NCBI GenBank assembly: GCA_027028245.1
Contig: JALVJO010000109.1
Span: 1-46,203, forward strand
Direction: 5' to 3'
DNA from: Deltaproteobacteria bacterium
GTDB taxonomy: Bacteria; Desulfobacterota; Dissulfuribacteria; Dissulfuribacterales; QOAL01
DNA length: 46,203 nt
Each line of letters begins with the position of its first letter. The first letter of the stretch is position 1. The notes below the pieces were generated by a model. The model saw only the letters and a list, made by a program, of their open reading frames with translations, was not told the origin of the DNA and searched no databases. The translations under genes and the position numbers were made by a program. Of the stretch, positions 1 through 46,203 are shown piece after piece.

Positions 1-164
<164 letters not shown>

Positions 165-635
165 TTACCACCTGTAATGTGCGAAGGCCTTGTTGGCCTC
201 TGCCATCCTATGGGTATCTTCTCTCTTCTTAAAGGCCCCGCCCCTCTTGTTGTAAGCGTCCAGCAGTTCACCGGCCAGCCTCTGGGACATGGTCTTTTCA
301 CCACGTGATTTGGCATAGCCGACTATCCACCTGATGGCCAGGGCCCGCCTTCTCTCCGGCCTGACTTCCACCGGCACCTGATAGGTGGCGCCTCCCACGC
401 GCCTGGAGCGGACTTCCACTATGGGCTTCACATTTTCCATGGCCTGTTCAAAAACCTTGACCGGATCTTCCTTTGAACGGTTTTCTATGATTTCCATGGC
501 ATCGTAAAAGATGCGCCGTGCCAGGCTTTTCTTGCCCTTTGCCATTAGTCCGTTGATGAACTTGGAAACCAGAACGTTTTTATATTTCGGGTCAGGCTGT
601 ATCTGTCTTTTGGGGACTTCTCTTCTGCGTGGCAT
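165..635 (-). CDS. rpsG: 30S ribosomal protein S7
   Basis: Primary assembly protein of the 30S head that binds the 3' domain of 16S rRNA. The 156-aa product has the usual S7 length and start ([18 protein letters not shown]), the central [13 protein letters not shown] segment and the C-terminal [12 protein letters not shown] end. It lies 23 bp after rpsL and 42 bp before tuf on the minus strand, consistent with one transcript. In other bacteria S7 is the translational repressor of this operon; no repressor site was identified here. The identification is secure from the whole-length match to family pattern. Confidence 0.98.
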
Positions 636-658
636 AATTCCTACCTGTCAAAGCCTTG

Positions 659-1030
659 CTATTTGGGCCTCTTGGTGCCGTACTTGGACCTTGCCTTGCG
701 GCGGTCCTGAACACCAAGGGCATCCAGAGTACCTCTGATAACATGGTAACGAACACCTGGCAGGTCTTTGACCCTGCCGCCCCTGATGAGGACTACTGAA
801 TGTTCCTGCAGATTGTGTCCGATACCAGGGATATATGATGTTACCTCTATGCCGTTAGTCAGTCTGACACGGGCTACCTTGCGAAGTGCTGAGTTGGGCT
901 TCTTCGGGGTGGTAGTATATACACGGGTACAGACTCCCCGTCTCTGAGGACAGGATTCAAGAGCAGGGGCCTTTGTCTTTTTCTTGATCTGCTTCCTGCC
1001 CTTACGGACTAACTGATTAATAGTAGGCAT
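659..1030 (-). CDS. rpsL: 30S ribosomal protein S12
   Basis: Decoding-centre protein of the 30S subunit. The 123-aa product starts [12 protein letters not shown] and carries the conserved loops [11 protein letters not shown] (K43) and [12 protein letters not shown] (K88, D89). K43 and K88 are the residues of the streptomycin-sensitive form, and D89 is the Asp that is methylthiolated in many bacteria. It is the first gene of the rpsL-rpsG-tuf series. An AGGAG lies about 11 bases upstream of the ATG, and a sigma-70-like promoter lies 118-146 bases upstream. Confidence 0.98.
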
Positions 1031-1147
1031 ACCTTTTCAACTCCTGATTTTATCTAAGTTACCTCAAAAAAAACGCAAAAATAGCCTTTGCCACATCATC
1101 CCGCGTTTCAAAAGGATGAAAGTGGGGCCCAAAGTGAAGGTTCGCTT

Positions 1148-1176
1148 TTATTAATTGCTTACTTTTATATTGTCAA
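1148..1176 (-). promoter_or_regulatory. Sigma-70-like promoter of the rpsL operon
   Basis: On the minus strand a perfect -35 box TTGACA (1176-1171) is followed after 17 bp by TAATAA (1153-1148), an imperfect -10. The predicted start near 1141 gives a leader of about 110 nt before rpsL. The surrounding sequence is AT-rich. The -35 and spacing are good and the -10 is weak, so this is a likely but unproven promoter. Confidence 0.55.
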
Positions 1177-1198
1177 GACCTAAAAAGATTTTTATATG
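1170..1198 (+). promoter_or_regulatory. Possible divergent promoter of coaX
   Basis: On the plus strand TTGTCA (1170-1175) is followed after 17 bp by TATATG (1193-1198). It overlaps the opposing -35 box of the rpsL promoter, so the two promoters would share DNA and could interfere. The boxes match consensus in five and four positions. The leader to the coaX ATG would be about 60 nt. Confidence 0.45.
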
Positions 1199-1265
1199 CA
1201 TCAAACAGGCCTTTGAATGCGAGTATAAAACCCTCACTGTCCTAAGTAAAGAGCGGAGTTGCCAA

Positions 1266-2090
1266 ATGAAAAAACACGCGCCGGACCACTCCGGTAAATT
1301 CCTGGCTGCAGACATCGGAAATACTCATACCGTACTGGGGCTTTTCAAAAGGCGCAGGCTTTTGAGTTCCTGGAGAATTCCCACCAGGAAGGAAACTACG
1401 GGTGACGAACTGTTCAGCATTGTCAGCCCCTTCCTTGTGGCCCATGAAGTGGGATGGAAAGACCTGGATACAATACTCGTGTCCAGCGTGGTCCCTCCTG
1501 CAGCCGAGGCTTGGGCTGATTTGGCAGAAAGATGCGCCGGCCCTGAATTCCGGGATGCCCACGACCTGGTACTGGAACTGGTAACAATCAGCTATCCTCA
1601 TCCCTATGAGGTTGGCACCGACCGTCTCCTGAACTCCCTTGCCGCTTTCCGGCGATTCAGGACAGCATGCATAGTAGTAGATTATGGAACTGCCACGACT
1701 TTTGATTGCATCTCGGAAAGGGGAGAATACATGGGAGGCACCATTGCACCCGGCATTCTGCTTGCGGCCAGAAGCCTCTTTAGCGGCACTTCCAAGCTGC
1801 CAATGGTGAGATTCCCCAGGGATAGGGTCAGTGTCCTTGGGAAAAATACAGAAGGGGCCATCCAGGCAGGACTCCTTTATGGCTTTGCAGGACTTACAGA
1901 CAATATCATTGATAATCTGGCAGAAATCTTTGAAAAACGACCATTAGTCGTATCAACTGGAGGGCTTTCTCCTATACTTTTTGATTACTGCAAGAATGTG
2001 GACAGGCTGGAACCAACGCTGACCATGGAAGCCCTTCTTTACTGCCACGACCATCTCATGTCTGCTCGGCCTGCCAATGCCCCGGGATGA
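1266..2090 (+). CDS. coaX: Type III pantothenate kinase
   Basis: Phosphorylates pantothenate in the first step of coenzyme A synthesis; members of this family (ASKHA fold) need a monovalent cation and are not feedback-inhibited by CoA. The 274-aa product shows the family motifs in order: phosphate-binding DIGNTHT near residue 17, the GTDR substrate motif, DYGTATTFD, GGTIAPG and the late STGG. The frame stays open upstream to 1155, but the ATG at 1266 is preferred because GCGGAG lies 7 bases before it and conservation begins just after it. It reads divergently from rpsL. No biotin ligase gene (birA, a frequent partner) is next to it. Confidence 0.93.
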   Translation: MKKHAPDHSGKFLAADIGNTHTVLGLFKRRRLLSSWRIPTRKETTGDELFSIVSPFLVAHEVGWKDLDTILVSSVVPPAAEAWADLAERCAGPEFRDAHDLVLELVTISYPHPYEVGTDRLLNSLAAFRRFRTACIVVDYGTATTFDCISERGEYMGGTIAPGILLAARSLFSGTSKLPMVRFPRDRVSVLGKNTEGAIQAGLLYGFAGLTDNIIDNLAEIFEKRPLVVSTGGLSPILFDYCKNVDRLEPTLTMEALLYCHDHLMSARPANAPG

Positions 2091-2225
2091 GTACGGAACG
2101 AAACTGACCTTTTGGGTGCACCGGATTCCATGGCCGATTTACCAGGCAGCAGGACCTGCCGATAAGCTCAATGAGCAGGTTTTAGATTTCAGCGCAAAAT
2201 AGAAAGGAAGTACAGGTGAACACCC

Positions 2226-2558
2226 ATGGCAAGCCGCAAGGAACTTCGCAAGCATGACCGGATCAGGACCACCCTGGAGGCCACGTTTGGTGACGGCAAG
2301 GGGATGTTTGTGGATTCTGTAGTCAATCTGAGCCTCGGCGGGGCCTGCGTGGAATGCAGCAAGCCCATTGAAAAGGGAAGGGGAATTACCCTAGTTATAC
2401 CCTCAAATCCTGCGGTCAAGATAAATGCCACCATCAGGTGGTGCAAAAAAAATGGCCTGAAACACCTGATAGGCATGGAATTCGGTGAACTTTTTCCAGA
2501 GCAGAAACGTGCCCTAAACGAGTTTATAGGCAACTTCTTCTGGGAACAGGCCAGATAG
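2226..2558 (+). CDS. PilZ-domain protein, probable c-di-GMP receptor
   Basis: Small 110-aa soluble protein made of one PilZ domain. The c-di-GMP binding signature is visible: R8-x3-R12 near the N-terminus and N34-x-S-x-x-G39 (NLSLGG) after the first strand. The pattern then continues with the beta-barrel strands up to GMEFGEL. Stand-alone PilZ proteins usually relay c-di-GMP levels to motility or secretion machinery; the partner here is unknown, though pilT-like genes occur 16 kb away. The ATG is the first possible start because TGA lies three codons upstream; AAGGAAG lies a rather long 15 bases before it. The last codons (from 2542) fall inside a dispersed repeat that may supply the stop codon. 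Confidence 0.85.
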   Translation: MASRKELRKHDRIRTTLEATFGDGKGMFVDSVVNLSLGGACVECSKPIEKGRGITLVIPSNPAVKINATIRWCKKNGLKHLIGMEFGELFPEQKRALNEFIGNFFWEQAR

Positions 2559-2762
2559 GAATAGGAGTGCCACTGGCAAGGAAGGGGTGTTTCTTGAAAG
2601 GTTTCACCACAAGGAAGCCAACTTCAGCCGCAGCCAATCCGGTGAGATTGGCGATGTCTTTATTCGAGAAGAATTTGAAACTTGCAAAGCGGCTTGGTGA
2701 ACCTTGAAAGAAATACACCGATCCTTGCTTTTTTCCTGCAGGGACAACCGGGAATGCTTCCG
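2542..2762 (+). repeat. MITE-like dispersed repeat, copy 1 (degenerate ends)
   Basis: About 221 bp, same orientation as the copy at 11461. The core from 2568 (GCCACTGGCAAGGAAGG) to about 2720 matches the other copies with few differences. The left end (from GGGAACAGG) and right end (GGGAATGCTTCC) only loosely match the 17-bp terminal inverted repeat of the better copies, and no target duplication is evident, so this is an older copy. It lies between the convergent PilZ and SLOG genes and covers the last codons of the PilZ gene. Confidence 0.8.
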
Positions 2763-2778
2763 AATAAGGGGGCCCGGC

Positions 2779-3162
2779 CTATAGCAGCCTGGGATTTCTT
2801 TTGAGCCTCAGGAAACCATCCGGCTTCACCTCGGCAAGAAGTTTCTTGGCCCTTTCGGCAATTTCCAGCATGTGCTTGGACCCTTCAGATTTGCCGTCCC
2901 AAAAGAGGATTATGCAGTCAGCAGCCTTTAGCAGCACTTCATTTCGCATCATGGTGGCCTTGAGCCCGTGCTTCTCCCATTCAGACGGAATAATCTTATA
3001 TTCCATGCCGTGCTCCTGGGCATAGCGTTCCCCCAGACGGTCTGCCCCAGGTGCGTTGCCCGAAAGGATGATATCGCTTGGAACCAGCAGGTTGTCCAGA
3101 ATAGACCTTACCAGATCATAGGATTCTATGGTTCTCGATCCGCCTACTGCGATCTTTGCCAT
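2779..3162 (-). CDS. SLOG/YspA-like Rossmannoid protein
   Basis: The 127-aa product opens with MAKIAVGGSR, continues with the strand-loop SGNAPGADRLGERYA and has MMRNEVLLKAADCIILFWDG further on. This order (GGSR, then G-x-GAD, then R-x-x-x-L...AD-x-x-I-x-F-WDG) is typical of SLOG-fold proteins related to DprA and lysine-decarboxylase-like nucleotide-binding proteins, especially the YspA-like subgroup. Such proteins are thought to bind or process nucleotide-derived ligands. The specific function is unknown and no effector gene lies next to it. The gene is monocistronic, convergent with the PilZ gene and separated from it by the repeat. Confidence 0.7.
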   Translation of the reverse strand: MAKIAVGGSRTIESYDLVRSILDNLLVPSDIILSGNAPGADRLGERYAQEHGMEYKIIPSEWEKHGLKATMMRNEVLLKAADCIILFWDGKSEGSKHMLEIAERAKKLLAEVKPDGFLRLKRNPRLL

Positions 3163-3200
3163 CTGTTACTCCTTTTGATTGATGAAAAAACAGATCAGAC

Positions 3201-3279
3201 CGATTAAGTCTGTGCCTGTGTTCTTATCGGCTATTCCTGGAAACAGGTTTTGTCCTGCCTTGATACAAGATCCAGGAAT
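3201..3279. other. Two adjacent hairpins between the SLOG gene and feoA
   Basis: In the 293-bp gap 3163-3455 two stems lie side by side. One pairs CGATTAAG (3201-3208) with CTTATCG (3223-3229), leaving one bulged base. The other pairs ATTCCTGG (3233-3240) with CCAGGAAT (3272-3279) and holds a nested CAGG/CCTG stem (3244-3257). They could form an RNA leader for feoA, or part of the SLOG upstream region on the other strand. They do not match a riboswitch class I recognise. The rest of the gap is AT-rich, with a weak 60-70-codon frame that I do not accept as a gene. Confidence 0.35.
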
Positions 3280-3455
3280 ATGACAAAGTACGGTAAATTT
3301 GCTGGAAGCCAAAACAACCAAGCTGTATTTGTTGCTCATAATAGCTGGAAGTTGTTGAATTACGCAAGGGGTGTTAATCTTGGGGCGTTTAAAAAACGAC
3401 TTCCATTAAAAAAACGTCTTTTATTCCTGGCTGCAAAGGAAGAAGTTACAGATCA

Positions 3456-3683
3456 ATGACACTGGATGATTTAAAGACCGGACAAAAGGGCAGGGTCCTG
3501 AAGGTAAATGCCAAAGGCCCCTTCAAAAAACGGCTTCTGGAGATGGGTTTCATAACAGGAGCTGAAGTACATGTTATAAAATATGCCCCTTTAAAGGACC
3601 CGGTGGAATATACGGTAAAAGGATATCACGTAAGCTTGAGGCATGAAGAAGCCGAACAAATCGACATAGAACCCGTCTCATGA
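3456..3683 (+). CDS. feoA: FeoA-domain protein
   Basis: A 75-aa SH3-like FeoA protein. Family features are the start MTLDDLKTGQKGRVLKV, the central RLLEMGFITGAEVHVIKYAPLKDPVEY and the late YHVSLRHEEA. FeoA is a small cytoplasmic partner of the ferrous iron transporter FeoB, but no feoB or feoC follows; the next gene is convergent. It may serve a distant FeoB or another metal transporter. GGAAGAAG lies about 10 bases before the ATG. No clear Fur box was seen upstream. Family assignment is secure; the working partner is not. Confidence 0.88.
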   Translation: MTLDDLKTGQKGRVLKVNAKGPFKKRLLEMGFITGAEVHVIKYAPLKDPVEYTVKGYHVSLRHEEAEQIDIEPVS

Positions 3684-3702
3684 CTGCTGCAGCAGCCTTT
3701 TC

Positions 3703-3999
3703 CTAATCATCGGGCTCAACCGTATCCTTTATTATATCCTTCACGTTTTCTATTGTGTAAAGAATGTCGTGGACAGTAGCTGTGGGGTGGTCCTCACAGA
3801 AAGAATCAATCGTCTCCAGAATCCTGTCCGTAAGTCCTTCGAACTCTTCTATGGTCAGCGAGCTGGCAGTTTCTGCAGCAATCAGCCTGTCAAGATCTAT
3901 TCCATGATGCAGAAGAAGCTCTTCCTTTATCTTGTCCAGGTTCCGGCGCCTGCGCCTGGCAATCCTGGCATTTTTTTCAAATTTAAGGAGTTTTCCCAT
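3703..3999 (-). CDS. Uncharacterised 98-aa protein with basic N-terminus
   Basis: I do not recognise this protein. It starts with a basic stretch (KNARIARRRRRN) followed by a mainly helical, acidic remainder that ends TVEPDD. No cysteines pair as metal sites and no membrane segment is visible. AAAGGAG stands 6-7 bases before the ATG at 3999, which supports real translation. It lies downstream of the radical SAM gene on the same strand with a 90-bp gap, so the two could be co-transcribed. The arginine-rich N-terminus could contact nucleic acid or ribosome, but this is only a guess. Confidence 0.6.
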   Translation of the reverse strand: MGKLLKFEKNARIARRRRRNLDKIKEELLLHHGIDLDRLIAAETASSLTIEEFEGLTDRILETIDSFCEDHPTATVHDILYTIENVKDIIKDTVEPDD

Positions 4000-4089
4000 G
4001 ATCTGCTCCTTTGTTTTTTTTATTTTACAACAGGTTATACGTTTAAAGCAAGGAACATCTGGAGGCTTAAGGGCCGGGAAATCGTGGGC

Positions 4090-5409
4090 CTAAATCCCGT
4101 CGAAATTGGCCCTGTGTGTATTGCCCTGATAGAGCTTTCTTTCCTGAAAATTCATGAACCAGGATGCAATGTTGGCCTTTGTAACAGGCGGCGGCAGCCG
4201 TCTCAGCATGGAAGACCATGAATAGAACTGCCGGTAGAGTCTGAGCACATTTTCCTCAAGCTCCCGGGGACTGTAGTTTTTGGGATATATTTCAGCAATG
4301 ATGCCCGGCCAGCGCCCCATGTTATAAGGATCCCTCAGCCTGCCTTCTGCCAGGTATCTGTCATAAATCTTTGTGCCCTTATGGGGGGAAAAGACATTGA
4401 AAAATGCCACGTGGACCTTGTTTTTGATGAGGAAATCAAGGGTCGCATCAAAATCTTCCAGGCGGTCTGTATCCCAGCCGAATATAAGATTGAACGAAAA
4501 ACTGATTCCAAGTCTTCTTAGTATCCTTGCCACCTCAGACAAGCGGCCTGCAGGGGTTGTCTTCTTGTTCATGTTTTCAAGGGTATGTCTGTTTATGCTC
4601 TCCACTCCCATGTTGACATGAAGAAGTCCGCTTCTTTTTGCAAGCTCCATGAACTCCTGATCAAGGCACCTGTGGGTATTCCAGAGGGTGGACCAGCGAA
4701 CCTTTAACGGGATAAGCCTTTCCATGAGATCCATGGTCCTGGAGCGATTGCCGGCAAAGGTGCTGTCTGCAAAAAATATCTGCCTGCAGCCGGTCTGTTT
4801 TATTTCCTCTATAACCTCTTCCACAGGGCGCATGCGGTATCTTTCTCCAAGGTGAAACCTTTCAGCACAGAATTCACATCTGTAGGGACAGCCGCGGGTA
4901 GTCTGGACCGAATACGTGGGGAATCTGGAAAATATGGAGGGGCTCAAAAGGTCGTACCTTGGAAAGGGCAGCCCCTTCAAATCATGAAGTTTGTCAGCCT
5001 TGTAGCATCTTTTCAGCCTGCCGGCTTCCGTGTCGCGGATCACTCTGGGGACCTGGGTTTCGCCCTCCCCCTGGACCACAGCATCTGCGTGTTTTTCCAC
5101 TTCATCGGCATAAAAGGTGCAGTGCGGTCCTCCTATTACCACTGGAATGCCCTTTTCCCTGAACCTATCGGCTATTTCATATGCCCTGAAGGAGGTCAAT
5201 ATGGTAGAAGTTATGAGAACCAGGTCACAGGGGTAGTTGAAATCCAGTTCTTCTATCTGTTCGTCTGTAAGCTTTATTTTGTGCCCCGGCGGGATTAGAG
5301 CAGCGAGATAGGGAAGAGTAAGGGGCACAAGGGCCCTGGCCCTTGTCTTGAACAGTTCAGTACTGAAGGCCTTCTTAAAGTGAGTTGGTTGTATTATATG
5401 AATCCGCAT
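4090..5409 (-). CDS. B12-binding radical SAM protein of unknown substrate
   Basis: The 439-aa product has an N-terminal cobalamin-binding-like Rossmann region (about residues 1-140, with VVIGGPHCTFYADE and VVQGEGE). A radical SAM TIM-barrel core follows, with C174-x3-C178-x2-C181 (CPYRCEFC) to hold the 4Fe-4S cluster, then MGVES and FNLIFGWDTD strands. This is the architecture of BchE, HpnP and related class B methylases or cyclases. The substrate cannot be read from sequence, and no pathway genes surround it. No clear Shine-Dalgarno precedes the ATG at 5409. It is divergent from the membrane protein gene to its right. Confidence 0.8.
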   Translation of the reverse strand: MRIHIIQPTHFKKAFSTELFKTRARALVPLTLPYLAALIPPGHKIKLTDEQIEELDFNYPCDLVLITSTILTSFRAYEIADRFREKGIPVVIGGPHCTFYADEVEKHADAVVQGEGETQVPRVIRDTEAGRLKRCYKADKLHDLKGLPFPRYDLLSPSIFSRFPTYSVQTTRGCPYRCEFCAERFHLGERYRMRPVEEVIEEIKQTGCRQIFFADSTFAGNRSRTMDLMERLIPLKVRWSTLWNTHRCLDQEFMELAKRSGLLHVNMGVESINRHTLENMNKKTTPAGRLSEVARILRRLGISFSFNLIFGWDTDRLEDFDATLDFLIKNKVHVAFFNVFSPHKGTKIYDRYLAEGRLRDPYNMGRWPGIIAEIYPKNYSPRELEENVLRLYRQFYSWSSMLRRLPPPVTKANIASWFMNFQERKLYQGNTHRANFDGI

Positions 5410-5495
5410 ATATGATGCAAGGCGATTTTGAGCTTTTGTTAAAAAATAATTACCAGAAAATAACCCGCGGGAAAAGACCAGCTGAATCTAATTCC

Positions 5496-6551
5496 ATGAG
5501 GTCCAGGAGAAAAGCCTTATTTGAAAAAAGGGGAACCTTTTTCTGGCTGCTGATCACTGCAGTCTCCTTCTATTTATTACTTGATGCAACCAATTACGAC
5601 CTTGGTTTCGCCCTGAAGAGGGTGGTCTGGCCGGTATCTCGGCTGATGGGCATCATGGCAGGTGCCCTCTTTCTTTCCGCCCTGATAGAGGCAAAGGGAT
5701 GGGCGGGGTTTGTCTCAAGGCTCTCCAGGCCTCTTATGAAAATGGGCAACCTCAGCGACTGGAGCGGGACAGCCTTCACCACTGCCTTCCTGTCTGGCAT
5801 TGCTGCCAGCACCATGCTTTGGAATGCCTATCAGGACGGCAAAATTTCCAAAAGGGAAATGTTCATCTCTGCACTGCTTAATGTGGGGCTGCCTTCATAT
5901 TTTCTGCACCTGCCAATCACCCTTTCGATCATAGTGCCCCTGGTTGGAAAGGCAGGGATCATATATCTTTTCATCACCTTCACGGCAGCCTTGTTCCGAA
6001 CTGCCGCAGTGATTACGGCAGGCCGCATGCTCCTGAAAAAAAATACCTCCGTGCACCTTACCAGTCATGCCCAGGAGCAACCACCAGACAAAGAGGAAAA
6101 GAAGGTCCTGGTGCTTTTCAGGAAGTACCTTTCCCAGAGACTTTCTTACATAGCTCTTTACACCGTACCCATCTATTTACTCGTTGTGCTTGCCAGGGTC
6201 TGGGGCCTTTTCGACATGCTTAAAGATGTCAGTGAACACCTTGTAACAACAAATGTCATTCCCGTAGAAGGAGTTTCTGTGGTAGTTTTCAGCATCGTGG
6301 CAGAATTTGCAGCAGGTGCTGCGGCAGCAGGTGCCATGCTCCAGGAAGGCGTGCTCAACGTAAGACAAACAGTGGCGGCCCTGGTCCTTGGAAACATAAT
6401 TGCCACTCCCATACGGGCAATAAGGCACCAGCTTCCCAGATATCTGGGAATCTACAGGCCTGCCGTGGGGATAGCGCTCATGGTAACCGGCCAGTTATTA
6501 AGGGTAACAAGCGTGGCCCTGGCAGGAGGCCTCTACTGGATCCTTTCCTGA
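5496..6551 (+). CDS. Nucleoside-recognition (Gate-domain) membrane protein
   Basis: Integral membrane protein with about eight hydrophobic segments. The pattern FLSALIEAKGW...SAT/SGIAASTMLWNAY in the first half, repeated in weaker form in the second half (VSVVVFSIVAEFAAGAAAAGAML), matches Gate-domain proteins related to SpmA/SpmB and nucleoside transporters. Transported substrate is unknown. A basic or acidic linker (about 205-225) splits the two halves. The frame is open upstream to 5385, so the protein may begin at 5412/5415 instead; neither candidate has a strong SD. 5496 is chosen because a basic start (MRSRRK) sits just before the first membrane helix. Confidence 0.65.
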   Translation: MRSRRKALFEKRGTFFWLLITAVSFYLLLDATNYDLGFALKRVVWPVSRLMGIMAGALFLSALIEAKGWAGFVSRLSRPLMKMGNLSDWSGTAFTTAFLSGIAASTMLWNAYQDGKISKREMFISALLNVGLPSYFLHLPITLSIIVPLVGKAGIIYLFITFTAALFRTAAVITAGRMLLKKNTSVHLTSHAQEQPPDKEEKKVLVLFRKYLSQRLSYIALYTVPIYLLVVLARVWGLFDMLKDVSEHLVTTNVIPVEGVSVVVFSIVAEFAAGAAAAGAMLQEGVLNVRQTVAALVLGNIIATPIRAIRHQLPRYLGIYRPAVGIALMVTGQLLRVTSVALAGGLYWILS

Positions 6552-6639
6552 ACGCCGGGCAGTGAAGCAGCGCATCTGCCGCTTTGTAGAATCCTGAGAT
6601 TTAGAAATGACCATGAAATCCAATGGAGAAAAACGACTC

Positions 6640-9600
6640 ATGAAAATCGTCATTTTGACCGTCTTACTGTTTTTTGGTCTGTCCTCTATCTTTTCCTTGT
6701 GCCAGGCCGGAAACACAGACAAACACAAGACTCCGGTCATGACGCTTAAGGCCGAACTGGACATTAAAAGAGGCATACTTTTCGCTTCAGCAGACGTAAG
6801 CGGACTATCGTCCCTGAGGGATCTCGTGGTCTCTGATTTCTCAATTTTGGAAGTCAAAACAGATGGAACTAAGATCCCTTTTTCAGTGGAAGGGGAAAGG
6901 ATTGTTTTAAAAAAACCCGTCCCCTGGGATGAATCCAGACACCTTACTATTTTCTTTGAAAAACCCCTGGGAAAAGACGGTAAAATATCCGGTTCACGGG
7001 AATTTATGGGAGGAAATCTTTCAGAGGGCAATTTCATCCTTCTCATGTCCAACTGGTGCCCTGCCTTTACAATGCCGGCACTCTACGAATTAAGCGTTGC
7101 TGTTCCAAAGGGCTTTACCGCAGTATCCGAAGCAGACAGGGTGATCCAGACCAGAGACGGCTGGAAAGAGACCTTTAAATTCGAGTTTGGACATCCAAGA
7201 GAGTCCATCAGCCTGATTGCAGGAAAATTTCAGGTAACAGAAAAACTTGTAAATGGCATTACTGTATCCACCTTTTTCCTGGACAAAGATGTAGGGCTGG
7301 CTAAAAGATTTTTGGAAAAGACTGCCTCGCTCATACAGCTTTTCAGCAGCCGGATCTCACCCTATCCCTTCAAAAGATTCTGTATCGTTGAAAACCCTGC
7401 CACCTCGGGCCTCAGCCTTCCCACCATTACCTTGATAGGAAAACAGATACTCCGCATGCCCTTTGTCCTTGACACGTCCCTTGGGCATGAAATCCTTCAT
7501 TCCTGGTTCGGAAATTCAGTCTATGTCGATTATTCCAGTGGCAACTGGTGCGAAGGCCTGACAGCATATCTTGCCGATCACTCCTTCAAGGAGCAGGAGG
7601 GGAAGGGAGCCGAATACAGACACCAGATACTTTGCGATTACAAAAGTTACGTAAACAGCAAGAATGTCTTTCCCCTGAAAGCCTTCAGGACCAGAACGGA
7701 CAGGCCGTCCAAGGCCATTGGATACGGCAAGGCTGCCATGACATTTCACATGCTGAGACAGCTGGTGGGAGACGAGGTATTTTTCAGGGCTGTTTCTGAC
7801 TTTTCTGTCAAATTCAGATTCCAGAAGGCATCCTGGCAGGACCTGGAGCATCTCTTTTCCAGCCATTCTGGAAGGAATCTGAAATACTTTTTCAGGCAGT
7901 GGCTTGAACGAAAAGACATACCAGAACTCCAGGTCACAGATGCCGAAGCAGAACAAAAGGGCCAAGGGGGATTTGTGCTCAAACTGAGAATCTGGCAAAA
8001 GAACAAAGATCCCTATGAGCTCAGAGTGCCTCTAACCATTTTTACCCCCGAGGGACAGGTCAGGAAGGTTCTTTCCATAAGGGGAAAACAGGAAGATCTT
8101 ACCATGCCGGTTGAAAAAAGACCTGTTTCAGCAGTGCTTGATGAAGGATATGACGTAATGAGAGACCTGGATATCAATGAATTCCCGCCTTCTATTGCCA
8201 GGCTCTTCGGGGCTGAAAAAAGGTTTGTAATCATGCCTGCTGAAAAGGATAAAGGGATCTACTTTGCCCTTATCTCTTTTCTAAAATCCCGGGGCTTTGA
8301 AACCATACCCAGGGATCAGCTCAGGCATTCCATGTTCAAGACGGGATCATTCGTTGTTCTTGGCGAAACTTCCGGAAAGCTGTCGAGTCTCGGGCCGGCG
8401 GTTCCAGAACCTGCCGGAGGCATGGTGGTTGCCCTAAGAAACAATCCGTTCAACAGCAGCCAGGTGACTTGTACAATAAAGGCCTCATCCGCTGCAGAAT
8501 GTACCTCAGCAATGTTCAAGCTTCCCCATTACGGGAAATACGCATTTCTGGAATTCAGCCAAGGTAAAATCCAGAAAAAGAGACAGGCCGACTACCAAAA
8601 GGGTATAAGCGTGGATATAAAAGGTCCCATGTGCGGCATTTCATCCAAGGCCATCCAGAACGCCTCCTCCATAATCCAAAGCCTTACACAGGCAAAGGTG
8701 ATATACCTGGGAGAGCGCCACGACAGCCCGGGCATACATGAAGCACAGTACAGGATTTTAAAGGAACTTGGGCGAACTTCCTCCCTGGCAGTTGCCATGG
8801 AGATGTTTCAAAAGCCCTTCCAGAAGGTGCTGGATGATTATCTTGCCGGAAAGATCTCGGAAAGAGAATTTCTTGAAAAGACCGAATATTTTAAAAGGTG
8901 GGGGTTCAACTACCATTTCTACAGGCCCATAGTGGAATTTTGCAAGAAGCAGCGCATACCTATAATAGCCATGAACCTGCCCAAGGAAATATCTCAGAAG
9001 ATAGCCCGTTCAGGCATGGAAGGTCTTGATGAGGAAGAGAAAAAATATCTCCCGCAAAAGCTCGATCTGGGAAGCCGGCTTTACAGACAGATGCTCAGAA
9101 GAGTCTACCAGGGTCACCAAAGCGACAATCTTCAAAATTTTGACAGCTTTTTCCAGGCCCAGATAGCCTGGGATGAGACCATGGCCAAAAGCATCGCTGA
9201 TTTTCTGATCAAACACCCTGAAAAGAAGATGATCGTCATAGTGGGAGGTGGACACGTGGCCTATGGCTACGGCATTCCCTCCAGGGTGAAAAGAAGATTA
9301 ACGGACATCAGGCAGGACATAGTACTCTTTCCTGAGACAGGGCAGATCGACCCTCTGGAGGCTGATCATTTCCTGTTTGTGCCAAGCAGGGAGGAACCCT
9401 TTACGGCAAAGCTGGGAGTGATGCTTTCAGGAGAGCATAAACTCACCGTGGAAAACGTTGTTCCCGGAAGTCCTGCCGCCGCAGGCGGCATCCAGAAGGG
9501 CGATGTTTTAAAGGCGGTTGACGGCCATAAAATCAAGGATATATACGATCTCAAACTGCAACTGTTTTTTATGCGCAGGGGTCAAAAGGCCAGAATAACC

Positions 9601-9711
9601 ATCTTGAGAACGGAACAAAACGGCCGCACAATGGAAAAAGAAATATTAACAGGGCCTCTGGCCCCCTTTAAATGGAAGAGCGGCGGGTTTCATTTTCACA
9701 GGAACAAATAA
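6640..9711 (+). CDS. Secreted M1-like metallopeptidase / ChaN-like / PDZ fusion
   Basis: A three-part 1023-aa exported protein. After a signal peptide (KIVILTVLLFFGLSSIFSLC, cut near AGN) comes an M1-aminopeptidase-like part with the zinc site HEILH (283-287) and a glutamate at 305 in GNWCEG. The spacing from second His to Glu is 17 residues between, one fewer than classical M1. Next is a ChaN-like domain (haem-binding family, DUF399) with YLGERHDSPGIHEAQ near 689 and VGGGHVAYGYG, and a C-terminal PDZ domain from about 925 (GSPAAAGGIQKGDVLKAVDG). The start at 6640 is preferred over 6607 because of GGAG 11 bases upstream and a better signal peptide. It probably acts in the periplasm. The CDF gene follows after 15 bp. 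Confidence 0.75.
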   Translation: MKIVILTVLLFFGLSSIFSLCQAGNTDKHKTPVMTLKAELDIKRGILFASADVSGLSSLRDLVVSDFSILEVKTDGTKIPFSVEGERIVLKKPVPWDESRHLTIFFEKPLGKDGKISGSREFMGGNLSEGNFILLMSNWCPAFTMPALYELSVAVPKGFTAVSEADRVIQTRDGWKETFKFEFGHPRESISLIAGKFQVTEKLVNGITVSTFFLDKDVGLAKRFLEKTASLIQLFSSRISPYPFKRFCIVENPATSGLSLPTITLIGKQILRMPFVLDTSLGHEILHSWFGNSVYVDYSSGNWCEGLTAYLADHSFKEQEGKGAEYRHQILCDYKSYVNSKNVFPLKAFRTRTDRPSKAIGYGKAAMTFHMLRQLVGDEVFFRAVSDFSVKFRFQKASWQDLEHLFSSHSGRNLKYFFRQWLERKDIPELQVTDAEAEQKGQGGFVLKLRIWQKNKDPYELRVPLTIFTPEGQVRKVLSIRGKQEDLTMPVEKRPVSAVLDEGYDVMRDLDINEFPPSIARLFGAEKRFVIMPAEKDKGIYFALISFLKSRGFETIPRDQLRHSMFKTGSFVVLGETSGKLSSLGPAVPEPAGGMVVALRNNPFNSSQVTCTIKASSAAECTSAMFKLPHYGKYAFLEFSQGKIQKKRQADYQKGISVDIKGPMCGISSKAIQNASSIIQSLTQAKVIYLGERHDSPGIHEAQYRILKELGRTSSLAVAMEMFQKPFQKVLDDYLAGKISEREFLEKTEYFKRWGFNYHFYRPIVEFCKKQRIPIIAMNLPKEISQKIARSGMEGLDEEEKKYLPQKLDLGSRLYRQMLRRVYQGHQSDNLQNFDSFFQAQIAWDETMAKSIADFLIKHPEKKMIVIVGGGHVAYGYGIPSRVKRRLTDIRQDIVLFPETGQIDPLEADHFLFVPSREEPFTAKLGVMLSGEHKLTVENVVPGSPAAAGGIQKGDVLKAVDGHKIKDIYDLKLQLFFMRRGQKARITILRTEQNGRTMEKEILTGPLAPFKWKSGGFHFHRNK

Positions 9712-9726
9712 GGAGCACCAGTTTAC

Positions 9727-10662
9727 ATGAAGTCAGTAAAGGTTGCCATTACTGCAAATTTCGTGGTCTGCTGTATGAAGTTTACCGTGGCGATTCTGGG
9801 CGGCAGCGCCTCCATGCTGGCCGAAGCCATCCATTCCCTGGCAGACACTGCAAATCAGTCATTGCTGCTTATAGGCCTTAAAAGGAGCAAGATAGGCCCT
9901 TCCAGGGAATTTCCTTTCGGCAGAGGACAGGAACGATTTGTATGGGGCTTGATATCTGCCTGCGGTATTTTCTTCGTAGGCGCGGGAGTAACCGTTTATC
10001 ACGGTATCATGAGTCTTTTCCAGCCCCACAGCCTGGTCATCAACAAGTGGACTTTCATCGTGCTGGGAGTTTCCTTTTTGGCCGAAGGCTATTCCTTTTT
10101 TGTGGCATTAAAGCACAAAAAAGAGGGTGATACAGCCAATCTAGCGGTCCTCCTGGAAGACGGGGCTGCGGTATTCAGCTTGATACTCGCGGCTGCTGCC
10201 ATAGTTCTTTCAGAACTTACGGGCCGGCATTACTGGGATTCCATGGGCTCAATTATCGTTGGCATCATCCTGGCCGTTATAGCGGTTTTTCTTATACGCG
10301 AGAATCTGGAATACCTGATAGAAAAGGCCTCTCCTGAGCAGCTGCAGGAGGAGGTCAGACAGGTCATAAAGAGCTTTCCACTGGTTGAGGAAATCAAGGA
10401 CATAAGAATGATAGTCATCACTCCCGAAGCTCACAGCATACGTGCAGAAGTGGAATTGAACGGCTATCTCCTGGTCAAGGAGATGGAAGACAGCCTCAGG
10501 GAGGACTTTGAAGAGATAAAGACCTTTGGAGATTTCCTCCAATTCTGTGCAGCATTTGCAAACAGGGTCACAAGAACAGTGGGGGCCAAAATTGATGAAA
10601 TGGAGGAAACATTAATGAAAAAAATAACTTACTTGAAACATGTTGACATTAAGCCTTCTTGA
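9727..10662 (+). CDS. Cation diffusion facilitator, ZnT9 (SLC30A9)-like
   Basis: Inner-membrane cation efflux protein, 311 aa with about six membrane segments. The motifs GGSASMLAEAIHSLADTANQ, FPFGRGQERFVWGL and FFVGAGVTVYHGI resemble the SLC30A9/ZnT9 branch more than the FieF/ZitB branch. In TM5 the usual HxxxD is replaced by LLEDGAAV, also as in that branch. A cytoplasmic ZT-dimer-like tail follows (about 205 onward). AAGGAG lies upstream of the ATG and the gene starts 15 bp after the M1/ChaN/PDZ gene, so the two are probably one operon concerned with metal or haem in the envelope. Metal specificity cannot be read with certainty; zinc or manganese are possible. Confidence 0.8.
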   Translation: MKSVKVAITANFVVCCMKFTVAILGGSASMLAEAIHSLADTANQSLLLIGLKRSKIGPSREFPFGRGQERFVWGLISACGIFFVGAGVTVYHGIMSLFQPHSLVINKWTFIVLGVSFLAEGYSFFVALKHKKEGDTANLAVLLEDGAAVFSLILAAAAIVLSELTGRHYWDSMGSIIVGIILAVIAVFLIRENLEYLIEKASPEQLQEEVRQVIKSFPLVEEIKDIRMIVITPEAHSIRAEVELNGYLLVKEMEDSLREDFEEIKTFGDFLQFCAAFANRVTRTVGAKIDEMEETLMKKITYLKHVDIKPS

Positions 10663-10713
10663 TGAAATAAAGAGTGAGCAAGCGTCTTTTTCAAAAGGGA
10701 GGGTGTACAGATA

Positions 10714-11073
10714 ATGGCAAAGATTGTTGTACTTGATGACGTGATAGATGCGGGGATTCTTATCAAAAAGATCCTGGAAAAAAAGGGACACGAGGTCTTT
10801 CCCTTCAGCGAGGAAGAGGAGGCCATTGATTTTATCAAAAATAACAAGGTAGACCTGGCCATACTTGATATCAAGCTCAAAAAAATGACAGGGGTGGAAG
10901 TGCTCGAGGAGATAAAGAAGATTGCACCTGACATCAAGGCTATGATGCTCACGGGCTACCCCACCATAGATACTGCCCGCCAGGCCATGTCCCTGGGCGC
11001 AGAAGAATACTGCGTCAAACCAATAGACAAGCAGGAACTGGAGGAAAAGGTCGCGGCCATTCTTGAATCATGA
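10714..11073 (+). CDS. Stand-alone response regulator receiver protein
   Basis: A 119-aa CheY-like receiver domain and nothing else. The acidic pair is in VLDDV (D8/D9), the phospho-acceptor in AILDIKL, the switch threonine in MLTGYP and the conserved lysine in CVKPID. It has no output domain, so it must act by protein contact, as CheY or Spo0F do. GGGAGGG stands 9 bases before the ATG. It follows the CDF gene by 51 bp on the same strand; no kinase is adjacent. Its 3' end overlaps the convergent queF gene by 6 bp. Confidence 0.88.
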
Positions 11074-11439
11074 GATATCCCCTTCCTTAACCGTTATCAC
11101 GGTATGAACATTCCCCCTGGGATGGAAATCCCCGGTGACCTTCAGAGATTTGGGATGAATAGCCTCGAGTAAATCTGCAAATATCCTGTTGGTTGCCTCC
11201 TCATGGGAGATGTGCTGCTGCCTGAAACTATTCAGATAGAGTTTCAAGGACTTCAGCTCCACAATATATTCTCCAGGAACATATTTCACAAAAATAGTGG
11301 CAAAATCAGGATAACCCGACCTTGGGCAGAGGCAGGTGAATTCGGGAAAGCTGATTTCCACCAGGTAATCCCTCTCCTTGCTTGGATTTGGCCAGGGTTC
11401 AAGAGCAGCCTCGCTTATGGCTTTTTGTCCGTATTTCAC
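11068..11439 (-). CDS. queF: NADPH-dependent 7-cyano-7-deazaguanine reductase
   Basis: Reduces preQ0 to preQ1 in queuosine synthesis. The 123-aa product is the short single-domain (YkvM/type I) T-fold form. The catalytic cysteine lies in [16 protein letters not shown] and the substrate-binding segment is [19 protein letters not shown] near the end is also typical. The start is GTG at 11439, supported by AGAGGAAAG 7 bases upstream. A MITE-like repeat ends only about 14 bp upstream of that ribosome site, so the element forms most of the near upstream region. No other queuosine genes are in the window. Confidence 0.92.
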
Positions 11440-11460
11440 TTGGCTTTCCTCTTTTTCAAT

Positions 11461-11683
11461 GGGAGCATTCCCAGTTTTCCTCCATTTATGCCACTGGCAA
11501 GGAAGGCGTGTTTCTTGAAAGGTTTCACCACAAGGAAGCCAACTTCAGCCGCATTCAAGCCGCTGAGATTGGCGGTGTCTGTATTCGAGAAGAATTTGAA
11601 ACTTGCACAGCGGCTTGGTGAACCTTGAAAGAAATGCACCTTCCTTGCCATTCCTCGTCCAGGAACAAACTGGGAATGCTCCC
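11461..11683 (+). repeat. MITE-like dispersed repeat, copy 2 (intact, with target duplication)
   Basis: A 223-bp element bounded by perfect 17-bp terminal inverted repeats: GGGAGCATTCCCAGTTT at 11461-11477 and its complement at 11667-11683. It is flanked directly by an 8-bp direct repeat TTTTCAAT (11453-11460 and 11684-11691), as left by a transposase-type insertion. It has no transposase gene, so it would move only if a transposase elsewhere recognises its ends. It is inserted just upstream of the queF ribosome-binding site. This is the reference copy for the family in this window. Confidence 0.88.
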
Positions 11684-11849
11684 TTTTCAATTTTCTCATG
11701 TTCACCATGAAATCAAACTGTAGTATAATTTCAAAATAGTTAATATCGGTCTAAAAAACCAGTCTTAAAAAAGGCGTCTTTGATATTCGGATGTACTGAC
11801 CTGCCATAACCAGCTCAAATCCTTTTAGAGACCCAGGGAATATAAGGCC

Positions 11850-13055
11850 ATGACAAGGATTAAATACCTCTTCAGCACTCCGTCAGGCGATATGCCACCG
11901 ACTGAAAACCTCCTGGGCACTGAAATAAAAACGGGCACCAAGATATCCGGCCGCGCCCCTGAACTCATTGATTATTTCAACATCCTTTCTGAAACGATCC
12001 TGGAACAGTCCGAAAACCTGTTCCATTTTTCAGGTACAGGTCAAAAGAATCAGCAAAGCTTCAGGCCGAACCGGCTTTATATAACAAGCGAAAAATGCGG
12101 AAGCCTTTACCACGTGGCCAGGGCATGTCTTTTCTGGCGCAACTGCGGACAAATAGTCCTGGCGGTTATAACGGCATTTGAAACCACGGCAAGAAAAGTC
12201 CTGAAAAGGGATCATCGAAACCTTTCTTACCTGTGGGACAGCCGACAGATCAAGCTGGTGCCGCGGCCGTATTTTATATGCGACAAAAAAATCGGGCAAG
12301 GCAGAAATGCAATTACTGCCACCATATCCATAATGGAGTGGCTTGAGGATTTCCATGAATGGCATTTCATCTGTCCTATCAGAAATGACAGTTGCCGTGT
12401 GGTGATGTGGAAGCCCGGGCACGGAACATGTCCGCTGCCAAGGCCAGACCAATTGGAACCGAGGCTCTTTGAAAAGATAGCAGGAATTCTATCCTACTAT
12501 TTTGATCCCGGGGATCTCAGCCAGATATGTCTTTGGAGCAACGCCGCAGGTGATTTTATCATCCGTCTGGACGGCTGCAGACAACTTTCCGCAAGGCTTA
12601 CCACTGTAAGGGAATACCAAAATATCCCAGAGGCAGTTCAAGGTTTCGGCCCAGCAGCAAACCTCCTTGTTACCCTTCTCTACCTCTTCCTGGATATAAC
12701 ATTGATTATCCGCATAGATCGAACAAACGGTACTGGAAGATACCTTTTTGCAGACTCAAAATTCATAAAACCTGCTGTCACTGGTTTCTTTGCCGGGCTA
12801 GCAACATTGATGAAAGAAAAGAACCTGCGCCTTCCTGTGCATGAACTGATGCACCTGCTGAAAGACCTGAATGACAGGGAACTGCTGCAAGTATATTCCC
12901 CCCTGATGGATTTCCACAGGACATGGGGCAGGGCCGATGCCCATTTCATGGAAATACATCTTCCCAGACATTGCAGCGAGCTTGCCGTCACCCTGAAGCA
13001 ACTGGATGACCAGCTGGCTGCAACTGCTGATTCTACTTCCCGGCTGGCAGCATGA
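11850..13055 (+). CDS. Uncharacterised 401-aa protein, weakly kinase-like
   Basis: I do not recognise this protein. It has no signal peptide and one hydrophobic stretch (LLVTLLYLFLDITLII, about 270-290). The order of a strand-rich start, a helix TARKVLKRDHRN, then YFICDKK...TISIMEWLEDFHEWHF followed by a mostly helical second half recalls the N-lobe, hinge and C-lobe of aminoglycoside-phosphotransferase/lipopolysaccharide-kinase folds. However, no clear HxD...D catalytic set is visible, so that reading is tentative. Cysteines are scattered. The gene stands alone, converging with yibQ. The start ATG at 11850 has only a weak AAGG upstream. TATAAT at 11734-11739 may be its -10, without a good -35. 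Confidence 0.6.
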   Translation: MTRIKYLFSTPSGDMPPTENLLGTEIKTGTKISGRAPELIDYFNILSETILEQSENLFHFSGTGQKNQQSFRPNRLYITSEKCGSLYHVARACLFWRNCGQIVLAVITAFETTARKVLKRDHRNLSYLWDSRQIKLVPRPYFICDKKIGQGRNAITATISIMEWLEDFHEWHFICPIRNDSCRVVMWKPGHGTCPLPRPDQLEPRLFEKIAGILSYYFDPGDLSQICLWSNAAGDFIIRLDGCRQLSARLTTVREYQNIPEAVQGFGPAANLLVTLLYLFLDITLIIRIDRTNGTGRYLFADSKFIKPAVTGFFAGLATLMKEKNLRLPVHELMHLLKDLNDRELLQVYSPLMDFHRTWGRADAHFMEIHLPRHCSELAVTLKQLDDQLAATADSTSRLAA

Positions 13056-13076
13056 TCACCTGATAGACGGCCGGGT

Positions 13077-13979
13077 TTATCGCACCAGCCTGTGAACCGG
13101 GACAAGGCGTACCTCCTTTCTCATAAGAGGTATCGCCCTGTACAATACCTGGTACGTAAGCCTGCTGGGATGGCCGATTGCAACGCAAAGGCCGTGTTTT
13201 TTTGCCAGATTCAAACTTCGCCTTATCTCCCGGCCTATGGCTTCCCTGGAAGGGGTATGGTCAAGGAAAACAGATCGTTGGGCGCAGGGCAGCCCCATCT
13301 GCCTTGCAACATCAAAGGCAACAGTGTCCTTGGTAGTACGGCTGTCCAGGAAAAAAAGACCGCGATCCTTGAGGCAGGCCATAACAATCTCCATGGCCTT
13401 TTTGTCCTTGGTAAACCTGGAGCCCATATGATTATTTGCCCCTACAGCCCCGGGAACCGCTGCCAGATCTGCCTTCAGGGTTTCCACCAGAGAATCAAAA
13501 TCCATGGCAAGGGTTAGCACCCCCCGGCCGGGATTCAATTTCTTGTTTTCAGGTTCCATTGGAATGTGAACCAGGACATCTTTACCCTTTTTTTCAGCAT
13601 ACCCTGCAAGGATCTCTGTATTGGGTGCAAAGGGGAGAAAGGCAAAGGAAAGCGGTGCCTGGATGTCTATAAACTGCCTGTCCAATGCAGCATCGTATCC
13701 CATATCATCTATCAATATGGCCAGCATCGGGGCACGAGGCGGCCTTTGATGCGGCCCGGCAGGCCCCGGCTTCTTAAAAGGTGCTCGTGGTGCAGGAGAA
13801 AAATTTTCAAAGGGAGGTCGTTCCACCCTGACATTTTTTCCTGCAAAGGGCAGGAGATACAAGAGAGCAAGGGGCAAGGCAATTAGTGCCAGTAACAGTA
13901 AATTCCTTAAAAGCCCGGGAAATCTCTCCGGGCTGCCCTTTCTGCGCCTGGCCCCTGAAGTTTTTTTCCTGGTAGGCAC
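13077..13979 (-). CDS. yibQ: Divergent polysaccharide deacetylase (YibQ family)
   Basis: A 300-aa envelope protein with a basic N-terminus, one membrane anchor (LLLLALIALPLALLYLL, about 26-43), a proline-rich linker and a NodB-like barrel of the divergent DUF610/YibQ type. Landmarks are ILIDDMGYD near 106-114, HIPMEPEN, NNHMGSRFT, FFLDSRTT and IGHP. Activity of this family is poorly known; it resembles carbohydrate deacetylases. The start is GTG at 13979. It lies 17 bp after ctpA and is the last gene of the ftsE-ftsX-envC-ctpA-yibQ series, which suggests a role in peptidoglycan turnover at division. Confidence 0.85.
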   Translation of the reverse strand: MPTRKKTSGARRRKGSPERFPGLLRNLLLLALIALPLALLYLLPFAGKNVRVERPPFENFSPAPRAPFKKPGPAGPHQRPPRAPMLAILIDDMGYDAALDRQFIDIQAPLSFAFLPFAPNTEILAGYAEKKGKDVLVHIPMEPENKKLNPGRGVLTLAMDFDSLVETLKADLAAVPGAVGANNHMGSRFTKDKKAMEIVMACLKDRGLFFLDSRTTKDTVAFDVARQMGLPCAQRSVFLDHTPSREAIGREIRRSLNLAKKHGLCVAIGHPSRLTYQVLYRAIPLMRKEVRLVPVHRLVR

Positions 13980-13996
13980 TTACCCGGTCAGCAACG

Positions 13997-15352
13997 CTAT
14001 TTTGCGCACGAAGGCCTCATCTCGGCAAATATTCCCCAGGCCTTTAATATTCGCAGGGCCTCTCTGAGCTGATTGTCATTTTTCAGCTGCTTTTCTGCAC
14101 TCTTATCCGCCTCGGAATCCTTACCGGATTTCTTTCTTTCCTTTTCCTTTCCCTCCTCGCCATCGCCCTTCAAATGGCCTTCCAGGTCCTTTTCCTTCAG
14201 GAAATGAAAGACATTCTTGGCTTCCTTTTCCTTTTCAGGGATCAGAAATGGAACAATGATGTCAGGAGTAATCCCCTTTGCCTGAATAGAGCGTCCGCTG
14301 GGAGTATAGTACCTTGCCGTTGTAAGACGCACTGCAGCCCCGCCTTCCAGGGGGATTATTGTCTGAACAGAACCCTTGCCGAAGGTCTGGGTCCCTGCAA
14401 TAATTGCCCTCTTGTTATCCTGCAGGGCTCCCGCGACAATTTCAGATGCACTGGCACTACCCCCGTTTACCAGTACTACAATGGGATAGTCATGGTGAAC
14501 CTTGTTTGGTTTGGCAGTAAAACGCATCTTTTGATCTTCAATCCTGCCGTCAGTATATACTATGAGCCCGGATTCCAGGAATTCATCGCTGACCTTGACG
14601 GCCTGATCCAGGAGTCCGCCGGGATTGTTCCTGAGATCCAGCACCAAGCCCTTGAGTCCCTTCTTGCCTTCCAGGGTTTTCAGTGCCTTGTCGAGCTCTG
14701 TGCTGGTCTTGGCCTGGAAATTCGTTATGCGCACATATCCGTAGCCGTCTTCCAGCATCTTGGATTTCACACTCTTTATGGGGATAACATCTCTTATCAG
14801 CTTGATATCCTTGAGCTGGGACCAGCCCTCTCGATAAATGGAAACCGTGACCTCTGTGCCCTTTGGACCCCTCAGGAGCTTGACCGCCTGGATCAAGGTC
14901 ATGTTCTTGGTACTCTTGCCGTTTATCTTGAGGATCTTGTCATTTGCCTGGATACCTGCCTTGAAGGCCGGTGTACCCTCAATGGGAGAGACCACAGTAA
15001 GGATACCGTCCTTAAGGGTGATTTCTATTCCAATACCTGTGAACTTGCCTTTGGTCTCCACCTGGAGTTCCTTGAAGTCTTCAGGCTTCATGAAGGAAGA
15101 ATGAGGGTCCAGAGAACTGAGCATGCCTTGGATGGCACCATATATGAGCTTCTGCGGCTCAACAGGCTCCACATAATCCCTTTCCACCAAATCCAGGACC
15201 TGGGTAAACAATTTGAGCTGATGATAGGTATTGTCTTCCTTGGCCACAGCCAGCTGGTTTCTTACCAGGTAAAAACCAATAACCGATGCCACGAAAAAAA
15301 GAAAAAGGACCGCGTAATAACCTGGAAACCTTCTTGTTGTGTTCTTGCCCAT
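13997..15352 (-). CDS. ctpA: Carboxyl-terminal processing protease (S41 family)
   Basis: Periplasmic serine protease of 451 aa. A single N-terminal membrane segment (about 13-30) anchors or exports it. A PDZ domain follows (about 95-175, GTPAFKAGIQANDKILKING) and then the S41 core with the Ser in GGSASASE (S301) and the Lys in FGKGSVQ (K326), which together form the usual Ser/Lys dyad. The C-terminal 80 residues are rich in Lys and Glu. Such proteases trim lipoproteins and peptidoglycan hydrolases, and placement directly after envC suggests a cell-wall role. The ATG at 15352 has GAGG 8 bases upstream. Confidence 0.94.
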   Translation of the reverse strand: MGKNTTRRFPGYYAVLFLFFVASVIGFYLVRNQLAVAKEDNTYHQLKLFTQVLDLVERDYVEPVEPQKLIYGAIQGMLSSLDPHSSFMKPEDFKELQVETKGKFTGIGIEITLKDGILTVVSPIEGTPAFKAGIQANDKILKINGKSTKNMTLIQAVKLLRGPKGTEVTVSIYREGWSQLKDIKLIRDVIPIKSVKSKMLEDGYGYVRITNFQAKTSTELDKALKTLEGKKGLKGLVLDLRNNPGGLLDQAVKVSDEFLESGLIVYTDGRIEDQKMRFTAKPNKVHHDYPIVVLVNGGSASASEIVAGALQDNKRAIIAGTQTFGKGSVQTIIPLEGGAAVRLTTARYYTPSGRSIQAKGITPDIIVPFLIPEKEKEAKNVFHFLKEKDLEGHLKGDGEEGKEKERKKSGKDSEADKSAEKQLKNDNQLREALRILKAWGIFAEMRPSCAK

Positions 15353-15427
15353 TATACGACCTCTAATCCACTGACTTTTGCATCCATCCTGAACAGATAC
15401 CGAGTTTTTTGATGTCAGCAGAATAAC

Positions 15428-16621
15428 CTATCTCTTTTCTATTTCAATACCTCTTAGATCAAACCAGGAAAGAGGTCGAAGCTGTCGGCCGTTTTGACGT
15501 ATTTCTATGTAGATGCCCTCGGATATCCATGGACCGCCCCCGGATATCCCGATGACTTCTCCTTCTGCCACCTCGGTGCCCACATCCTTTGAAAAGCTCT
15601 GGCCCTGAGCAACCATGCTCATATACCCCTTGCCGTGATCTATTATCAGGACCTTGCCGTAACCAGGAAGAGAATCATTGTAAACCACGCGGCCATCAAA
15701 GATCGCCCTTATCTGGGTTCCCCATGGACAGGAAACCGCAATACCAGGGATCTTCTTTCGCGATTTAAAGGAGATGACCCTGCCGGGCGCAGGAAGATTG
15801 AGACTGCCCTTCTGCGCTCTGAAATCGAACTGGTTTTCCTTTGAAACAGGCTCCACGGCCCTTTCCGCAGACTTAGCCTTTAATGCAAGTTCATCCACTA
15901 CCTTTTTCAGATTCTTTCTTGCCCTCTGAAGCTGGGAAATCATGGCAGAATAGCGCCTGCTCTCCTTTTTCAGCGTGGCCAGATATTCTTCCTTTTCCCC
16001 TTTTCTTTTCTCAAGAAGCAGGCTCTCCTTTTCCATGCGTTCAGACATGGCCTTGAGAAGATCCTGCCTTTTCTTTAATTCTGCCTGCTTCACCGAAAGA
16101 TTCTCTATTGTCTCCAGATACTCCTTTCTTTTTGCACGGTCTTCATCCAGTATCATTTTCAGGAATTCCTGTCTGGAAAGAAGATCGGGCAGGGACTGTG
16201 CAGCGAAAAACACATTCAAAAGGCCCACCTCTCCCATCTGCCTGAATGCATTGAATCTAAGCTCTGTATGATGTTTCAGAAATTCTATTTTTCTGACTGT
16301 TTTCTCCAGTTCATCGCTGGTCTTTTCCAGTTCAAGTTCGGCGGCTGTCCAGTCTTTTTTGGCCTGCTGCAGGCTTTCCCACTGGGAGGCTATCCTTTGA
16401 TCCAGACCCTGAATCTCAGAGAGTATGTCCTGCTGAGTCTTTGCAATCCGCCTCTTCTTTGATCTTTTTTTGCTGATGGCCTTTTCTATTGATTTCAGTT
16501 GTTGCGTCTTGGAAGACAGTTCCTGGTCGAGAATTTCATTTTGTGCCCAGGATATAGATAGAAACGACAAGTATCCGCAAAGGAAAACAGGAAGGCAGGC
16601 TAATAGAATTTTCCCTCTCAC
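15428..16621 (-). CDS. envC: EnvC-like coiled-coil protein with degenerate LytM domain
   Basis: Exported activator of cell-wall amidases, 397 aa. A signal peptide (to about WAQ, residue 26) is followed by a long Lys/Glu-rich coiled coil (about 30-270) and a C-terminal LytM/M23 domain. In that domain the zinc ligands are missing: the HxxxD region reads IPGIAVSC and the HxH region reads IYIEIR. The same loss occurs in E. coli EnvC, which activates amidases and does not cut itself. The start is GTG at 16621, sharing four bases with the ftsX stop, so translation is probably coupled. The FtsEX complex is the expected partner. Confidence 0.88.
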   Translation of the reverse strand: MRGKILLACLPVFLCGYLSFLSISWAQNEILDQELSSKTQQLKSIEKAISKKRSKKRRIAKTQQDILSEIQGLDQRIASQWESLQQAKKDWTAAELELEKTSDELEKTVRKIEFLKHHTELRFNAFRQMGEVGLLNVFFAAQSLPDLLSRQEFLKMILDEDRAKRKEYLETIENLSVKQAELKKRQDLLKAMSERMEKESLLLEKRKGEKEEYLATLKKESRRYSAMISQLQRARKNLKKVVDELALKAKSAERAVEPVSKENQFDFRAQKGSLNLPAPGRVISFKSRKKIPGIAVSCPWGTQIRAIFDGRVVYNDSLPGYGKVLIIDHGKGYMSMVAQGQSFSKDVGTEVAEGEVIGISGGGPWISEGIYIEIRQNGRQLRPLSWFDLRGIEIEKR

Positions 16622-17502
16622 AGGCGCAGAAACCTCCTGAGTGCCACTGCCGTCCCTGCCACGCAGAAAAGGCCACTTGCAAGGACAAACAGCAGGGTAT
16701 AGCCGAATGGAAGAAACTGAAGGCTGAGACTACGCACAAGACCCGTGTAATCCAGCATGCCCAGGATGTAACGATATGCCAGGAAACTCAGAATTATTGC
16801 CGCACTGGAACCTATGGTGCCCTGGAAGAACGCTGCCAGGAGAAAGGGACCCTGGATGAAGCCGCTGGTCCCTCCCACCAGCCTCATGATCTCTATTTCC
16901 TCCTGCCGGGCGTAAACCGTAAGTTTAATGGTATTTGAAACCACAAAAGCCGCTGTAAGGAGAAGTATCACAGCACTTGCCGCCACTGCCCCCCTGACTA
17001 CGCGGGAAAATGCCTCCAGGCGGTCAACCCAGGCCCTTCCGTACTGGACCTTTTCCACCTCCGGCCATTTGGACAGCTGCGAGGCAATGGTCTTTATCCT
17101 GTCAATATGGTAAACGGCCCTGTTTATCTGAATCTCGAAAGAAGGCGGCAGAAACAGGGGGTCGACTCCCTGGAGCACCTCGTCTTCGTCCTTGAAAAAT
17201 TTCTCAAGGCGCTTGAATGCCTCTTCGGATGAGACAAACTTTACGCTTTCTATCCCCTCAAGCCCTGCTATCCTCTGGTACAGGGCAGGTATAGCCTCCT
17301 GGGCCACATCCTTTTTCAGGTAGACGATAACAGCAAGCTGTCTGCCAAAACGTTCCACCACCTGTTGAAGATTAAATGAAAACAGGCTGAAAAACACAAA
17401 AATCAGGCAGGTAAGGCCTACCACAAGGGTTGTCATCATATGGGTAACGAAGTTCTGCCGAAAATCCCTGACAGCCCGCTTGAAAATGATTCCAAATGCC
17501 AT
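16618..17502 (-). CDS. ftsX: Cell division protein FtsX
   Basis: Membrane partner of the FtsE ATPase, 294 aa. The topology is typical: a first helix near 22-44 (MMTTLVVGLTCLIFVFFSLF), a periplasmic loop of about 115 residues that would contact EnvC, then three helices in the second half (about 172-290). The conserved VVSNTIKLTVYARQEEIEIMRLVGGT segment lies before the last helices. It starts 2 bp after the ftsE stop and overlaps envC, in an operon of FtsE, FtsX, EnvC, CtpA and YibQ. Together FtsEX and EnvC are known to switch on peptidoglycan hydrolysis at the septum. Confidence 0.94.
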   Translation of the reverse strand: MAFGIIFKRAVRDFRQNFVTHMMTTLVVGLTCLIFVFFSLFSFNLQQVVERFGRQLAVIVYLKKDVAQEAIPALYQRIAGLEGIESVKFVSSEEAFKRLEKFFKDEDEVLQGVDPLFLPPSFEIQINRAVYHIDRIKTIASQLSKWPEVEKVQYGRAWVDRLEAFSRVVRGAVAASAVILLLTAAFVVSNTIKLTVYARQEEIEIMRLVGGTSGFIQGPFLLAAFFQGTIGSSAAIILSFLAYRYILGMLDYTGLVRSLSLQFLPFGYTLLFVLASGLFCVAGTAVALRRFLRL

Positions 17503-17503
17503 T

Positions 17504-18181
17504 TCAGGCCCCCTTCAGCCTTCCCTTCTCCAGGAGGAGAAGCCGCCTGTGACTGTGTTCAAAAAGGCTGTCGTCATGGGTTGCAAAGATTATGGTGGCC
17601 CCGCGGGCGTTAAGTTCGTTCATCAGGGCCACTACTTCCCTTGTCCTCTTCCTGTCAAGATTCCCTGTGGGCTCATCAGCCAGTATGATGGGAGGCCTGT
17701 TTACTACGGCCCTGGCAATGGCAACCCTTTGCTGCTCTCCTCCCGACAGCTGTACTGCCTTTCTGTGCATCTTGTCTCCAAGCCCCACCCCTTCTATGAC
17801 CTGCCTGACCCTTTTTTCAAGCTGGCTCCTTTTTAGTCCCAGGACCTCCAGTGAAAGGGCCACATTCTCAAAGACTGTCTTGTTGTAGAGGAGCTTGAAA
17901 TCCTGGAATATGACCCCTACCTTTCTCCTGAGCTGAGGAACCTGTGAGATGGAAAGACTCGAAAGGTCCATTCCGTCCACGGTGACAGTCCCGGAGGTGG
18001 GCTCCTCAGCACAATAAAGCATCCTCAAGAGCGTACTCTTTCCCGAGCCGCTCGGCCCTGTCAAAAAAACGAACTCTCCCTTTGATATCTGAAGTTCTAT
18101 GTTTTCAAGGGCCAGGATGTCAGGAAGGTATTTCTTCCCGACTCCCTTGAGCTCGATTATGGGATGATCTACGGAAATCAT
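17504..18181 (-). CDS. ftsE: Cell division ATP-binding protein FtsE
   Basis: ABC ATPase of 225 aa that drives the FtsX membrane protein. Walker A is GPSGSGKST (42-50), the signature is LSGGEQQRVAIARA, Walker B is IILADEPTG and the switch His lies in FATHDD. The FtsE-specific sequence VGVIFQDFKLLYNKTVFENVA is present. It is the first gene of the minus-strand division operon and diverges from pilT; AAGG lies about 9 bases upstream of the ATG. The 160-bp gap to pilT should hold promoters for both directions, but no clean boxes were picked out. Confidence 0.95.
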   Translation of the reverse strand: MISVDHPIIELKGVGKKYLPDILALENIELQISKGEFVFLTGPSGSGKSTLLRMLYCAEEPTSGTVTVDGMDLSSLSISQVPQLRRKVGVIFQDFKLLYNKTVFENVALSLEVLGLKRSQLEKRVRQVIEGVGLGDKMHRKAVQLSGGEQQRVAIARAVVNRPPIILADEPTGNLDRKRTREVVALMNELNARGATIIFATHDDSLFEHSHRRLLLLEKGRLKGA

Positions 18182-18341
18182 GAGTTTCTGCCTTGTTTCA
18201 TTATTCCTTTGAGGTTTGCCGATAAAGAGTAATGATTCAAACGTATATCATTTATCAGGGCTCTTTTTCCAGGGAACCCGTTTTTTCATATCTTTTTTGG
18301 CAAGCAATATGGAAGCCATTTTTAAGGGAGGTCTTTAGCCC

Positions 18342-19427
18342 ATGGCAAAAATCGATGCATTCTTCAAACTGCTCCATGATCAAGGAGGCTCCGACCTTCA
18401 CATGGTGGCAGGCTCTCCGCCAGTCATACGCATCAGGGGAGATATGCAGCGTGTAAAATTCAAAATCCTGGACAATGACGAGCTAAAATCCATGCTCTAC
18501 GAAATTGCCCCTGAAGAAAAAATCAAGAATTTCGAAGAAACAGGGGACGTGGATTTCGGTTACGAAATTCCGGGTCTGGCCAGGTACAGGGCCAATTTTT
18601 TCATGCAGAAAAACGGGGTTGGTGCTGTTTTCAGGGAGATTCCAAGCAAAATCCTTACTGCAGAACAACTCGGCCTCCCGGAGGTTATGACCAAGCTAGC
18701 TATGCTCCCAAGGGGGCTTGTACTGGTAACCGGTCCTACAGGAAGCGGCAAGTCAACCACCCTTGCAGCAATACTTGACCACGCCAACCGCAACAGGAAG
18801 GACCACATCATAACGGTTGAAGACCCCATAGAATTCGTGCACGAGCATCAAGGCTGCCTGGTAAACCACAGGGAGGTGGGAAGTCATACCAAGTCATTCA
18901 GTGCAGCGCTCAGAGGGGCCCTTCGTGAAGATCCGGACATCATCCTGGTAGGTGAAATGAGGGACCTGGAGACCATTGCCCTGGCCATAGAGGCGGCAAT
19001 GACCGGACATCTCGTCATGGGCACTCTCCATACCATAAGCGCTGCCAAAACTGTAGACAGGGTCATCGAGATATTTCCAACACACCAGCAGCCCCAGGTC
19101 AGGGCCACCCTTGCAGATGCGCTCCGGGCAGTTATTTCGCAGACAATGTTCAAAAGAATCGATGTCCCTGGAAGATGCGTTGCATTTGAAATCCTGATTG
19201 CCACCCCTGCAGTCAGAAACCTTATCAGGGAGGGCAAGACCTACCAGATTCCATCTTCCATGCAGACGGGTAAAAAATTCGGCATGCAGACCCTGGACGA
19301 TGCCATTATGGAGCTGCTGCAGAAAGGATGGATTGATCCCGATGAGGCCTATGCCAAGTGCGTTGACAAGGCAAAATTCAAGCCTTATGCCAGGAGTGCT
19401 CCGGCTGATTTCACAGAGGTGGGTTAA
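18342..19427 (+). CDS. pilT: Type IV pilus retraction ATPase PilT
   Basis: Secretion-type hexameric ATPase of 361 aa that retracts type IV pili. Walker A is GPTGSGKS (131-138), the Asp box is in ITVEDPIEFVH, Walker B is in DPDIILVGEMRD, and the His box is HLVMGTLHTISA. The N-terminal SDLHMVAGSPPVIRIRG is typical of PilT. GGGAGGT stands about 10 bases before the ATG. A second PilT/PilU-like gene begins 3 bases after the stop, then a zinc-ribbon protein, so the three form an operon. No pilin or assembly genes are in the window. Confidence 0.93.
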   Translation: MAKIDAFFKLLHDQGGSDLHMVAGSPPVIRIRGDMQRVKFKILDNDELKSMLYEIAPEEKIKNFEETGDVDFGYEIPGLARYRANFFMQKNGVGAVFREIPSKILTAEQLGLPEVMTKLAMLPRGLVLVTGPTGSGKSTTLAAILDHANRNRKDHIITVEDPIEFVHEHQGCLVNHREVGSHTKSFSAALRGALREDPDIILVGEMRDLETIALAIEAAMTGHLVMGTLHTISAAKTVDRVIEIFPTHQQPQVRATLADALRAVISQTMFKRIDVPGRCVAFEILIATPAVRNLIREGKTYQIPSSMQTGKKFGMQTLDDAIMELLQKGWIDPDEAYAKCVDKAKFKPYARSAPADFTEVG

Positions 19428-19429
19428 AG

Positions 19430-20599
19430 ATGAGAAGGGCCGAACTGAACCAGATATTGGAAGAAATGCTCGAATCACATCCCAGGATTTCAGACCTGAA
19501 TTTCACAGTGGGCAGGCCGTGCCAGGTGGCGGCTGACGGAAGACTTCATATCTCGCCACCCGCGCTTGACACCGAACGGCTTGTTCCATACCAGACGGAA
19601 GAACTGGCACTAAGCCTGATTGACTATAACAGGAGACTCCTTGCCGACCTCTTCCTTCACGGTTCCTGCGACTTTTCCTATACATTAGACAACGGGCTGA
19701 GATTCCGTGTAAACGTGTTTTCCCAAAAGGGTACTTACAGCATCGTAATGAGAAAGCTGGAAAGCAAGGTGCCCTCAATCGACGAGCTGGATCTTCCAGA
19801 ATGCTTCAAAAAGATGGCCGGGGAAAAAAACGGCGTGATACTTTTTACCGGTGCCACAGGTACTGGAAAGACCACTTCTCTTGCGGCAATCCTGGATGAA
19901 ATCAACAGAAAAGAGCAGCTTCACGTCATTACCCTGGAGGATCCGGTTGAATACGTCCACACCCCCCAAAAGGCAACCTTCAACCAGCGGGAACTAGGAC
20001 AGGATTTCGACACCTTTGCCAACGGCCTCAGGGCAGCCCTGCGTCAGGCTCCCCACGTGATACTCGTGGGTGAGATCAGAGACAGGGAAACGGTGGAAAT
20101 TGCCCTAAATGCCGCAGAAACCGGCCACCTTGTCTTCAGCACCGTCCACACCGTCAGCGCCGGACACACCATCAACAGGATACTCGGCATGTTTTCCACA
20201 GAGGAAGAACGACAGGTGCGGTTCCGCCTTGCGGATTCACTAAGATGGGTTGTCGGCCAAAGGCTTCTTCCCAAAAAAAAGGGAGGACGCACGGCAGTAT
20301 TCGAAATATTGCAGAATAACGTGAGGGTCAAGGACAGCATCATTAACGGTGAAAGGGAAGGAAAGACCTTCTACGAGATCATAGAAAACGGCCAAGCTTA
20401 TGACATGAAGACCTTTGACCAGCATATTGTCGAAATTTTCGCCCAAGGCCTTATCGACGAAGACACTGCCCTGGCCTACGCCAGCAACAAGGCAAAGCTA
20501 CGTCAAGGAATTGACAGGGTTAAGGCCCGGCGAGGCGAGGCAACCACAGATATCGAAAACCTGGAGATCGAAGAGGAATACTTTGTTCACCAGTACTGA
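19430..20599 (+). CDS. Second PilT/PilU-like pilus ATPase
   Basis: A 389-aa ATPase of the same family as its upstream neighbour. Walker A is GATGTGKTT (from G141), the Asp box is ITLEDPVEYVH, Walker B is HVILVGEIRDRE and the His box is LVFSTVHTVSAGH. It differs from PilT in the N-terminal domain (LNFTVGRPCQVAADGR) and has a longer acidic tail rich in Glu (ENLEIEEEYF). A PilT-PilU pair is common in pilus-bearing bacteria, where PilU assists PilT; here this is inferred from position and sequence. The start ATG lies 3 bp after pilT with GAGGTGG before it, so translation is probably coupled. Confidence 0.88.
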   Translation: MRRAELNQILEEMLESHPRISDLNFTVGRPCQVAADGRLHISPPALDTERLVPYQTEELALSLIDYNRRLLADLFLHGSCDFSYTLDNGLRFRVNVFSQKGTYSIVMRKLESKVPSIDELDLPECFKKMAGEKNGVILFTGATGTGKTTSLAAILDEINRKEQLHVITLEDPVEYVHTPQKATFNQRELGQDFDTFANGLRAALRQAPHVILVGEIRDRETVEIALNAAETGHLVFSTVHTVSAGHTINRILGMFSTEEERQVRFRLADSLRWVVGQRLLPKKKGGRTAVFEILQNNVRVKDSIINGEREGKTFYEIIENGQAYDMKTFDQHIVEIFAQGLIDEDTALAYASNKAKLRQGIDRVKARRGEATTDIENLEIEEEYFVHQY

Positions 20600-20622
20600 T
20601 ACTTTTACTCAGGTAAAAAGAC

Positions 20623-21291
20623 ATGGAAATAGTTTGCAAAAATTGCAGCAAGAGATATCGCATAGATGAATCCAAGCTTCCAGAGAATGAAAAGGTCTAC
20701 ATAAAATGCGCTGGATGCCATCAAAAAATAGAAATAGAGCCTGTTTCAAACAGGGATGATTCCAGCCGTGCTGCTCCAAAACCACCCCCTTCTGAACCCG
20801 CCGGAGCCGCTGAACAGCAAGGATCCCCAAAGACTGCTGAATATTTTGAGCCTGGAACAAAGACTGCACTCATATACTGTGAAGACGTGCAGGCACGCCT
20901 TGAAATGGAAAAAAATATCAGCAACATGGGTTTTGAGGTCAGGACCATAAACAACAGGGAAGATGCACGCCATTATTTTCGGTACAACGTATTCGACGTG
21001 GTACTGATCTATCAAAAAGGCCCTGACCCGGAAAAGCCACTTCTGGAGGTCCTGGACTATTTCAATAATCTCGCCCCTAAGATCAGAAGACAGATTACCA
21101 TCATCTATATCCATCTGGCAGGAAACAGATACGACTTCCTGGAAGCCTTTTCAAAAGGCGTCGACGTTACGCTAAGCCCAATGGATCTGAACAATCTTCA
21201 AAGAATGCTTCCCGAGTTTCTTGCAGAAAAAGAGAATCGTTACAAGATATTCTTTGAATGCCTGAAAAAGGTTGAAGAATCCGTGCTTTAA
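20623..21291 (+). CDS. Zinc-ribbon protein with receiver-like C-terminus
   Basis: The 222-aa product starts with a zinc ribbon of the MJ0042 type: C-x2-C near residues 5-8 (VCKNCSKRYRI) and C-x2-C near 29-32 (IKCAGCHQKIEI). A Pro/Ala-rich linker (about 45-75) leads to a domain of about 130 residues with alternating strands and helices (TALIYCEDVQARLEMEK, FDVVLIYQKGPD, VTLSPMDL). This resembles a receiver domain, but the conserved DD/D/K residues are mostly changed, so phosphorylation is doubtful. It follows the pilU-like gene by 23 bp, suggesting a regulatory or assembly role in pilus retraction. Function not established. Confidence 0.72.
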   Translation: MEIVCKNCSKRYRIDESKLPENEKVYIKCAGCHQKIEIEPVSNRDDSSRAAPKPPPSEPAGAAEQQGSPKTAEYFEPGTKTALIYCEDVQARLEMEKNISNMGFEVRTINNREDARHYFRYNVFDVVLIYQKGPDPEKPLLEVLDYFNNLAPKIRRQITIIYIHLAGNRYDFLEAFSKGVDVTLSPMDLNNLQRMLPEFLAEKENRYKIFFECLKKVEESVL

Positions 21292-21300
21292 AAAAGCAAT

Positions 21301-21526
21301 GGGAGCATTCCCATTTTGTCTCTGTATGAGGAATGGCAAGAATCGGTGCATTTCTTTCAAGGTTCACCAAGCCGCTGTGCAGATTTGAAATTCTTCTCGA
21401 ATACAGACATCGCCAATCTCAGCGGCTTCACTGCGGCTGAAGTTGGCTTCCTTGTGGTGAAACCTTTCAAGAAATACCCCTTCCTTGCCAGTGGCACAAA
21501 TGGTGGGATAAAATGGGAATGCTCGC
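21301..21526 (-). repeat. MITE-like dispersed repeat, copy 3 (inverted)
   Basis: About 226 bp, inverted relative to the copies at 2542 and 11461. The left end GGGAGCATTCCCATTTT and the right end (complement GCGAGCATTCCCATTTT) form a terminal inverted repeat of 17 bp with one mismatch. By eye the core differs from copy 2 at only a handful of positions over about 140 bp. No target duplication was found at its flanks. It sits 9 bp after the zinc-ribbon gene, so it may end that transcript or lie in its 3' untranslated region. Confidence 0.85.
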
Positions 21527-21558
21527 ACTAAAGAAACAGTCCGAGACTAAACAGTACT

Positions 21559-21602
21559 AAAAGCCGGAGTGACAAGAGGGAAAGACCCTCTTGGCGGCTT
21601 TT
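21559..21602. other. Long two-part hairpin between the repeat and trmJ
   Basis: The inner stem pairs CAAGAGGG (21573-21580) with CCCTCTTG (21586-21593) around the loop AAAGA. An outer stem pairs AAAAGCCG (21559-21566) with CGGCTTTT (21595-21602), separated from the inner one by an asymmetric internal loop. Because the outer arm is A-rich on one side and T-rich on the other, it could act as a terminator in either direction (TTTT only, so weak). It might also be part of a small structured RNA. The gap 21527-21729 otherwise shows no gene. Confidence 0.5.
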
Positions 21603-21729
21603 GACTTCAGAAATATTTTATCCGTTTCAGCCGGTTTACCTGCCCCTGCTGTAGTCCATTTATTTATGGTATATTATCAGCCGTGATGCCTATACGAAAA
21701 ATTTCACTGGGATTTCCTGCAATCAGCCC

Positions 21730-22461
21730 ATGAACGAGCCTGATATCACCAACATCACCGTCATTTTGAATAATCCCAGATATCCCGAAAACATCGGTGC
21801 AGCAGCAAGATGCTGTAAAAATATGGGGATAAGTTCACTTCGGCTGGTAAATCCGGAACGTCTCGACATGGGAAAGATCCACAAGATGGCAACTCACGAG
21901 GCCTTGGACATAGTTGAGCAAATGAAGATTTATCAAGAGCTTCCGGAAGCCCTGCAGGATCTTCATTTCATTGCAGGCACTACTGCCAGGACAGGCAGAA
22001 AGAGACGGCCTACGCATTTTCCCGGAGAGATAGCTGCAAAAATCGCATCCTTCAACCCTGAGATTCGAACCGGGCTCCTTTTCGGATCGGAAAAGTGGGG
22101 TCTTAAGAACGAAGAATTAGATCTTTGCAGCAGCGTGGTACTGATTCCCACTAGCAAATTTTCTTCCATAAATCTTGCACAAAGTGTAATGATTTTATGT
22201 TATGAAATCTTCATGGCAAAATCCTCCTGCCAGGTGGTCCCCAGACCGCGTCCTGCAAGTTTCAGGGAAATGGAGGGAATGTATAATCACCTGCACGGGG
22301 TGTTTGAGCAGATAGGGCTCTTCCAAAAACAGACTCCTGCCTACTGGATGCGTAATGCAAGGCGCCTGTTCAATGGAAAGAACATCACGGCCAAAGATGT
22401 AAAGATGGTAAGAGGTTTCTTGAGACAAGTCAGCTGGGCCATAAAAAATGCAGGGAAATAG
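21730..22461 (+). CDS. trmJ: tRNA/rRNA 2'-O-methyltransferase, TrmJ-like SPOUT family
   Basis: SPOUT-class RNA methyltransferase, 243 aa. Family motifs are NNPRYPENIGAAARCCKNMG at the start, GLLFGSEKWGLKNEEL in the middle and IPTSKFSSINLAQSVMILCYE, which form the knotted SAM site. TrmJ makes Nm32 in tRNA; the exact RNA target here is inferred from family. No strong SD is seen before the ATG. The next gene starts 14 bases before this stop, so this gene is the first of a tightly packed run of five that includes a sensor kinase system, an unusual partner for an RNA methylase. Confidence 0.87.
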   Translation: MNEPDITNITVILNNPRYPENIGAAARCCKNMGISSLRLVNPERLDMGKIHKMATHEALDIVEQMKIYQELPEALQDLHFIAGTTARTGRKRRPTHFPGEIAAKIASFNPEIRTGLLFGSEKWGLKNEELDLCSSVVLIPTSKFSSINLAQSVMILCYEIFMAKSSCQVVPRPRPASFREMEGMYNHLHGVFEQIGLFQKQTPAYWMRNARRLFNGKNITAKDVKMVRGFLRQVSWAIKNAGK

Positions 22462-23365
22462 ACCTTCTTTCAAGGTCTTTCTCATACTTTTTTCTGCATT
22501 TATCATCTTTCTGGCCGGGCCTGCCGCTGCAGAAACTGGCCTGACCGGAGTATTCGTCTCTTCAAAAATCCGCCCCTATCTCGAGGCCCTGGAAGGATTT
22601 AAGACTGAAACCAGCAGGGAGCTTCTGGTTATTTATCTGGATGAAAACCGCGAGCTTGCCAGGCACTATCTCAAGACAGGCAGCCTGGATGCAGTTGTTG
22701 CCATAGGCCCTGAGGCAGCAAAACTTATCTATTCGGACCCGGCCAAAATCCCTGTTCGCATGGCAATCATGACCCTGGATATCAAGAAACTCATTCCCCA
22801 GGCAGATCCATGTGGTATAGATCTCAGGGTTCCCGTTTTTTTCCAAATTTCAAAAACAGCAGAGCGCCTCGGCAGGGGAAAGAGCCTGGCTATACTCTAC
22901 AATCCCGTGGAAAACGCGGATGTCATTTCCGAGGCTGAACGAGCATGCAGACAGGCTGGGCTGAGGCTTATCCCCCTTCCTGTATCCGGATCTGATGAGA
23001 TCATGAAAAGGCTGAAACCTGAAATGGATAATATCGATATTCTTCTTTTCATACCGGATTCAACGGTAATTTCAGAAAAGATTGTCACACACCTGACCAA
23101 GCAGGCGCTTTTAAAGGCTGTGGCAGTTATAGGATACAACCATTTCTTCTATGAAACCGGTGCCCTTATTGCGTTTACCATTGATTACCGAATGGTGGGC
23201 ACCAGGGCAGCCCAGCTCCTGGAGGATTTTATTGCAGGAAAGAAATGCAGGCTTCTTCCGCCGCCTGTAAAGATTGAATGGAATGAAAAGGTCTTTGAGC
23301 TTCTAAAGGCCAAAAATCCCGCCAGGTGGTCAAAAAGTCCGGGAGGGCTCATCCATGGCAGCTAG
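22448..23365 (+). CDS. Periplasmic ABC-type substrate-binding protein (ABC_sub_bind family), no permease
   Basis: A 305-aa exported protein. A signal peptide (VFLILFSAFIIFLAGPAAA, cleaved near AET) is followed by two alpha/beta lobes with features such as VVAIGPEAAKLIY, SLAILYNPVENADV, LLFIPDSTVIS and GYNHFFYETGALIAF, the pattern of PF04392 binding proteins. The ligand is unknown; some members bind aromatic amino acids. There is no ABC permease or ATPase nearby. Instead the next genes encode a sensor kinase with a periplasmic domain, an NtrC-type regulator and a TonB receptor. It is therefore likely to act as a ligand-sensing partner. It overlaps trmJ by 14 bp and the kinase by 11 bp. Confidence 0.82.
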   Translation: MQGNRPSFKVFLILFSAFIIFLAGPAAAETGLTGVFVSSKIRPYLEALEGFKTETSRELLVIYLDENRELARHYLKTGSLDAVVAIGPEAAKLIYSDPAKIPVRMAIMTLDIKKLIPQADPCGIDLRVPVFFQISKTAERLGRGKSLAILYNPVENADVISEAERACRQAGLRLIPLPVSGSDEIMKRLKPEMDNIDILLFIPDSTVISEKIVTHLTKQALLKAVAVIGYNHFFYETGALIAFTIDYRMVGTRAAQLLEDFIAGKKCRLLPPPVKIEWNEKVFELLKAKNPARWSKSPGGLIHGS

Positions 23366-24752
23366 GCTTTTTTTCATGAATGATCTCAATTTTCAGCAGA
23401 GGCTGGCCATCGGCATAGTAGTCCTTACAATTCTGACCACCATCACCCTCGGTTTCATGGGGAGCAGACTGTCCGAGGATTTTCTCCTGATCAGGTTCAG
23501 GGACAGGATGGATTTTCTTGCCAAATATCTGGCAGCCAACTGCGAGCTCGGAATACTCCTGGATGACAGGCAGATGCTCCAAAGACTTGCAGCCAACCTC
23601 CTTAAGGAAGAAGACGTGATCAGGGTCATAATAAAATCAAGCAGGGGTGATATACTCGCCAAGGCCCAGGTCTCCGAGAAGCCGGGCCACGGCATGGTTC
23701 AGACCCCTGTGATGCTCACCACCCAGTCTGAAAACCTGGCATTCGGAACTGCCAGTTCAGGGCAGAAGACCCTGGGCACTGTAAGGATATACTATAACAC
23801 CACAGGGATCGAGCAGCTTTCACATGAACTGCACCTGCGCTATGGAGCGGTAACCCTGTTCATCGCAGCAGGCGGCATAATCACCTTTCTCGTATTCAGC
23901 AAATCCCTAACAGCCCCACTGGAACAGCTGATAGAAGCGGCACAGGACGTAGCGCAGGGCAATCTTGAAGTCAGGCTGGCAGAGGGCACCCTGCCTGAGA
24001 CCAGGAAACTGGCCAGGGCCTTCAACACCATGACAGAGGCCCTTAAACAGAGCAGAAAGGACCTTGAACAAACATACCAGCAGCTCATACAGCAGAAAAG
24101 CCTGGCAGAAATCGGACATTTCGCTGTAACAGTTGCCCATGAAGTGAAAAATCCCCTGGGGATCATCAAGGGTGCATTGGATATACTGAAAAAGCCTGAT
24201 ATCGACCCAGAAACCAGGGAAACCATGATCGCCTATGTGGAAGACGAAGTCATGGGCCTCAACAGGCTGATCCAGGAATTCCTTGAATTTTCTAGGCCCA
24301 AGCCCCTTTCCTTCAGCACCGTACACCTTGATGAACTCATCACGGATGTTTCAGAAAGGATGAACCTGGAATGGAAACCAAAGGGTATAAACATAAAGTG
24401 CAGCGTTCTCGGGCAGCCCTCAGAACTCACACTGGAAGCAGACGCTGATCTTTTGTCCAGGGCCATCTCCAACATTATCAAAAATGCCTGCGAGGCGTCA
24501 AAACCCGGGCAGTCTGTAGATATTTCTGTTGCAAGGACCGGAGGCGAAATCTCCATCCGGATCACCGATCAAGGGCCGGGGATAGGCCGGGAAGACCTTG
24601 CAAGGATCTTCGAACCGTTTTTTACCACCAAGGTAAAGGGGACCGGACTGGGGCTGGCCTTTGCCAAGAGGATTTTAGAGGCCCACATGGGTCAGCTTGC
24701 TGTACATGCAAATGAACCACAGGGCACTACTTTTGAAATCATTCTGGGCTGA
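23355..24752 (+). CDS. Membrane sensor histidine kinase
   Basis: A 465-aa kinase. An N-terminal membrane helix (about 19-38) and a second one (about 160-180) bracket a periplasmic domain of about 120 residues with a CHASE8-like look (FLAKYLAANCELGILLDDRQML...VIRVIIKSSRGDILA). HAMP and a coiled coil (about 182-245) lead to the dimerisation helix with the phospho-acceptor H262 in VAHEVKNPLG. The ATPase domain carries NIIKNACEAS, DQGPGIG and GTGLGLAF. GGGAGGG stands 8 bases before the ATG, and the gene overlaps the binding protein by 11 bp. The regulator gene starts 14 bp after it. The periplasmic binding protein is the obvious candidate input. Confidence 0.92.
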   Translation: MAARLFFMNDLNFQQRLAIGIVVLTILTTITLGFMGSRLSEDFLLIRFRDRMDFLAKYLAANCELGILLDDRQMLQRLAANLLKEEDVIRVIIKSSRGDILAKAQVSEKPGHGMVQTPVMLTTQSENLAFGTASSGQKTLGTVRIYYNTTGIEQLSHELHLRYGAVTLFIAAGGIITFLVFSKSLTAPLEQLIEAAQDVAQGNLEVRLAEGTLPETRKLARAFNTMTEALKQSRKDLEQTYQQLIQQKSLAEIGHFAVTVAHEVKNPLGIIKGALDILKKPDIDPETRETMIAYVEDEVMGLNRLIQEFLEFSRPKPLSFSTVHLDELITDVSERMNLEWKPKGINIKCSVLGQPSELTLEADADLLSRAISNIIKNACEASKPGQSVDISVARTGGEISIRITDQGPGIGREDLARIFEPFFTTKVKGTGLGLAFAKRILEAHMGQLAVHANEPQGTTFEIILG

Positions 24753-24766
24753 GAAGATATAAAAAC

Positions 24767-26131
24767 ATGGCACATATCCTCATTGTTGATGATGAAAAAA
24801 AGATAAGACACATACTCGGGATCATGCTCTCCAGGAAAGGGCATGGCATCTGCGAGGCAGGCAGCGGCTTGGAGGCCCTGGAATTGCTGGAAAAAGGGGC
24901 ATTTGATGTTGTCATAAGCGATATCCGCATGCCGGAAATGGACGGGTTTGAACTGCTTGAAAACATAAGGAAAATGGAAATACCCGTGCCCGTTGTAGTG
25001 ATTACTGCATTCGGTACCATAGATTCTGCAGTGGAAGCCATGAAAAAGGGTGCAGTGGACTACATTACAAAACCCTTCGAAGAAGAAAGGATAATCCTTG
25101 CAGTAGAAAAGGCAGCAGGTGTATCACGAATCCTCAGGGAAAATATCAAGCTAAAAAGAGAGCTCAAGAGACTGACCCAAAAAGGGGAGATCGTGTGCGT
25201 TTCAAAGGCCATGCACAGGGTTATGGACATAGCCTCGAAGGTTGCAGTCAAATCCGATACCACTGTTCTCATCACGGGAGAATCCGGCACGGGCAAGGAA
25301 ATCGTGGCAAGATTTATACATGACCACAGTCCCAGGGCCAAGGGCAGGTTTGTGGCCATCAACTGCGCAGCCATTACGGATACCCTGGTCCAAAGTACGC
25401 TCTTCGGCCACGAAAAGGGGGCATTTACCGGGGCTGAAAGGTCAAAGCAGGGACTTTTTGAATATGCATCAGGGGGAACCCTGTTCCTGGATGAAATAGG
25501 AGACCTGCCGGTAGAAGCACAGGCAAAGCTCCTGAGGGCCCTGCAGGAAAGGACCATTCAGAGGGTAGGCGGCAACGAATCCATCAAGGTGGATGTCCGT
25601 GTAATCTGCGCCACCAACCAGGACCTGGAAAAGCTTGTTAAGGAGGGGGATTTCAGGGAAGACCTCTATTATAGAATAAACGTGTTTCCCATACATATTC
25701 CTCCGCTTCGTAAGCGCAAAGAGGCCATAATTCCACTTGCGGAATACTTTATCAGGAAGTTCGTGGATTCCGTGCCTGAGGAAGACCAGCAGCTTCTGAC
25801 ACAGGGAGCAAAAAAGATACTGATGAATTACAGCTGGCCTGGGAATATAAGGGAGCTTGCAAATACCATGGAGCGCGCCATAATACTTGCCGGACTGCCG
25901 CCTGTGACTGCTGAACACCTGGAATTCTTGAAAACCGGCATGGAAATAAAGGAGCAGTCCGGCAGGCTGAAGCTGGACCAGGACGGGCTGGACCTGGAGG
26001 CCCTTGAAAAGGATCTTATAAAACAGGCCCTGCAGCTGACAGGCAACAATCAGAGTGCAGCGGCCAGGCTTCTTGGGCTTACCAGGTCTAAATTCAGGAC
26101 CAGAGTCAAGCAACTGGAGGAAGGCACTTGA
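24767..26131 (+). CDS. NtrC-type sigma-54-dependent response regulator
   Basis: A 454-aa activator with three domains. The receiver (1-120) has DD9-10 in IVDDE, phospho-acceptor D52 in VISDIRMP, and K in TKPFE. The AAA+ domain (about 140-375) has Walker A GESGTGKE, the sigma-54 contact loop GAFTGA (218-223), Walker B GGTLFLDEIGD and the sensor region FREDLYYRINVFPI. A Fis-type helix-turn-helix lies at the end (NNQSAAARLLGLTRSKFRTR). It probably activates sigma-54 promoters in answer to the upstream kinase. Its targets are unknown; no convincing -24/-12 site was found in the window. Its stop overlaps the TTG start of the TonB receptor. Confidence 0.93.
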   Translation: MAHILIVDDEKKIRHILGIMLSRKGHGICEAGSGLEALELLEKGAFDVVISDIRMPEMDGFELLENIRKMEIPVPVVVITAFGTIDSAVEAMKKGAVDYITKPFEEERIILAVEKAAGVSRILRENIKLKRELKRLTQKGEIVCVSKAMHRVMDIASKVAVKSDTTVLITGESGTGKEIVARFIHDHSPRAKGRFVAINCAAITDTLVQSTLFGHEKGAFTGAERSKQGLFEYASGGTLFLDEIGDLPVEAQAKLLRALQERTIQRVGGNESIKVDVRVICATNQDLEKLVKEGDFREDLYYRINVFPIHIPPLRKRKEAIIPLAEYFIRKFVDSVPEEDQQLLTQGAKKILMNYSWPGNIRELANTMERAIILAGLPPVTAEHLEFLKTGMEIKEQSGRLKLDQDGLDLEALEKDLIKQALQLTGNNQSAAARLLGLTRSKFRTRVKQLEEGT

Positions 26132-28173
26132 AACCATTCCGGGGGATAAATAAGACTTCGTTTTCCAGGTGTGCCCTGTGCCTTGCCGCAATCCTGGTTT
26201 TCTTGGCATGGGCATCGGGGACTTCCCTTGCCGTCCCTACCAGGCTGCTGTTTGTGGGAGAGGATATTTCAGTGGTTACCAGCGCCTCCAAACACCCTGA
26301 AACCCCGGAAGACGCCCCTGCAGTTGTTTCCATCATAGATCGCAAAAGAATCAGGCAATACGGACTGAGAAACCTGGGAGAGGCCCTTTCCATGGTGCCG
26401 GGCTTTTACATGGCTCAGAAGGAATGGGGAAAACAGCCTTATTTCAGAGGCATACCGGACAGCTTTTTATTTCTGTACGATTCAGTACCCATGACCTCAG
26501 ACAACACAAAATCCATCTTTCCCATGGACGAGGAAATGAGCCTGGATTTCACCAAGCGCATAGAGATAATAAAGGGGCCGGCCTCTGTACTCTGGGGTCC
26601 TGATGCATATGCAGGAGTGGTCAATCTTGTGCCCCTTGAAGGCAGAGATATTGATGGGATAGACGTCAAGCTCCGCGGAGGCACGCCTAACCATTCAGGC
26701 CACTTCACTGTGGCCCTGGGTAAAAACTACGGACTCTGGGAAGGATTTCTAGCAGTAAGCGCTACGCAAAACCAGAAATATTCCACCGGGTACAATGTAC
26801 TTGAATGCAGTGACAACCAGGCATGTCCCAGGCAGTACCGGAGAGGAAATGGGACAATTGACGATTCCAAATATATTGAAACCGTCTTCAACCTCTCGTG
26901 GAAACAGTGGCTCAGGCTTTCAGGCCGCTGGTCTGAAATGACTGACAGATACGTTGTCGGTGAGATGAATTCGGACAAGCTCTGGGCTGCCAAGAAAAAA
27001 ACACCATTCAGGTTCATTCGGCTTGAAGCCAAAAAGGGCTTCGGCCTGAACAACCTTCGTTTCAACTCCTATTATTCAGAGATTCCATACGATGAACAGC
27101 TGGTGGATGTTTCCTGGCACTCAAAGAGTCACATTTACCATGGCGAGCTCTTTTTCGACAGGAAACTCTGGAATTCCCAGGGTCTCATCACCCTGGGCAC
27201 CTCTTACAGGTACAATGAGATCACAGGGGCCGTAACGTCAAAAAGCTTCCTGCCCGACTACCTCCAGCCTGGAAACGGACTGTTTGCGCCCATTATCAAC
27301 CAGGAAGACTTCAATACGCATCTGCTGTCGTTCTACGGCCAGCTCAGGAGGCGTTGGAAGTCTGTAGAATTGTGGGCCGGCCTCAGGTTCGACAGCCACA
27401 ACCAGTATGACGATACCTTTTCGTTCAATACAGGTGCCAGGTGGAAACCAACCAGTCAGTGGCTCACCAAGCTGGTTCTGGGTTCTGCCTACCGCACGCC
27501 TTACAACAGGCAGCTGGTCCAAAGAGACGATCTAAAACCAGAGGAGATAAGAAATCTCAGCCTTGATGTCTCATGGAATCCATTCAAAAACCTGCATCTA
27601 AATTCAACCGCCTTCTGGAACAGGATCAGGCACCACGTAAACGAAGACCCTCACGGCGGCCTGTCAAAGCCGGGCTCCCACAATATCTACGGCATAGAAA
27701 TCAACGCACGCTGGACACCCATGCCCTGGCTTACACTCTGGGGGAACGGTACCTTTTTTGGCGATTACGGGGACAAGGAAAGCTACAAAACCATGGATTA
27801 TATCATAATTGAACCTGATGGTTCCCTTAAACCATACTATTCTAAGTGGGAGACCCCATTTGACACTGGTCCTCGGGAACTTTTCAACTTGGGGGCAGAT
27901 TTCAGCATGTTGGAACATCTGAACCTTTCGGCCAAGCTTAAATACGCAAGTTCCACCATCAACTATTACGACAAGGGCACAATATCATACTCCAGCACGC
28001 CTAAATGGATTACTGACCTGACTGCGACCTACAGCAATCTGGTGCTGAACGGCCTGGATGCACAGGTCTCCATAAAAAACCTGTTTGATCGTAAATACTC
28101 CGTTCCAGGAAAATTCAGCGACATCAATACCAATCCCTTTACCGCGTATTTCACCCTGATGTGGCACTATTAA
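26128..28173 (+). CDS. TonB-dependent outer-membrane receptor
   Basis: Outer-membrane beta-barrel of 681 aa. After a signal peptide (CALCLAAILVFLAWASGTSLA) comes the plug with EDAPAVVSIIDRKRIRQYG, NLGEALSMVPGFYM, IEIIKGPASVLWGPDAYAG. Alternating barrel strands follow, with YGIEINARWTP, LDAQVSIKNLFDRKYS and the terminal aromatic strand ending LMWHY. The substrate is unknown; metal chelates, haem, cobalamin or others are possible. The start is TTG at 26128, supported by GGAGG 8 bases upstream and a 4-bp overlap with the regulator stop. Being last in an operon with a periplasmic binding protein and a two-component pair, it probably imports or signals the same ligand. Confidence 0.88.
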   Translation: MKPFRGINKTSFSRCALCLAAILVFLAWASGTSLAVPTRLLFVGEDISVVTSASKHPETPEDAPAVVSIIDRKRIRQYGLRNLGEALSMVPGFYMAQKEWGKQPYFRGIPDSFLFLYDSVPMTSDNTKSIFPMDEEMSLDFTKRIEIIKGPASVLWGPDAYAGVVNLVPLEGRDIDGIDVKLRGGTPNHSGHFTVALGKNYGLWEGFLAVSATQNQKYSTGYNVLECSDNQACPRQYRRGNGTIDDSKYIETVFNLSWKQWLRLSGRWSEMTDRYVVGEMNSDKLWAAKKKTPFRFIRLEAKKGFGLNNLRFNSYYSEIPYDEQLVDVSWHSKSHIYHGELFFDRKLWNSQGLITLGTSYRYNEITGAVTSKSFLPDYLQPGNGLFAPIINQEDFNTHLLSFYGQLRRRWKSVELWAGLRFDSHNQYDDTFSFNTGARWKPTSQWLTKLVLGSAYRTPYNRQLVQRDDLKPEEIRNLSLDVSWNPFKNLHLNSTAFWNRIRHHVNEDPHGGLSKPGSHNIYGIEINARWTPMPWLTLWGNGTFFGDYGDKESYKTMDYIIIEPDGSLKPYYSKWETPFDTGPRELFNLGADFSMLEHLNLSAKLKYASSTINYYDKGTISYSSTPKWITDLTATYSNLVLNGLDAQVSIKNLFDRKYSVPGKFSDINTNPFTAYFTLMWHY

Positions 28174-28249
28174 AAAAAGCCCCTGCAAACAGCAGAGGCC
28201 TCTTAAATTCAAATTATGTACTTCAAATGCCTGAGAAAAGGGCTTTTTT
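28173..28249 (+). terminator. Long stem-loop after the TonB receptor, possible terminator
   Basis: AAAAAAGCCC (28173-28182) pairs perfectly with GGGCTTTTTT (28240-28249), ending in a six-T run. The enclosed 57 bases hold a small CTGC/GCAG stem. The unusually long loop makes it a weaker case than a standard terminator, but it lies directly after the stop codon. On the opposite strand it would also offer a T-run after the TPR gene. Confidence 0.5.
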
Positions 28250-28287
28250 AAGATAATTCAGATGACTGCCTTCAGTTTATTGAGGGG

Positions 28288-28743
28288 CTATCTCCAGAAA
28301 TCGACTACCTTGCTGGCGGCTGCCTGTTCCTTCCTCAGCATATCCGCCTTGTTGAAATCAGAAATGGCCGCATCCTCTTCTCCCAGTTTGTCAAATGCCT
28401 CACTTCTGAGAAAATAGGCGGGGGCATATTGCGGGGCCAGATCTATGGCCCTGGAGAGGGCCTCTACTGCTTCATCAATTTCCTCGTTCTTGAGGTGAAT
28501 TGCCCCCTTGTGGTAATGAAATCTGTGGTTCTCCGGTTCTATCTTTATTGCTGCCTCGATATCTTCCATGGCCTCCTTGTTATGCCCCTTTTTAAGGTGG
28601 GCAATGGCCCTGGCCTGGAAGGCCCTGGCAAACCCTGGTTCCAACTCGATAACCCTGGTAAAGATGGCGATGGACTCATCGTACTCTCCATCCATTAATT
28701 TAAACTGACCATCGGTGAAAAGTGCATCGGATTCAGGGGTCAT
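28288..28743 (-). CDS. TPR-repeat protein
   Basis: A 151-aa soluble protein built of about four tetratricopeptide repeats (for example ALFTDGQFKLMDGEYDESIAIF, HYHKGAIHLKNEEIDEAVEAL, AYFLRSEAFDKLGEEDAAI). Such repeats bind other proteins; no catalytic part is present, and the partner is unknown. The frame is open to a GTG at 28752, but that codon lies inside the ribosome site AAGGAGGTG, so the ATG at 28743 is the real start. It stands alone between two terminator-like hairpins, next to ppaC. Confidence 0.88.
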   Translation of the reverse strand: MTPESDALFTDGQFKLMDGEYDESIAIFTRVIELEPGFARAFQARAIAHLKKGHNKEAMEDIEAAIKIEPENHRFHYHKGAIHLKNEEIDEAVEALSRAIDLAPQYAPAYFLRSEAFDKLGEEDAAISDFNKADMLRKEQAAASKVVDFWR

Positions 28744-28826
28744 AAATTTCACCTCCTTTTCTTAATAAAGGGATTTGGGATAGCTATTATAACATCCTGA
28801 CCTGAATTTTTAAGAGAGTGAACAAT

Positions 28827-28855
28827 AAAAAAGGCCGGCTCAAAAGACCGGCCTC
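28827..28855 (-). terminator. Rho-independent terminator of ppaC
   Basis: On the minus strand AGGCCGG and CCGGCCT form a GC-rich stem around a short loop (TCTTTTGAG), followed by TTTTTTATT. It begins 25 bases after the ppaC stop. This is a textbook intrinsic terminator. Confidence 0.85.
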
Positions 28856-28879
28856 AGATTATTTAAATACCGTCCAGAA

Positions 28880-29806
28880 TTAGGATGCACAAGCCTTTTC
28901 AAGGTTTGGAACCATCTGCTTCTTGCGGCTCATTACGCCGGGAAGCCATACGGTCTTTCCTTCCAGTTTTGCACCAAAGGCCTTTTCAATAATAGACGGG
29001 TCATCGGTAACGGCCATGAGGTCTGTGCCTTCCTTCATGATATCAGTGAGCATCAGGAAGATACTGTGGGCATTCTTTTCGGCCTTGATCTTTTCCAGCT
29101 CTGCATAGAGATCGTCCCTGATCTTGTCTACCAGGTCAAGGGATACCAGCTCCAGCTGTCCAATGCCGATGGCCTTTCCGCTCATGTCGAAATCCTTGTA
29201 GTCGCGGAATACGAGATCCCTGGGAGAAACACCCTCAACTGCGCTCTTGGCCTTGGCCATTTCCATGCCCCAGGCCATCATGTCGTCGATACCCGCAATC
29301 TTTGCAAGGGCTTCTGCAGCTTCCTTGTCTTCAGGGGTGCAGGTGGCTGACTTGAAAAGTACCGTGTCGCTGAGGATGGCTGACATCATGAGTCCGGCCA
29401 CGTTTGCCGGGATTTCCTTCTTGTAAACATCTTTGTACAGGCAGTAAAGGACTGTCCCTGTACAGCCTACCGGCATTGCACAGAAAAATATGGGGTTGGG
29501 GGTTGTAACATCGCCGATCTTATGATGGTCTACAACGGCCAGGAGCTCACCCTTATCCCAGTTGTCCGGTGCCTGCTTGATATCGCTGTGATCTACAAGC
29601 ATATACTGGTCGCCGGTTACATCCGTCTTGATCTGCGGGGCATCATAACCGAATTTCTTGAGGACGACCTCTGTTTCGGGATTCATTTCACCCTGCATGC
29701 AGGGAACGGCGTCAACGCCGAGCATCTTCTGAAGCTCTGCAAATGCTATTGCGGCCGTAACTGAATCGGTATCGGGGCTCTTGTGACCTAGTACATAAAC
29801 TGCCAT
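28880..29806 (-). CDS. ppaC: Manganese-dependent (family II) inorganic pyrophosphatase
   Basis: Hydrolyses pyrophosphate, which matters in sulfate reducers because sulfate activation releases it. The 308-aa DHH-family protein has the metal motifs GHKSPDTDS (residues 7-15), LVDHSD, VVDHHKIG and LSDTVLFKS, and the C-terminal substrate motif SRKKQ. It is the form without CBS domains. AAGGAGG lies 8 bases upstream of the ATG. A rho-independent terminator follows 25 bp downstream, so it is probably monocistronic. No promoter could be firmly placed in the AT-rich gap to thiD. Confidence 0.95.
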   Translation of the reverse strand: MAVYVLGHKSPDTDSVTAAIAFAELQKMLGVDAVPCMQGEMNPETEVVLKKFGYDAPQIKTDVTGDQYMLVDHSDIKQAPDNWDKGELLAVVDHHKIGDVTTPNPIFFCAMPVGCTGTVLYCLYKDVYKKEIPANVAGLMMSAILSDTVLFKSATCTPEDKEAAEALAKIAGIDDMMAWGMEMAKAKSAVEGVSPRDLVFRDYKDFDMSGKAIGIGQLELVSLDLVDKIRDDLYAELEKIKAEKNAHSIFLMLTDIMKEGTDLMAVTDDPSIIEKAFGAKLEGKTVWLPGVMSRKKQMVPNLEKACAS

Positions 29807-29939
29807 TGTTCTAACCTCCTTGATATTAGGTGAATTAAAATTTTATTTCCGCCAGCAGGAAATAATATAAACTGCCACGAAAAAAGGGAAATCCACTATC
29901 TGAATTTCGTCTGGGATATTAAATAATACACCTTTTAAT

Positions 29940-29957
29940 ACTGAATGCAAATTCAGT
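29940..29957 (-). terminator. Short hairpin after thiD
   Basis: ACTGAA (29940-29945) pairs with TTCAGT (29952-29957) just after the thiD stop; on the minus strand it is followed by ATTAAAAGG. The stem is only 6 bp and AT-rich with no real T-run, so termination would be weak. Confidence 0.3.
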
Positions 29958-29962
29958 AAAGA

Positions 29963-30802
29963 TTATTTTTCCCCTTGTTCTTTTTCCAGAACAACCAGAG
30001 GGTCCACTGGTCCGGTGCCGGACCCCAGTGCGAAACCTGATTTTATGGCTCGGTAAACCAGGTGCCTGGCCTTCTCCACAGCATCTATCAGGCTGTTTCC
30101 ACGGGCAATAAAAGCCGCAACGGCTGAGGACAGAGTGCAGCCGGTACCATGGGTATGCCTGTTGAAAAGCCTTTGGGATTCAAATACATGAAACCGGCCT
30201 TGTGCATACAGCACATCGGTACAAATCTGTGCATGTGTATCATGACCTCCCTTCAGGAGTACGGCAGGATCTTTCTTTTCAAGAAGGCGAGCAGTTGTCA
30301 TGAGCGAGTAAAGTTTCAAGGGGGCCTTTTCAAAAAACTGCGGATCTGACGGGGAAAGGCCTGTAAAGCGAGCACATTCCGGGATATTAGGCGTGATAAG
30401 ATCTATGAGGGGAAAGAATCTTTCCATATAAACCGTCAGGGCATCATCTTCCAGAAGGGATCTGCCGTTCTTGGACACCATGACAGGGTCAGCCACAACA
30501 AATACGTCGCTGTATTCAGCGAGTATGTCCACAAGGGCCTGTACGTTTTCCCTGGTGGAAAGCATACCTGTTTTTACCACCGGGGGGCGTATATCTTCCA
30601 TAACGGCCTGAACCTGTTCCTTCAAGAGGCTGCCGGAAACAGGATATACCGCCTTCACTCCCCTGGTGTTCTGGACAGTAAGTGCGGTTACGGCAGCACA
30701 GCCGAATACCCCGAGCACGCTGAGTACCTTCAGGTCCTGCTGAATTCCTGCACCGCCTCCCGGGTCAGAACCGGCTATGGAAAACACGACAGGCCTTTTC
30801 AT
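29963..30802 (-). CDS. thiD: Hydroxymethylpyrimidine / HMP-phosphate kinase
   Basis: Makes HMP-pyrophosphate for thiamine synthesis. The 279-aa ribokinase-fold protein shows FSIAGSDPGGGAGIQQDLK at the start, VVKTGMLS, ADPVMVSKNG, LITPNIPE and HTHGTGCTLSSAV, whose GTGC is the active-site anion hole. The frame is open to 30844, but the ATG at 30802 is chosen because GGGAGGAG lies 8 bases before it and conservation begins there. It diverges from thiC across about 250 bp. No thiamine pyrophosphate riboswitch was recognised on either strand of that gap. Confidence 0.92.
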   Translation of the reverse strand: MKRPVVFSIAGSDPGGGAGIQQDLKVLSVLGVFGCAAVTALTVQNTRGVKAVYPVSGSLLKEQVQAVMEDIRPPVVKTGMLSTRENVQALVDILAEYSDVFVVADPVMVSKNGRSLLEDDALTVYMERFFPLIDLITPNIPECARFTGLSPSDPQFFEKAPLKLYSLMTTARLLEKKDPAVLLKGGHDTHAQICTDVLYAQGRFHVFESQRLFNRHTHGTGCTLSSAVAAFIARGNSLIDAVEKARHLVYRAIKSGFALGSGTGPVDPLVVLEKEQGEK

Positions 30803-31053
30803 GCTGCAAACTCCTCCCGGGCTATTTTTATCATGGATGGCCATTATGAATCAAACCTTCCAGGATAAAAAGATAAGCATACGGGCTGATTAAAAAACTG
30901 GTTCAAGAGGTACAAGGACGCATTTTCAGTTATATACTTTTCAACCCTGTGTTTAAAAGTTAGAATACCCAGTCTTTAAGCCCGGCCCTATCACGTCGGC
31001 AGGGTGCTGAAAGTTTCCAATCTTTCCACCGCTTTGAAAGGAGAATCCAGATA

Positions 31054-32364
31054 GTGAACCAGTTGCAAGAGGCCCTCAACGGTGTAGTAACAGCGGAAAT
31101 GAAAGAGATCTCCCAGGCAGAGGATATTGCGCCAGAACTGGTCAGACAGAGAACAGAAAAAGGTCAGATTATCATACTCAAGGGCAGGTTCCGGGAACGA
31201 AAAACCGTTGGGATCGGCTCAGGGCTCAGGACCAAGATAAACGCATCCATAGGCACATCCACAGACGTTTGCGACATCGACCACGAGGTCAGGAAGGCTG
31301 TTATTGCCGAAAAGCACGGCGCCGACACCCTTATGGAGCTCTCGGCAGCCGGAGACCTCGATGAAGTCAGGCGCCAGGTACTCCAGGCTGTGTCCCTGCC
31401 TGTGGGAAATGTTCCCCTCTACCAGGCCTTTTGCGAGACCATCAGGAAGCACAGGGACCCTTCCAAGATGGATCCTGAATTCCTGTTTGACCTTATTGAA
31501 AAACAGTGCAGCGACGGCATAGCTTTCATGGCAATCCACTGCGGGATCAACCTCTTTACCATTGAGAGGATGAAGAAACAGGGCTACCGGTACGGGGGCT
31601 TGTGTTCAAAGGGAGGCACCCTGATGATCCAGTGGATGATGAAAAACCACAGGGAAAATCCACTGTTTGAACATTTTGACAGGGTATGTGATATACTGAA
31701 AAAATATGATACGGTCCTTAGCCTGGGAAACGGCATCAGGGCAGGTGCCATCCACGATTCCCTTGACCGGGCCCAAATGGCCGAGCTCATCCTGAACTGC
31801 GAACTCTGTGAAATCGCCAGGAACAACGGCTGCCAGGCCATGGTTGAGGGCCCGGGCCATGTGCCCCTGGATGAGATAGAGGCAAACATCATCCTGCAGA
31901 AGAAGATGTCGGCAAATGCGCCGTATTACATGCTCGGCCCCCTGCCCACTGATGTCGGTGCCGGGTGGGATCATGTTACAGCTGCCATAGGAGCCGCCCA
32001 GTCATCCATGTACGGAGCAGACCTGATATGCTATATAACCCCGGCAGAACACCTGGCCCTGCCCAACGAAGAGGATGTTGCAGTAGGTGTTAAGGTGGCC
32101 CGGCTGGCAGCCCATATAGGGGACGTTGTAAAGCTGAAAGGAAAGGCAGACCAGACTGACAAAAAAATCAGCATGGACCGGAGAGATTTCAAGTGGAATG
32201 AACTCTTCAAAAACCTGCTGTTCCCTGAAGATGCAAGAAAGATACTCGAATCAAGGCGGTCCCTGAGCAGAAAGGGCTGTTCCATGTGCGGTGAACTATG
32301 TGCACTTAAAAATGCCGAGGTAACCCTCAACGAGTATCTGAGTCAGGACAAGAAAAATGTTTAA
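31054..32364 (+). CDS. thiC: Phosphomethylpyrimidine synthase ThiC (short form)
   Basis: Radical SAM enzyme that turns AIR into HMP-phosphate. The 436-aa product lacks the long N-terminal extension of enterobacterial ThiC. Landmarks are GTSTDVCDID, MELSAAGDL, FMAIHCGINL, SLGNGIRAG, MVEGPGHVPLDEI and GPLPTDVGAGWDHV. The C-terminal cluster motif reads CSMCGELC, a C-x2-C-x3-C pattern, one residue tighter than the C-x2-C-x4-C of E. coli ThiC. BzaF (hydroxybenzimidazole synthase) is a close relative and cannot be ruled out, but the divergent thiD supports ThiC. The start is GTG with GAAAGGAG 11 bases upstream. Confidence 0.85.
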   Translation: MNQLQEALNGVVTAEMKEISQAEDIAPELVRQRTEKGQIIILKGRFRERKTVGIGSGLRTKINASIGTSTDVCDIDHEVRKAVIAEKHGADTLMELSAAGDLDEVRRQVLQAVSLPVGNVPLYQAFCETIRKHRDPSKMDPEFLFDLIEKQCSDGIAFMAIHCGINLFTIERMKKQGYRYGGLCSKGGTLMIQWMMKNHRENPLFEHFDRVCDILKKYDTVLSLGNGIRAGAIHDSLDRAQMAELILNCELCEIARNNGCQAMVEGPGHVPLDEIEANIILQKKMSANAPYYMLGPLPTDVGAGWDHVTAAIGAAQSSMYGADLICYITPAEHLALPNEEDVAVGVKVARLAAHIGDVVKLKGKADQTDKKISMDRRDFKWNELFKNLLFPEDARKILESRRSLSRKGCSMCGELCALKNAEVTLNEYLSQDKKNV

Positions 32365-32391
32365 CGTAAGACAGACCCGGGGTAAAAATTG

Positions 32392-33648
32392 ATGCGGAAC
32401 ACTCTTGCTATGATACTGGCCGGAGGAGTCGGCTCCAGACTTAACATACTTGTCAGGCACCGGGCCAAGCCGGCTGTTCCCTTTGGGGGTATTTACCGCA
32501 TTATAGACTTCGCCCTTTCAAATGTCATGAATTCAGACATGACCAGGGTGGCAGTACTCACTCAATACAAACCCCTTTCCCTCATGAGCCATATCGGAGA
32601 CGGCGCGGCCTGGGACTTGGCCGGCAGGACAAGGGAAGTAAAAATACTTCCTCCGCGAACCGGGGAGGAAGACTCGGACTGGTACAAGGGCACTGCAGAT
32701 GCTGTCAGGCAGAACCTGGATTTCATAGAGTCCAGGCCATCGGAGCAGGTCCTCATCCTTTCCGGCGACCACGTTTATTACATGGATTACAAGGAAATGG
32801 TCAAGTTCCACAGGTCCATAGGGGCAAAGGTGACAGTGGCCATGATGACCGTGCCCTGGGAGCAGACGTCCCAGTTCGGCATAGGCATACTTGATGAAGC
32901 CGGAAGGATCGCGGACTGGGAGGAAAAACCCCGCAAGGCCCGTTCCAACCTGGCATCCATGGGTATATACGTATTTGACACCGATTACCTTACAGACTGC
33001 CTCAAAAGGACCTCTGAAACTGATTTCGGTCATCACATCCTCCCAAGTGCAATGAAGGACGGTCATCTATACGGGTTTAAATTCAAAGGGTACTGGAGGG
33101 ATGTAGGGACTATACAAGCCTACTGGGATGCCCACATGGACCTCATCAATCCCCAGGGCCTCCTGGACCCCGCCACCTGGGGGATAGTAACCAACCTTGA
33201 AAGCGATGCCCTGCCCTATGACCGGCCGCCTTCTCATATCGCCCCTACTGCCCGGATCTCCCATTCTGCCATATCTGCCGGCTGCGTAATACGGGGAAGA
33301 GTCAATAATTCCGTACTTTCTCCCGGAGTCGTAGTGGAAAAGGATGCAGAGGTCAACGACTCCATACTCATGCACGACAGCATGGTTTCCCAGGGGGCAA
33401 GGATAAACAAGGTCATTTCGGACAAAAAGGTGGAATTCGGCCCTGGCTGCAGGGTGGGAAACCCCTCGGCCTCGCAGCCAAACCAAGAATATCCCAAGCA
33501 CCTGTCGTCTGGTATCACCCTGGTGGGGAAATGGGCACAAATACCCGAAGGTGCGGAAGTAGGCGGCAATTGCATCATTTTCCCCAGTTGCCATGCTGAA
33601 AGCTGGCCGTCAAAAAAACTGTCTGACGGCAAAACCCTCAAAAAATGA
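32392..33648 (+). CDS. glgC: Glucose-1-phosphate adenylyltransferase
   Basis: Makes ADP-glucose for glycogen synthesis. The 418-aa product has the nucleotide site [55 protein letters not shown] and GYWRDVGT, then a left-handed helix region (residues 280-400) with repeats such as [16 protein letters not shown]. The ATG at 32392 follows GGGGTAAAAATT. It starts 27 bp after thiC on the same strand. No other glycogen genes are nearby, so it may be read through from thiC or stand alone. The assignment is firm from motifs. Confidence 0.93.
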
Positions 33649-33661
33649 TCAAGGAGCGGCA

Positions 33662-34549
33662 ATGTTTTTTCAGGAGATGATTCTTGCACTGGATAAATAC
33701 TGGAAGGAGCAGGGATGCCTTCTGCTCCAGCCCTACGATATGGAGGTAGGGGCCGGTACCTTTCATCCGGCCACATTTCTCGGTTCCCTTGGCCCTGATC
33801 CCTGGAGGGTGGCCTATGTTCAGCCGTCAAGACGCCCTACCGACGGCAGATACGGACAAAACCCCAACAGGCTGCAGCACTATTACCAGTACCAGGTCAT
33901 ACTCAAACCTTCACCTGGCGATATTCAGGACCTCTATCTCAGAAGCCTTGAGGCCTTTGGTCTCAATCTCCAGGAACACGACATAAGGTTCGTGGAAGAC
34001 GACTGGGAAAGCCCCACCCTGGGTGCCTGGGGCCTTGGCTGGGAGGTCTGGCTGGACGGCATGGAAATCACCCAGTTCACATATTTCCAGCAGGTAGGCG
34101 GCGTGGACGTCCATCCTGTATCCGTGGAGATTACCTATGGGTTGGAAAGAATTGCCATGTACCTGCAGGAGGCAGACAATGTCTATGACCTCATGTGGAA
34201 CTCTGACGTCACCTATGGGCAGATCCACTTCAGGGACGAAGTGGAATTTTCCACGTACAATTTCGATGCAGCCGGAATCGAAATACTGAGACAGCTCTTT
34301 GATTTCTACGAATCAGAGGCTCACAAGCTGGTGGAAGAAGACCTGGTGAGACCGGCCTATGACCAGTGCCTCAAATGTTCCCATACCTTCAATCTCCTGG
34401 AAGCAAGAGGCGCCATAAGTGTCTCTGAAAGAACCGCCTACATAGGACGCGTAAGAAAGATTGCCAGATCAGTGGCCCGTATCTATGTAGAACAAAAAGA
34501 TTCCTCTCCTGAAAACCCTGAAGACTCTCTTGCTGAAAAGACTGAATAA
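33662..34549 (+). CDS. glyQ: Glycyl-tRNA synthetase alpha subunit
   Basis: Catalytic-site subunit of the tetrameric bacterial glycyl-tRNA synthetase, 295 aa. It starts [20 protein letters not shown], followed by [32 protein letters not shown] and [11 protein letters not shown], all class II aminoacyl-tRNA synthetase signatures of GlyQ. The frame is open into the end of glgC (33593), but AAGGAGCGG just before 33662 fixes the start. glyS starts 2 bp after its stop, as usual. Confidence 0.97.
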
Positions 34550-34551
34550 CC

Positions 34552-36675
34552 ATGGAAAACAACACCACAGAATTCCTGCTTGAAATAGGTACGGAAGAGA
34601 TACCTGCCGGGTATATACCCCCTGCCCTGGATTTTCTTAAGAATGCACTCCATGAAAGACTCGACTCTAAACTGCTCTTTCACGGTGAGATAAAGAATGC
34701 CGGCACCCCCAGACGGCTTGCCGTTCATGTCCAGGATCTTGCACTGAAACAGCCTGACAGGGAGATCAAGATAATGGGGCCGCCTGCAAGGATCGCATTC
34801 AACCCGGACGGAACCCCTGCCAAGGCTGCCCTAGGGTTTGCCAAGAGAAACAATGTTTCAGTAGACCAGCTGAAGGTGGAAGAAACCAAAAAGGGGGCAT
34901 ACCTTTGCATCAAAAAGACGGAGCTGGGAAAGCCTGCCATTGAACTACTGGCCGTCCTTCTTCCAAGGCTCCTTGCAGACATACCCTTTCCCAAGGCCAT
35001 GAGGTGGGGAACAGGCAAATTCAGGTTTGCAAGACCCATAAGATGGATTGTCTCCCTGATAGGCAACGAGGTAGTGCCTTTTGAAGCTGCCGGACTCTTT
35101 TCTGACAGAATCACATATGGGCACAGGTTCATGTCCAAAGGCCCCATAATACTAGAGTCCGCATCCTTTGAAGAATACAAGGGCCTTCTGAAGGAAGCCT
35201 TCTGCATTTGTGATGTTATCACCAGGAAGGAAACCCTGGTGGAAGGTGCCCAGGAGGCAGTTAAGGCATATTCGGGATACCTCCTTGAGGACAACGAGCT
35301 CCTGGAGCTGAATACGTTTCTGACGGAATTTCCCTCTGCGGTATGCGGATCTTTTGATGAAAAATTTCTCCGCCTACCGGATCCGGTCCTCATTACCTGC
35401 ATGAAGGAACACCAGAAATATTTTGCCGTAACAGACCGTGATGGAAAACTCATGGCAAACTTTGTGGCCATAAACAACACCCTTTCCCCCAAGCCCGATC
35501 TTGTAAAAAACGGACATCAGCGTGTACTCACGGCCAGGCTGTCAGATGCCGAGTTCTTCTTCAAGGAAGACACCAAAAGAAAACTTGAGGATTTCGTGCC
35601 AGAACTTGCCGGCATGATATTTCATCAGGGTCTTGGAACACTGCTGGACAAGACCCAGCGTGTACAAAAGATTTCCGAGTTTCTGGCATCCGAGCTTTCT
35701 CCACGCGATCTTCAAACGGTCAGGCGGGCCGCCTGGCTGTGCAAGGCAGACCTTTGTACCGAAATGGTGGGGGAATTTCCCACCCTGCAGGGGATAATGG
35801 GCCGGGAGTATGCGATGCTTTCAGGTGAAGACCCTACAGTTGCATCAGCCATAAAGGAACACTACCTCCCCATACGTTCAGGTGGTGAGCTTCCAAGGAC
35901 AATGCCCGGGGTCTTGCTTTCCATTGCAGATAAGATAGATACAATAGTCAGCACATTTGCCATCGGACTTAAACCCACCGGCACCCAGGATCCCTATGCC
36001 CTCAGACGCCAGGCCCTGGGAATCATCCATATACTACTTGCAAGGAAACTGGACCTTTCTCTCAAGGCCCTTATCAATGAATCCATTAATACCCTGGGCG
36101 GTGTTCTCTCTGAAATACCAGCTTCCCTGCATGATGACATTACAGGGTTCTTCAAAAAGCGCTATACCATTGACCTTATCAGCCGCGGCCTGGATTATGA
36201 CGTTGTGGAAGCCGCTGTCCGGGCAGACTTTGATTCTCTCTTTGACTGTTACCAGAGGGCCCTTGCAATAAATGCAGCCAGAAAGCTTCCTGAATTCGAG
36301 CCCATCAGCATCGCATTCAAAAGGGTCATGAACATACTCAAGGGCTTCCCCGGCGGCGAGGTAGATAACAATCTTTTTGAAGAACCCCAGGAAAAGGTAC
36401 TCCATGGGGCATTTATCCAGGTAAAGGAACAGATCTATCCACTTTTGAGGCCTGAAACAGGACAGACATGCCCAGATGCAGAACAATACAAAGAGGCACT
36501 CCTTCTTTTACTCAGCCTCAAGCCTCATATTGACGACTTTTTTGATAATGTAATGGTAATGGTCGAAGACGAGAAACTCAGAGAAAACCGGCTGGCACTA
36601 CTGTGGATGATTGCAAAGCTCTTTCTCAAAATAGGCGATCTTTCAACCATTGTGGTAACAGAAAATCAGGATTAG
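34552..36675 (+). CDS. glyS: Glycyl-tRNA synthetase beta subunit
   Basis: Binds the anticodon and most of tRNA-Gly and completes the alpha2beta2 enzyme. The 707-aa length is usual. Typical segments are FLLEIGTEEIPAGYI, GTPRRLAVHV, GPPARIAF, ALGFAKRN, MRWGTGKFRFARPIRWI, and later KADLCTEMVGEFPTLQGIMG and TGTQDPYALRRQALGII. The C-terminal part contains the anticodon-binding-like helices. It starts 2 bp after glyQ. A methyltransferase gene follows after 12 bp, possibly in the same transcript, ending at the terminator at 37442. Confidence 0.97.
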   Translation: MENNTTEFLLEIGTEEIPAGYIPPALDFLKNALHERLDSKLLFHGEIKNAGTPRRLAVHVQDLALKQPDREIKIMGPPARIAFNPDGTPAKAALGFAKRNNVSVDQLKVEETKKGAYLCIKKTELGKPAIELLAVLLPRLLADIPFPKAMRWGTGKFRFARPIRWIVSLIGNEVVPFEAAGLFSDRITYGHRFMSKGPIILESASFEEYKGLLKEAFCICDVITRKETLVEGAQEAVKAYSGYLLEDNELLELNTFLTEFPSAVCGSFDEKFLRLPDPVLITCMKEHQKYFAVTDRDGKLMANFVAINNTLSPKPDLVKNGHQRVLTARLSDAEFFFKEDTKRKLEDFVPELAGMIFHQGLGTLLDKTQRVQKISEFLASELSPRDLQTVRRAAWLCKADLCTEMVGEFPTLQGIMGREYAMLSGEDPTVASAIKEHYLPIRSGGELPRTMPGVLLSIADKIDTIVSTFAIGLKPTGTQDPYALRRQALGIIHILLARKLDLSLKALINESINTLGGVLSEIPASLHDDITGFFKKRYTIDLISRGLDYDVVEAAVRADFDSLFDCYQRALAINAARKLPEFEPISIAFKRVMNILKGFPGGEVDNNLFEEPQEKVLHGAFIQVKEQIYPLLRPETGQTCPDAEQYKEALLLLLSLKPHIDDFFDNVMVMVEDEKLRENRLALLWMIAKLFLKIGDLSTIVVTENQD

Positions 36676-36687
36676 CTGGCCAGTCAC

Positions 36688-37386
36688 ATGCCAAAAGACC
36701 TTGAAAACAGGATACCTGAGCCAGAGCTCATGGAGGAAATGGACCAGGCACGAGCCTATGCAGAGGCTGACTTCAATGACCCGCACAACATGTTTGTTGA
36801 TGAGTTCCGAAGGCGCTTCGGCGACTTTCCTTCCGGCACTGTCCTGGATCTGGGGTGCGGAACTGCAGATATCTCATGCAGATTTGCAAGGGCATTTCCA
36901 GAGGCTGAAATCCACGGCATCGACGGTTCAGCTGCCATGCTCAAATTTGCCGAAAGGGCTGTGGCCGCCCAGGGCCTTGAAGACAGGATAACTCTCTTTC
37001 ACCTGGCCATTCCGGCACCAAAACTTCCCCTGGAAAGATACGACGCCATAATCATAAACAGCCTTCTACATCACCTTCCGGCCCCGGAAGTGATGTGGCA
37101 GACCATAGAAAAGGCAGCAAAACCCGGCGCAGCTGTCTTCGTCATGGACCTTATAAGGCCCGGCACCAAGGCAGAGGCCGCAAATATCGTTGAAAGATAT
37201 TCCGGCAGTGAGCCGGAAATCCTCAAGCGGGATTTTTTTAATTCACTGCTGGCTGCCTACCGGCCGGATGAAATAAGAGAACAACTTCTCCAGGTGGGAT
37301 TGGATTACTTGAACCTTGAAATAATAAGTGACCGCCACTTCATAGTATGGGGCTATTTTAGGCAGCAAAAAAACCGACGGGTTTAA
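36688..37386 (+). CDS. SAM-dependent class I methyltransferase
   Basis: A 232-aa soluble protein with a Rossmann methyltransferase core: motif I VLDLGCGTADISCRFA (about 50-66), motif II IHGIDGSAAML, motif III region RYDAIIINSLLHHLPAPEV, and FVMDLIRPG. The substrate is not evident; the set HHLPAPEVMWQTIEKAAKPG is shared by many small-molecule and tRNA methyltransferases. It sits 12 bp after glyS on the same strand and ends before a bidirectional terminator. A generic function name is all the sequence supports. Confidence 0.82.
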   Translation: MPKDLENRIPEPELMEEMDQARAYAEADFNDPHNMFVDEFRRRFGDFPSGTVLDLGCGTADISCRFARAFPEAEIHGIDGSAAMLKFAERAVAAQGLEDRITLFHLAIPAPKLPLERYDAIIINSLLHHLPAPEVMWQTIEKAAKPGAAVFVMDLIRPGTKAEAANIVERYSGSEPEILKRDFFNSLLAAYRPDEIREQLLQVGLDYLNLEIISDRHFIVWGYFRQQKNRRV

Positions 37387-37441
37387 TTAGTGCGCAAGAC
37401 TATTGTCCCATCTAAGCGGGATCAATCTTAAAAAAACAAAT

Positions 37442-37472
37442 AAAAAGGCCCTGTTTAATAACAGGGCCTTTT
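37442..37472. terminator. Bidirectional terminator between the methyltransferase and dsrD
   Basis: AAAAAGGCCCTGTT and AACAGGGCCTTTT form a perfect GC-rich stem of 13 bp with a three-base loop, with A-run and T-run on the two sides. It therefore works for the plus-strand glyQS transcript and for the minus-strand dsrABD transcript that ends just before it. Confidence 0.88.
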
Positions 37473-37484
37473 GGTCAGCTGTCT

Positions 37485-37745
37485 TTATTCTTCTTCCAGC
37501 TCGCCGAACTGATCTTTTTCGGATTTTCCAAATCCCGGCACACCGTACATGGTGGTACTTCCGGATGAGAAGAATTCGAGTTTGCCCTCGCGCACCAGCT
37601 CATTGGCAGCGTTTTTTACCTGCCTGGGTGAGGCATCGGGAGCGGCCTTGTACAAGTCCTTGATATACATCTTGGATTTATGCTTGGCCTTTTTTGTAGC
37701 AAACTCAATGATCTTCTGTTTCAGTTCCTCTTTATCAATGGCCAT
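37485..37745 (-). CDS. dsrD: DsrD, activator of dissimilatory sulfite reductase
   Basis: Small winged-helix protein of 86 aa. The sequence LKQKIIEFATKKAKHKSKMYIKDL and the later RQVKNAANELVREGKLEFFSSGSTTMYGVPG match DsrD. DsrD is reported to stimulate DsrAB allosterically and is found in organisms that reduce sulfite. It lies 18 bp after dsrB and is the last gene of dsrABD, with a strong bidirectional terminator behind it. An SD AAAGGGGG stands just before the ATG. Confidence 0.93.
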   Translation of the reverse strand: MAIDKEELKQKIIEFATKKAKHKSKMYIKDLYKAAPDASPRQVKNAANELVREGKLEFFSSGSTTMYGVPGFGKSEKDQFGELEEE

Positions 37746-37763
37746 AATCAGCCCCCTTTCCGA

Positions 37764-38999
37764 TTAAAGGTTATCGGTATGTACGCTCCACTTGAACAGC
37801 GTTGATGTATGATAAGTATCATACGCCAGACGGTAATCGTCAATAGACTTATCTGTAAAAGGAATCTCACATTTTTCAAAGAAGCGTTCCCAGCCGATGC
37901 GCTCTGCCCAGTCGCCAAGGCGTTCGTACTTCCTTGCTCCCTCTGCGTAGGTCTCAAGGATCTTCCTAATGGTCTTGACGGTGGATGGCCAGCGAGGCGG
38001 TTCATTGGGTAAAAAGGGCACAACAAACTTGGAGAACTTGGGTGCGCTGATACGGTTGGAGATCTTTCCTCCGACCAGCAGTCCGATTCCGTCACCCTCC
38101 TCGTCTGCAAGAGGCATTGCCGGACACATGGTGTAGCAGTTGCCGCAGAACATGCAACGTTCGTTCTTTACGCGGACAGTCTTTATCTTCTTGCCGTCCT
38201 GCTCAATGGTTACAGGCCTGATGGCACCAAGAGGACACGCTGCTACTGCAAGAGGAATCTCGCAGACACCCATGATACGGTCATCCTCTATGAAGGGCGG
38301 TTTCCTGTGAACGCCCAGGATGGCAATATCAGAGCAGTGGACAGCACCGCACATGTTCAGGCAGCATGCAAGGGCAATGCGGACCTGTGCCGGAAGCGTC
38401 ATGCTTTCAAAATACTCGAACAGGTCATCCATGACTGCCTTGACAACGCCCGAGGAATCGGTAGCAGGTGTGTGGCAGTGGATCCAGCCCTGGGTGTGGA
38501 CGATGTTTGTAACGCATGCACCGGTTCCGCCAATGGGAAGCTTGTAGGAGCCGCCGGGATGCTTCCTTCCCTTGATATCATCCACCAGAGCACGAAGTTT
38601 GTCTTCGCTGTCTGTCATGAACTCCACGTTGTTCCTTGTGGTCCACCTCACGCATCCTTCGCAGTACTTGTCTGCTATGTCGCAGAACTCGCGGATCAGG
38701 TCCGTGGTGATAATACGGGGGGTACCACAGCGAACAACAAAGCAGGTATCTCCGGTTTCACTTACATACTTTATGATACCAGGCTCGATGATCTCGTGGC
38801 TCTTCCACTTGCCGTAGTTATTCTTGATGACCGGTGGGAAAAATTGTTCGTAGAATGGTGGTCCGATATCGGTGATCCTGTTGGCCATGGGCTTTTTGGG
38901 ATCATAGAGTGTCTCAGCCAGATTGGGGTCATAGGGCTGGGCAACTTTATCAGATATATCAAAACCCGGATTATCTCCATATAGTTCTTTCAAATCCAT
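37764..38999 (-). CDS. dsrB: Dissimilatory sulfite reductase beta subunit
   Basis: Cytoplasmic subunit of DsrAB, which reduces sulfite with sirohaem and 4Fe-4S clusters. The 411-aa product carries [11 protein letters not shown], the cluster and sirohaem cysteines in [13 protein letters not shown], and a ferredoxin insert with [15 protein letters not shown] near 275-290. The C-terminal arm ends [13 protein letters not shown]. It follows dsrA by 25 bp with AGGAGGT before the ATG. The whole gene set is dsrA-dsrB-dsrD. The sequence looks intact, with all expected cysteines present. Confidence 0.97.
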
Positions 39000-39024
39000 T
39001 AGATTAACCTCCTGTAAATTTTAA

Positions 39025-40311
39025 TTAAGCAGCGTGGCGTGCGCGGAATGCCTTGATGTCGCGTTCCCAGCCGCCTTCAACCTCACTCTCCTGCCAGAAG
39101 ACGTAGGGATTGGACCGTGGTTCCTTGACCATCTGCGGAATGGGCTTCAGATCCGCAATGCGCAGGAATTCCTGTAGGCTCTTGCGCTGGATCAATTCGC
39201 CGAAACGCTCCCTGTTCTTTCCGAGCTCCATCCACCAATCCCAGATCTTGTCCACGAAGTCCTTGAACTCGTCGTAGGGGGCTTCCATGCGTATAAATGG
39301 AATTGCCAGGGTGGACATCTGGGCTCCATCGAGGATCGGGGCCTTGGCGCCGCAGAGTATTGTTGCACCTGTATCAGTACCCGGACGCAGTGCCTCTGGC
39401 ATTACGTTGATGCAGTGCATACACCTGGTGCACTCCCTGTTGTCTATCTTGAGCTCATCGCCGTCCATCCACATACACTCTGATGGACAAAGATCAATTA
39501 CTTCTTTTTGAATGTCAAAGGGGCCCCAGTCCCTGCCGGAAAAGGCGCCTCCGTTTGGCTTGATCTCTCCGCCCATATAGGCCTTTACTGCCTCCTGGTC
39601 GATACGGATATCATCCCTCCATGTTCCTATGATGGAGCAGCAGGAACGTGCAATGGCTGCAACGCAGTCATTGGGGCATCCGGAGACCTTGAACTTGAAC
39701 TTGTAAGGGAATGCAGGCCTGTGAAGCTCATCCTGGTATGTCTGGGTGAGGTCATAGCAGATCTGCTGGGTGTCAAGACAGGACCACTCGCAGCGTGCCT
39801 TTCCTATACAGCAGGCAGGTGTACGAAGGTTGGAGCCTGATCCGCCGAGGTCAACGCTCATCTGGTGCGTCAGGTCATAGAACACCGGCTCAAGCTGGTC
39901 AGTGGTGGTGCCCAGGAGAATCATGTCGCCAGTGGAGCCGTGGAAATTTGTCATGCCGCTGCCCCTGTGGTCCCACATGTCGCATACCTTGCGCAGATAG
40001 GCTGAGCTGTAAAACTTGCTTGCCGGCTGGTTGACGCGCATGGTGTGAAAATGGGCAATGGTCGGGAATTTATCAGGTACGTCTGAGTAGCGGCCGATTA
40101 CACCTCCGCCATAACCGAAGACGCCCACGATACCACCGTGCTTCCAGTGGGTTTCCTTGTGGACATAGGACAGTTCCAACTGCCCCAGAAGGTCAAGGCA
40201 ATCCTGTTTGCCCTTCAGGCCCTTCTGTTCTATGTCGTCAACAAAACTTGGCCATGGCCCTTTTTTTAGGTCATCGCACATTGGAGTGTCATGCTTCTTG
40301 ACATCAGCCAT
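39025..40311 (-). CDS. dsrA: Dissimilatory sulfite reductase alpha subunit
   Basis: Larger subunit of the sulfite reductase, 428 aa. Key parts are the sirohaem/cluster cysteines in TPACCIGKARCEWSC and SGCPNDCVAAIARSC, and the ferredoxin insert with CPSECMW and ECTRCMHCINVMPEALRPG. The N-terminal MADVKKHDTPMCDDL is less conserved. A very strong SD (AAGGAGGGAG) lies 7-9 bases upstream of the ATG. It heads the minus-strand dsrABD operon. A 296-bp AT-rich region with a palindrome lies upstream. Confidence 0.97.
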   Translation of the reverse strand: MADVKKHDTPMCDDLKKGPWPSFVDDIEQKGLKGKQDCLDLLGQLELSYVHKETHWKHGGIVGVFGYGGGVIGRYSDVPDKFPTIAHFHTMRVNQPASKFYSSAYLRKVCDMWDHRGSGMTNFHGSTGDMILLGTTTDQLEPVFYDLTHQMSVDLGGSGSNLRTPACCIGKARCEWSCLDTQQICYDLTQTYQDELHRPAFPYKFKFKVSGCPNDCVAAIARSCCSIIGTWRDDIRIDQEAVKAYMGGEIKPNGGAFSGRDWGPFDIQKEVIDLCPSECMWMDGDELKIDNRECTRCMHCINVMPEALRPGTDTGATILCGAKAPILDGAQMSTLAIPFIRMEAPYDEFKDFVDKIWDWWMELGKNRERFGELIQRKSLQEFLRIADLKPIPQMVKEPRSNPYVFWQESEVEGGWERDIKAFRARHAA

Positions 40312-40607
40312 TTAAATCTCCCTCCTTAGGTAGTTTTTTTCAAATTCTAGATCAAAAAACGTAATCTCAGTCCTGACACGATCAGGAAGAGCCCGGTTTT
40401 CGCAAAATAAATGAACAATCATTCGGCATTGAGCAATATTTTATTGCGTGAAAACTTTTATAATATCTTTGTGCCATCTTTGTCAAGCCAAAAAAATCAG
40501 GTAATTTCAGTATATTTTAAGATTTTTTATATTTTTATTCAATTATTTCAAACCGATATTTGCGCCGCAAGGGGCTGTGACAATCTTTGCAATTAATGAA
40601 TTTTCAT
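40312..40607 (-). promoter_or_regulatory. Upstream region of dsrABD with palindrome
   Basis: AT-rich gap with no convincing gene. It contains the dsrA ribosome site (40318-40328) and the inverted repeat TCCTGA-cacga-TCAGGA (40371-40387), which could be an operator or small hairpin in the dsrA leader. On the minus strand TAGAAT lies near 40350 with no good -35 box. A promoter must be here, but I cannot place it reliably. Confidence 0.4.
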
Positions 40608-41279
40608 TCATTTTTCCCCTTTGGCACCTATCTTGACTTCCTGGAATCCTTCCAAAAGCGTTGAGACAGGTCTTCCCAGGAAGAATAAAAGCTCATCAGC
40701 AGAAATGCCCAGGGCCTTCATTATCTCAGCCCTGAAACTTGCGTCGTTATCCGCCAGCATGTGGGGCTCATCGGCTGGGCTGTCATGACCGGCATGAATG
40801 TCCTGGGATATTTCAAATATCATTTCCACCGGGAAGGCCTCTTCATACTTTTGCACCAGGTTGAACAATATGGTACCAGGGGGAATAAGATCAATACGCG
40901 TTAAGAGATCTTTCAAGAATAGGTTCCGAACAGGCTCAGTGTCCCAGCATTTCAAAATTCGGCATTCCAGGGGCCTTTTCTCATAGATCAAGCAGACATT
41001 TTCTTCTTCATTCAGAAACAGGCAAGTTGATTTGAGGCCCTTTCCGCGTATCTTTATCATCTCGGATTCCAGCCTTATAAGCTGCCTTGTATCAGGATTA
41101 ACAGCAAGCTCCCCCCTGCGGTATGTCATGAGCATGGAAGGCTTCAGAATACCTTCCACCACAAGCCGGCGGTCCTCATGGTGCAAACACGGCCCACCCT
41201 TTCTGCAGCAGGTTCCGCACCTCTTGCATTCCGTCTGAATTAAGTTATCCTGTTCCGGGATGTCAGATAACATAACCAT
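40608..41279 (-). CDS. YkgJ-family cysteine-cluster protein
   Basis: A 223-aa protein with the N-terminal C-x2-C-x2-CC motif (CKRCGTCCRKGGPC) and later cysteines in CLFLNEEENVCLIYEKRPLECRILKC, the YkgJ (CxxCxxCC) pattern thought to bind zinc or an Fe-S cluster. Function is not known. Start choice is uncertain: the frame is open to 41369, and ATGs at 41294, 41279 and 41273 all lie near the opposing gene start; 41279 is used because GAGG lies about 13 bases upstream. It diverges from another YkgJ protein, with which it shares 20 bp, and sits immediately upstream of the dsr region. Confidence 0.75.
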   Translation of the reverse strand: MVMLSDIPEQDNLIQTECKRCGTCCRKGGPCLHHEDRRLVVEGILKPSMLMTYRRGELAVNPDTRQLIRLESEMIKIRGKGLKSTCLFLNEEENVCLIYEKRPLECRILKCWDTEPVRNLFLKDLLTRIDLIPPGTILFNLVQKYEEAFPVEMIFEISQDIHAGHDSPADEPHMLADNDASFRAEIMKALGISADELLFFLGRPVSTLLEGFQEVKIGAKGEK

Positions 41280-41838
41280 TGAAAATAAATCCATCCTCGA
41301 GCTGCTTAAGCAGGTTGACAGTGCCGTAGCTGCAGTTGCTTCTCGGTTTCCCAGGGAATTCAAGTGCAAGAAAGGATGCTCCGACTGCTGTCACGCAGCC
41401 TTTGATATATCCCTTGCAGAGGGTATGCTCATTCAGGACCACTTCAAACTTCTCGGCAGAAAGACCAGAAGAGACGTACTGAAAAGGGCCAGGCGGGCAG
41501 AAAAACGCTGGCACGACGCCCTGGAAGCTGGAGAAGATATTTCACTGCTTCGAATTTCCTGTCCTCTTTTGAGCCCTGACGATCAATGTCTCCTCTACGA
41601 AGTCCGTCCTGTAAACTGCCGGACGTACGGAGCTCCCACAGAAATAAACGGTAAAGGGCATGTCTGCTCCAGGTCCGGCTTTTCACCTGGCAAGACCTAT
41701 CCCACAGTACGTCTTCACCTTATACAGGAACGGCTTCTTGATATATCCATGGAAATAAATCCGCAGATAGCCCATAAAAGATGGCCGGTAGCCAGCGTAC
41801 TGCTTGGAACTCTTACAGAGAATAGTGAAGCTGTCTAA
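41260..41838 (+). CDS. YkgJ-family cysteine-cluster protein, second copy
   Basis: A 192-aa protein with cysteines in CKKGCSDCCHAAFDIS (C-x3-C-x2-CC) and later in SCPLLSPDDQCLLYEVRPVNCRTYGAP and HVCSR, again the YkgJ family layout. The two proteins share the motif order but differ in length and elsewhere, so they are distant relatives. The ATG at 41260 has only a weak SD, and the gene overlaps the divergent copy. Its 3' end overlaps the HEAT/TPR gene on the other strand by 4 bases. Function is unknown. Confidence 0.75.
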   Translation: MSDNITIENKSILELLKQVDSAVAAVASRFPREFKCKKGCSDCCHAAFDISLAEGMLIQDHFKLLGRKTRRDVLKRARRAEKRWHDALEAGEDISLLRISCPLLSPDDQCLLYEVRPVNCRTYGAPTEINGKGHVCSRSGFSPGKTYPTVRLHLIQERLLDISMEINPQIAHKRWPVASVLLGTLTENSEAV

Positions 41839-43562
41839 GACAGTCTTTTTTCCAGAACCGCTATGCCGTCCTGGAGGGTCTTGGCCTTCTCCTTGGCCCC
41901 CATGTTGCTGAAAAGCTTTTCTGCCAGCTTATACGCATCAAGGGCGTCTTCAATTTTGCCCTGCCGTTCATAAATATCGCCTATTCCAGCCAGGAAAAAG
42001 GCCGATCTCTTGACATCCTTCAGTTCCTCCACAAGCTCCAGTGCCCTGAAAAAATAGGGCAGGGCCTTATTAAATTCCTTCTCGTGGCGGTAGAGATCAA
42101 TAACCTTTTCAAGCATGATTACTGTACTGACAGGGTCCTTTTTCTTTTCGCATATGGCAAGAGCCCTTTGGTATGGCGAAAAGGCGGCCTTTATATTTCC
42201 TCTCATCACATGAATATCACCAAGCTTTTCGCAAATGTTGGCCACCTCGGCCTCATAGCCGAATTCATCAAAGATGCCGAGTACTTCTTCAAAACGAGCC
42301 ATGGCATCCAGTGACTGGCCCCTGTTCTTTAAAATTTCTGCTTCCTGGTATTTGTGCCAGGCCTGTGTAATTTCTGGAGGCTCCTGCTGTTGCTGCTCCT
42401 GCTGTTCTTGAACCGTTGTCTCCTGCTTCTTTTCCTGTGTTTCCATGGTCACCTGTTCCATCCTGTCTATAGCCTTAGCTGCCTGCTTTCCAATGGTTGT
42501 TATCTTTAAGTTAGTGCCATCAAATAATTCAAATTCCTCGTCATCATCCTTCATGCGGGAAATTGCACCCTTGGCCTCTGCTGCCCTGACCTGCCCCAGG
42601 GCCCACACGGCATAGCCCCTGGTTGCAGCATCCTTGGAGCCAAGGAGGTCAAAAAGTGCAAAAAAGGAGGAATTTTTTACCAGTTTCGGATAGGCTGCCC
42701 CGATTCTGCCAATTGCCCAGAGTATTGCGGGCCTGGAGGGCGCATCTGCCATAAGCCCCAGAATATGCCTGACAAAGGAACCGTAAAGGCCGGGTTGACT
42801 ACGAATAATTTCACCGACTGTTTCAATGGTGCCCCAATTTGCCGCAGCAGAATCATTGGCAGCATAGAGAAGCCGTCTCAATAGATCACCTACGGCAGCA
42901 GGGTCTTTCTGGGCAATTGCCCCTGCAACCCCTCCAAGCATCAAAACAGCCTTCCACCGGGCCTCCGGGTCGGCATTGTAGAGAAGTCTCTGCATCTTTC
43001 TCAGGACAAGCCTGTCTTTAAGCGCCATTTCTGTCAGGCGGGCCAGGTCTTCCTGCTGTACGGCCCTTGCTACCTCTCTCTTACTGAACCTCTTTTTCCT
43101 GGCCTCCTTTATCCTCGTGCTGGCAGACGATGGAGCCAGGGGAGGCGGCGCCGGCGCTGTGTGATACTTGAGCCTTACCCCTTCTTCCTTGGTATCCCTT
43201 ATATCGTCGTTAAGCCTGATAAAACTCAGGGCTCCCTTGACCCTGTGCCCCTCGTAATCGTGGCCCGCGGGATAAATAAGGTGTTTGTTTATATCGTAGC
43301 CTTCTATAAGGGCATCATGGTAATCTTCCCCCGGCATCAGATCCCAGGCCAGGTCCAAATCGGCGTCGCAGGCAAATTCAAGGGCTTCCACCATAGCTGC
43401 ACCAAGGTTAAAGCCGGTAACATCATGGACGAAAACCGCTCCGCAGGAGCAGACACCATACTCAAAGTCGCCCCTGCGCATGGGTTCAAGCTCTTTGGGC
43501 CTGTCCAGACGCTGATTGCAGAAGGGACACCGGGGTTCTATTATCTCATAGCCTGAAGCCAT
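41835..43562 (-). CDS. Zinc-ribbon, HEAT-repeat and TPR protein next to dsr genes
   Basis: A 575-aa protein in four parts. Residues 1-45 form a zinc ribbon (CPFCNQRL...CSCGAVF). A region of about 100 residues follows, including NKHLIYPAGHDYEGHRVKGALSFI. Residues about 165-370 hold HEAT-like helices (DPEARWKAVLMLGG, RPAILWAIGRIGAAYP, RGYAVWALGQVR). After a Gln/Glu-rich linker with poly-Gln (about 385-400), TPR repeats run to the end (ANICEKLGDIHVMRGNIKAA). No enzyme motif is seen. The N-terminal and HEAT parts resemble proteins often found near dsr genes in sulfate reducers (family-level recollection). It probably works as a scaffold. It is followed 20 bp upstream by the TPR gene. Confidence 0.75.
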   Translation of the reverse strand: MASGYEIIEPRCPFCNQRLDRPKELEPMRRGDFEYGVCSCGAVFVHDVTGFNLGAAMVEALEFACDADLDLAWDLMPGEDYHDALIEGYDINKHLIYPAGHDYEGHRVKGALSFIRLNDDIRDTKEEGVRLKYHTAPAPPPLAPSSASTRIKEARKKRFSKREVARAVQQEDLARLTEMALKDRLVLRKMQRLLYNADPEARWKAVLMLGGVAGAIAQKDPAAVGDLLRRLLYAANDSAAANWGTIETVGEIIRSQPGLYGSFVRHILGLMADAPSRPAILWAIGRIGAAYPKLVKNSSFFALFDLLGSKDAATRGYAVWALGQVRAAEAKGAISRMKDDDEEFELFDGTNLKITTIGKQAAKAIDRMEQVTMETQEKKQETTVQEQQEQQQQEPPEITQAWHKYQEAEILKNRGQSLDAMARFEEVLGIFDEFGYEAEVANICEKLGDIHVMRGNIKAAFSPYQRALAICEKKKDPVSTVIMLEKVIDLYRHEKEFNKALPYFFRALELVEELKDVKRSAFFLAGIGDIYERQGKIEDALDAYKLAEKLFSNMGAKEKAKTLQDGIAVLEKRLS

Positions 43563-43582
43563 ACCTATGGATACCTGCTGCC

Positions 43583-44218
43583 TTATGACTGCTGACCGCT
43601 TAGTTTGGCTTCAAAATCCGGATGAATGGGATAACCGAGCTCCTTAGCCTTGGACATGGCCTGGCTTGCCCTTTCCAGGTCACCCTTGTAATAGCAGGCT
43701 ACTGCCAGGTTGTTGAAGGCAAGGCCGAATTCCGGAGCAAGGCTCACGGCCTTCTCGGCCACTTCAACTGCCTTGTCGAGATCATTCAATTCCACCAATA
43801 CAGTTGCATAATTGGTAAGGGCCGGCACCATCTCAGGCTTTTCCTGCAGGGCCTGCTGGAAATATTCAGCAGCGTCCTCCCATTTTCCCATCTGAAGATA
43901 GGCTGAACCAATATTGGCCATTGCCTCTGCAGCTGCAGGATGGGCATTGAGGGCCTCCTTGTTTTCCCTGATCCCTTCTTCCAGGCGACCCATCTGGAAA
44001 AACAGGGTCCCGAGGTTTATACGGATTTCAAAGGAGGCGGGATCCAGTTTGAGGGCCTGCTGAAAACTCGATATGGCATCATCCACCCTGCCGGCCTTCC
44101 AGTAGGCAAGTGCCAAACGATGATGGGCCACCACCGAATTCTTGTTTTCTCTAACCTCTTTTTCAAGATCCTGGATAATCTTATCCAGGTCACCTGATTT
44201 TATTGGATTTTGAGCCAT
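43583..44218 (-). CDS. TPR-repeat protein
   Basis: A 211-aa soluble protein with about five tetratricopeptide repeats (such as AHHRLALAYWKAGRVDDAIS, IRINLGTLFFQMGRLEEGI, AMANIGSAYLQMGKWEDAA, AFNNLAVACYYKGDLERAS). No signal peptide or catalytic motif is present. AGGAGG lies 5 bases before the ATG. It begins a minus-strand pair with the HEAT/TPR gene 20 bp further on, between dsrOP and dsrABD, and may help assemble or position the sulfite-reduction proteins; that is inference from position only. Confidence 0.88.
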   Translation of the reverse strand: MAQNPIKSGDLDKIIQDLEKEVRENKNSVVAHHRLALAYWKAGRVDDAISSFQQALKLDPASFEIRINLGTLFFQMGRLEEGIRENKEALNAHPAAAEAMANIGSAYLQMGKWEDAAEYFQQALQEKPEMVPALTNYATVLVELNDLDKAVEVAEKAVSLAPEFGLAFNNLAVACYYKGDLERASQAMSKAKELGYPIHPDFEAKLSGQQS

Positions 44219-44506
44219 TATTCCTCCTGGTATATTTCGCCTTTAACCGGCGCTGCATTTATATTAAAATCTTGAGGGAACAACCTCTGAACGGAAACTC
44301 ACAAATTAACACAGATCAATAAATTTCCCAAACTTTAAAAAAAAGCAAATTAGAGATAAATTTTCGAACCATGAGCACCTAGGGCATGAAAGAAGGCAGA
44401 ACATTTATTATCTGCTGCCATGTCTTCAATAATAAAGTCATTGCAGGCCTTCCAGAAGCCGCACCAGATTAAACATGAAGCAGGAAGTGTTTCCCAAGTG
44501 GGATTC
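44219..44506. other. AT-rich gap between the TPR gene and the candidate selenoprotein
   Basis: Holds the TPR gene's ribosome site (minus strand) near 44222. A 28-codon plus-strand frame at 44386-44472 (starting MKEGRTFIICCHVF) has no visible SD and does not join the downstream frame; it may be a gene remnant. GAGG/CCTC (44274-44287) is a small stem. No promoter boxes stand out. The frame of the selenoprotein candidate is open back to an ATG at 44420. Confidence 0.4.
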
Positions 44507-44821
44507 ATGCCCTCAATACTCGAAGGAAACATTATTGCACAATACAAGGCAAAAACGGCTGAAAATACAGCAAAGGATAAAGACCCAGTGAGCCAACCTG
44601 AACCTGAAACGCCGCCTCAAAGCGAGGAACAAGAAGGTTTGACATGCCTTTTGTGCGGAGGCCCGGCCCAGCTCCAGGGCCGGTGAGCCAATGCTAAGGT
44701 ACTCTGCAGGTCCTGCGGAGTAGAACTTCCCGCTTCTCATTACAGCGAGCAGATCGAGGAATTAAAGGACAAAATGATATGCGAATTCAATAAGGGGGCA
44801 GATGAAACAGGCAGCCCCTGA
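44507..44821 (+). CDS. Candidate small selenoprotein (zinc ribbon with in-frame UGA)
   Basis: A 104-codon frame runs from ATG 44507 (or GTG 44498, which has AGGAAG 10 bases upstream) to TGA 44819-44821, broken only by a TGA at 44684-44686. Translating that TGA as selenocysteine gives C47-x2-C50 (CLLCGG), U60, C67-x2-C70 (CRSCG), then a helical tail LPASHYSEQIEELKDKM. Coding-like composition continues on both sides and the second CxxC pair completes a zinc-ribbon pattern. A hairpin downstream of the TGA fits a bacterial SECIS. Desulfobacterota commonly use selenocysteine. It lies in the 640-bp gap between dsrP and the TPR gene, on the opposite strand. The alternative is a pseudogene with a nonsense mutation. 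Function unknown; a redox or metal role is inferred. Confidence 0.5.
44696..44728 (+). promoter_or_regulatory. Candidate bacterial SECIS element
   Basis: TACTCTGCAG (44700-44709) pairs with CTGCGGAGTA (44713-44722) over 10 bp (one T-G wobble) around the loop GTC. AAG/CTT (44696-44698, 44726-44728) extends it below a small internal loop. The loop G is 24 bases after the TGA, inside the 16-37 range usual for bacterial SECIS. The apical GCAGGUC followed closely by CUGC is very like the E. coli fdhF SECIS (GCAGGUCUGC). All seen by eye; no folding was run. Confidence 0.5.
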
Positions 44822-44832
44822 GGAGCTGCCTG
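44808..44832. terminator. Hairpin between the candidate selenoprotein and dsrP
   Basis: CAGGCAGC (44808-44815) pairs with GCTGCCTG (44825-44832) around CCCTGAGGA, which contains the stop codon of the selenoprotein candidate. On the minus strand it follows the dsrP stop by 31 bases and leads into TTTC. The T-runs on both sides are weak, so it is a moderate terminator candidate for either direction. Confidence 0.5.
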
Positions 44833-44862
44833 CTTGTATTCCATATTTATATCTTGCTTTGT

Positions 44863-46023
44863 TTAGACCCTTTGCTCCTCCTCCCTGACAGAGATGGTTA
44901 CCTTATAGAGCACCGTGAGTATGAGTCCCCCCACAGCCCAGATGGCGGTAGCGATGGTGATTTCAGGGAACGTGGGATGATATTCAGTTATCATCTCAAG
45001 GGGGTTTGGTATGAAACCGCCTATGACCAGACCAACACCCTTATCAATCCAGGTTGCCAGGAAAACACATGCACATCCTATTGCGAGCCAAAGAGGCCTT
45101 CTCCTGATAGGAGGAACCAGAAGTATGAATATGCCGGCAAAACCGATGACGATGCATGCCCTCATAAAGGGAACCAGATTGCCGTATTCTCCAATACCCC
45201 AGAAAAGGTATTCCAAGGTTGCCTTGTGGCCCGGGATATTGCTGTAAAAGGCTGTGAAGAATTCCATACCCATGAAGAAGAAGTTTACGATCATGGCGTA
45301 GCAGATGGTACGGGCAATATTCTGCAGTGCTTCCTCGCCTGGATCAAACTTGGTAACCTTTCTGACAAACAGAAGGATCATGACCAGGAGAGAAGGCCCG
45401 GCTGCAAATGCAGATGCCAGAAAGCGGGGTGCCATTATGGCTGTCAGCCAGAAGTGCCTTCCTGGAAGACCTGCGTACAGGAATGCCGTAACTGTATGAA
45501 TACTGATGGCCCATGGGATGGAAAGATATATGAAGGGCTTCACCCAGCCCGGGCATGGAAGCCCCTTCTTGTCGGCAAGCAATGTATTGTACCCGCATAT
45601 TATGTTAATGATCAAGTAGCCGTTAAGGACGATCATGTCGTAGAACAGCATTGAATGAGGCGTGGGATGCAGAACCACGTTCATCATTCTCATGGGCTGC
45701 CCGATATCGACTACGATAAACAAGAGACACATTACCACTGCGGCAATGGCCAGGAACTCTCCGAACACCACCACCTTTGCGTACTTGGTATAGTGATGCA
45801 GGTATTTCGGAATGACCAGCATTACGGCCCCGGCTGCAACACCGACAAAGTAGGTGAACTGTGCGATATACACTCCCCAGGAGATATCCCGGCTCATGCC
45901 GGTAATTCCCAGACCGACCTTTAACTGGTAGAGATAGGCTAAAAATCCGGCCCCTATTATACAGAGTAAGAATATCACCCATCCCCAGTAAACAGATGAT
46001 CCTTTTAATGCCTTTTCAATCAT
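44863..46023 (-). CDS. dsrP: DsrP, NrfD-like membrane subunit of the DsrMKJOP complex
   Basis: Integral membrane quinone-interacting subunit, 386 aa with about ten helices (for example WVIFLLCIIGAGFLAYLY, GVAAGAVMLVIP, ICYAMIVNFFFMGMEFFTAFY). The PF03916 NrfD pattern is clear: SRDISWGVYIAQFTYFVGVAAGA and the later GHKATLEYLFWGIGEYG. DsrMKJOP links the quinone pool to the DsrC trisulfide cycle. It follows dsrO by 12 bp with GAGG 5 bases upstream of the ATG, and the other subunit genes (dsrM, K, J) presumably lie beyond the window's right edge. Hairpin 44808-44832 may end the transcript. Confidence 0.92.
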   Translation of the reverse strand: MIEKALKGSSVYWGWVIFLLCIIGAGFLAYLYQLKVGLGITGMSRDISWGVYIAQFTYFVGVAAGAVMLVIPKYLHHYTKYAKVVVFGEFLAIAAVVMCLLFIVVDIGQPMRMMNVVLHPTPHSMLFYDMIVLNGYLIINIICGYNTLLADKKGLPCPGWVKPFIYLSIPWAISIHTVTAFLYAGLPGRHFWLTAIMAPRFLASAFAAGPSLLVMILLFVRKVTKFDPGEEALQNIARTICYAMIVNFFFMGMEFFTAFYSNIPGHKATLEYLFWGIGEYGNLVPFMRACIVIGFAGIFILLVPPIRRRPLWLAIGCACVFLATWIDKGVGLVIGGFIPNPLEMITEYHPTFPEITIATAIWAVGGLILTVLYKVTISVREEEQRV

Positions 46024-46035
46024 GATGACCTCGCA

Positions 46036-46203
46036 CTATACCAGATAAAATACTGATGGTTTGGTTCCAAGTTCCAGTTTGCGCCTGAGGGAAACCCTCT
46101 CCCGAAGAATCTTTCTCACGTTGGAATTTTCATCTGCCAGGTTTCCAAAGTGCATCACATCAGGACAGGCCTCCACACAGCCCGGCTGTTTGCCCTCTGC
46201 AAG
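46036..46203 (-). CDS. dsrO: DsrO, periplasmic 4Fe-4S protein, C-terminal part
   Basis: Only the last 55 codons before the TAG at 46038-46036 are inside the window. They read LAEGKQPGCVEACPDVMHFG and later KPSVFYLV. The cysteine pair in GCVEACP and the following MHFGN are the C-terminal part of a ferredoxin-like 4Fe-4S protein of the DsrO/HmeA type, here next to dsrP. DsrO carries electrons between the cytochrome DsrJ and the membrane subunits. The upstream part is beyond the right edge. Confidence 0.85.
   Translation of the reverse strand, partial: LAEGKQPGCVEACPDVMHFGNLADENSNVRKILRERVSLRRKLELGTKPSVFYLV

Follow-up and report, generated by a model that had tools for sequence, protein, structure and literature searches.

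A gene with an in-frame UGA beside dsrP in a Dissulfuribacterales genome is very probably a selenoprotein of the 'hypothetical protein DW' family

Does a TGA codon that splits a short reading frame beside dsrP end a protein, or does it encode selenocysteine? The question arises on contig JALVJO010000109.1 of a Deltaproteobacteria bacterium (assembly GCA_027028245.1), from which a stretch of 46,203 nucleotides, hereafter the window, was analysed. A first-pass annotation, made from the sequence alone, had described one TGA in a 104-codon frame with a CxxC pair on each side and had proposed an unrecognised zinc-ribbon selenoprotein, next to sulfite-reduction genes and possibly redox active. The frame is as described, with C47 and C50 to the left of the TGA and C67 and C70 to its right, and translation of positions 44507-44818 with TGA read as selenocysteine (U) gives 104 residues, U60 being followed by 44 further codons before the stop at 44819. 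The coordinates of this and neighbouring features are collected in Table 1. Among candidate start codons the ATG at 44507 fits best. The frame is open as far as an upstream ATG at 44420, which was rejected as a start, the additional stretch having a pN/pS of 1.03 and a 3-nt indel relative to the nearest relative. An inverted repeat, CAGGCAGC...GCTGCCTG, lies across the stop codon at 44805-44835, between the gene and the convergent dsrP, and may perhaps serve as a shared terminator of the two; the terminator scan did not report this repeat, and signals in the promoter and terminator scan were at no more than chance level.

Table 1 Features in and around the UGA-containing gene, in positions of the window
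Feature	Position	Strand	Basis or remark
DW-family selenoprotein gene (very probable), 104 residues	44507..44821	+	ATG 44507, stop TGA 44819-44821; homologues across the UGA
In-frame UGA, read as selenocysteine U60	44684..44686	+	U in 132/134 distinct homologues, Cys in the remaining two
First zinc knuckle (predicted) CLLC (C47, C50)	44645..44656	+	Invariant, n = 134 sequences
Second zinc knuckle (predicted) CRSC (C67, C70)	44705..44716	+	Invariant, n = 134; codons form the apical part of the SECIS-type hairpin
C-terminal helix (predicted), residues 76-101	44732..44809	+	AlphaFold2 model
SECIS-type hairpin	44700..44722	+	10-bp stem 44700-44709/44713-44722, loop GUC 44710-44712; covariation, shuffles, position
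dsrP-type NrfD-family membrane protein	44863..46023	-	PF03916, E = 4.9e-35; convergent, next downstream gene in 24 loci
TPR-repeat protein	43583..44218	-	Divergent; nearest upstream gene in 25 loci
dsrA, dissimilatory sulfite reductase alpha subunit	39025..40311	-	PF01077; TIGR02064 570.8 bits

Homologues reading across the TGA, which the annotation had named as a check, were found, with position 60 occupied by Sec or Cys. When relatives were searched with the protein, X standing for the UGA codon, 42 of 99 had a match, in nearly every case with a single TGA at the same place; a profile search gave matches at E ≤ 0.001 in 42 of the order's 46 genomes. By our reading of the profile-search table, 38 of those 42 genomes carry the family proper (E ~1e-18 or better) and the rest only lower-scoring paralogues of the OS_HP3 type. 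Homologues with the TGA at that place also occur in many other families of the phylum, beyond the order itself. A DNA pattern scan of the GTDB collection returned 116 stretches, the record titles of which are deltaproteobacterial or Thermodesulfobacteriota, bar a few labelled only Proteobacteria or Pseudomonadota; because this pattern requires a TGA it is blind to Cys forms, which came instead from the protein search of relatives and the phylum-sample search. Named carriers are Desulfosarcina widdelii, D. cetonica, Desulfacinum hydrothermale, strain NaphS2, Thermosulfurimonas dismutans and Thermodesulfatator autotrophicus.

Across 134 distinct sequences, the Sec column holds U in 132 and C in two. 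Loci with Cys at this column are L050, from the same order, and L051 and L237, from family f46. The four Cys, including those at +7 and +10, and a Gly at U-2 are invariant (134/134), and R or K directly precedes U in 127 sequences. Further Cys residues are less regular, occurring at U-3 in 4% of the set, at U+31 in 50% and at U+32 in 16%, the last position being C92 in the window protein. Several members merit individual mention. An 89% identical copy (L002/L177, G034:C108) sits on a 5.3-kb contig in a MAG of another family that also has its own diverged copy, and is likely to be binning contamination. Two very similar copies in one bin, Meg19_1012_Bin_147 (L162 and L091), represent either a duplication or two strains. 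Members from family f105 (L240 and L241) score lower (41-48 bits) and are one residue longer between the first knuckle and Sec; they are perhaps a further subfamily.

All of the genes that selenocysteine insertion calls for and that the annotation had listed (selA, selB, selC and selD) are present in the genome, the tRNA-Sec scoring 74.9 bits, so that the Sec machinery is complete. The selD gene (L233, G000:C120:23164-24087) is itself a selenoprotein gene with an in-frame TGA near the N-terminus. The same genome has an OS_HP3 gene (G000:C48:26527-26685; ~5528-5685 of L244, minus strand; 45.8 bits against NF041197) with an in-frame TGA and a C-x-R-U motif, located directly after a fabD-like gene.

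The annotation had also placed a 10-bp hairpin with a GUC loop 13 bases after the TGA. The stem is perfect over its 10 bp, the spacer from the UGA is 13 nt (44687-44699), and folding of the 52-nt stretch from the UGA, as had been suggested, returns this hairpin as the centroid structure. In bacterial SECIS elements the apical loop lies 16-37 nt from the UGA; here it is 24-26 nt past the UGA, inside that range. The hairpin has a folding energy of -14.0 kcal/mol versus -6.1 ± 2.8 in 2000 codon-preserving shuffles (P = 0.0035), and of the window's 88 frames that a TGA divides into two parts of >40 open codons each, this one has the strongest downstream hairpin and the sole one at -11 kcal/mol or below. 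In an alignment of 40 sequences, 83.8% of cells are paired compared with 34-49% in partner-slid controls, part of this pairing being forced because the hairpin overlies conserved Cys codons. Both-side changes number 40 versus 17 in shuffles, the covariation score is 0.293 versus 0.133, and the top stem pair covaries across codons (AAG-GCT, ACG-GAG, ATG-GAA, AGG-GAC). Over 132 sequences the mean z of the folding energy against codon-preserving shuffles is -1.30, some members of that set pairing poorly; pairing in the outer stem (alignment columns 18-19 against 37-38) is kept in less than half of members, and these tests are not independent of each other because the sequences are related. The two Cys forms, a small control (n = 2), fold weakly at -3.2 and -3.5 kcal/mol versus a Sec-form mean of -8.6. 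No SECIS match was found in Rfam around the site at the gathering threshold and E ≤ 10.

Under the standard code translation would terminate at the 44684 TGA, leaving a 59-codon fragment or pseudogene with an untranslated right half. That outcome is scarcely credible here: the right half has been kept across more than 100 species, with invariant Cys and a pN/pS of 0.19 (versus the 89% identical copy), the Cys homologues run as an uninterrupted frame through the same position, and the genome has the full Sec machinery. A sequencing error as the source of the TGA, which the annotation had itself raised, is untenable because the conservation spans that many species. Open frames by themselves are equally compatible with suppression of the UGA or its decoding as another amino acid, such as Trp, which we judge very improbable against a column where Cys is the sole standard residue, a SECIS-type hairpin downstream of the UGA, the tRNA-Sec, selA, selB and selD of the genome, and a gene whose own stop (44819) is a TGA. 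The annotation's central proposal of a selenoprotein with a SECIS element is supported by the fixed UGA column, the Sec/Cys exchange, the retention of the hairpin at the nucleotide level and the complete Sec machinery of the genome. Judged from these comparisons of sequences, the gene is very probably both a genuine selenoprotein and a member of the family 'hypothetical protein DW'.

The family of the window gene was almost certainly named in 2025. A 2026 review (PMC13188914) has two entries under NF041197, one being OS_HP3 (motif RxU) and the other 'hypothetical protein DW' (motif GxU). DW was predicted in 2025 with the program deep-Sep (PMC12013277), in Desulfosarcina sp. BuS5 as well as in D. 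widdelii PP31; the program missed OS_HP3 in D. widdelii. On organism, motif and family number, the window-gene family is almost certainly DW, a sister of OS_HP3; the identification is strong but indirect, because it relies on the D. widdelii PP31 genome, with exactly one copy of the window-gene family and one separate OS_HP3 copy, and on the family being always GxU. The window protein has the layout of NCBIfam NF041197 ('dual CXXC motif small (seleno)protein'), with two CxxC and a Sec between them in a short protein. That model alone would not name it, because its 34.1 bits fall below the curated cut-off of 40; relatives score 46.4 (NaphS2) and 36.4 bits (D. widdelii), and all 87 aligned family members match at E ≤ 0.001. 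Pfam gave no domain above cut-off for the protein. The description of the selenoprotein as unrecognised does not hold for the family, which fits the published DW, and may hold for this particular gene, given its score. The curated cut-off thus leaves genuine members unnamed. The present set takes a barely described selenoprotein family, given so far for a few species, to well over 100 species, adds SECIS covariation and corrects the reading of one stop codon.

The zinc ribbon and helical tail that had been suggested recur in the AlphaFold2 model, which comprises a disordered N-terminus (1-40), a confident ribbon with two CxxC knuckles on a beta-hairpin (44 residues at pLDDT 90 or more) and a long helix at 76-101. 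U60 is placed in the turn that joins strand 53-57 to strand 64-67, several residues away from both knuckles. Matches to solved structures are weak and to generic zinc ribbons, and a sequence search of the PDB gave no significant match. Based on this predicted site, a single metal ion, Zn or possibly Fe, would be held by C47, C50, C67 and C70 within a rigid ribbon. The U60 selenol, which follows the invariant Gly and the Arg/Lys in the hairpin turn, would be the reactive group and not a metal ligand. Its partner would most likely be an outside thiol or a helix Cys (U+31, U+32), because a conserved CxxU partner is absent, Cys being rare at U-3. The protein may then act as a small thiol-, sulfane- or peroxide-reactive protein. 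We give this model-based reactive-selenol mechanism roughly even chances.

The gene lies beside dsrP, as the annotation had stated, and the usual setting in this order is a divergent TPR gene, the selenoprotein gene and a convergent dsrP. A single genome from another family, G305, shares the TPR neighbour and has its dsrA ~5 kb away, and in family f5 (G022, G030) the gene is closely followed by dsrA in the same orientation. Beyond this order and one further family, the flanking genes are unrelated, and in most other lineages dsrP is not adjacent. A CxxCxxCC (YkgJ-like) gene on the same strand ends 57 nt before the UGA in family f28 (L202, L048, L137, L218), and relatives of this gene also occur inside the dsr block of the window (41260-41838).

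Of 395 genomes sampled across the phylum, 52 contain the selenoprotein family, and 51 of these have dsrA; G013, the one without it, falls in the same taxonomic family as the window, whose other genomes generally have dsrA. Hits without a stop from family f50 were left out of this count, since those that were read resemble OS_HP3-type Cys forms. The capacity to insert Sec does not explain the association, because selB is present in 353 of the 395 genomes: among these the family is found in 51 of 181 with dsrA versus one of 172 without (Fisher P ~1e-15, kinship ignored), and all 18 positive families lie among the 54 dsrA families of the 110 sampled (P ~5e-7), the figure of 181 and the family counts coming from lists compared by hand. 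The association is confounded by phylogeny and remains a correlation. It is new relative to the published descriptions of DW-type proteins, as far as their available portions extend.

What the association means for function is a separate matter. A selenoprotein with no functional tie to sulfite reduction could have acquired both its dsrP neighbourhood and its co-occurrence with dsrA by descent in sulfate-reducing lineages. We find this explanation somewhat more likely than not, in that both traits track phylogeny, the flanking genes are not the same beyond this order and one further family, and only ~28% of genomes having both dsrA and selB carry the gene; it sits less easily with the presence of dsrA in every positive family and with the f5 loci, where the gene directly precedes dsrA in the same direction. 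If the protein does have a specific role, one in sulfur metabolism is the most likely, because the family is almost confined to genomes with dissimilatory sulfite reductase. Such a role, as a redox helper concerned with redox handling or protection in dissimilatory sulfite-reductase sulfur metabolism, is suggested tentatively by co-occurrence and local synteny. A dedicated accessory to the reductase, for example one guarding or reducing protein persulfides such as that of DsrC, is a more doubtful proposition; if true, it would be a selenium role in the sulfite-reductase pathway without a known description. As for a link to sulfite reduction, the adjacency to dsrP and the co-occurrence with dsrA stand, and the functional tie amounts to correlation and local synteny. 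The near-exclusive occurrence with dsrA is a first lead to function, which cultured carriers such as Thermosulfurimonas dismutans and D. widdelii make testable.

Comparison with known systems places the protein, by its predicted fold, near zinc ribbons of the RNA polymerase II Rpb9 type, eIF2-beta, NrdR, Trm112 and LysW, which likewise have a beta-hairpin with two CxxC knuckles. Unlike the window protein, none of these domains carries a Sec, and the fold and sequence matches to them are weak. Closer is OS_HP3/NF041197, with which the family shares the dual CxxC, a Sec in the same place between them, a core of ~53 residues and the existence of Sec and Cys forms. The OS_HP3-type copies of this order differ in having C-x-R-U, a CxxU pair, and a DRI/DRV-like end, whereas the window gene has GRU without that Cys. 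The closest counterpart is DW, as described in the available portions of its sources: it shares the G-x-U motif, the presence in D. widdelii PP31 and the Sec and Cys forms, and the wide distribution, SECIS covariation and dsr association reported here for the window-gene family go beyond that description.
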